Both the position numbers and the translations under genes were made by a program. DNA of 33,570 nt from Parachlamydiaceae bacterium (GTDB taxonomy: Bacteria > Chlamydiota > Chlamydiia > Chlamydiales > Parachlamydiaceae). Below are positions 1 through 33,570 of this stretch, piece after piece. The stretch's first letter is position 1; each line of letters begins with the position of its first letter. Where the stretch lies: the NCBI GenBank assembly GCA_025451995.1, contig JANWJE010000120.1, forward strand, positions 1 to 33,570. Direction: 5' to 3'. The notes under the pieces are model-generated. The model was not told where the DNA came from. It did not search any database and saw nothing but the letters and a program-made list of their open reading frames with translations.

Positions 1-30
1 GAGATAATCGCAAGATTCAATAAAAAACAT

Positions 31-376
31 CAATAGACCTCTTTCGAAATTCGCTTTGCTTGAGAAAAAGAAAGGTTTTTGGATGGATTTATTGCCAAAT
101 TTTGAGAGCATATTGAGTTAAATATGGTCGAAAAATTTGGCAATAAAGACGCCAAGACCCTGATTGCTGCCTTAGAAGGGCAGTAGATTCGAGATTATTT
201 TCTCTCTAGGAGCTCGCACAGGCTACCGAAAATAGTTGAGTCATATTAAGCAATATGGCTCAACTATTTTTGCGAGCTCCTAGAGGAAAAGAACTCGAAT
301 CTACCCGCTTATAAGGCAGCAATCAGGGTCAAAGATTCTTTTTATCAAGCAAATGGAGTTTCGAAAGAGGTCTAAT
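31..376. repeat. Composite palindromic repeat with nested stem-loops
   Basis: This gene-free stretch is almost wholly self-complementary. The outer arms begin CAATAGACCTCTTTCGAAA-like at 31-50 and return inverted at 360-376. Inside are a stem-loop at 91-144 (arms ATTGCCAAAT / ATTTGGCAAT) and a long stem at about 156-330, whose arms contain GACCCTGATTGCTGCC (156-171) and its exact complement (315-330), then an inner stem around AGGAGCTCGCA. The layout is a cruciform with two side stems. The outer motif recurs in the palindrome at 6251-6331. The right arm contains the TAG stop of the MFS gene at 372-374. No ORF or transposase is present, so a non-autonomous MITE-like element is an inference. 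Confidence 0.85.
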
Positions 377-1568
377 GATACCTATAACTAAGCCTGATCA
401 TTTGAGATGATATCAACATAAGTAAAAGAATAATTCCAAAAGCCGTATTGTAATTTCCACTCATTTGAGTGACCCAACCTGTTACGACTGGAGATACAAT
501 ACCTGCAATTGCTAAACAACCTGTCATAATGCCTTGGCCAATACCTACATGCGGTTTGATGATTTCAGCATGTAATGCATAAATGGGGGCATTGAGTACA
601 AATGTCAAAGCGAGGCCAATTGATAATAAAAACAAATTAATCTTTAAATCATGAATGAAAATAATAGCTAAAAAAAAGAAGCATGAAACTAACTGTGGAA
701 CCCAAATCATGCAAACCCTACTTAAATAAACACTCTTCTTTTTCTTCCAAAGCCAATCTGAAAAAAAACCTCCAAACAAAATCCCAAATATGCTCAGCAA
801 CCAAGGAAGCATAACGATTTGTCCAAGTTCTTTCAAATTAATTTGATATGTTTCTTGCAAATAACCTGGCATCCAAATAAGAGCAAAAAATAACGTATAA
901 CCAAATGAAAACATGGCAAAATAATTTGCTAGAAGAGGCGGATGACTTAAAATATACCTCCAGGAAATCGAATCTTTGGTTAATTCATTCCCTTTTTCAA
1001 CACTACCCTCGCCGCGATGCAAAAATTTAAAGTAACAAATAAAAAGCAACAACCAAACCAATCCCAATGCCCCTAAAAAGATAAATACAATACGCCAATT
1101 AAAGAAGAATATAAAATAGGTGATTAATGGAGAAGAGATGAGTGTCGCAAGGGGGACAGAAATTAATGCAAAAGAAAGTGCTTTTCCTCTTACCTCTTTT
1201 GTTGATCCATCATGTACAAATTTTGAAAGTGCAGGAAAAACAGGCCCTTCGCCTAAACCTAAAAGGACTCGACTGAGAAATAGCATCCAAAAACCATTTG
1301 AGAAGCCCATCAATACCATAGCCAAAGACCAGATAATGACAGCAACTGCAAGGTTTTTTTTTGCTCCATAAAGATCGACCAACCAACCCGATACTAACGC
1401 CGTAATAAGATACCCAATCCCAAAAGCAGAAGCGATAAACCCAAATTCGGTATTATTGAGAAGAAATTCATCTTTGATAGGTTCAATCGCAAAAGCAATG
1501 GCACCCCTATCAATATAATTGATAAGGATAACAAGTGCGAGTAACCCGATAAGGTAATATGATTTCAC
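372..1568 (-). CDS. MFS transporter, ACS (anion:cation symporter)-like
   Basis: A 398-residue polytopic inner-membrane protein with about 12 hydrophobic segments, as expected for the major facilitator superfamily. The N terminus has the ACS-like first helix with NYIDRGAIAFA, and the loop between helices 2 and 3 carries the MFS signature form GWLVDLYGAKKN (about residues 61-72). A polar loop near residues 190-205 separates the two six-helix halves. Family members move organic anions such as hexuronates, glucarate or phosphorylated compounds with protons; the substrate cannot be read from the sequence. The start is GTG at 1568: an overlapping ATG one base upstream is out of frame, and no in-frame ATG lies close by. 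No clear Shine-Dalgarno is seen. The gene is divergent from the PIN-TRAM gene, and its stop codon lies in the flanking palindrome. Confidence 0.85.
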   Translation of the reverse strand: MKSYYLIGLLALVILINYIDRGAIAFAIEPIKDEFLLNNTEFGFIASAFGIGYLITALVSGWLVDLYGAKKNLAVAVIIWSLAMVLMGFSNGFWMLFLSRVLLGLGEGPVFPALSKFVHDGSTKEVRGKALSFALISVPLATLISSPLITYFIFFFNWRIVFIFLGALGLVWLLLFICYFKFLHRGEGSVEKGNELTKDSISWRYILSHPPLLANYFAMFSFGYTLFFALIWMPGYLQETYQINLKELGQIVMLPWLLSIFGILFGGFFSDWLWKKKKSVYLSRVCMIWVPQLVSCFFFLAIIFIHDLKINLFLLSIGLALTFVLNAPIYALHAEIIKPHVGIGQGIMTGCLAIAGIVSPVVTGWVTQMSGNYNTAFGIILLLMLISSQMIRLSYRYH

Positions 1569-1648
1569 ATTATTGATATACAGAAAATTAAGATTATGTT
1601 AAGCTTTTTTAAAGTTTTTATCAAATAAATTCGAGGAAATATTTTGCT

Positions 1649-2743
1649 ATGACCTTTCCACTCACAATGATTCAATTTATCTTTATTGTCATTTGCCTTC
1701 TTTTTTCTGTTAATTTAAGCACTCACTATTTTGAAGGGGGTGCGAATTGGATTAACATTACTATCGGAATTTTGGGTGGAGGTGGTCTTTCCGGAATGTT
1801 GCTGGGCATTGACTCCATTTTCAGTCGATATAATTTGCGGACTTTCAATACCATTATTTTGGGTTTGTTTTTAGGATATTTAATGGCAGAAGGATTGTTG
1901 CTGAGCGTAGACGCAATGATAGACATTCATTCCCATAGCGAAAACCTCATCATTTTTAGGTTTTTTACTTTTTTAAGCTGTATTTATTTAGGTCTAACAA
2001 TGACGCTTCGCTCATCGGAAGAAATACGCGTATGTATTCCTTTTGTTGAGTTCAAACAAATGAGCCACAAAAAAAAAGATATCCTTGTCGACCTTTCAAT
2101 CCTAAATGATCCTCGCTTAATAGACCTTGCATCCACAGGTTTACTCGACCATCATTTGATTATTCCCCGATTTGCAGTAAGAGAGCTTTATGCTCAGGCG
2201 GAAAATGGCGATGAATCAGCAAAAACTAAGTCCAAACGCAGTTTAGAAATGATCAAAAAATTAGAATGTCTCCCCTCGCTTGAGATGCGTTATGTCGATA
2301 CAGATTTTCCAGAAATTAAAGAGCCCATGTCAAAACTGATTCGACTGGCTCGTTATATGGATACACATATCATCACTTCAGATATGAATCGGATTCAACA
2401 ATCCTCTATTGAGGGAGTTAGAATCATCAATATCCATATGCTATCTAACGCCTTAAAACCAATCACTCAATCTGGGGAAGCGATCAACATTAAAATTCAG
2501 CGTTATGGCAAAGAACCGCGTCAAGGTGTGGGATATCTAGAAGATGGAACAATGGTTGTGGTCAATGGAGGTGCAGAATTTATTGGCGAAACAATACGAG
2601 CCTATGTCTTATCTGTTAAACACACATCATCGGGCCGCATGGTATTTTGTAATGCAGCAGATGAGGAATCCAATGGATTTGCAGAAGAAACTTTTCAAAG
2701 TCAAGATGAACTTGAGGAAACAAAAAATTATCTCAATATATGA
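1649..2743 (+). CDS. YacL-like membrane PIN-TRAM domain protein
   Basis: This 364-residue protein has about four transmembrane helices in residues 1-120, a PIN nuclease domain at about 142-265 and a TRAM RNA-binding domain at about 275-335, the domain order of Bacillus YacL. The PIN core is seen as LVDLSILNDPR (acidic D148), an acidic residue in FAVREL (E179) and ITSD (D235). The first motif is less canonical than the usual DTS-IIDGR, but the acidic positions remain. TRAM is recognisable by GVGYLEDGTMVVVNGG. Related proteins are membrane-tethered presumed RNases of unsettled role. It overlaps acpS by ATGA, which implies translational coupling. A GAGG sequence lies 12 nt before the ATG. Confidence 0.88.
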   Translation: MTFPLTMIQFIFIVICLLFSVNLSTHYFEGGANWINITIGILGGGGLSGMLLGIDSIFSRYNLRTFNTIILGLFLGYLMAEGLLLSVDAMIDIHSHSENLIIFRFFTFLSCIYLGLTMTLRSSEEIRVCIPFVEFKQMSHKKKDILVDLSILNDPRLIDLASTGLLDHHLIIPRFAVRELYAQAENGDESAKTKSKRSLEMIKKLECLPSLEMRYVDTDFPEIKEPMSKLIRLARYMDTHIITSDMNRIQQSSIEGVRIINIHMLSNALKPITQSGEAINIKIQRYGKEPRQGVGYLEDGTMVVVNGGAEFIGETIRAYVLSVKHTSSGRMVFCNAADEESNGFAEETFQSQDELEETKNYLNI

Positions 2744-3111
2744 TTCTTGGTTTAGGAAATGATATTATAGAGATTGCTCGGATCCAAAAGGTTTTAAGCC
2801 GCTATCCCGAGCGTTTTCTTAAAAGGGTATTTACAACAAACGAAACGAAATATTGCCTAATGAAAAAAGAACCGGCGCTTCATTTGGCAGGGAGGTTTGC
2901 AGCCAAAGAAGCCATCGTTAAAGCATTAGGGACTGGTTTTTCAGGTGGAATGAACTGGACAGACATTGAAATAGATAATGACCCTAAAGGAAAACCTTTT
3001 GTTATTTTCTCTCCTTTTGTGCATGAACTTTTCGGAACTATTAATATGGAATTATCTATCAGCCATTGTCATAAATATGCAATTGCTGTCGCCATTTGGT
3101 ATAGATTATGA
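2740..3111 (+). CDS. acpS: Holo-[acyl-carrier-protein] synthase
   Basis: AcpS transfers 4'-phosphopantetheine from coenzyme A to apo-ACP, activating it for fatty acid synthesis. The 123-residue length is normal for the family. The N-terminal GLGNDIIEI carries the metal-binding Asp8, and GRFAAKEAIVKALG carries the conserved Glu57 and following Lys. The C-terminal ELSISHCHKYAIAVAI matches the typical SISH segment. The start overlaps the stop of the PIN-TRAM gene (ATGA), so translation is probably coupled. In Chlamydia, as I remember it, acpS also lies next to trxB; here one exported-protein gene separates them in convergent orientation. Confidence 0.96.
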   Translation: MILGLGNDIIEIARIQKVLSRYPERFLKRVFTTNETKYCLMKKEPALHLAGRFAAKEAIVKALGTGFSGGMNWTDIEIDNDPKGKPFVIFSPFVHELFGTINMELSISHCHKYAIAVAIWYRL

Positions 3112-3132
3112 AAGAATAACCCCCAGCAACAT

Positions 3133-3939
3133 CTATAAACCAAAGGTGGATTTGATTTCTGCTAAAAATTGATGAGAATATGCCGGAAAATTCTGTGCAT
3201 ACACGCGAAAGCCATATTTGAATGAAGCTGACCCAAAAAATTCGATGAGATAGGTGTAATTTACTCCTATATCGATCGATTGATGGGCAATGGGACCATA
3301 TCCTGAAAAGTAATCAACCTTCAATTTTTTTGTTCCAAGACCCCATAGCGTTTCGATAAAAATTTTTCCTTCATGCCGTTCGGCTAACCTTTTATCAAAA
3401 TACATATTGAAACGAATCCAAGGAGATCCTTGCTCGGCTACACCCAAGGCGAACATTCCCCACCAACGCTGAGCCCAAAAGGAATCATATGGGGTTTCCT
3501 TGCCGACTGTTATGAAAAATTCTCCATTATAAAGACCATGATGAAAAGAACTAATATCTTTCAAACTACTTGTAAATGCCTGAGCATAATTGACACCTGT
3601 GACCATGCTGACGGCATCGCCCGCAATATCATCCAACCACAAGAGACGCCCTGCAAGTTTGATTTGATCGATTTCCCCCGGCTGTTTCCGCGTACATGCT
3701 TCAGTGATTTCAAGTTCTACCCCATAATCGGGATCAGGAAGTGAGTTTGATAGGCTTAAATTTAAAAAAACTGAATCGCCATGTAACTTTCTTAGATGGG
3801 AGCCGGCTGAAACATGATTATAATGTTGATAGCGACAATCTGAGCGAAGCTCAAATTCATAAAAATTTCCCAACCAGGGTTGGTATTCTGTAGCATGACC
3901 AATCATTGAAAAAAATAGGAGGAAAAGTAAAACCATCAT
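3133..3939 (-). CDS. Exported, probably beta-rich protein of unknown function
   Basis: With the ATG at 3939 the protein is 268 residues. That start makes an ATGA overlap with the trxB stop and has GGAAAAG 8 nt upstream; a longer reading would need a TTG at 3963. The N terminus [19 protein letters not shown] is a signal peptide with likely cleavage after GHA. The mature part is rich in alternating aromatic and polar strands (for example [23 protein letters not shown]), has no transmembrane helices, and ends in STFGL. An outer-membrane beta-barrel or periplasmic beta-sandwich is plausible but not shown. It follows trxB in the same transcript. I do not recognise a named family. Confidence 0.75.
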
Positions 3940-4883
3940 TGATGAAACTTTTCCGACAGCCAACGTTCAGCATCTAATGCCGCCATGCAACCAGAACCCG
4001 CAGCAGTGACTGCCTGACGATAGATATGGTCTTGCACATCACCAGCAGCAAAGACACCTTCGATGTTTGTATGAGACCCGTTAAAGACCTTAATATATCC
4101 ATTTGGATAAAGTTCAATCTGCCCTTTGAGAAAGGATGTATTTGGAGTGTGTCCAATTGCAAAAAAGAGACCACCGGCTTCACGAATTTCTTGTTTTTTT
4201 GTGTGTACATTTTCAATAGTGACAGTTTTGACGATATTTTCACCATTAACAGAAACGACAACAGAATCCCATAAAATTTCAATTTTAGGATGTTTTAAGG
4301 CGCGCTCTTGCATAATTTTAGACGCTCTTAATTCATTGCGTCTATGGACGATATAAACTTTGCTTCCAAATTTTGTTAAGAATATTGCCTCTTCGATTGC
4401 TGTGTCCCCTCCGCCAACGACATAAAGGGGTTTATTGCGAAAAATAGGAGCTGCCCCATCGCAAACTGCGCAAGCCGTCACACCTTTTTGCCAAAATTCT
4501 CCATCCCCAGCTCCCGGTATCTCTAAGCGGTTAGCGGTAGCTCCGGTAGATATGATGATTGCATCGGCAAATAATTCTGTTTTAGCCCCCTTAACTTTAA
4601 ATGGCGCACTGCTTAAATCAACTGACTCAATATCTTCTCCAAGGATTTCTGTTCCAAAACGGATGGCTTGAGCTCTAAATCTCTCGATGAGTTCGGGTCC
4701 TGTTACCCCTTCTGGAAATCCCGGATAGTTCTCTACTTCAGTGGTTGTCATCAATTGACCACCTGCCGGCCCCGTATAAAATCCTTCGAAAAGGACTGGG
4801 AATAAATTTGCCCTCGCTGCATAAATTGCTGCAGTATAGCCGGCTGGACCTGATCCAATAATTAATAACTTGACCCTTTTCAT
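3936..4883 (-). CDS. trxB: Thioredoxin-disulfide reductase
   Basis: This cytosolic FAD/NADPH flavoenzyme reduces thioredoxin. The 315-residue length is typical. The FAD-binding GSGPAG is at residues 10-15, with [16 protein letters not shown] following as in bacterial TrxB. The redox-active CAVC (Cys138, Cys141) is followed by DGAAP. The NADPH-binding [10 protein letters not shown] begins near 157, and the C-terminal FAD contact reads [15 protein letters not shown]. An AGGAAG ribosome-binding site is 4 nt before the ATG. The downstream exported-protein gene overlaps by 4 bp. The promoter region is occupied by the large palindrome at 4914-5072. Confidence 0.97.
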
Positions 4884-4913
4884 TTAACTTCCTCGAGATG
4901 ATTAAGCAGTTGA

Positions 4914-5072
4914 CTCGACTTTATACAATTTTTGAACTCATCTTCGAAGAGAAGCTTTTTACAGCTAAATAAATTTCTCGGAAGGGGGAAAACACCCCCT
5001 TCCTGCGAAATTTATTACGCTGTAGTTTGCTTCTCTCTCGAATATTCGTCCAAAAATTGTACAAAGTCGAGG
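4914..5072. repeat. Large palindrome upstream of trxB
   Basis: Two imperfect arms of about 75 nt (about 4914-4987 and 4994-5072) fold around a short loop between GGAAGGGGG and CCCCCTTCC. Matching blocks include CGACTTTATACAATTTTTG against its near complement at 5053-5071, AGAGAAGC, TTACAGC and AATAAATTT. No ORF lies within it. It occupies the start of a 597-bp gene-free interval, followed by a second inverted repeat at 5121-5377 and an AT-rich promoter-like leader to 5480. Confidence 0.85.
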
Positions 5073-5120
5073 TTAAGTCTAATATTGCAAAAACTTTTTT
5101 GCAAGCTTATAAGATATACT

Positions 5121-5377
5121 CCTTCCAGCTGAATATTGGAATTTTGCGGCGTCGGTTTTGACAAATTTTGATCTTAATCTCGATCTTGATCTTAATCTTA
5201 ATCTTGCCTTTCTTCAAATCCACAGTATTCGAGACTCTTGTTAGAGGTTAAGTGTTTTCGTGATTGAAATGGAACATAAATGTTTGAGGGAGAAAGATCA
5301 AGATTAAGATTAAGAAGATCTGCTTCGCCCAAATTCAGGGCTCTTCCCTGTCAAAATTTCCAGGTTTCAACTGGAAG
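5121..5377. repeat. Inverted repeat with simple-sequence inner arms
   Basis: The outer arms are CCTTCCAGCTGAATATTGGA (from 5121) and its near complement ending CAACTGGAAG (5377). The inner arms are built from CTTAAT/CTTGAT hexamer-like units: CTTAATCTTAATCTTG at 5191-5206 and its exact complement CAAGATTAAGATTAAG at 5299-5314. The outer motif CCTTCCAGCTGAA is also found at 12189-12201, just after the HAMP gene. No coding potential is seen. Confidence 0.75.
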
Positions 5378-5480
5378 CAATTATATATTATTTTTAACAA
5401 TAAATTAATTACAATCTTATTTATTATTAATAAATCAAAATTAATATTTACTATAAATAAATTAAAAATAGGTTTGAATC

Positions 5481-6218
5481 ATGATGAACAGCATTAAAAC
5501 AACAACTTCACAGCAAGAAATGATCCCCTCAGCAACAATGACACCATCGTCAACAATGATTTATCCATCTGAACTGGTTAAAACTAAATTCGATATTAAA
5601 ACAATATGTCTTCAAACTACAAATCGAGTTTCAGAGTGTTGCATTAACACTGTAAATAAGATTATAAATTTTCTTTATGGAAATAGAGACCTTATTTTTT
5701 TTACAGGTTGCACTCTCCCTCTTGCCTATTTTCAGCCTAGAATTTTTTTTCCAACCGCTATCGGTGCTTTCTTATTTAGAATAGAAATCACACGAATTTT
5801 ACGTAATTTAGCAAATGAATATATGAAAGATGAAAAAAACCCTTACAAGCTACAACCTCACTTTCGTTCTCCTATCACCAAATTAGATGTCCTATTTACA
5901 GTAATTGCCTCTGCAAATGCCATCGCTTTAAGCAAAATGTTAATCCCTTCTAATGAATACACAACTTACTTGATTCCAGGTTTTGCGGGTCTTATCGCAG
6001 CTAATGTATCGGCAAAGTTAGCAATGAATTGGAGCGAATTTTTAGGAAAAAGACCTGATTTTGCAATAAAAAAAATAACTAATTCAGAAATTGATGATGA
6101 GTTGTCAAGTATTGATGATGATGAAATCGACACGGACTCATCGAGAGAAAGGCTTAGCCCAGACTCTGATGATTTTAATGAGGAAGCGTATTTATCGATC
6201 TATATGCATTTAACCTAG
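5481..6218 (+). CDS. Inc-like membrane protein with two hydrophobic lobes
   Basis: I do not recognise a named family. The 245-residue protein has a Thr/Ser-rich N terminus (residues 1-35), a first hydrophobic lobe at about 71-98, a second region with two hydrophobic stretches at about 135-151 and 162-182, and a strongly acidic Asp/Ser-rich tail (about 192-235, including DDELSSIDDDE). No signal peptide is present. Paired hydrophobic helices without a signal peptide are the general profile of chlamydial inclusion-membrane proteins, so type III export is possible but is inference. An AT-rich leader precedes it and only a weak AGG lies before the ATG. The TAG stop (6216-6218) falls within the repeat motif CCTAGAAACGGCAGTTCAAG. 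Confidence 0.7.
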   Translation: MMNSIKTTTSQQEMIPSATMTPSSTMIYPSELVKTKFDIKTICLQTTNRVSECCINTVNKIINFLYGNRDLIFFTGCTLPLAYFQPRIFFPTAIGAFLFRIEITRILRNLANEYMKDEKNPYKLQPHFRSPITKLDVLFTVIASANAIALSKMLIPSNEYTTYLIPGFAGLIAANVSAKLAMNWSEFLGKRPDFAIKKITNSEIDDELSSIDDDEIDTDSSRERLSPDSDDFNEEAYLSIYMHLT

Positions 6219-6249
6219 AAACGGCAGTTCAAGGAAACGGCAGTTCAAG
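6218..6249. repeat. Perfect 16-bp tandem duplication
   Basis: GAAACGGCAGTTCAAG occurs twice head to tail (6218-6233 and 6234-6249). With the preceding CCTA it forms the motif CCTAGAAACGGCAGTTCAAG. The same motif forms the outer arms of the palindrome at 23839-24006, 17.6 kb away. Confidence 0.95.
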
Positions 6250-6250
6250 A

Positions 6251-6331
6251 CAATAGACTTCTTTCGAAGCTAAAATCCTGTGCCCGGCAGAGTCACAGAC
6301 ACAGGATTTTAGTTTCGAAAGAAGTCTATTG
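6251..6331. repeat. Near-perfect palindrome, 32-nt arms
   Basis: The left arm (6251-6282) starts CAATAGACTTCTTTCGAAG and the right arm (6300-6331) is its reverse complement with one mismatch; the loop is 17 nt. The ends match the outer arms of the composite repeat at 31-376 (CAATAGACCTCTTTCGAAA), so these two are members of one family. It directly follows the tandem duplication after the Inc-like gene and could act as a transcription terminator, but it has no clear T-tract. Confidence 0.93.
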
Positions 6332-6408
6332 TAGATTCATGATCTTCAATCCCAGAAAAAGCTTCAAAATTTATTTTACTTGAAGTTGCTCACATTATCC
6401 AAATTTCA

Positions 6409-6438
6409 TTGCTTATAAATTATAAATTAAGTTATAAT
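6409..6438 (+). promoter_or_regulatory. Possible sigma66 promoter of the 6470 gene
   Basis: TATAAT at 6433-6438 has a weak TTGCTT at 6409-6414 with an 18-nt spacer, in a very AT-rich leader 32 nt before the ATG at 6470. Only the -10 box is convincing. Confidence 0.35.
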
Positions 6439-6469
6439 CTATTTTTTAATTAATCAATTAATTTAATTA

Positions 6470-7918
6470 ATGAATTCTATTCATCCTGTTTTTACTAATT
6501 CTGATATAAATGTTAATATTCTAGAACATCTAACTTTTGATGATCGAGAGCTGTTTGCTTTAGCAAATAAAGAGATGCAAGTTTCAGTGACTCACTCCGC
6601 AACAAAAGAACTTGATCTCTTCTTAAAAAAAATAACAAAAAAAGCGAACACCTTTTTAATTCAAGACAATAAAGAGGAAGTGGGAGAGCATTTAAAGCAA
6701 ATGATTAAAATAACTTTAGATTCCTCGAAAAAAGTGACTTCCATCCCCAAGCTATCGAATTATATTATAAGCATCCAAACAATCTTACATGATCATTTTA
6801 ATGACTATCAATTTTTCAATCAAAAAGTTGTATTTGAATGGATGTTTCTAAGAGAACAATCGCACCTCTTTAAAAAATTATTTTCCGAAATTTCAGATCC
6901 TTTTTACTCTTTTTCTAAAACCAATAAATTCTATATGAATGATACACATCATAGGGATATTTTGATAGATGAACAATTAGGTACTTTCAAAATTTTATTA
7001 ATGAAAGGGATGTTAGAAAAAGCTGCGTTTTTTGCAAAACGGACATCTCATTTATTAAATAACATTTTTCCCTATGAGGAGATGATTAACATTGTCAGAT
7101 CACATAGAGAGATCTCCACGGTTTCCAAAGATTTGATAGTTTCCTGTCGCAATCTTGATCTTGATAATGATTCTAAGAAAACTATAAGTTTTTCAGGAAT
7201 GACTCTACAAATTATTTTATATCATCAGGCTCAAAAACAAAATTATAAGGTCGTACAAGAATTATCTAAACATCTCAAAGAGAACAGTTTACTTTATTGT
7301 TACAGCGAACAATTTGTACTAGAAGCAGCTGGGCTGTTGAATGATGAAAATGAGCAAGAAAAATTCATAGATTCATTACCCAACGCTTTTTTTTCAACAA
7401 TAAATTACTCTAAATTAATTGAAGAGAATCCTGAATTTGCCTATACCGTTCTTAAAAAAGTCAGAAAGTTTAAGTTATCACTTATACCCTGTTATGATTG
7501 TTTGGGACAACCGGTTGACTGGAATCAAAGATTTTCTAAAAATGCGATTGAACAGTTCGATATAAAAAGTCTGCTTAAGGAAATTTCTCGTCCACAAGAA
7601 GTAGCGAATTCCGAAGCAGATAAAGATTTGATTAATTCAGCATTATCTATTGCATATGCAAAAAAATTAAAATCAGAACAAGCCATACTTTATTCAAATA
7701 TTGTCAAGGACAATATGAATAAATTAAAGGCATTCAGCGCCCTTGCTATAATGTTCGGGCGATTAAATAATAAACTGCAAAGCGAAGAATACAAGAAAAA
7801 AATCGAAACATTAAATCTTGGTGAAAAAGAAAAATGCAAAGTTTATTTTCAAAATTTAATTAACAAATTTCTGCCATTAATTGAAAAAGAAAACGCTATG
7901 AGCTCTATTTCAACTTAA
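6470..7918 (+). CDS. Hypothetical protein with F-box-like N terminus
   Basis: This 482-residue, largely alpha-helical cytosolic-type protein has no signal peptide or membrane helices. The N terminus NVNILEHLTFDDRELFALAN (residues 14-33), followed by KEMQVSV, resembles an F-box in spacing and hydrophobic pattern (ILxxLxxxDLxxLaxVsk). The match is weaker than in the F-box gene at 24800. The rest consists of helical segments that could be TPR-like repeats, but no repeat unit could be fixed by eye. No Shine-Dalgarno precedes the ATG, which sits in TTAATTAATG. Its neighbours are lineage-specific. A host ubiquitin-ligase-linked effector is a hypothesis only. Confidence 0.62.
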   Translation: MNSIHPVFTNSDINVNILEHLTFDDRELFALANKEMQVSVTHSATKELDLFLKKITKKANTFLIQDNKEEVGEHLKQMIKITLDSSKKVTSIPKLSNYIISIQTILHDHFNDYQFFNQKVVFEWMFLREQSHLFKKLFSEISDPFYSFSKTNKFYMNDTHHRDILIDEQLGTFKILLMKGMLEKAAFFAKRTSHLLNNIFPYEEMINIVRSHREISTVSKDLIVSCRNLDLDNDSKKTISFSGMTLQIILYHQAQKQNYKVVQELSKHLKENSLLYCYSEQFVLEAAGLLNDENEQEKFIDSLPNAFFSTINYSKLIEENPEFAYTVLKKVRKFKLSLIPCYDCLGQPVDWNQRFSKNAIEQFDIKSLLKEISRPQEVANSEADKDLINSALSIAYAKKLKSEQAILYSNIVKDNMNKLKAFSALAIMFGRLNNKLQSEEYKKKIETLNLGEKEKCKVYFQNLINKFLPLIEKENAMSSIST

Positions 7919-7929
7919 GAATTTTTTGT

Positions 7930-7949
7930 GCATGTTCACGTGAACATGC
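7930..7949 (+). terminator. Rho-independent terminator-like perfect palindrome
   Basis: GCATGTTCACGTGAACATGC is a perfect 20-bp palindrome 12 nt after the stop of the 6470 gene, followed by CCAATTTTTTA. It separates that gene from the 8020 operon. Confidence 0.75.
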
Positions 7950-8019
7950 CCAATTTTTTAACCTACATAAAATTACTTTTAGTATTTAATTATTACCGGT
8001 TCTAGAATATAATCCCGTC

Positions 8020-10833
8020 ATGGCAAAGGTGAAAAAAGGTTATTTACAGCGAATTTTTAGTATTTATCCCGGAGAGGAAAGGCAAGCGATTTTATTTGCT
8101 TTTTTGGGTTTTATTTGGGCATTTGGAGCCACTTGCGGTTTAAAATTTGCCGATGCCCTATTTCTTTTGCACGTGGGAGCTGAATCTCTTCCGGAAGCCT
8201 ATACTTACATCGCATGCGGAATGTTTTGTATTTCTTTTATTCTCCTTTACTCTTTTCATAAATTTTCCTCTTATCAAATTTATTTAAATACACTCCGCTT
8301 GGGCCTCCTTTTTTATTTATTTGCTATCGTTTGCATCTTTTTAAAAATTGGTTCTCAATCGTTATGGTTTTGGTATGCCTTAAAATTAGCCGGCTTTTAT
8401 CTTTTTGCAGTTTTAATGACTTGCTATTGGACATTTATCGATCAATATCATCATTTGCAGGACGCAAAGAGATTATATAGTCTTTTTAGCGCCTCCATTT
8501 TTACTGGAGTTGCAAGCACAGGGATATTGATGAATTCCGGCTTGCTCGATTTAGAACATCTCCTATTTTTAATCATTTGCCTATTAGGTTTTACTTATTT
8601 TTGGGTAAAAAAGATTAACCGCGGTATTTCTTTAGTGGCCCATGAGGATTCTGAACAAGAAGGGTTAATTTTCGAAACAACCAATTACTTCAAATTTTTC
8701 TTCAAATCGATCGTCTCATCCCGTTTTACCCTTCTGCTTATGACAAGTAATTTTCTTATTTATTTACTCCTGGTCATTACTGAATATAACTATATGGTGA
8801 CCTTCGAAGATTACTTTGCTCATCAACCAGATAGCAATCTCGGCGGCGGAACAGAAGCCAGCCTGACGAAATTTCTTGGACAAAATTTAGCTATAGTCAG
8901 CGTGGGCAATCTTTTTTTTGGATTGTTTATTTATAGCCGCTTGATTAGAAGCTTTGGAATTGGTGCTTTGTTGTTTATCACTCCGATCCTACTCATCATC
9001 GCTTTTACAGGGTGGTCTATAAGTACCAGCTTGTTATTTCCCCTGATTGGGTATTTTGTCGTTGAGGGAACCCTCTATGTCATCGATGACAGCAATTTTA
9101 ATTTATTGCTAAATGCTGTGCCTTCTAAATTAAAATATAAAATTCGCGTGATCATTGAATCATTCTTTGAGCCCGTTGGCGTTTTAACGAGCGCCATTTT
9201 GTTATCTTTTTTTCAAAATCATAGCAAATTATTAGGTCTTATTTTATCGATATGTGCTTTTTGCATCGCTTTGGCTCTTTCTGGAACTTATTTAAAGGCA
9301 TTATTTTATAATCTTTCTTCCAATGCTATACGCTTCCAAAAAACAGTGACAGATTGGATCGCAAAATTAAGTGTAAAGCAACAAAAAATCGCAGAAAATA
9401 GATTATTAGCGATTTTCAAATTAGGAGATGAGCAAGCTCAATTATTTGCCTGTGAGGGACTTTTAGCATTTGAAACCCCCTCTATTTTAAAAAGACTCTT
9501 GCACCATTCATCCCACATGAAGGCAAGTACAAAAATTAAATTGTTAACCCTTTTCGAGCGAAGTTTGTTTTCAAAAAATGAATACGTTTTAGACGCTCTT
9601 CAGGATTGGCTGCAAAAAGATCTCGACCAACAACTCGAAAGTTATGTTTATTTTTATTTAGCAAAACAAGGGATGTTGCACCCTGAAAAGATTGTAGGGG
9701 AATTGAATGAGTCAAATATTCTTTTGCAAGGTGCTGCGATCATCGCTTTAAAAAAATCGCTTGCATACCTTCCGCCGGCGACAGCTTCACACAATCGCTC
9801 TTTAGCAGCGCATCATTTAAAATTATTATTGCTCTCAAATAAAGAGGAAGAGCTCTGCATGGGTTTGCAAATTCTAGGGATTGAAGGCGATTCCAATGAT
9901 ATTGATCTTCTCATTTCCTATCTCACCCATCCATCACTTGATGTATCCAGAGCTGCAGCAAAATCCATTGCAGAAGCAAAAAATATCGACACGATAAGAC
10001 AAGCACCGCGGATTATTGAGCAATTGACTCAAATTAGCGATAGCGAAGTAAGGTTGGATTGTTTAACAGCATTAGAAGAAGTGAATGATTCTAGCTTAGT
10101 TGATGATATTATTTATGCCGGTTTACATTTTAGGCCCAATGAAAGACGTAAAATCGAGGAAGTGATTTACAAAATGGGCTTGAGGACAGTGCCCTCACTT
10201 TTATCAATCATTAGAGACATTCATACAGCTGATAGATCCCGGCTTTTGGCCGGAAGGATCTTAGGGCGTTTAGCACTCCCACAATTGCGAGCCAATCTCT
10301 TAGAGATTATTCGGCAAGAGATCGAACGCGCTTATTTTTATTTTTACTATTCGTATACAATCGTCGATCGGTATCCAGAACTTGATTTGACTGTTTTAAG
10401 AGACGTTTTAATCACAGGGTATCATTCAGTCCTTGATTTTATCATTCAAATATTAGGGGTTGCCGGCGAGGTAGAAGATGAAGAGTTGCTTTCAAGATCC
10501 CATCGCAGTCCAAATCCCAAGGTGAGAAGCCAGGTTGTGGAAACTCTTGAAAAATCATGCGACCCCCCTATTTTTCGACTGATTCAACCTTTAGTGGATG
10601 ACACGCCTTATGAAGAAAAAATTCGGTTTTACGAAAAGAAAATTTTTGAACCATTAACTTTAAATGATTTATTAGATAAAATGGGAGAATCCTCAGCTCA
10701 AATTGATCAAATTATAGTTGCAGCCATGAGATACCATTTGAATTTACCTAATTGGAGAGAGTCTCTGAGGCAACAAATGTCAAGACAAGACGAAATTTTT
10801 CACCATTTTGCATATGAGTTATTAGATTCATGA
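8020..10833 (+). CDS. NTT/MFS-like membrane protein with C-terminal HEAT repeats
   Basis: This 937-residue protein has an N-terminal membrane domain of about 12 helices (residues about 20-430), starting GEERQAILFAFLGFIWAFG in the manner of ATP:ADP antiporter (NTT)-related proteins. The soluble half (about 450-937) is helical with HEAT/ARM-like repeats, for example QAQLFACEGLLAFETPSIL and DVSRAAAKSIAEA. NTT-related proteins with HEAT repeats and a terminal cyclic-nucleotide-binding domain exist as single chains; here the cNMP domain is the next gene, overlapping by ATGA. That supports one complex. Nucleotide transport itself is unproven; a sensory or scaffold role is equally possible. TATAAT at 8008-8013 lies so close to the ATG that the mRNA may be nearly leaderless. 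Confidence 0.8.
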   Translation: MAKVKKGYLQRIFSIYPGEERQAILFAFLGFIWAFGATCGLKFADALFLLHVGAESLPEAYTYIACGMFCISFILLYSFHKFSSYQIYLNTLRLGLLFYLFAIVCIFLKIGSQSLWFWYALKLAGFYLFAVLMTCYWTFIDQYHHLQDAKRLYSLFSASIFTGVASTGILMNSGLLDLEHLLFLIICLLGFTYFWVKKINRGISLVAHEDSEQEGLIFETTNYFKFFFKSIVSSRFTLLLMTSNFLIYLLLVITEYNYMVTFEDYFAHQPDSNLGGGTEASLTKFLGQNLAIVSVGNLFFGLFIYSRLIRSFGIGALLFITPILLIIAFTGWSISTSLLFPLIGYFVVEGTLYVIDDSNFNLLLNAVPSKLKYKIRVIIESFFEPVGVLTSAILLSFFQNHSKLLGLILSICAFCIALALSGTYLKALFYNLSSNAIRFQKTVTDWIAKLSVKQQKIAENRLLAIFKLGDEQAQLFACEGLLAFETPSILKRLLHHSSHMKASTKIKLLTLFERSLFSKNEYVLDALQDWLQKDLDQQLESYVYFYLAKQGMLHPEKIVGELNESNILLQGAAIIALKKSLAYLPPATASHNRSLAAHHLKLLLLSNKEEELCMGLQILGIEGDSNDIDLLISYLTHPSLDVSRAAAKSIAEAKNIDTIRQAPRIIEQLTQISDSEVRLDCLTALEEVNDSSLVDDIIYAGLHFRPNERRKIEEVIYKMGLRTVPSLLSIIRDIHTADRSRLLAGRILGRLALPQLRANLLEIIRQEIERAYFYFYYSYTIVDRYPELDLTVLRDVLITGYHSVLDFIIQILGVAGEVEDEELLSRSHRSPNPKVRSQVVETLEKSCDPPIFRLIQPLVDDTPYEEKIRFYEKKIFEPLTLNDLLDKMGESSAQIDQIIVAAMRYHLNLPNWRESLRQQMSRQDEIFHHFAYELLDS

Positions 10834-11258
10834 AACAACTCACCTTAATCGATAAAGCATTCCTATTAAAAAGAACTGCTCCTTTTAGTGCACTTGACTT
10901 CGATCTTTTATTAACTATTTCAGATAAATTAGGGCTTGTTGTTTTTAATCAAGGTGAATTTATTTTTGAAATCAATGAAGAAGCCAATAGAATGTATTTT
11001 ATTGTTAAAGGTGAAGTCCAAATACAATTGAGTCAAAAAATTTTACACACCTTAACAAATAATGATTTTTTTGGCGAGGAAGCGTTATTTAACAATAAAG
11101 TCCGCAGCTACTCGGCTTATAGTTCATTGGAAACCTACATCCTCACCCTTTCGCGATCCAATTTATACGCGATTATCTCCGAATGTCCAACCGTCGCCAT
11201 CGGTTTCTTGCAAGTTTATACATCCTTATTCCCAATAAGAGGTATAAATGACAATTAG
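10830..11258 (+). CDS. Cyclic nucleotide-binding (CAP_ED-type) domain protein
   Basis: At 142 residues this is a single cNMP-binding beta-roll without a DNA-binding domain. The fold is visible as APFSALDFDLLLTISDKLG, VVFNQGEFIFEINEEANRMYFIVKGEVQIQ and LTNNDFFGEEALFNNKVRSYSA. The FFGEEALF segment corresponds to the phosphate-binding cassette (usually FGExAL..-RSA). The Arg of RS is present, so ligand binding is possible. It is coupled to both neighbours: ATGA overlap with the HEAT protein and an 11-bp overlap with the HAMP gene. I infer that it is a regulatory subunit of the membrane protein encoded upstream. Confidence 0.85.
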   Translation: MKQLTLIDKAFLLKRTAPFSALDFDLLLTISDKLGLVVFNQGEFIFEINEEANRMYFIVKGEVQIQLSQKILHTLTNNDFFGEEALFNNKVRSYSAYSSLETYILTLSRSNLYAIISECPTVAIGFLQVYTSLFPIRGINDN

Positions 11259-12186
11259 AAAACGCCTTCTTCTTCTTCTTCTCCCTCCCCTGACTGCTTT
11301 TCTTATTTTTGATGCTCTTTTTTTCTATTTTCATTGGTCAAGGGAAATTTTATTGTTCGGTTCCAGCATCTTATTATTTCTGGTTATAGGAATCGTCTTT
11401 TTAATTACGGATCGAATCAGCAAACCTGTAAGAAAGCTTAACCAAGCGGCATTAGAAATTGCTGCAGGAGATTATGAAGCGCATATCCAAGTGGACGGCC
11501 CAAAAGAAATTAAAGAATTGGCTCAAACTTTAAATACAATGAACCAGTGTTTAGTTGAACACATGAGCCGCTTAAAAGAAAGCTCTCTTATCAGAGAAAG
11601 AATGTATGGAGAATATGAATGTTCTTTACTTCTACAATACTACATGTTGGATAAGGTGATTGAGGATTTTCAAGATCCTGCCATAAAATTAAAGTTAATT
11701 TCTATCCCGCAATCGCGATTAGAAAACGGGTTATTTTTTAATATCGAACCGGACAATGACAGCATTTTTTTCCACTTATTTGAAGCAAATGAAGAGGGAT
11801 TTGAATCCCTTTTCAAACTCAATCGGGAAGAACATCCAACAAAAAACATTCATTGTTCTCTTTCCAGACAAAAAAAACTTTTAGAATATCGGACAGAAAA
11901 CCTCTTTTCACCCCTGGTCTGGTCGGTAAAACAGCAGTTCTTTAAAAGGTCTCAACAGCAACGTTTTCTTTTAGACAATTTGGATTTGGTCTTTTTATAT
12001 AACAGCAGTGTAATCGAACATTTTATTAAGGAAGAAAATGTTGAGGAATGGCTTTCAAAAGTGCTTCGCCATTTCTCTGAAGATGGACTAGAGGCCATTT
12101 CTTTAATGTTGACAAATGAGCTAAAATTTATAGCCAAAAAGCAACATGTCAAACATGATTTCAAAATTATTTGCATGCAATTATAA
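11248..12186 (+). CDS. HAMP protein with degenerate RsbU/SpoIIE-type PP2C domain
   Basis: This 312-residue inner-membrane protein has two helices (about 7-28 and 34-53) with almost no periplasmic loop, then a HAMP domain (about 54-105, DRISKPVRKLNQAALEIAAG). The C-terminal half follows the plan of RsbU/SpoIIE phosphatases. LDLVFLYNSSVIEHF (about 245-259) sits where LLLYTDGVTEA is expected, and HVKHDFKIICMQL at the end replaces DDxTLLVL. The GDxxGxG-like segment reads FEANEEG. All aspartates expected to bind metal are therefore missing, so it is probably catalytically dead and may bind an anti-sigma or anti-anti-sigma partner. It is the third gene of the coupled operon, with AAGAGG before the ATG. 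Confidence 0.8.
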   Translation: MTIRKRLLLLLLPPLTAFLIFDALFFYFHWSREILLFGSSILLFLVIGIVFLITDRISKPVRKLNQAALEIAAGDYEAHIQVDGPKEIKELAQTLNTMNQCLVEHMSRLKESSLIRERMYGEYECSLLLQYYMLDKVIEDFQDPAIKLKLISIPQSRLENGLFFNIEPDNDSIFFHLFEANEEGFESLFKLNREEHPTKNIHCSLSRQKKLLEYRTENLFSPLVWSVKQQFFKRSQQQRFLLDNLDLVFLYNSSVIEHFIKEENVEEWLSKVLRHFSEDGLEAISLMLTNELKFIAKKQHVKHDFKIICMQL

Positions 12187-12190
12187 ATCC

Positions 12191-12209
12191 TTCCAGCTGA
12201 AAGCTGGAA
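12191..12209. repeat. Short perfect hairpin after HAMP gene
   Basis: TTCCAGCT-GAA-AGCTGGAA forms an 8-bp stem with a 3-nt loop, 4 nt after the HAMP gene stop. It is followed by A-rich rather than T-rich sequence, so it is a weak terminator candidate. CCTTCCAGCTGAA is shared with the inverted repeat at 5121. Confidence 0.7.
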
Positions 12210-12312
12210 AAAAGGAGCAAGATCGGGACGAGCTGATTACGCACGGTTTGCCAACTCAAAAAATTCCAACTTTTCACAAACAACATGAAAAAATTGATTA
12301 AAAATGAAGTTT

Positions 12313-12351
12313 TGTGTAATATAAGGTGTATCACTATGTGTAAAATAAGGT
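12313..12351 (+). promoter_or_regulatory. Direct repeats, likely VapBC operator
   Basis: TGTGTAATATAAGGT (12313-12327) and TGTGTAAAATAAGGT (12337-12351) are direct repeats with one mismatch, 24 nt apart centre to centre, ending 6 nt before the vapB ATG. The second copy supplies the AAGG ribosome-binding site. VapB antitoxins autoregulate by binding repeats at their own promoter, so this is the natural operator candidate. Confidence 0.6.
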
Positions 12352-12357
12352 TAAACC

Positions 12358-12558
12358 ATGAGAAGTAATTTGGATTTCGATCAAAAATTGCTAGCTGAGG
12401 CTCAAAAAATTGGTGGCTTCAAATATAAAAAAGACACCATCAATGCTGCCTTGGCAGAATATGTTAATAGACATAAACAGCTAAAGATCATCGATCTATT
12501 TGGGAAAATAGATTATGACGAAGAATATGATTATAAAAAGGAACGAAAGAAACGATGA
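12358..12558 (+). CDS. vapB: VapB-type antitoxin
   Basis: This 66-residue basic protein has the usual VapB plan: an N-terminal ribbon-helix-helix-like DNA-binding segment (MRSNLDFDQKLLAEAQKIGG, then KKDTINAALAEYV) and a C-terminal toxin-binding tail (IDLFGKIDYDEEYDY). It neutralises the PIN nuclease encoded next and represses its own operon. The stop overlaps the toxin start by ATGA. An AAGG within the upstream direct repeat serves as the ribosome-binding site. Confidence 0.88.
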   Translation: MRSNLDFDQKLLAEAQKIGGFKYKKDTINAALAEYVNRHKQLKIIDLFGKIDYDEEYDYKKERKKR

Positions 12559-12950
12559 AAGTTCTCATTGACACCTCCGTTTGGTCAACCTTTCTTCGAA
12601 GAATCAATCATGAAAATTTAACAGTTAAAACCAGATTGATAGAATTGATAGAAGAGTCGAGAGCAAAATTAATTGGTCCGATACGCCAGGAGTTATTGTC
12701 TGGAATAGCCTCAGAAACTAGTTATAACCAATTGAAGAATCATTTAAGGGCTTTTGAGGACCTACCAATTCAATTATCAGATTATGAAAGGGCTGCCGAA
12801 ATGTTTAACCTGTGCAGAAAAAAAGGAATACAAGGAAGTCAAGTGGATTTTCTCATTTGTTCTGTTGCTGAAAGAGATCATTTATCAATTTATACACTCG
12901 ATAATGACTTTAAACTATATGCTAAAATCATTCCAATAATGTTATTTTAG
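12555..12950 (+). CDS. vapC: VapC-type PIN-domain toxin ribonuclease
   Basis: At 131 residues it has the usual VapC length. The four acidic active-site positions are visible: LIDTSVW (Asp6), RQELLSG (Glu46), SQVDFLIC (Asp98) and YTLDNDF (Asp116/Asp118). VapC toxins cleave tRNA or rRNA; the target of this one is unknown. It is translated by ATGA coupling with vapB. A palindrome begins directly after its TAG stop. Confidence 0.92.
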   Translation: MKVLIDTSVWSTFLRRINHENLTVKTRLIELIEESRAKLIGPIRQELLSGIASETSYNQLKNHLRAFEDLPIQLSDYERAAEMFNLCRKKGIQGSQVDFLICSVAERDHLSIYTLDNDFKLYAKIIPIMLF

Positions 12951-13017
12951 CATTAGACATCTTGGATCATTGCATCTCATTTTACCAAACAAAGCGAATG
13001 ATGCAAGATGTCTATTG
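12951..13017. repeat. Palindrome after vapC
   Basis: The left arm CATTAGACATCTTGGATCAT (from 12951) pairs with the right arm ending GATGCAAGATGTCTATTG (13017), with a few mismatches and a loop of about 23 nt. Read on the minus strand it begins CAATAGACATCTTGCATCAT, sharing CAATAGAC with the repeats at 31 and 6251. It starts on the base after the vapC stop. Confidence 0.75.
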
Positions 13018-13052
13018 AACATTAATAAGACATCCAGCATACTCTTAGTTTT

Positions 13053-13151
13053 TACCGGGGACCTCTTGGAATAAAACAGTCCGAACCAGGTCAGGACAGG
13101 AATGTAGCAGCCTTAAGGATGGCGTTTATGCCTAGAGACAATCTCCGGTTC
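13053..13151 (+). ncRNA. ffs: Signal recognition particle RNA, small bacterial (4.5S) type
   Basis: The conserved SRP domain IV is visible: CCGAACCAGGTCAGGACAGG followed by AATGTAGCAGCC, with a GGAA tetraloop at 13099-13102 and the asymmetric internal loop containing AGCAGCC. Flanking ACCGGGGAC (13054 on) and TCTCCGGTT (ending 13150) pair to close a stem about 98 nt long. The RNA is followed by CTTTTTG. It binds Ffh and targets membrane proteins to the translocon. It lies between two toxin-antitoxin operons. Exact ends are approximate. Confidence 0.88.
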
Positions 13152-13163
13152 TTTTTGAGATGT

Positions 13164-13508
13164 TTATTTGTAGAGATTCAGCAAAATCATTATTTTTTCT
13201 TCGACTTCTTGCATTGCAGCTTCATCCAGATCCCAACATTTTCCCTTCAATCTTTTTTTATCAAAGCAGCGCAGTTGGTCCAACATGACTTTGCCGGACT
13301 TATCCTTAACTTGAACAAAGACTTCAAAAGGAAAAATAGTTTTAACTTGACTAGTGATAGGGGCTGCAATCACTCTCGGCATCTTTTTATTGTGGATATT
13401 ATTTGAAAGGATAAGACAGGGCCTTTTTTTTTGAGTTTCTGTGCCGATCGTTGGGTCTAAATCGATCCAATAAATCTCGCCTCTCCTGGGATAATCATCC
13501 CTCATCAT
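13164..13508 (-). CDS. mazF: MazF/PemK-family toxin endoribonuclease
   Basis: The 114-residue protein has the MazF fold signature RRGEIYWIDLDPTIGTETQKKRPCL-like start (described by RGEIYWIDLDP at residues 9-19 and KKRPCLILSNN at 27-37) and PITS at about 50-53, containing the Arg and Thr/Ser positions used by MazF for RNA cleavage. It cleaves single-stranded mRNA at short motifs; specificity is unknown. It overlaps the antitoxin gene by 14 bp, and two adjacent ATGs (13508 and 13505) could start it. Its 3' end faces the SRP RNA gene. Confidence 0.92.
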   Translation of the reverse strand: MMRDDYPRRGEIYWIDLDPTIGTETQKKRPCLILSNNIHNKKMPRVIAAPITSQVKTIFPFEVFVQVKDKSGKVMLDQLRCFDKKRLKGKCWDLDEAAMQEVEEKIMILLNLYK

Positions 13509-13761
13509 CCCACTCCCATCCCTCTATCTCTTGATTGTCAAGATTCATCCATTCAGTGGCATTTAATTCGCGGGTTTTGTCCTGACTTGCTGCTTCATAC
13601 GCTGCTTCTAAGGCTTTTTCGCTCTCTTTTTCTAACTCATCTAAAGCTTTGGTGACAGCCTCCATTGTAAATTTGCTCATTCGCCCTTTATGGACAAACT
13701 TATGCATCCTAGCAATCACATGTTTAGGAAATGAAAGAGTGATGTTAGTCGTCTGCTTCAT
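13495..13761 (-). CDS. MazE-like antitoxin
   Basis: This 88-residue protein has an N-terminal DNA-binding segment of ribbon-helix-helix type (TTNITLSFPKHVIARMHKFV) and an acidic, tryptophan-containing C-terminal tail (EGWEWDDEG) that would bind the toxin. The middle is charged and probably helical (ELEKESEKALEAAYEAA). AGGTG lies 4 nt upstream of the ATG. Position, overlap and size support the antitoxin role; sequence alone gives only moderate family assignment. Confidence 0.85.
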   Translation of the reverse strand: MKQTTNITLSFPKHVIARMHKFVHKGRMSKFTMEAVTKALDELEKESEKALEAAYEAASQDKTRELNATEWMNLDNQEIEGWEWDDEG

Positions 13762-13780
13762 AAAACACCTCTCTCTTAAT

Positions 13781-13808
13781 TATTACATAACATGTGAGTA
13801 ATAGTCAA
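13781..13808 (-). promoter_or_regulatory. Promoter/operator of the mazEF-like operon
   Basis: TATTAC (13781-13786) and GTAATA (13798-13803) form an inverted repeat centred on ACATGT. On the minus strand TTGACT (13808-13803) is a good -35 box, with TGTAAT or TAATAA downstream as a possible -10. An operator overlapping the promoter fits autoregulation. Confidence 0.5.
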
Positions 13809-13905
13809 TGGATACGTAATTTCAGATTTTGCATGAAATAAAAACAAATTCAGTTTAATATTTTATTTCCAGCCCTTTCGTTACCCTAATTATTTAAAGA
13901 TAGAT

Positions 13906-14796
13906 ATGCTAGCAGTAGTCGGTTCTCTTCAAGATCAAATCAATGAAAAAACGATTGTCCTAGGCCTTTCTTTCATTTTATCCCTTTTTACGTTATCGGT
14001 TGCCTGGTGGAATGGCTTTTTTAAATCTTTTGAATTTACCAGGCAGCCCCAACAGTTTCAGATAAATGGAAGGAATGTCCTTTTTGGTTTTGCCATTTTT
14101 TTATTTTCTGAGATCGCCTTTGTCCCCTCTTTAATCGGTATTTTCTTTTATTTCCTAAACATCGATTATTCAAATGAAATTTACCATTATCCTCAAATAC
14201 AAGGTTGGATAAATTTATTAATTATCTTAGGTGGTTTTCTTGGCATAGTGATTGCCTATTTACAACTAACCCCTTTACAAAAAGAACAGCTTTGGCATCA
14301 AAAGAACCAATATTGGCTCTCTAATATAGGGATCGGAATCACCGCATGGTTCATTAGCTATCCTATTGTATTGGCATTTGGACAAGCATTGTCGTTGATT
14401 CTTTGGCAATTGTTTCGTCAACCCTTTATTGAACAAATTGCAGTTCAAAATATCAGGGAAATGATCTCCAATCCCCTTTTATTTGGTTTCACTGCAATCA
14501 GCGTCATTACCATTGTCCCTTTAACGGAAGAATTCTTATTTCGTGGATTATTGCAGTCCTGGTTAAAATCAGTCCTTCATCACAGGACCCTTGCGATTAT
14601 CATTTCTTCGATCATTTTTGCCTTTTTTCATTTTTCAAAAATGCATGGTTTTTCAAACATTGAATTGCTGTCTTCGTTATTTTTATTATCATGCATGTTA
14701 GGTTATCTTTTTGAAAGGCAGGGGTCACTATGGGCATCCATTGGCTTACATGGATTTTTTAATTTGATGAGTTTAATTATGATTAGTCTAACGTAA
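13906..14796 (+). CDS. CPBP-family intramembrane metalloprotease
   Basis: The 296-residue polytopic protein has about eight hydrophobic segments and carries the CPBP (Abi/CAAX-protease-like) motifs: PLTEEFLFRG (Glu208, Glu209, Arg213), FFHFS (His242) and LHGFFN (His282, Asn286). These residues bind the metal within the membrane in characterised relatives such as Rce1. Bacterial members process or protect bacteriocins and peptides, or have unknown roles; the substrate is unknown. It is a single gene without a strong ribosome-binding site, followed by a 363-bp gene-free interval filled with a nested palindrome. Confidence 0.9.
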   Translation: MLAVVGSLQDQINEKTIVLGLSFILSLFTLSVAWWNGFFKSFEFTRQPQQFQINGRNVLFGFAIFLFSEIAFVPSLIGIFFYFLNIDYSNEIYHYPQIQGWINLLIILGGFLGIVIAYLQLTPLQKEQLWHQKNQYWLSNIGIGITAWFISYPIVLAFGQALSLILWQLFRQPFIEQIAVQNIREMISNPLLFGFTAISVITIVPLTEEFLFRGLLQSWLKSVLHHRTLAIIISSIIFAFFHFSKMHGFSNIELLSSLFLLSCMLGYLFERQGSLWASIGLHGFFNLMSLIMISLT

Positions 14797-14813
14797 GTTT
14801 ATTTCGCGAAACG

Positions 14814-15047
14814 AAAATTTTGGCTCATCGCGCGAGTACCTAGCTTTAATAGACTTATTTTTTACTATTTTATACCGAAACAATTTCAAAATTTGGTTTT
14901 TGAGCTGCGCGAAAGCTCCCGCGATTGGGCGATCGTAAAAGGCATAGTATTAAGCAATACAAAGCCTTTTACGATCGCTCAACCCCGGGACTTTGGCGCG
15001 CTCAAAAGCCAAATTAGGTACTCGTTTGTGCGATGAGCCAAAATTTT
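14814..15047. repeat. Nested palindrome with a 48-bp insertion in one arm
   Basis: Outer arms: AAAATTTTGGCTCATCGCGC (from 14814) and its near complement ending at 15047. Inner arms: 14890-14943 and 14967-15018, containing CGATCGTAAAAGGC and its exact complement. The right arm reads CCAAATTAGGTACTCG without a break. The left arm reads GAGTACCTA, then 48 extra bases (14843-14890), then ATTTGG. The palindrome therefore appears to have been interrupted after it formed. The insert ends in ACCGAAACAATTTCAAA, a motif found at 16156-16177 and 33396-33435. No gene is seen in 14797-15159. Confidence 0.85.
14869..14890 (-). repeat. 22-bp motif, left copy flanking the sulfotransferase gene
   Basis: The motif TTTATACCGAAACAATTTCA (plus AA) is the inverted partner, with one mismatch, of 16156-16177. 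The two copies bracket the sulfotransferase gene. It lies inside the 48-bp insert of the nested palindrome. Confidence 0.85.
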
Positions 15048-15159
15048 TCCTTTATAGAAATTTTAGTTGAATTTTATTTCAAAAAAAAATGATCATTTCC
15101 AAAAAAACTTTAAAATTTGAATTATAACTTTTTTCCGCATAACTCGTTAGGACTTTAAT

Positions 15160-16176
15160 ATGAAAAAAATCCTTGTTTTTTTATTTGTTGGATTTCTATT
15201 TTCAATCCAAGCCACAAATTATAAAATTCAAATTCTTCTTACAAATCCTCGTTCTGTCAGCACTGCTTTCGATCGATCAATGCGAGAGCGTGGCGATCAC
15301 AAAATATATTATGAACCTTGGAGTGCAGAAATTTGTAATCATTCGTTTGAAGAACTTTCAAAACTTACGGCTGAAGAAGTTAGTAAAATTAGAAATTATG
15401 AAAAAATTAAAAATTTAATTTTTCAAGACGCAAAAAAAAAACCTATTTTTATAAAAGAGCAAATTGGGGCAATAAAAAAAGAAATTTTAGAAGACAACCT
15501 TTTGCTTTCTAATCCAAATGTTATTTTTACAATTCTAATTAGAGATCCAGCTCGTTCGATAGAATCTGGATTTTTAATGATGGCAGACCAAGTTGCTCCA
15601 GAAATGGCAATATTTTTTACTGAAAAAATGTATTGTTATGATGCTCTTGTCTCATTTTCCGAAAAACATTTTAATGTGCGGGGAAAATGGCCTCTTATTA
15701 TAGAAGCTGAAGAACTTTGTAGTAAAAGTGCAATCATTTTACAACAATTTTGTGAGCATGCGGGAATTAATTATATGGAAGAAGCTCTTCATTGGAAACC
15801 GATAGCCATACCCATTGATTCTTGGAAAAATACTAAGATTCATGATCAAGTCATGAAAAGTACCGGATTTTTTATTCATGAAGAAAAAGGAAATTCTCGT
15901 TTTCATAAAGTTGAAAAAAAATATATCCCTGCACTTGAAAATATTTATCAGACACAAATAAAATTTTATGAAAAATTAAAAATTTTAAAAGAAAAAAACT
16001 ATACTCGTTCTACTTCAAACGTAGAAATTTTTACAAGGAGGCGGCCTGATTTTGCATCAAGCGTAGCTGGTGCCGAAGCAGCACAACTTGGAATTTGTTG
16101 TGCGATGCAGGCAGATGCAAAAGAAGAGCCAAGCCGACGTAGTAAAATTTCTACGTTTGAAGTTGTTTCGGTATAA
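15160..16176 (+). CDS. Exported sulfotransferase-like protein
   Basis: The 338-residue protein starts with a signal peptide (MKKILVFLFVGFLFSIQA). The PAPS 5'-phosphosulfate loop is seen as TNPRSVSTAFDRSM (about 28-41) and the 3'-phosphate region as LIRDPARSIESG (about 126-137), both typical of eukaryote-like sulfotransferases. Such enzymes move sulfate from PAPS to hydroxyls; with its neighbours, a sterol 3-hydroxyl is a reasonable guess. Export implies action outside the bacterial cytosol with host PAPS (inference). The last 50 residues (RRRPDFASSVAGAEAAQLG onward) are richer in Ala and higher in GC than the rest, and the final EVVSV plus stop are encoded by the repeat at 16156-16177, so the tail looks acquired. 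AGGA lies 7 nt before the ATG. Confidence 0.78.
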   Translation: MKKILVFLFVGFLFSIQATNYKIQILLTNPRSVSTAFDRSMRERGDHKIYYEPWSAEICNHSFEELSKLTAEEVSKIRNYEKIKNLIFQDAKKKPIFIKEQIGAIKKEILEDNLLLSNPNVIFTILIRDPARSIESGFLMMADQVAPEMAIFFTEKMYCYDALVSFSEKHFNVRGKWPLIIEAEELCSKSAIILQQFCEHAGINYMEEALHWKPIAIPIDSWKNTKIHDQVMKSTGFFIHEEKGNSRFHKVEKKYIPALENIYQTQIKFYEKLKILKEKNYTRSTSNVEIFTRRRPDFASSVAGAEAAQLGICCAMQADAKEEPSRRSKISTFEVVSV

Positions 16177-16177
16177 A
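16156..16177 (+). repeat. 22-bp motif, right copy at the sulfotransferase stop
   Basis: TTTGAAGTTGTTTCGGTATA (plus AA) encodes the last residues and TAA stop of the sulfotransferase. It is inverted relative to 14869-14890 (21 of 22 match) and is related to the right arm of the palindrome at 33396-33435. Confidence 0.85.
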
Positions 16178-16202
16178 GTTTCGATAAGCTTCTCGTTCTT
16201 GG

Positions 16203-17663
16203 TTAGATTCGAGGAATTAATTGAAGGAAAACATCCTCTTTTGTTTTAAGTGAAGTAAAAGCCACCTGTTCTATACTATCTTTAGGCATAGATTCAAAGC
16301 GATATTTTTCTACTAATGCTGCTACAAGTAAGCTAATCTCATCTTTTGCAAGCCATTGACCAGGGCAAAGATGCTTTCCTTCGCCAAAAGGAAGCCAGGA
16401 AAGTCCTTGTGAATTATCATGAAATCGATGTGGGTTGAATGTTTCCGGATTTTCATATTGAGAAGGATTTAAAGCTGCAAACATTGGTGATAGATAAAGT
16501 GTCTGATCTTTAAAGATTGTATCTGTACATAGGATCTCCCCTTTATTATTTTTCACTGTATAAGTGAGATCGGTAACAGGTTTTCGGCTAATCATATAGA
16601 CAGGTGGTAGAAGTCGAAGTGATTCTTTGAAAAGAGCGTCAATTTTTTGGGAATGAGTGGCTTTTTCATAAAGGGAACCTTCTATTTTTGTTATCTCTTG
16701 ATAAATTTCTTCTTGATAATTTGGATGTTTACCTAATTGCCAAAGAAGGTAATTTAACGCAGAACTTGGTGTCTCTGCACCACCAAAAAAAACAAAAAAC
16801 AGAGTTGTCTTAATTTGCAATTCGGTAAGCTTTTCCTTTCTTAGAATATCAACTAAAGACCCAAAGGGAGCATTAATAGTTAAAGCATAGTTTATGGCTA
16901 TCCGCATAATTTGAATGCTTTTTTGATATTTTTCTGCTTCGTTTTTCGGCATTTTTTTCTTCCAAACTTTTTGAACAGAGTATTTTAAAAGTTGGTTTAC
17001 AGCTAAACCAATTTCTTGATAAACTTCAATAGGACCTGGATGTCCAAGCAGCAATTGACAACTCACAGTTGTCACGTAAAGCATTGAGAGATTTGTAACA
17101 TTTATTTTTTTTTCTCGAGTTTTTTCTTCCCAAAAAGAAATTGTTTCTTCAACAATTTTTTCTAGTTCAAGTTTGTGGCGTTTGATATTTTGAGGACTTA
17201 AATATTGCAAAAGTGGAAGGCGATACTTATTTGCCATTTTTTTGCTACATGTTGCCATTAAATCTTCATGGGTAATCACTTCTGAAGGAAATAAATCTTT
17301 TATTATTGGAAATAAAACCTTGGAATTATCTTCGTCATTAAAAAAACCTTCATCAGGATCCTTTCTAAAATGCTTGAGAACCGATTTCATAAAATTTGGA
17401 TGTGAAACGATTTTTGCATCAAAAAGTAATGTGTTGAATGGATTCATTAATCGAAAAGGACAATAATTTTTAAATAGAGTTTTTCGCATTCCATAACGCA
17501 TTAACAAATAAGTATTATAAATTTTGACCATTGTTTCTTTAGTCAAAAATAAAACATTTTTTATTCTTTTCCATGGGGTTTTTATCACTAATTTTTTAGA
17601 TGAATGGCGGTGGATTTCAAAATTGGAATCTAGTGGAATGCTTACATACATTTTTTTTTTCAT
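16203..17663 (-). CDS. Cytochrome P450
   Basis: This 486-residue haem monooxygenase has all P450 landmarks: the I-helix oxygen-activation motif FFGGAETPSS (about 292-301, the AGxxT variant with Gly-Gly-Ala-Glu-Thr), ExxR in KESLRL (Glu347, Arg350), a PERF-like NPHRF (410-414) and the haem loop FGEGKHLCPG with Cys433. Length is at the long, eukaryote-like end for a bacterial P450. The N terminus is basic, with no clear membrane anchor. It is the last gene of the leftward group Rieske-SMT-secreted protein-SMT-P450, 36 bp after the methyltransferase. A sterol or steroid hydroxylase is inferred from context; CYP family assignment needs alignment. No redox partner gene is in the window. Confidence 0.95.
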   Translation of the reverse strand: MKKKMYVSIPLDSNFEIHRHSSKKLVIKTPWKRIKNVLFLTKETMVKIYNTYLLMRYGMRKTLFKNYCPFRLMNPFNTLLFDAKIVSHPNFMKSVLKHFRKDPDEGFFNDEDNSKVLFPIIKDLFPSEVITHEDLMATCSKKMANKYRLPLLQYLSPQNIKRHKLELEKIVEETISFWEEKTREKKINVTNLSMLYVTTVSCQLLLGHPGPIEVYQEIGLAVNQLLKYSVQKVWKKKMPKNEAEKYQKSIQIMRIAINYALTINAPFGSLVDILRKEKLTELQIKTTLFFVFFGGAETPSSALNYLLWQLGKHPNYQEEIYQEITKIEGSLYEKATHSQKIDALFKESLRLLPPVYMISRKPVTDLTYTVKNNKGEILCTDTIFKDQTLYLSPMFAALNPSQYENPETFNPHRFHDNSQGLSWLPFGEGKHLCPGQWLAKDEISLLVAALVEKYRFESMPKDSIEQVAFTSLKTKEDVFLQLIPRI

Positions 17664-17699
17664 AGAAAAATATAAACCTCAAAATAAATAGGAGTGATT

Positions 17700-18752
17700 T
17701 TATTTTTGTGTAATCATATAGTAACAAGATGTGACAAGCCTTTTTCTATCGGCATTTACAAAAGCTTGTCCATCTTGTATAAAACGATCAAATAAAAATT
17801 GAAAATATTTTGGCAATATCTTACATGTAACTAATATTCGAATAAATCTAGTTAGATGATTAAAATTTCGATCTACATTTTCAATAAGAGGGGCTTGAAG
17901 GCCATCAATGCTTGGGTTTTCACTTTTTAAGATCTTAAAACCTGCTTCTTGAAACGAAGTTTCGTAATCCTTAATTGAAGGATTTCCTATAGCTCCAATA
18001 AGAGGTTTTACCTGTTTCATGAGCTGCCTATGTTCCGGATTATCTGAAGAGTAGTTAAGAACTGCCCAATCTAAAAGAGCAAATTTTCCTCCAGGTTTTA
18101 GTATTCTATAAATGTCATGAGCAAGAGCAGTCAAATTTTTTGCATATGATAGCGCACCAAATTCATAAACTGCATCGAATGCATTGCTTACAAAGGGAAG
18201 AGGTAAATCATTCATATCCGCTAATTTGAAGGTTAAGCGTTGCGACAAATTCTTTGTTTCTTGAGCAAATTGTTTCGCTGATTTTAGCTGATTTTGATCA
18301 ATGTTTATCCCAGTTACATGTGCGCCGGTTAAAGAGGCAATATGAGCTGCAATTCTTCCACGACCACAGCCAATATCTAATACTTGATCACTTGATTTTA
18401 TATTTAAATCAAAACAAATTTTTTTTTCTGCCATTACCTGATTGGCTTGAAAACCTTTAGATAAATCTAAAGCTGGTGGAATATACATTTTTTCCACTTG
18501 ACCTAAGGCACACAAATGATTTAATACGCTATAATACTCCACTAATTTTTTTTGCATTTCTTGATAATAATTAACGCCAAATTTCTCAATCAATCGCTCC
18601 TCATCGCTCCAGTCATAATCAAAAATATCATATGCACCAAAAAAAGCTTCTATTTTCTCTTGTGGAAGAGTGTAAAGAGTCTTTAATGAATGAAATATAG
18701 TAGAAATTCTATATAACCGAGAATGTGCTTTATTCAATACTACCTGAAGCAT
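17700..18752 (-). CDS. Sterol C-methyltransferase-like SAM enzyme (copy 1)
   Basis: This 350-residue class I methyltransferase has SAM motif I VLDIGCGRGR (124-133), followed by GAHVTGINID and motif III-like RILKPGGKFALLDW. The stretch ALLDWAVLN, then NPEHRQLMKQ, matches the EW...NPEHR region that is characteristic of sterol 24-C-methyltransferases (Erg6/SMT), and the segment with LIGAIGNPSIKDYETSFQEAGF matches their C-terminal domain. The SMT aromatic sterol-binding segment YEYGWG is not conserved; at the same place is LNHLCALGQVEKMY. Substrate or methylation position may therefore differ, as in the nematode sterol 4-methyltransferase STRM-1. A strong GGAGG lies 4 nt before the ATG. It is a paralogue of the gene at 19479. 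Confidence 0.82.
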   Translation of the reverse strand: MLQVVLNKAHSRLYRISTIFHSLKTLYTLPQEKIEAFFGAYDIFDYDWSDEERLIEKFGVNYYQEMQKKLVEYYSVLNHLCALGQVEKMYIPPALDLSKGFQANQVMAEKKICFDLNIKSSDQVLDIGCGRGRIAAHIASLTGAHVTGINIDQNQLKSAKQFAQETKNLSQRLTFKLADMNDLPLPFVSNAFDAVYEFGALSYAKNLTALAHDIYRILKPGGKFALLDWAVLNYSSDNPEHRQLMKQVKPLIGAIGNPSIKDYETSFQEAGFKILKSENPSIDGLQAPLIENVDRNFNHLTRFIRILVTCKILPKYFQFLFDRFIQDGQAFVNADRKRLVTSCYYMITQK

Positions 18753-18792
18753 GCAGCCTCCAATATAATTTTGTAGACAGTTTTTAGAGATG

Positions 18793-19407
18793 TTATGGTT
18801 GAGAACTAAATATATTTTGCCTCACAAAAGAAAAAGGAATAAGAGAAGAGGTAAACACGGGAATGTCTAATTGACCCTCATTGGGACTAATTCCAATTAG
18901 TTCAATAATTTGGCCAGATGTAATATTTCTTCTTAGAATAATTTGACCCGATGAAACACCATAAGGAGTATTAGAAGTCAAAACAGCAAGACCCCGACGG
19001 GAATCAGTAATTTTAAGAGTATAACTTATTTGAGATTCATCAAATGAAGTCAATGTAACATGTCCAAGATTTCCAGCATAAGACTCTGAAAGAAAAAACT
19101 CCACCCTCCCATTGCCTCGTTTATCAAAAACCACTAATCCCATCGCTACAACAGAACGTCCCTTTCCTCCGTCAACTCCACCTACACTTTGACAGCGAAG
19201 GACATATTCACCTGCAACGTCTTTTAACTTAAAAGATTTTTTTTTTGAATCTTTGGCTTTATTTTTATCAATTTTATGACTACTGTTTGAAGCTTGAGAG
19301 GCTGTCAATAAAGAAAAATTCTTGTTTGGTAAAAGAAACGGCAATAATAAAAATGTGAAGAAAAAAATTATAATTTTTTTTGATTTAGAAATATTAAGTA
19401 TATTCAT
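18793..19407 (-). CDS. Secreted beta-rich protein of unknown function in sterol cluster
   Basis: The 204-residue protein has a basic N terminus and one hydrophobic segment (IIIFFFTFLLLPFLLPN), probably a signal peptide or anchor, then a Lys/Ser-rich linker (about 40-60) and a beta-rich domain starting DVAGEYVLRCQSVGG. Repeated short strands (GNGRVEFFLSES, HVTLTSFDE, GQIILRRN, GQIIELIG) suggest a small barrel. I do not recognise the family. It lies between the two methyltransferase genes in the same direction, so a lipid- or sterol-binding carrier is conceivable, but nothing in the sequence proves it. AAGGA lies 7 nt before the ATG. Confidence 0.72.
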   Translation of the reverse strand: MNILNISKSKKIIIFFFTFLLLPFLLPNKNFSLLTASQASNSSHKIDKNKAKDSKKKSFKLKDVAGEYVLRCQSVGGVDGGKGRSVVAMGLVVFDKRGNGRVEFFLSESYAGNLGHVTLTSFDESQISYTLKITDSRRGLAVLTSNTPYGVSSGQIILRRNITSGQIIELIGISPNEGQLDIPVFTSSLIPFSFVRQNIFSSQP

Positions 19408-19478
19408 CTTTTTAATCCTTCTTGTAAATTTTTCTATCTAACATCGCTTGACATAAAATTTTCCAACTTTGAGTATTT

Positions 19479-20555
19479 TCAACTTTTCTCTCCCATAATA
19501 TAATAACTTGTAGTCACAAGCCCTTTATAATCAGCTTTTATAAATGCTTGACCGTCTTTTGTCAACCTATCAAATAAAATTTTAAAATGTTGAGGAATTA
19601 GATTCCATTTCACTAGACGATGAACTATGTGAGCTATGAGTTTAAAAAAACGGTCAGCATTTTCTATAAGAGGTGCTTGTAATCCATTTATACTAATATT
19701 TTTGCTAATGAGTATTTTAAATCCGGCTTCTTTAAAAGCACTTTCAAATCCCTCGATTGTAGGCGTTCCAATAGCACCAATTAATGGTTTAATTTGTTTC
19801 ATAAGGTTTGTGTGTTCTGAATTCTGTGAATCGTATTTGTCAAGTTGAACCCAATCCAAACAAGCAAATCTTCCTTTAGATGTCAATATTCGATAAACAT
19901 CTCGACAAATAGCTGTCAATGTTTTTGCGTAACTAAATGCTTGTATTTCATATGCAGCATTTAATGAATTGTCTGGAAAGGGTAGGGGTAGAAGATTGAA
20001 ATCCGCTTGCTTGAACCGGCATTGTTCCGCCAAATCCTTACCTTTTGTAAATTTTCTAGCTGATTCCAGTTGATTGGTATCTATATTTATCCCAGTCACA
20101 TTAGCTCCTGTTAAAGAAGCTATATGACATGCAATTTTGCCCCTTCCACAACCTATGTCTAAAACTTCAGAATTAGATTTTAGGTTTAGATCAAGAGACA
20201 TTTGTTTTTCAAATAATAATTGATTAGTTCGAATGCTGGCTGAAGTATCCATTATGGGAGGAATGTACATTTTTTCAACCTGTCCAATAGCACAAAGATG
20301 ATTTAGCACACTATAATAATGAACCAATTTCTTTTGGATTTCTTGATAGTAATCCATTCCCAATTTTTCTATTAAATGTTCTTCATCAACCCAATCGAGA
20401 TCGAACATCTCATAAGAAGCTAAAAAATCATTTACCTTTTCAGGACTTAGCTTATAAATAGTTCTTATTGATGATAAGATTGTGAAAATTCTATTAATAA
20501 AATAATTAAATTTTATTTTTGTCCTATTAAACGTATTAATTTTTGATTTAATCAT
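19479..20555 (-). CDS. Sterol C-methyltransferase-like SAM enzyme (copy 2)
   Basis: At 358 residues it is close in sequence to the 17700 protein throughout, sharing for example LIEK-G--YYQE-QKKLV, YYSVLNHLCA-GQVEKMYIP and the ending GQAF-KAD. Motif I is VLDIGCGRGK (131-140). The region LDWVQLDKYDSQNSEH is even closer to yeast Erg6 (EWVMTDKYDENNPEH, quoted from memory) than in copy 1, which supports a sterol methyltransferase ancestry. The YEYGWG motif is again replaced. It starts 6 nt after the Rieske stop, so the two are co-transcribed, without a clear Shine-Dalgarno. Two diverged copies suggest successive methylations or two sterol substrates. Confidence 0.83.
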   Translation of the reverse strand: MIKSKINTFNRTKIKFNYFINRIFTILSSIRTIYKLSPEKVNDFLASYEMFDLDWVDEEHLIEKLGMDYYQEIQKKLVHYYSVLNHLCAIGQVEKMYIPPIMDTSASIRTNQLLFEKQMSLDLNLKSNSEVLDIGCGRGKIACHIASLTGANVTGINIDTNQLESARKFTKGKDLAEQCRFKQADFNLLPLPFPDNSLNAAYEIQAFSYAKTLTAICRDVYRILTSKGRFACLDWVQLDKYDSQNSEHTNLMKQIKPLIGAIGTPTIEGFESAFKEAGFKILISKNISINGLQAPLIENADRFFKLIAHIVHRLVKWNLIPQHFKILFDRLTKDGQAFIKADYKGLVTTSYYIMGEKS

Positions 20556-20561
20556 TTGGTT

Positions 20562-21554
20562 TTAATTTTTGAAAAATTGTTTTGTCCATTGTCGATATTT
20601 AGCTATTGAAGCATCTTCAACCATTAATTTTGGACAGGTTAAATATTTTTTATTTTTCCATATTTTAATATCATTTTTAACTTCTGAAATGGAAATAAGG
20701 AAGAGAATTCTGGAAAGAAAATAATTTATTAGTTTTTTAGGAAAAATTTTTAACCATACCTGTGCATTTTGAATATTCATTTCAGTGATAGTGAAGATGA
20801 TGGTCATTTTTGTTTGTTCTTTATCGATGCATGTATAAAATGTCATTAATCGCGTTTTTATCTGATATTTGGCAAGATACATATTAACGACTGTATAACC
20901 CAAACCATATAAATAAATATCCACGTCAGCAATAAAATTTTGTTTTAAAAATCGAATGCCCTGACGATTCAGTCGATAACGTGAATGAAAAATATGATTT
21001 TCCATTTTCGCTTGTTCTAAAATTTCTAAATCAGAAACATTATGCACATCAAAGAAATGCCGTATATCAACACTGTTTTCATTCGTATCTAAAGGATGAG
21101 CAGGCACAATCGACGAATAAGCAAGATAAGGGGAACATCCTTCCGGATTAAAATGAGGAATTTCCCATAAAGGATTTGAGCTCTCATCTTGATCATACCA
21201 AATAAAAATTAATCCAGCATTTTCATAGACTGACCATTTTTTTATTAACAATTTTTCTGAAGAAGAATTCTTAGAATAAGTTTTAACACATTGACCATTG
21301 GTATTAAAGCACAAACCATGAAATGGACAGCGTATGGTCTCTCCTACTATGCATCCGCCATGCCCCAAATGAGCTCCTAAATGAGGACAATACGCATCTA
21401 AAAAAGCTATCGTTCCAGATAGCGTACGAAATCCAACAAGTTCCCGATCAAAAACTTTAATAGGTTTTACTTTGCCCTTAGGAAATTCATTGGATAATCC
21501 AATTAAGAACCATCCTGAAGGAAACAATAAGTTTGGCTGACGATAAATTGTCAT
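20562..21554 (-). CDS. Rieske oxygenase, cholesterol 7-desaturase (DAF-36/Neverland)-like
   Basis: This 330-residue protein has an N-terminal Rieske [2Fe-2S] domain with CPHLGAHLGHGG (Cys56, His58) and CPFHG (Cys76, His79), and a mononuclear iron site NENSVDIRHFFDVH (His166, His171, with Glu159 or Asp163 as likely bridging acid). The spelling CPHLGAHL-GG..-..CPFHG with WEIP further on and FPSGWF near the start matches the sterol-active Rieske group (DAF-36/Neverland, KshA) better than aromatic-ring dioxygenases. Those enzymes introduce the 7,8 double bond in cholesterol or hydroxylate steroids. It is the first gene of the leftward group, divergent from the glycosyltransferase. Its reductase must be encoded elsewhere. 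Confidence 0.88.
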   Translation of the reverse strand: MTIYRQPNLLFPSGWFLIGLSNEFPKGKVKPIKVFDRELVGFRTLSGTIAFLDAYCPHLGAHLGHGGCIVGETIRCPFHGLCFNTNGQCVKTYSKNSSSEKLLIKKWSVYENAGLIFIWYDQDESSNPLWEIPHFNPEGCSPYLAYSSIVPAHPLDTNENSVDIRHFFDVHNVSDLEILEQAKMENHIFHSRYRLNRQGIRFLKQNFIADVDIYLYGLGYTVVNMYLAKYQIKTRLMTFYTCIDKEQTKMTIIFTITEMNIQNAQVWLKIFPKKLINYFLSRILFLISISEVKNDIKIWKNKKYLTCPKLMVEDASIAKYRQWTKQFFKN

Positions 21555-21670
21555 TGAGAAATGTTATCCTTTTGTTCTTTTCAAAAAAAACTTAAGATGA
21601 TATTAAATTATTAATCAATAAAAAAATAAACAAATCAAAAATTTCAGGATTTAGCTGGTCTGAATAAAAA

Positions 21671-22819
21671 ATGAAACATAAGAAAAAAAAAGTGTTTGTT
21701 TTATATAGTAAGGGCGGTGGCGGTCACATTTCAGCAATGAAAGCTATAAAATTTTATCTTAGAAATAATTATGAAGTGAAAGAAATCTGTTTAATTGAAG
21801 AGATAATTCAAAATCTTGATTTTATAAGAAAAATTACCTTTTCATTCTTTAATGCTGAAGATCTTTATAATTTTTTTATTTCACATAAGATGATAAAACC
21901 AATTAATTGGCTAACTAATCTTGCTCGTCGATTAATACCAAAAAGAGGATTGCATTATGATCGATTAATGAAATTTTATTTTATACAAAAAAAACCAGAT
22001 TTAGTGATTTCAGTAATTCCTATTTATAATGAATGTTTAATTAATTCATTAAATTTCTTAAAGATTCCCTTTCTCGTAATCCCAGCAGATTTAGATACAA
22101 ATTTTTACTGGTTAAACATAAATCAAAAATATACTAATTATCAATTCACCCTGCCTTTTCAAAATGATTTAATAATTAATAATGCTTTAAAACATCTTCT
22201 CAATTATGAATTCATCTTCACAGGTTTTCCATTAAAAAAAGATTTTTTCGAAAAAAAAAACAAAAAAAAGATTCTAGCTGATTTCGATCTACCAAATGAC
22301 AAACCTATTATTATGCTTATGATGGGTGCCAATGGCTCTTCCAAAATCCTTGAATATTTAAAAGAAATAAAAAATTTACAGCATTCCTTACATTTGGTTG
22401 TTTGTATAGGATCACAAAAAAAACTTAGAAAACGAATTAATCGCTTTTCATTTAGTGATCTTATCACTTTTTCAATAGTAGAATTTACATCAAGAATTTC
22501 TGATTTAATGTATATCTCTGATATATTGATCACAAAACCTGGTGCTACAACTATATGTGAGGCGATTCAAATGCAATTGCCGCTTATTATCGATAATATC
22601 TCTGCTGTTATCGAATGGGAAAAAATGAACATCACTTTTATCAATGAATATTATCTAGGAGTAACAATTTCCTCTTATGATGAAATCAATAAAAAAATCA
22701 ATTTGTTGCTTAACGATAAAGAAATGAAAGAAAATATAAAAAAAAACATGAAAAAATTCAATAGCTTAGAATTTGATAAAAACATCAATAAAATCGTGTC
22801 TAATCTAGTAGATAAATAA
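21671..22819 (+). CDS. GT28-like glycosyltransferase (MGDG synthase/UgtP type)
   Basis: The 382-residue GT-B protein begins VFVLYSKGGGGHISAMKAI, the acceptor-side GGGH loop of MGDG synthase, UgtP and MurG relatives. The C-terminal nucleotide-sugar site reads ITKPGATTICEAIQMQLPLI. MurG is unlikely: the N-terminal domain carries an MGDG-synthase-like helical region (about 60-110). Family members glycosylate diacylglycerol; within this cluster a sterol acceptor giving steryl glycosides is possible (inference). It is the first rightward gene, with an ATG after AATAAAAA and no Shine-Dalgarno. Its base composition is noticeably more AT-rich than the housekeeping genes, consistent with transfer. Confidence 0.85.
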   Translation: MKHKKKKVFVLYSKGGGGHISAMKAIKFYLRNNYEVKEICLIEEIIQNLDFIRKITFSFFNAEDLYNFFISHKMIKPINWLTNLARRLIPKRGLHYDRLMKFYFIQKKPDLVISVIPIYNECLINSLNFLKIPFLVIPADLDTNFYWLNINQKYTNYQFTLPFQNDLIINNALKHLLNYEFIFTGFPLKKDFFEKKNKKKILADFDLPNDKPIIMLMMGANGSSKILEYLKEIKNLQHSLHLVVCIGSQKKLRKRINRFSFSDLITFSIVEFTSRISDLMYISDILITKPGATTICEAIQMQLPLIIDNISAVIEWEKMNITFINEYYLGVTISSYDEINKKINLLLNDKEMKENIKKNMKKFNSLEFDKNINKIVSNLVDK

Positions 22820-22843
22820 AGAAGAACTTCAGATTTTTCAACT

Positions 22844-23839
22844 ATGAAAAAGCTCAATATTTTAATAACAGGAGCCAATGGTTTTGTCGGTCAAAACCTA
22901 CTCCATCTCCTTTCAAAAGATAAAGCTTATTATTTAAAGGCCTTATATCATCACAATAGTGAAAATTTAAAAAAATGGAATATAGAAAAGATAAAAGGAG
23001 ATGTGCTAAATCTGGAATCATTAAAAAATGCATTTAAAAATGTTGATGTTGTTTTTCATTTAGCCTCCATTATCTCGATTGATTGTGATGACACAGAAAT
23101 AGTATGGCGCACTAATGTCGAAGGGGCAGCTAATGTGGCAGAAGCTGCCCTTTTTTGTAAAGTTAAGCGTGTAGTACACATGAGCTCCATTCATGCTTTT
23201 GACATCTATCATTTCGAAGATTTTCTCAATGAGCAATCCCCCAAATCTTCTATAGACAAAAGCTTTCCTTATGATGCTTCTAAGGCAGCTGGAGAATTGG
23301 AAATGTTGAAAAGACTTGAAAAAGGTCTTGATGTAGTAGTTGTAAACCCCACAGGAATAATTGGTCCTTTTGATGTAGCACCATCACTAAATGGAGATTT
23401 TTTAATTAAATTAGCAAAAAGAAAGTATCCCTTTTTAATCAGAGGTGGTTTTGATTGGGTTGATTCTAGGGATGTCGCCAAAGGAGCGTTACTCGCGTAC
23501 AAAAAGGGAAAAAAGGGAGAGAATTATATTCTCTCGGGAAGATATGCTAGCTTTAAGGAAATATCTAAGCATGTATCACAAATAGGAAAAATACGCACCT
23601 CGTATTTAACTATCCCATATCTTTTTGCCTTACTATCTCTTCCTTTAGTCAAATTTTTTTCTTTGATTACAGGCAAAACAACAAACTTCAGCTATCAATC
23701 ATTAAATACTACTCAAATAAAAAAAAACATTTCTTCACTAAAAGCACAACAAGAGCTCGGTTATAGACCGCGCGATCTTGTATATACATTGAAAGATTTC
23801 TATGCTTTTTTGAGTCAGAGCCAATCTAATGATATTTAA
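22844..23839 (+). CDS. 3beta-HSD-like extended SDR / NAD-dependent sterol or sugar dehydrogenase
   Basis: The 331-residue extended short-chain dehydrogenase has the NAD(P) motif TGANGFVG (9-16), LASI after the fourth strand, and the catalytic triad Ser115, Tyr143, Lys147 (HMSSIHAF and YDASKAAGE). The C-terminal GG-DWVDSRDVAKG and GENYILSG are shared by 3beta-hydroxysteroid dehydrogenase/isomerase, dihydroflavonol reductase and hopanoid-associated epimerase relatives, so a 3beta-HSD assignment depends on context. A 3-keto steroid made by this enzyme would be the substrate for the 5-alpha-reductase encoded next. It starts 24 nt after the glycosyltransferase stop. The 23839-24006 palindrome begins on the last base of its stop codon. 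Confidence 0.82.
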   Translation: MKKLNILITGANGFVGQNLLHLLSKDKAYYLKALYHHNSENLKKWNIEKIKGDVLNLESLKNAFKNVDVVFHLASIISIDCDDTEIVWRTNVEGAANVAEAALFCKVKRVVHMSSIHAFDIYHFEDFLNEQSPKSSIDKSFPYDASKAAGELEMLKRLEKGLDVVVVNPTGIIGPFDVAPSLNGDFLIKLAKRKYPFLIRGGFDWVDSRDVAKGALLAYKKGKKGENYILSGRYASFKEISKHVSQIGKIRTSYLTIPYLFALLSLPLVKFFSLITGKTTNFSYQSLNTTQIKKNISSLKAQQELGYRPRDLVYTLKDFYAFLSQSQSNDI

Positions 23840-24006
23840 ACCTAGAAACGGCAGTTCAAGGCGATAAAGTGATGCAAGATTTTGATTTAGAATCGCTAAC
23901 AATCGGGGGTGGACATTCCCAAAAGGTGAAGGCGCCCCCGATTGTTAGCGATTATGGCTCAAAAGACCCGCGTCAATTTATCGCCTTCAACTGCCGTTTC
24001 TAGGTT
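23839..24006. repeat. Nested palindrome filling the gap between two steroid genes
   Basis: Outer arms of 30 nt (23839-23868 and 23977-24006) match with one mismatch and contain CCTAGAAACGGCAGTTCAAG, the motif duplicated at 6218-6249. Inner arms AATCGCTAACAATCGGGGG (23891-23909) and CCCCCGATTGTTAGCGATT (23935-23953) are exact complements. The repeat runs from the stop of the SDR gene to just before the AAGGA of the 5-alpha-reductase gene. It may attenuate transcription between the two genes. Confidence 0.93.
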
Positions 24007-24017
24007 AAAAGGAAAAA

Positions 24018-24782
24018 ATGTCTGAATCTGAAATTCACACCATTTTAGTTTGTGGAGTATATATATTTGGTTTCATTTCATTTTTTTTATTATTGGCAAT
24101 GCCTGCACCTTATGGCAAATTCAATCGAATAGGGTGGGGACCTTCCATAGATAATCGTTGGGGGTGGTGTCTCATGGAGGCACCGGCAATGATTTTTTTT
24201 CTTTTTGTCTACTGCTGGGGTGCGCATAAATGGGAGAAAGGGCCTCTTGTATTCTTATGTTTATGGGAATTACATTACATTTATAGAACATGCATCTTTC
24301 CTTTTTTATTAAAAACTCCTAAAAAAAGAATTCCTATCACCATTGTTATATCGTCTATTCTTTTTAACATTCTCAATGCTTATATTAACGCTCGTTTTAT
24401 TTCTGAGTTTTCAAATAATTCTATTTTGTTTCTTTATATAAATGTTGTTTTCGGTATTGCTATTTTTATTATCGGATTTTCAATTAATGTCTGGTCGGAT
24501 CATGTTTTAATACATTTACGAAAATCAAGAGATGATATCGGTTATAAGATCCCCTTTTCTCCGCCGTTTTCTTTTTTACATATTTCTTGTCCCAATTATT
24601 TTGGAGAATTGTTGGAATGGACTGGATGGGCTCTTGCTTGTTATTCATTATCTGGGTGGTCTTTCGCTTTTTTTACAGCTTCTAACTTAATTCCAAGAGC
24701 TTTAATAAGTCATCAATGGTATAGAAAAACGTTTAAAGAATATCCAAGCAATAGAAAGGCTATCATTCCTTTATTATTATAA
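24018..24782 (+). CDS. Steroid 5-alpha-reductase (3-oxo-5-alpha-steroid 4-dehydrogenase)
   Basis: The 254-residue length equals that of eukaryotic SRD5A1/2 and plant DET2. Conserved segments run the full length: PAPYGKF (29-35), GWGPSIDNRWGW (39-50), MEAP with Glu54, ELHYIYRTCIFPF with Tyr87, NVWSDHVLIHLRKS (157-170), GYKIPF, SCPNYFGELLEWTGWALA (190-207), NLIPRA, HQWY and YPSNRKAIIP at the end. Glu54 and Tyr87 correspond to the catalytic pair Glu57/Tyr91 of human SRD5A2. The enzyme is a seven-helix membrane protein that uses NADPH to reduce the 4,5 double bond of 3-oxo-4-ene steroids. AAGGA lies 4 nt before the ATG. This is the most specific steroid enzyme of the cluster. Confidence 0.95.
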   Translation: MSESEIHTILVCGVYIFGFISFFLLLAMPAPYGKFNRIGWGPSIDNRWGWCLMEAPAMIFFLFVYCWGAHKWEKGPLVFLCLWELHYIYRTCIFPFLLKTPKKRIPITIVISSILFNILNAYINARFISEFSNNSILFLYINVVFGIAIFIIGFSINVWSDHVLIHLRKSRDDIGYKIPFSPPFSFLHISCPNYFGELLEWTGWALACYSLSGWSFAFFTASNLIPRALISHQWYRKTFKEYPSNRKAIIPLLL

Positions 24783-24799
24783 AAAATTGGCTGTTATGC

Positions 24800-25525
24800 C
24801 TAGTTCAAACTCACAATCCCTTCAATAGACATCTCTAGAGTAATGTTTTTCATTGCCTTTATCACTTTTTCTACATTCTTTGAATGTTGTGCTGAGTCTA
24901 GCACTACAACTGATTTGTTTTGAGAATTTTGATTGAAAAGCCCTATCGCCAGCATCAATACTCTCTCATCAATATCGAAATGAGAAAAATCTATCTGCTT
25001 TAGATTCGAACATTTTTTAATCAGCTGTTCAACGCAATAAATGAGAGAGCGCTTGCTCAACCCTGAAAATGATTTTAAGTGCAATGAATGCAACTTAAAA
25101 TAGAATTCATCATTGTAAAGTTGAAAGAATTTCTGAAGGTCAGATTTGTCCCCTTCGTAGCTCACTTCTTTTTTTAACGCATGACTTTGCAATAATTTAG
25201 CCTTGCCATGGAAAGATTCAAATTGAAAATAATAATCTTTGGAAATTTCATGGGTGGGCAATGGTTCTTTTCTTTCCAAAAAGACATCTTTCCATAGGAT
25301 ATTATCTTTTAAGATAATAGCCCACCTTTTGCACACTACTCTTCCAAGGGCCTTTTCAGTTTTATCAAGACAACAAAAGATTTCACAAATCATTTCTGCT
25401 GGACAATCATTCAATTGACCTATAGGACCGATAACTTTCCATCGATTGTCAGTTCGTTTGAATTTGTCTTCAGAAGGTGCTATCTCTTGTCTGAATAAGC
25501 CGCTAATGGATTGAAGAAAATACAT
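24800..25525 (-). CDS. F-box protein, putative host-directed effector
   Basis: This 241-residue protein has a clear F-box at about residues 37-80: LNDCPAEMICEIFCCLDKTE, then LGRVVCKRWAIIL and ILWKDVFLER. F-boxes bind Skp1 and recruit substrates to SCF ubiquitin ligases, which exist only in eukaryotes, so the protein is expected to act in the host cell. The C-terminal part has leucine-rich stretches (FKLHSLHLKSFSGLS, CSNLKQIDFSHFDIDERVL) that could be degenerate LRRs binding substrate. No signal peptide; type III secretion is inferred. It is the last gene of a leftward operon, 2 bp after its neighbour, with AAGGAAG 8 nt before the ATG. Confidence 0.88.
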   Translation of the reverse strand: MYFLQSISGLFRQEIAPSEDKFKRTDNRWKVIGPIGQLNDCPAEMICEIFCCLDKTEKALGRVVCKRWAIILKDNILWKDVFLERKEPLPTHEISKDYYFQFESFHGKAKLLQSHALKKEVSYEGDKSDLQKFFQLYNDEFYFKLHSLHLKSFSGLSKRSLIYCVEQLIKKCSNLKQIDFSHFDIDERVLMLAIGLFNQNSQNKSVVVLDSAQHSKNVEKVIKAMKNITLEMSIEGIVSLN

Positions 25526-25527
25526 GG

Positions 25528-26262
25528 CTAAACTTCCTTTTGTTTGGGCAGATTGGGAATATTAACTGTATAAATGACTTCATTCCTAATCTGGTTCATG
25601 ACGAAAGGAATCATATTATTTAATACAAAGCTAGCAGAATTTTTTATGGCAAAATAAGAAATAGTATAGGACCAATTTCGATAAATCATCGTGCCGCGCA
25701 ACTGTCTGGCACTAACATCCAAATCACCTTGCGTAACTATAGCACCCCCTTTGCCATATTGTGCATCTAACAAATGCAATAGCTCTGAATAATTTTCCCC
25801 TTCAGAATTTTCACTGATGCGGTTGGCTAATTCATTTGCTTGGGTAGCCACAATCCCAATCCTAGCCCGTTCTACAGCATCTGTAAATTGTTTGTAATTA
25901 AATGTTTGTGTTACAATTTCCATAGAGGACTTAATTGTAAAAATATAGGCAATCATCCGAATCATTCTTAAATAAGGAATTGTTTTAAAGATTAGCGGAA
26001 TCAAACTCATTCCCGTGAGGAGAAAGCATCCGGCCGTAATCATCAGTTCATTTTTGGCTTGCACTCTATATTTCTCTGTTGAATATCCAGTTAATGCAGC
26101 AAAAGGAATTTTCACAACTTCAACAACTGTGCGTATCGTGCCTTCAGCCGATCCTGCAGCCCAAATAATGGCTGGGACTCCGCAAACGAGTGTTTCAAGT
26201 TTGCTAGCATATCCAACTTCGCGCCAAATATCGTGGCTCATATGAATCATCATATTATTCAT
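25528..26262 (-). CDS. Membrane protein of unknown function, paralogue of 26273 gene
   Basis: The 244-residue protein has no signal peptide and has hydrophobic stretches around residues 22-55 (VCGVPAIIWAAGSAEGTIRT) and 74-112 (ITAGCFLLTGMSLIPLIF). A shared block with the next gene upstream, PAIIWAAGSAEGTIR here against PPLIIEGMGAVEATIR there, with the following helix pair, shows the two are paralogues. The profile suits an inclusion-membrane or other secreted membrane protein, but no named family is recognised. AGGAA lies 8 nt before the ATG. It is the middle gene of the operon ending with the F-box protein. Confidence 0.72.
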   Translation of the reverse strand: MNNMMIHMSHDIWREVGYASKLETLVCGVPAIIWAAGSAEGTIRTVVEVVKIPFAALTGYSTEKYRVQAKNELMITAGCFLLTGMSLIPLIFKTIPYLRMIRMIAYIFTIKSSMEIVTQTFNYKQFTDAVERARIGIVATQANELANRISENSEGENYSELLHLLDAQYGKGGAIVTQGDLDVSARQLRGTMIYRNWSYTISYFAIKNSASFVLNNMIPFVMNQIRNEVIYTVNIPNLPKQKEV

Positions 26263-26272
26263 GATTGTATTC

Positions 26273-26938
26273 CTAATTTCTTAACATTCTTGATGCAAAA
26301 CCGATCCCCGCTGATATCAAACTCGCTGCAACATTGGCCACAGTCGTTACGGCAGTCCAAAATCCCACAACATCTAAAATATCGTAGCCAAAACTTAATG
26401 CACGCACTGTTTCTTTTAAAACGGGTACAATGATGATTCTCTCTGCATAAGTGACTACTTTCCAAGTGGTTTTGGCTACAGGCTTAATCATATAGGTGTA
26501 GGTATGCTTCGTCACAATAAAAGGTGTGTGATAGACATAATAATCTTGAATCAAAGAACGAGGACCTTCGGGTGTATAACGGATAAATCTATTGATTTTG
26601 ACAGCCATGAGTACATATCCGTTTAAAGGTAGGATTGCACCACGTACAAGTTTGTGGGCAGTTTCAATTTCAACGGAAGCTGAATCGATATGAAATTGCT
26701 TTTGTTGCTGTTCTGTAATATGCGCCTTAAAAAGATGGGCAATAGCCCGTATGGTTGCTTCTACAGCACCCATTCCTTCAATGATTAATGGCGGTCCATA
26801 AATCATTGCAACCACTTGAACATGTTTATTGGATAAGGAGAGGTCCGTCGTGAGTAAATAGAGAGGTGCAGCAGCGAAAAGGCCGGCGCGAATCCCATAA
26901 CCCAGGACGTTGTCTAGTTTTGAATGATTTGTATTCAT
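26273..26938 (-). CDS. Membrane protein of unknown function, first gene of F-box operon
   Basis: The 221-residue protein has hydrophobic stretches at about 13-30 (GIRAGLFAAAPLYLLTT), 40-65 (containing PPLIIEGMGAVEATIRAIA), 95-112 and a C-terminal pair (ILDVVGFWTAVTTVANVAA and ISAGIGFASRM). The middle contains a Tyr-rich segment (DYYVYHTPF). It shares a domain with the 25528 protein, 10 bp downstream, and has no cleavable signal peptide. Bilobed hydrophobicity and position with an F-box gene suggest a host-interacting membrane protein; function unknown. The intergenic 26939-27066 is AT-rich and must hold divergent promoters, which I could not place reliably. Confidence 0.72.
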   Translation of the reverse strand: MNTNHSKLDNVLGYGIRAGLFAAAPLYLLTTDLSLSNKHVQVVAMIYGPPLIIEGMGAVEATIRAIAHLFKAHITEQQQKQFHIDSASVEIETAHKLVRGAILPLNGYVLMAVKINRFIRYTPEGPRSLIQDYYVYHTPFIVTKHTYTYMIKPVAKTTWKVVTYAERIIIVPVLKETVRALSFGYDILDVVGFWTAVTTVANVAASLISAGIGFASRMLRN

Positions 26939-27066
26939 TTGTATATAATATTGTTTATAAAATTAGAACATTTATGCGATTATGTAAAAAAATTAAAATA
27001 AAGTTATTCTATATTCTTGGATATTTATTTTGATAATAATCAATCATTTTATGCAAGATAAAAAAC

Positions 27067-28290
27067 ATGAAAGTTGCTATGCGTAAATTATTTCTTTTGT
27101 TCGTTGCCGTCAGCATACACGCTCAACAAACACCCCAGCCTCCTTTAGAGGGATTAAGCGATTCTGAGGTGGCTCATTTTGAATTATTGGTTGATGGAAG
27201 CAATCATTTTGCTTTTGATGCCTATCAAGAGTTAAATAAACAGATGGCCGGCAATTTTGTCTTTTCTCCCTATAATATTACAAGTGGTTTGGGATTGGCA
27301 GCTATAGGTTCTAAAGACCAAACCGCCCTCCAATTCCAGCATCTTTTCCACTATTCTCTCCCCCTTCTTCTTTTTCAAGGAGATTTAGTTGCAAGTCTCA
27401 AAAGGGGGAATGGTGCGAAAGTTTTTATAGCAAACGGGATTTGGATCGATCAAAAAATTACAGTGCTTCCGGCCTTTAAGCAATCCATCCTTCGAAATTA
27501 TCGTTTTTCTCTGATTAACTGTGACTTTAATCAACCTTTGCAAACCATTCAAAAAATAAATGAAATCATTTCAAAAGAAACAGAAGGTAAAATCCATCAA
27601 CTGCTTCTAAGCCAAGATGTGACAAGTGGAACTAAAATGCTATTAACAATGGGTGCTCACCTCCAAGCTAAATGGGATGTCCCCTTTAATCGCTATGAGA
27701 ATCGCAAATTACAACCTTTTCGCGTCACTAAGCATCGCACCTCTCAAGTTGAAATGTTTTTTGTTAAATCTCCCTTAGACTATTTGGATGAAAATCAATT
27801 TGAAATGATAGATATCCCGTTTGAAAAAACAGGACCCACCTATGTTCTCTCTCTATTTGTTCCTAAGCTGACATCCACTTTGGATGAGCTCGAAAAAGCT
27901 TTTACTTATGAAAATTGGAAAAAATGGAAAATGAACATCAAAAAACGAAAGATCTTTCTTTCAATCCCCTCGTTTAGAATTGAAAAAAGGCTTGATCTGA
28001 AAAACCTCCTTAAATCTCTTGGTTTAACAGAAGCATTCAATCAAAATGCAAATTTTGGAAACTTAACGAATGAAAAAGGAATTTATATCAATAAAGTTAT
28101 TCACAAAACAAGTATAAAATTGGATGATAAAGGAGTGAATGTATCCATAGCAAAGCAAGTTAAGATTCAAACCTCCAATCAAGAGAAAGAAGACTTTTAT
28201 GAATTGACCATCGATCGCCCTTTTATTTTTGTCATCTGCGATCAACAATCAGATACACTCCTTTTTATGGGGAGAGTAATTCTTCCTTAA
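27067..28290 (+). CDS. Secreted serpin-family protein
   Basis: The 407-residue protein has a signal peptide (KLFLLFVAVSIHA, cleavage near residue 19) and a full serpin fold: NFVFSPYNITSGLGLAAIGS near the start, NGIWID, ISKETEGKIHQLL, IPSFRIEKRLDLKNLLKSLG, and the end RPFIFVICD...DTLLFMGRVILP. The reactive-centre region begins KLDDKGVNVSIAKQ (351-364). The hinge of inhibitory serpins is typically EEGTEAAAAT; here Gly356 is kept but following positions are Val, Asn, Val, Ser, Ile, Ala, Lys. Efficient loop insertion is thus doubtful and P1 cannot be assigned. It may inhibit or merely bind host or amoebal proteases. Serpins are rare in bacteria, so eukaryotic origin is possible. Confidence 0.93.
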   Translation: MKVAMRKLFLLFVAVSIHAQQTPQPPLEGLSDSEVAHFELLVDGSNHFAFDAYQELNKQMAGNFVFSPYNITSGLGLAAIGSKDQTALQFQHLFHYSLPLLLFQGDLVASLKRGNGAKVFIANGIWIDQKITVLPAFKQSILRNYRFSLINCDFNQPLQTIQKINEIISKETEGKIHQLLLSQDVTSGTKMLLTMGAHLQAKWDVPFNRYENRKLQPFRVTKHRTSQVEMFFVKSPLDYLDENQFEMIDIPFEKTGPTYVLSLFVPKLTSTLDELEKAFTYENWKKWKMNIKKRKIFLSIPSFRIEKRLDLKNLLKSLGLTEAFNQNANFGNLTNEKGIYINKVIHKTSIKLDDKGVNVSIAKQVKIQTSNQEKEDFYELTIDRPFIFVICDQQSDTLLFMGRVILP

Positions 28291-28345
28291 GAGGTAATTG
28301 CAAAAGTCCAAAAAGCTGTCTTTTGGAGTTTTGCAATTACCTCTT
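28289..28345. repeat. Palindrome overlapping the serpin stop
   Basis: Arms of 25 nt, AAGAGGTAATTGCAAAAGTC on (28289-28313) and its reverse complement with one mismatch (28321-28345), are separated by a 7-nt loop. The first bases are part of the TAA stop of the serpin. It could terminate transcription, although no T-tract follows. Confidence 0.92.
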
Positions 28346-28394
28346 GAGATACAATTAAAATTTTTGTAATATCAAAAGAAATTTTAGTATCATT

Positions 28395-29162
28395 ATGGCC
28401 ATCCCCTTAATGCTCTATCAACTATCGGTCAAATGCATTTCTGATATCGGTCTTTCTCGACAGAACAATGAAGATTATATAAAAATTTTACGCGAAGAAC
28501 AATTTTTTGTATTAGCAGATGGCATGGGTGGGCACCAAGCTGGAGAGATCGCTTCAAAAGCGACCGTTGAGCAACTCTGTTATTTAATCCAACAAGACAG
28601 TCAATCCTTGCACAATGATATACCGGATGTGATCGGTTTTATCCAAAACAGTATCAAAGAAGTCAATCAATGGATATTTCGGATCAGCAAGGAAAATAGT
28701 CATTTGCGCGGGATGGGAACAACTTTATGCTGCCTCTATCTCCATCCCGGAGGATTAATTTATGCCCATGTAGGAGATAGTCGAATTTACAGGCTGCGGA
28801 ACGGAAATTTAGAGCAATTGACAAAGGATCACTCTCTTTTAAGAGAATTGATCGATTTAGGACAGATAAGTGAGCAACAAGCGGAACATTTTCTATATAA
28901 AAACATTATTACGAAGGCGATAGGTACCGAACCCACTATAGAACCCGATGTTGAATTTACAACTTTAGAAGATGGTGATATCCTAGTGATGTGCACTGAT
29001 GGATTATCCGATTCTGTTCCTTTCAAAGAGATAGAAAAGACACTCACCTCTCTGTCGGAAGATGAAGCTGCCACCCAACTCGTCAGTAAAGCTAAAGAGA
29101 ATGGCGGTCAGGATAATATCACCCTTGCGATCGTTAAAATTCATAGAAAAAATAAACCTTAG
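28395..29162 (+). CDS. PP2C-type Ser/Thr protein phosphatase
   Basis: The 255-residue cytosolic phosphatase contains all PPM/Stp motifs: SDIGLSRQNNEDY, LADGMGGHQAGEIAS (metal-binding Asp), GMGTTLCCLYL, AHVGDSRIYRLRNG, LTKDHS, VMCTDGLSD and GGQDNITLAIVKI. It removes phosphate from Ser/Thr, probably opposing Hanks-type kinases encoded elsewhere. As I recall, Chlamydia trachomatis also has a PP2C phosphatase beside a NifS-like gene, so this order looks ancestral. The alternative start at the second Met (28410) is possible. It ends 18 nt before the cysteine desulfurase ATG. Confidence 0.95.
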   Translation: MAIPLMLYQLSVKCISDIGLSRQNNEDYIKILREEQFFVLADGMGGHQAGEIASKATVEQLCYLIQQDSQSLHNDIPDVIGFIQNSIKEVNQWIFRISKENSHLRGMGTTLCCLYLHPGGLIYAHVGDSRIYRLRNGNLEQLTKDHSLLRELIDLGQISEQQAEHFLYKNIITKAIGTEPTIEPDVEFTTLEDGDILVMCTDGLSDSVPFKEIEKTLTSLSEDEAATQLVSKAKENGGQDNITLAIVKIHRKNKP

Positions 29163-29180
29163 ATTTTGAACAGGTTCTTA

Positions 29181-30311
29181 ATGCCCGCCATCTATCTTGA
29201 CTACAATGCAAGCACCCCTTTAGATCCTAAAGTGTTTCAAGCAATGGTTCATGCACTTGAGGAAGAACAAGCCAACCCTTCGAGCGCTCATTCCTTTGGA
29301 AAAGAATCCCGCAAAAAAATTGAGAGAAGCAGAGAAATTGTAGCGAACTATTTTAAAGTTAAAAACTCTGAAGTCATCTTTACATCAGGAGGGACCGAAG
29401 GGGCTGCATTTCTTATCCAGGGAATTTTGAAGAATCAACCCGGACATGTCATTTCATCATCCGTTGAACATGCCTGTGTCTATGAAAACTTAAAGCAGCT
29501 GAATAAGAATTATCAAGTATCTTTCCTTCCAACTGGCGAATGGGGGGCTGTTAAAGCAGAAAATATTGAAAAGGAAATTCGACAAGATACCCGTTTGATA
29601 GCATTGATGGCAGTTAACAATGAAACAGGGGTAATGACTGATATAGAAGCCATCGCAAGAATAGCGCATATGAGAAAAATCCCTTTCATCATCGATGGCG
29701 TTGCATGGCTGGGAAAAGCCCCTATGCATCTTCCCCTTGGAGTTTCTGCAGCTTTTTTTAGCGGCCACAAAATCTACGGACCTAAAGGAATCGGTTGTTG
29801 TATTTGTCGCTCGGGCTTAAAACTTTCTCCACTCTTAGTGGGAGGCAATCAAGAATTTAATCGACGTGCCGGGACAGAAAATCTTTCCGGGATCATAGGA
29901 TTTGCAGAAGCGATTGTGCAAATGGCAACGAATGAAGATCAAATGATTAACAACATCAAAGAGATGCGCGATTTTTTTGAAAAAGAAATTCAGAACCAAC
30001 TCAATCATGTGGTTATAAACGGTGAAGATCCTAGAGTGTGCAACACTTCAAATATCGCTTTTTTAGGATGTGATGGCGAATCGCTCCTCATTCAATTTGA
30101 TCTTCAGGGTTTAGCAGCCAGCCATGGTTCAGCCTGTTCCTCAGGGGCCCTTGAACCTTCGCGAATTTTAAGAGAAATGGGCCTCTCTTCTGAACGGGTG
30201 AATTCATCCATCCGTTTTTCTTTAGGAAGAATGACCACAAAAGAAGACATACAACAGGCGATCCACATCATCGTCAACACAGTCAATAAAATGAGAATCT
30301 ATTCCGTATAA
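29181..30311 (+). CDS. Cysteine desulfurase, NifS/IscS-like
   Basis: This PLP enzyme removes sulfur from cysteine for Fe-S clusters and thio-cofactors. From the ATG at 29181 (AGG 6 nt upstream) it is 376 residues; a TTG at 29166 would add five. Motifs: IYLDYNASTPLDPKVF, SVEHACVYENL (PLP-stacking His), NNETGVMTDIE, SGHKIYGPKGIG (PLP Lys) and SHGSACSSGALEPSRILREMG with the catalytic Cys in a flexible loop. It lies 18 nt downstream of the PP2C gene, so the two are probably co-transcribed. Its 3' end overlaps the convergent FtsB-like gene by 13 bp. Confidence 0.94.
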   Translation: MPAIYLDYNASTPLDPKVFQAMVHALEEEQANPSSAHSFGKESRKKIERSREIVANYFKVKNSEVIFTSGGTEGAAFLIQGILKNQPGHVISSSVEHACVYENLKQLNKNYQVSFLPTGEWGAVKAENIEKEIRQDTRLIALMAVNNETGVMTDIEAIARIAHMRKIPFIIDGVAWLGKAPMHLPLGVSAAFFSGHKIYGPKGIGCCICRSGLKLSPLLVGGNQEFNRRAGTENLSGIIGFAEAIVQMATNEDQMINNIKEMRDFFEKEIQNQLNHVVINGEDPRVCNTSNIAFLGCDGESLLIQFDLQGLAASHGSACSSGALEPSRILREMGLSSERVNSSIRFSLGRMTTKEDIQQAIHIIVNTVNKMRIYSV

Positions 30312-30589
30312 AAATAGACTTTTTGCTGCCCTTCAGGGACTAAACCCATTCCTTTCATCAGTGTCAACTCTTGCCAAGCCAAGTCGCTTTGACTATTCAA
30401 CTGAAGTTGTAAATTTGCCTGTTGAATGGAGGCTTCTTCTTTTTCTTTTTCTAGTGATTTTTTTTGTCCAGTTAATTGTTTAAATAGCGCTTCGCGGTGC
30501 TTCAACCCATGTTCAAATAGAATCATACACCCAATGATAAAAGCAAATACCCACCATGAATGTTGAAAAAAAATTTTTAATTTAGACAT
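30299..30589 (-). CDS. Small FtsB/DivIC-like membrane coiled-coil protein
   Basis: The 96-residue protein has one transmembrane helix (about 11-27, SWWVFAFIIGCMILF), then a coiled coil (about 30-70, rich in Lys/Glu/Gln) and a C-terminal tail ELTLMKGMGLVPEGQQKVYF resembling the end of FtsB/DivIC proteins (…R-LGLVKPGE-VY-). FtsB-type proteins bridge the divisome. In Chlamydiae, which divide without FtsZ, such a protein would be of interest, but the assignment rests on topology and a short tail. It is coupled to the NUDIX gene by TAATG. Confidence 0.65.
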   Translation of the reverse strand: MSKLKIFFQHSWWVFAFIIGCMILFEHGLKHREALFKQLTGQKKSLEKEKEEASIQQANLQLQLNSQSDLAWQELTLMKGMGLVPEGQQKVYFYTE

Positions 30590-31101
30590 TATCTTTTTCT
30601 TTTTCTAGTTGTAAGATAGCTTAAAACATGTCTTGGATGGGATAAAAAATATTTAAGGACATTCAAATATGAAATTTCCGTCAATTTTCTCTTTATAAGT
30701 TTTGAATTTGCCAAAGATTCTTGAATCCATAAAACATGTGGTGGAAAAATTGCTAGAGGAAGATGTTCTTTCGGAAAAAATTTCGCTTCGGCAGTTTCAT
30801 TTGTGTTTTTAATGCAGCCGGAAAGAATTTGGCAAATAAAAACATGAGTAAAAGCTGCTAAATGATTATTTGGAAGATATTCAGCGGTTTTTCGTACAAT
30901 TGTTACGATTAAGCCTGTTTCTTCTTCAACTTCCCTAATGACAGCTTCTTCAGGGGTTTCACCGGGCTCTATCCCCCCTCCAGGTAAAACCCAAATGGGA
31001 ACATCAAGCCGTTTTGTTAAGAGGATGCTTTCTTCCCTTTCGTCCAAAATAATTGCAATGGAGGCCGGTAAGAGAGGTTGACAAAAATGATTATTTTGCA
31101 T
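30589..31101 (-). CDS. NUDIX hydrolase
   Basis: The 170-residue protein carries a complete Nudix box: GGIEPGETPEEAVIREVEEE followed by TGL, fitting Gx5Ex7REUxEExGU. The preceding WVLPGGG is typical of MutT/ADP-ribose or nucleotide pyrophosphatases. The substrate cannot be fixed. The C terminus is basic (SYLTTRKRKR). It is divergent from tRNA-Leu and overlaps the FtsB-like gene start by one base. No clear Shine-Dalgarno is seen. Confidence 0.93.
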   Translation of the reverse strand: MQNNHFCQPLLPASIAIILDEREESILLTKRLDVPIWVLPGGGIEPGETPEEAVIREVEEETGLIVTIVRKTAEYLPNNHLAAFTHVFICQILSGCIKNTNETAEAKFFPKEHLPLAIFPPHVLWIQESLANSKLIKRKLTEISYLNVLKYFLSHPRHVLSYLTTRKRKR

Positions 31102-31183
31102 TAATTTATATTCGTTAAAATCAAAGTTAATCTTAAAAAATTAACAAATTGAACATTATATCTCTACTAGAAATAGTGGTGAT

Positions 31184-31265
<82 letters not shown>

Positions 31266-31267
31266 AT

Positions 31268-32401
31268 ATGTCTTTTTATATCACAAGTCGCGAACCCTAT
31301 CGATTTGGGGGACAGCAGTTAGATTATATTGAACAATCACAAGCAATTGTATTTGAAACAGTTGGCAAGATTAAACAAGCAGTTCATTCAAAAAAAGATT
31401 TAACTCAACTCTTTCATGAACTTCTAAGCGACCTTGGGAATGCGCGCAATCAAATTGCCGTGAATCACGGAACAAAAGCTTCAGAGGATTTTGGGTGCAG
31501 AAGAGATGGACTTCCTTTTTCTATGCCGGGTTGCTACACACCCTTGATCGGCTGTTATGAAGAATATCATCAACGGCCACTTTCCTATCTCCAAAGCCTC
31601 TTAGCCAATATGAAATATAATCTTAGAGAGTTTCAGCAAAAAAAACTAAAAATTGAAGAGAAAACATGTTTGGGAAAAGAATCTTCATTAGAATTAGAAA
31701 TTTTTTCCGTTGAAAACACGAATGAATGGGGCATTTTCCCTTCAAAGGAAGAATACGAACGACTTTGCCAAATTTGTGAAATCTCCATTCTCAAAAATCC
31801 ATTTGAGTTTGAATTCTTTAAAAACCTATTAAAAGATAAAGATTTTTGTCTAAAATTAAAGGAAAGATCACTCGAAGACTATAAAAAAATAAAACTCTGT
31901 AACACGATCGTGGATCTGAAAAAAATCAATGCGGAAAAAAAGTCAGATTGGATTCTTGCCACAAGACGATTAAAAATTAACGATAAAATGTATGCATTAT
32001 CCCATTATTTAACTTGGGCATACCGCGACTTCAAATCAGATCCTATTGAACAGATGACACATCGATCTGTTGTTGCAATCCAACACGAAGACTCTTTTTT
32101 AATTGGTCCGGTGTTAAATGATGTTGCAGAAATTTTTAAACGCGCCATCGAATGGAATAAAGAGAATATTTCTAGTTTGCAAGAAAATATTGCTCTTTTT
32201 CTCTATGAAATGAGCAACGTTATGCCATTTAAGAGAGGAAGTGCTGCGATTTTAGAATGGTTCGAAATGGCTATTTATAGGTATCATGATATGTGGATTA
32301 CCTATCATCCGAAGTATTTAGTCAATTTAGAAGCTCTAACCCTCCCTTTAGCGGAATTTGTAAGGACTTATCCTTCTATGATCAGTTATACCTCTTCTTA
32401 G
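31268..32401 (+). CDS. Unknown protein with Fic-like C-terminal motif
   Basis: Starting at the ATG at 31268, 2 nt after the tRNA, the protein is 377 residues; the longer in-frame reading is only translated tRNA. No signal peptide or membrane helix is seen. The first 100 residues contain a conserved-looking segment with DGLPFSMPGCYTPLIGCYEEY; the middle is charged and helical. Near the end, NVMPFKRGSAAILEWF (317-332) resembles the Fic core HPFxxGNGR in layout but lacks the catalytic His and Asn (Met and Ser instead). A degenerate Fic-like fold is therefore a hypothesis. No ribosome-binding site can lie outside the tRNA. The YchJ-deformylase gene follows after 10 bp. Confidence 0.72.
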   Translation: MSFYITSREPYRFGGQQLDYIEQSQAIVFETVGKIKQAVHSKKDLTQLFHELLSDLGNARNQIAVNHGTKASEDFGCRRDGLPFSMPGCYTPLIGCYEEYHQRPLSYLQSLLANMKYNLREFQQKKLKIEEKTCLGKESSLELEIFSVENTNEWGIFPSKEEYERLCQICEISILKNPFEFEFFKNLLKDKDFCLKLKERSLEDYKKIKLCNTIVDLKKINAEKKSDWILATRRLKINDKMYALSHYLTWAYRDFKSDPIEQMTHRSVVAIQHEDSFLIGPVLNDVAEIFKRAIEWNKENISSLQENIALFLYEMSNVMPFKRGSAAILEWFEMAIYRYHDMWITYHPKYLVNLEALTLPLAEFVRTYPSMISYTSS

Positions 32402-32411
32402 GAAAATAGAC

Positions 32412-33386
32412 ATGCACTCACATGAATCCTGTCCATGTTTTAGCGGAAAAAAATATGAAGAATGCTGCAGACCTTTTCATCAAGGCGTTTTCCCTCAAAA
32501 TGCCCTTTTATTGATGCGATCTCGATTTTCAGCATATGTTTTGAATCTTGCCGATTATATCATTGAAACAACCCACCCGGCTAGCCCACAATATTCTGAA
32601 AATAAATTCCTATGGAAAAGAAGCATTTCGCAATTTTCTCAAAAATGTTTTTTTTCAAACTTAAAAGTGCTGGATTTTAAAGAGCACTCGATTATTGCAA
32701 CTGTGACATTTACTGCTCATATCTCTCAAGAGGGCCAGGATGCTACTTTTACTGAAAGAAGCACCTTTGAAAAAAAGAATGATCAATGGCTTTACCGAGG
32801 TGGGCTGATTGCACAAGGCCAAGCTCCGAACCTCGTTACCACCGCCCCATTGAGATTATTGCCCCTCGCCTATTATGGCGATCCGGTTCTAAGAAGAAAA
32901 GGGGACTCTATTCTCGAAATTACTGACGACATTAAAAAGCTCATCGAAGAAATGATTGAAACAATGGATGATTCGGATGGGATTGGTTTAGCCGCTCCTC
33001 AAGTGCATCATTCCTTGCGATTGTTCGTGATCCATACCCCCATCCAAAAGGAAGAAAACAAACTAGAGAAAGGGAGTGTTAAAGTGTTTATCAATCCCAT
33101 TCTTTCATTGCCGAGCTCTGAAACATGGCAAGCGCCAGAAGGATGCCTCTCAATACCCACCCTGAGGGGTGTTGTTGAAAGACCAAAAGAGGTGACTGTT
33201 GAATACACGACGCTTGAGGGCAAGAGAATACAGGAACACGTTTCCGGCTGGGAAGCTAGAGTAATTATGCACGAATACGATCATATTGAAGGAATTCTAT
33301 ATATCGATCGATTGCCGGAAGAAGAGCAGGCCAAGTTAAAGCCATTCTTAGATAATATAGAGAAAAGGATTCATGGTGATCTTTGA
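32412..33386 (+). CDS. def: YchJ/SEC-C domain - peptide deformylase fusion
   Basis: This 324-residue protein joins two domains in one frame. Residues 1-138 match the YchJ (UPF0225) family: SEC-C zinc motif CPCFSGKKYEECC (Cys7, Cys9, Cys18, Cys19), then RSRFSAYV and a NTF2-like beta domain. Residues about 148-324 are peptide deformylase: GIGLAAPQ (190-197), EGCLS (Cys245, metal ligand) and HEYDH (His287, Glu288, His291). Deformylase removes the formyl group from new proteins at the ribosome; a zinc-binding SEC-C domain could help localise it, which is inference. AGGAA lies 8 nt before the ATG. Ordinary deformylases are about 170-190 residues. Confidence 0.93.
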   Translation: MHSHESCPCFSGKKYEECCRPFHQGVFPQNALLLMRSRFSAYVLNLADYIIETTHPASPQYSENKFLWKRSISQFSQKCFFSNLKVLDFKEHSIIATVTFTAHISQEGQDATFTERSTFEKKNDQWLYRGGLIAQGQAPNLVTTAPLRLLPLAYYGDPVLRRKGDSILEITDDIKKLIEEMIETMDDSDGIGLAAPQVHHSLRLFVIHTPIQKEENKLEKGSVKVFINPILSLPSSETWQAPEGCLSIPTLRGVVERPKEVTVEYTTLEGKRIQEHVSGWEARVIMHEYDHIEGILYIDRLPEEEQAKLKPFLDNIEKRIHGDL

Positions 33387-33395
33387 GGTTTTGTA

Positions 33396-33435
33396 CCAAA
33401 ACAACTTCAAAACTTAGGTTTTGAAGTTGTTTCGG
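33396..33435. terminator. Palindrome/terminator after the deformylase gene
   Basis: CCAAAACAACTTCAAAAC (33396-33413) and GTTTTGAAGTTGTTTCGG (33418-33435) form an 18-bp stem with one mismatch and a 4-nt loop, 9 nt after the stop. The arm sequence is the same motif as at 14869-14890 and 16156-16177. No strong T-tract follows. The remaining bases to 33570 hold only short repeats of CCTTTGC type and no gene I can support. Confidence 0.8.
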
Positions 33436-33570
33436 AATAAGCTTCATTTTCCATTTCTTTGCGCCTTTGCACCTTTGCGTTAAAATAAAAATTTAAAAGA
33501 TAGCTTTTAGTGCGGTTTTTTGCATTAGAAAAAAATATAACTTGTTGCAATTCAATGTTGATTTTTTTGA

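Follow-up and report, generated by a model that had tools for sequence, protein, structure and literature searches.

Through a cluster of nine genes, a Chlamydiota bacterium probably carries out oxidation and 5-alpha-reduction of sterols that it obtains from its eukaryotic host; on sequence evidence, we give this reading a probability of about 0.6. The genes lie in a window of 33,570 nucleotides, the whole stretch of DNA that was analysed. All nine open reading frames were confirmed within 15160..24782, adjacent and placed as a sequence-only reading had described them. The steroid-acting core proposed there, a Rieske oxygenase, a 5-alpha-reductase-family protein and an SDR, held up, with a cytochrome P450 joining it by association. 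Profile searches bore out the family calls for the P450, the Rieske oxygenase (KshA_C), the SDR, the reductase (Steroid_dh) and the glycosyltransferase (GT28 C-terminal), but not SMT membership of two methyltransferases, and the sulfotransferase match was weak. The concern that most of the genes might belong to non-sterol families proved justified only in part: the Rieske oxygenase and the reductase fall into steroid-acting families and the SDR and the P450 are compatible with such a role, while the glycosyltransferase sides with glycerolipid enzymes.

Gene arrangement

The cluster starts on the plus strand with a sulfotransferase-like ORF (15160-16176). The adjacent minus-strand run is opened by the Rieske gene (20562-21554) and ends with the P450 gene (16203-17663). 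Between them lie the SAM methyltransferase genes MT2 (19479-20555) and MT1 (17700-18752), separated by an ORF for a 204-aa protein (18793-19407) that is probably secreted, judging by the hydrophobic N-terminus of its translation, and that matched no Pfam or NCBIfam family. Intergenic gaps in this run measure 6-71 bp. A divergent intergenic region of 116 bp (21555-21670) separates it from a plus-strand run, which opens with the glycosyltransferase gene (21671-22819) and continues with the SDR gene (22844-23839) and the reductase gene (24018-24782). No promoter signal above that of shuffled sequence was detected in the divergent region, and promoter and terminator scans stayed within about one standard deviation of the shuffles. 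Inverted-repeat elements are found at 14814-15047 and between the SDR and reductase genes (23835-24010; 41-nt arms, 90% complementary). The neighbours of the cluster in the window include eukaryote-like F-box and serpin genes. Inside the cluster we found no redox partner gene, which counts against our main reading; four Fer2 matches are located elsewhere in the genome. The sample used for comparison comprised 190 genomes including the bacterium's own (G000, 96.85% complete).

The Rieske oxygenase and the 5-alpha-reductase-family protein

The Rieske ORF matches the Pfam profiles for the Rieske domain (62.6 bits) and KshA_C (78.7 bits, cut-off 23.3), the latter over its entire length (1-207 of 207). 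The motifs described for KshA and Neverland, C-X-H-X16-17-C-X2-H and E/D-X3-D-X2-H-X4-H (PMC7609953), are both kept (C56/H58/C76/H79 and E159/D163/H166/H171). The first position of the iron motif, E159, is of the Neverland/DAF-36 type, in agreement with the earlier description of the enzyme as DAF-36/Neverland-like. KshA has D174 there, and KshA proper was ruled out because it requires D at this position. The top fold matches of the protein are KshA, with 22–23% identity to the KshA structures. With its catalytic residues kept, the protein belongs to a steroid-acting oxygenase family. Among the 189 other genomes, KshA_C was found in G039 and G116 only. Several observations on these relatives speak against the main reading: the gene is absent from every other genome of the same family in the sample, the G039 protein is 25% identical to that of the window, the G116 gene is split into two frames by a stop, and the 13.5-kb contig carrying it has no SDR, P450 or reductase relative.

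The reductase ORF matches Steroid_dh (PF02544) with 145 bits (cut-off 22.6) and scores 201.7 bits with PbSRD5A versus 97.4 bits with human SRD5A2. The equivalents of E57 and Y91 (E54 and Y87) are invariant in all 122 aligned sequences. M53 replaces Q56 of the SRD5A Q-E-Y triad; this position holds M in 109 of the 122 sequences and Q in one, and plant DET2 also has M-E at the corresponding positions. We checked the SRD5A2 NADPH residue set (N160, D164, R171, N193, E197, R227, H231 and Y235) and found seven of the eight kept (N157, D161, R168, N193, E197, R227 and Y235). The eighth, H231, is S231 in the window protein, which counts against the main reading, as does the loss of activity in human SRD5A2 when the triad Q is changed to A or L (PMC7815742). 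A reductase of the SRD5A1/2 (Q-E-Y) type was rejected on account of M53 and S231. The window reductase clusters with two oomycete proteins (clade support 0.985), and the chlamydial reductases, three in all, fall into more than one clade. We regard it as a putative steroid-acting enzyme of the 5-alpha-reductase family, of the M-E type, with intact catalytic residues.

The accompanying enzymes

The extended SDR is of the HpnA/SdmB/3-beta-HSD kind. Its Pfam score is higher for Epimerase (107.3 bits) than for 3Beta_HSD (70.4 bits), and Y143-x3-K is present. The best NCBIfam match is HpnA (199.1, cut-off 367.65), and the protein falls short of every NCBIfam cut-off, again a point against the main reading. 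Sterol C-4 demethylation by an SdmAB system was dismissed, as the SDR scores 169.4 with SdmB and the Rieske protein 44.4 with SdmA (both cut-offs 600). G039 and G080 have a second SDR-family locus, with an ERG4/ERG24 gene a few kb away; we did not count it as support, since its surroundings are genes for the envelope (LicD, O-antigen ligase, inverse autotransporter) and a pattern search found no Y-x3-K in these copies. The P450 (133.1 bits in Pfam) has undamaged motifs (GGAET, ESLR, FGEGKHLCPG) and relatives in 18 of 190 genomes, the nearest (50%) in G188. It fits no steroid-specific family, a further point against the main reading, and its matches cover many substrates. Both proteins are compatible with action on steroids.

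MT1 and MT2 are 57% identical and belong to one chlamydial family. Both gave generic SAM-methyltransferase matches in Pfam. Sterol_MT_C (PF08498) was not among the families listed for either protein, and it was also missing from the 24 families shown for MT1 at E <=10 and, for 14 members of the methyltransferase family, from the 25 of 51 families listed. The SMT label that the two genes had been given was therefore abandoned. Among solved structures, MT1 scores 67.9 bits with RebM (3bus) and only 33.4 bits with 24-SMT (6f5z). A structure model of MT2 (pLDDT 90) has MitM, AtmM and CmaA1 as nearest folds, and mycolic-acid and prenyl-diphosphate methyltransferases are also fold neighbours; the 50 listed folds include no SMT entry, which by itself excludes nothing. 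ERG4/ERG24 genes co-occur with the methyltransferase family in 13 of 16 genomes, versus 44 of the 174 others. At 13 loci of this family in 11 other genomes, the only neighbours in common were those of G039 and G080, which are congeners, and a single gene in G055 and G086; no other steroid-type gene of the window was found near these loci.

The glycosyltransferase matches the GT28 C-terminal domain (38.3 bits), the NCBIfam entry PRK13609 (106.3 bits, cut-off 500) and the PDB entries 9wde (69.3 bits) and 4wyi (45.7 bits). Processive diacylglycerol glucosyltransferase and MGDG synthase are its closest relatives among solved structures and NCBIfam entries, and it is frequent in one chlamydial family at a distance from steroid genes. 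The matches point to glycerolipids, and together with this distribution they led us to reject sugar conjugation, which the sequence-only reading had included, as a demonstrated step.

Sulfation was not accepted as a demonstrated step either, owing to the weak profile match (Sulfotransfer_5, 26.5 bits, cut-off 23.2) and to a repeat-derived C-terminus. A MITE-like inverted-repeat element of 152 bp with perfect 20-bp inverted ends (16012-16163) lies in the 3' end of the ORF and supplies its final ~51 codons (residues ~285-335). This C-terminus matches ten further contigs of the same genome, so that misbinning of the contig is unlikely. Relatives of the P450, the methyltransferases and the sulfotransferase occur jointly, besides G000, in G039 and G116 only, the same two genomes that carry the Rieske gene (post hoc comparison with 189 genomes). 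The three genomes come from three different families, and their shared gene profile speaks for the sulfotransferase-like gene belonging to the cluster.

Host sterol, alternative explanations and known systems

Blocks related to this cluster are also present in other genomes of chlamydiae, and one such block includes a KstD gene. In G039 the order is P450, Rieske, SDR and KstD. A full KstD was found in this genome alone (1 of 190; none in G000); although 133 of 190 genomes gave KstD matches, those listed outside G039 were FAD-motif matches below 27 bits and were set aside. In all three genomes that gave a strong match, an SDR lies directly upstream of the reductase, although one of the three has an unlike SDR, and P450, Rieske and SDR genes stand together in two of the three Rieske-bearing genomes. 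A scan of genome contigs found a single relative; it lies in a Crocinitomicaceae MAG, and when 20 window proteins were searched, the remaining ORFs there matched none of them. ERG4/ERG24 had no match in G000.

Nor did this 96.85% complete genome contain a match to squalene or oxidosqualene cyclase (PF13249; 1 of 190 genomes overall). We therefore rejected a de novo producer of sterols or hopanoids and agree with the sequence-only reading that host sterol is the likely input. The SDR would convert the 3-beta-hydroxyl to a 3-keto-4-ene, and saturation of the 4-ene by the reductase would give a 5-alpha-3-ketosteroid. Oxidation of ring B (7,8-desaturation or hydroxylation) may fall to the Rieske enzyme, and hydroxylation of the ring or side chain to the P450; the methyltransferases and sulfotransferase would perhaps methylate and sulfate the product, an oxygenated 5-alpha-steroid. 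We suspect that this product serves to adjust either the inclusion membrane or the sterol signals of the host. More doubtful is a steroid-hormone-like compound, an oxygenated and perhaps sulfated 5-alpha-steroid acting on a protist host, made from host sterol by the Rieske, 3-beta-HSD, 5-alpha-reductase, P450, methyltransferase and sulfotransferase enzymes. The nearest named relatives of the reductase are in oomycetes, and the host may be one with sterol-derived signals, such as an oomycete. In such a route, bacteria would have their own counterpart to the synthesis of dafachronic acid or brassinosteroids, starting from stolen sterol.

The genes might instead tailor another lipid (an isoprenoid, polyketide or glycolipid), with the reductase saturating the enone of a scaffold decorated by the Rieske, P450, methyltransferase, SDR and glycosyltransferase enzymes. 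We consider this unlikely. It would suit the diacylglycerol-type glycosyltransferase, the SDR's best score with HpnA, methyltransferase folds closest to those of MitM, AtmM and the mycolic-acid and prenyl-diphosphate enzymes, and P450 matches scattered over many substrates. However, Steroid_dh and KshA_C occur here in one cluster, the related G039 block has KstD, the methyltransferase family co-distributes with sterol reductases, and no scaffold-making gene is among the families found in the window.

Steroid degradation or detoxification, with the Rieske enzyme as a KshA-like 9-alpha-hydroxylase of 3-ketosteroids and the P450 beginning side-chain oxidation, appears improbable. KstD, which normally accompanies KshA in steroid ring opening, has no match in the genome, and the iron motif has the E of Neverland and not the D of KshA, even if the best fold matches are KshA and the G039 block contains KstD. 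Moreover, a 5-alpha-reductase saturates the same ring that KstD desaturates, and methyltransferases would be unexpected in steroid breakdown. It is very improbable that unrelated, horizontally acquired genes gathered by chance in a mobile-repeat-rich region, sharing no pathway. The three inverted-repeat elements, the eukaryote-like F-box and serpin neighbours, the patchy distribution and the reductases' lack of a single clade would fit such an origin, but not the SDR upstream of the reductase in 3/3 genomes (one with an unlike SDR), the P450, Rieske and SDR grouping in 2/3 Rieske genomes, the short minus-strand gaps or the gene profile common to three families.

If oxidation and 5-alpha-reduction of host sterols is indeed the function, some Chlamydiota remodel host sterols in depth through a multi-enzyme cluster, a new way for a chlamydia-like bacterium to alter its host. 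The role of host sterol in chlamydiae would become testable with three or four genes, and the G039 block with KstD would point to wider steroid chemistry in the phylum. We found no report of a comparable cluster in the literature on (environmental) chlamydiae and sterols or steroids, in a search that took in few subscription journals.

Two sources describe sterol reductases (ERG4/ERG24, DHCR7-type) in intracellular bacteria including chlamydiae, which are thought to use host sterol, and argue for host-sterol modification from these single enzymes (PMC2667531, PMC9666466). The likeness is a eukaryote-like sterol enzyme in a bacterium inside a host cell; those systems are single reductase genes, whereas here oxygenases, an SDR and methyltransferases accompany a 5-alpha-reductase-family gene. 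The sterol C-4 demethylase SdmA/SdmB likewise combines a Rieske oxygenase and an SDR, the latter broadly similar in kind to that of the window (PMC10202945), but its bacteria synthesise their own sterols and the window proteins score far below its cut-offs. With KshA and Neverland (DAF-36) the Rieske protein shares the KshA_C domain, the KshA fold at 22–23% identity and, with Neverland, the E. The reductase has the Steroid_dh profile, the catalytic E and Y and seven of eight NADPH residues in common with SRD5A, PbSRD5A and DET2, with M and S instead of the triad Q and H231 of SRD5A. Actinobacterial KstD-KshA breakdown has the KshA-like fold in common, whereas the window genome lacks KstD and carries a 5-alpha-reductase-family gene. 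Dafachronic-acid, ecdysteroid and brassinosteroid synthesis use Rieske, P450, 3-beta-HSD and 5-alpha-reductase kinds of enzyme. The window set is bacterial and clustered, and its resemblance to these pathways is one of kind.

Layout and surroundings of the cluster

All nine adjacent ORFs that the sequence-only reading had placed at 15160..24782 are present at those positions. The window is one entire contig of a 2.94 Mb assembly with 96.85% completeness and 0.32% contamination. On the minus strand, the genes run in the order Rieske oxygenase, MT2 (19479..20555), secreted protein, MT1 (17700..18752) and P450, with gaps of 6, 71, 40 and 36 bp. A divergent point of 116 bp lies between this run and the plus-strand run, where 24 bp separate the glycosyltransferase from the SDR. 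The G+C content of the nine genes ranges from 25.5 to 33.9%, compared to 34.9% for the window.

Inverted-repeat, MITE-like elements are found in and around the cluster (14814-15047, 16012-16163 and 23835-24010). The 152-bp element at 16012-16163, which has perfect inverted ends of 20 bp, encodes residues ~285-335 of the sulfotransferase-like ORF, itself a weak match to its family. Ten further contigs of the same genome have matches to this repeat-derived C-terminus, and weaker matches to the element's product occur in five other chlamydial genomes (G087, G108, G115, G162 and G166). The glycosyltransferase, itself common in one chlamydial family, resembles diacylglycerol glucosyltransferases.

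Two genes of eukaryotic type adjoin the cluster, encoding an F-box-like protein (24800-25525) and a serpin (27067-28290, 276.5 bits). At 31183-33386, a tRNA-Leu and the start of a XopAH/AvrB-family-like ORF overlap (the family match reaches 34.2 bits, below the cut-off of 220); a single ORF combining a YchJ-like part with a peptide deformylase follows.

The reductase and its neighboring SDR

The 5-alpha-reductase-family protein scores 145 bits against the Steroid_dh profile. Its best solved relative is the bacterial PbSRD5A (201.7 bits), followed by human SRD5A2 (97.4 bits). According to the available portion of PMC7815742, PbSRD5A reduces progesterone, and the chemistry is carried by E57 and Y91. 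The equivalent residues in the window reductase, E54 and Y87, are present in all 122 aligned sequences. Seven of the eight NADPH residues named in that portion are kept as well (H231 is replaced by S). In the Q-E-Y motif, the Q is replaced by M, as in 109 of the 122 sequences.

The best two other matches are oomycete proteins with 48% identity, and a FastTree phylogeny of the 122 sequences groups the window reductase with these two (support 0.985). The reductases of the chlamydial genomes G115 and G062 pair elsewhere in this tree (support 0.937). This separate placement makes more than one acquisition by chlamydiae probable.

Strong Steroid_dh matches (147-192 bits) are confined to 3 of the 190 chlamydial genomes sampled, the other 21 matching genomes reaching at most 48.6 bits. 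An SDR gene lies immediately upstream of the reductase on the same strand in all three (the window, G062 and G115), a recurrent pairing that argues for a steroid pathway. The spacing is 178 bp in the window; G062 and G115 both show a 4-bp overlap of the two genes. The SDR of G115 is a different one (233.6 bits to 3Beta_HSD). The window SDR is of the HpnA/SdmB/3-beta-HSD kind, stays under all NCBIfam cut-offs and carries Y143-x3-K; related SDRs (E<1e-60) were found in seven genomes of the sample.

Rieske genes and a second steroid-type block

The window P450 retains its I-helix, ExxR and heme motifs. Relatives match in 18/190 genomes; among chlamydial copies, that of G188 comes closest (50% identity). 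Outside the window's own genome, the KshA_C domain of the Rieske protein occurs in the sample only in G039 and G116. These three genomes belong to three different families. In G039, which is from the same order, P450, KshA_C Rieske and SDR genes lie together (30%, 25% and 42% identical to those of the window), and the next gene encodes a KstD-like product. It matches the 3-oxosteroid 1-dehydrogenase 7p18 over residues 6-550 with 390 bits; among NCBIfam models, those for 3-oxosteroid 1-dehydrogenase score highest, at 724 and 645 bits, short of the respective cut-offs of 837 and 788. No other full KstD match was found among the 190 genomes. This block (L007 7629-15401, on G039:C19) is followed on the opposite strand by genes for an MFS transporter and an HlyD-type membrane-fusion protein. 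We regard this block, with its KstD-type gene, as an argument for a steroid pathway.

A further argument is that, apart from the window's genome, only G039 and G116, the two other genomes with KshA_C, combine relatives of three components: the P450, the methyltransferase family and the sulfotransferase's enzyme part. This profile is post hoc and based on two genomes, as the window's genome holds the genes by construction and was left out. Near the G116 Rieske gene (L008 8405-9420, on G116:C109), we also observed ankyrin-repeat and Zeta-toxin-like genes. The nearest Rieske relatives are P0002 (49%) and P0003 (43%). They may be tandem copies in one relative, since both have one source and the same longest contig of 5,351 b.

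Several observations count against a steroid pathway. No redox partner is encoded within the cluster; elsewhere in the genome there are four Fer2 matches, one of them in a 102-aa frame. Two residues important to the human enzyme differ in the window reductase. The G116 Rieske gene consists of two overlapping frames with a TGA stop between them, and relatives of the SDR, P450 and reductase are absent from its 13.5-kb contig. Other genomes of the window's own family in the sample lack the KshA_C Rieske gene. A core of three to four enzymes is real and probably functions in steroid tailoring; the remaining genes are associated with this core, but their role in it is less certain.

Methyltransferases and sterol supply

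MT1 and MT2 are 57% identical to each other, and their family (E<1e-100) is present in 16/190 chlamydial genomes. Aligned members are 53-63% identical to MT1, except for that of G116 (45%). Among the matches listed, six of the seven organism-labelled relatives are chlamydial and one is from Verrucomicrobiota, which points to Chlamydiota as the window's phylum. JGI labels many of these relatives sterol 24-C-methyltransferase, a label that is no test of function. Neither MT1 nor MT2 matches Sterol_MT_C, and structurally the predicted MT2 model comes closest to MitM, AtmM and mycolic-acid methyltransferases. ERG4/ERG24 reductases are present in 13 of the 16 genomes with the methyltransferase family and in 44 of the 174 others (Fisher p 1.4e-5; p 5e-4 when permuted within four families). 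Because several of the genomes are congeners and the test is post hoc, we take this co-distribution only as a hint of a sterol link. The window's genome is one of the three family members without ERG4/ERG24.

That genome has no match to a squalene/oxidosqualene cyclase or to ERG4/ERG24, and therefore any sterol substrate would have to be derived from the host. The sole cyclase match among the 190 genomes (G042:C3:106834-108363) is in a genome that also has an ERG4/ERG24 match. Together with the steroid-type genes, these absences make a host sterol the likely substrate of the putative core.

Our literature search using chlamydial and sterol or steroid words found no chlamydial steroid cluster, and the words Rieske, P450 and steroid have no occurrence in the available text of PMC9666466. 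Sterol reductases of intracellular bacteria, including chlamydiae, have been published, with host cholesterol parasitism as a suggestion (PMC2667531, PMC9666466, in their available portions). We found ERG4/ERG24-type reductases in 58 of the 190 genomes (57 over the cut-off), far above the few in those portions. A Rieske-SDR pair of bacterial sterol enzymes is described in methanotrophs, a myxobacterium and a cyanobacterium (PMC10202945, available portion).
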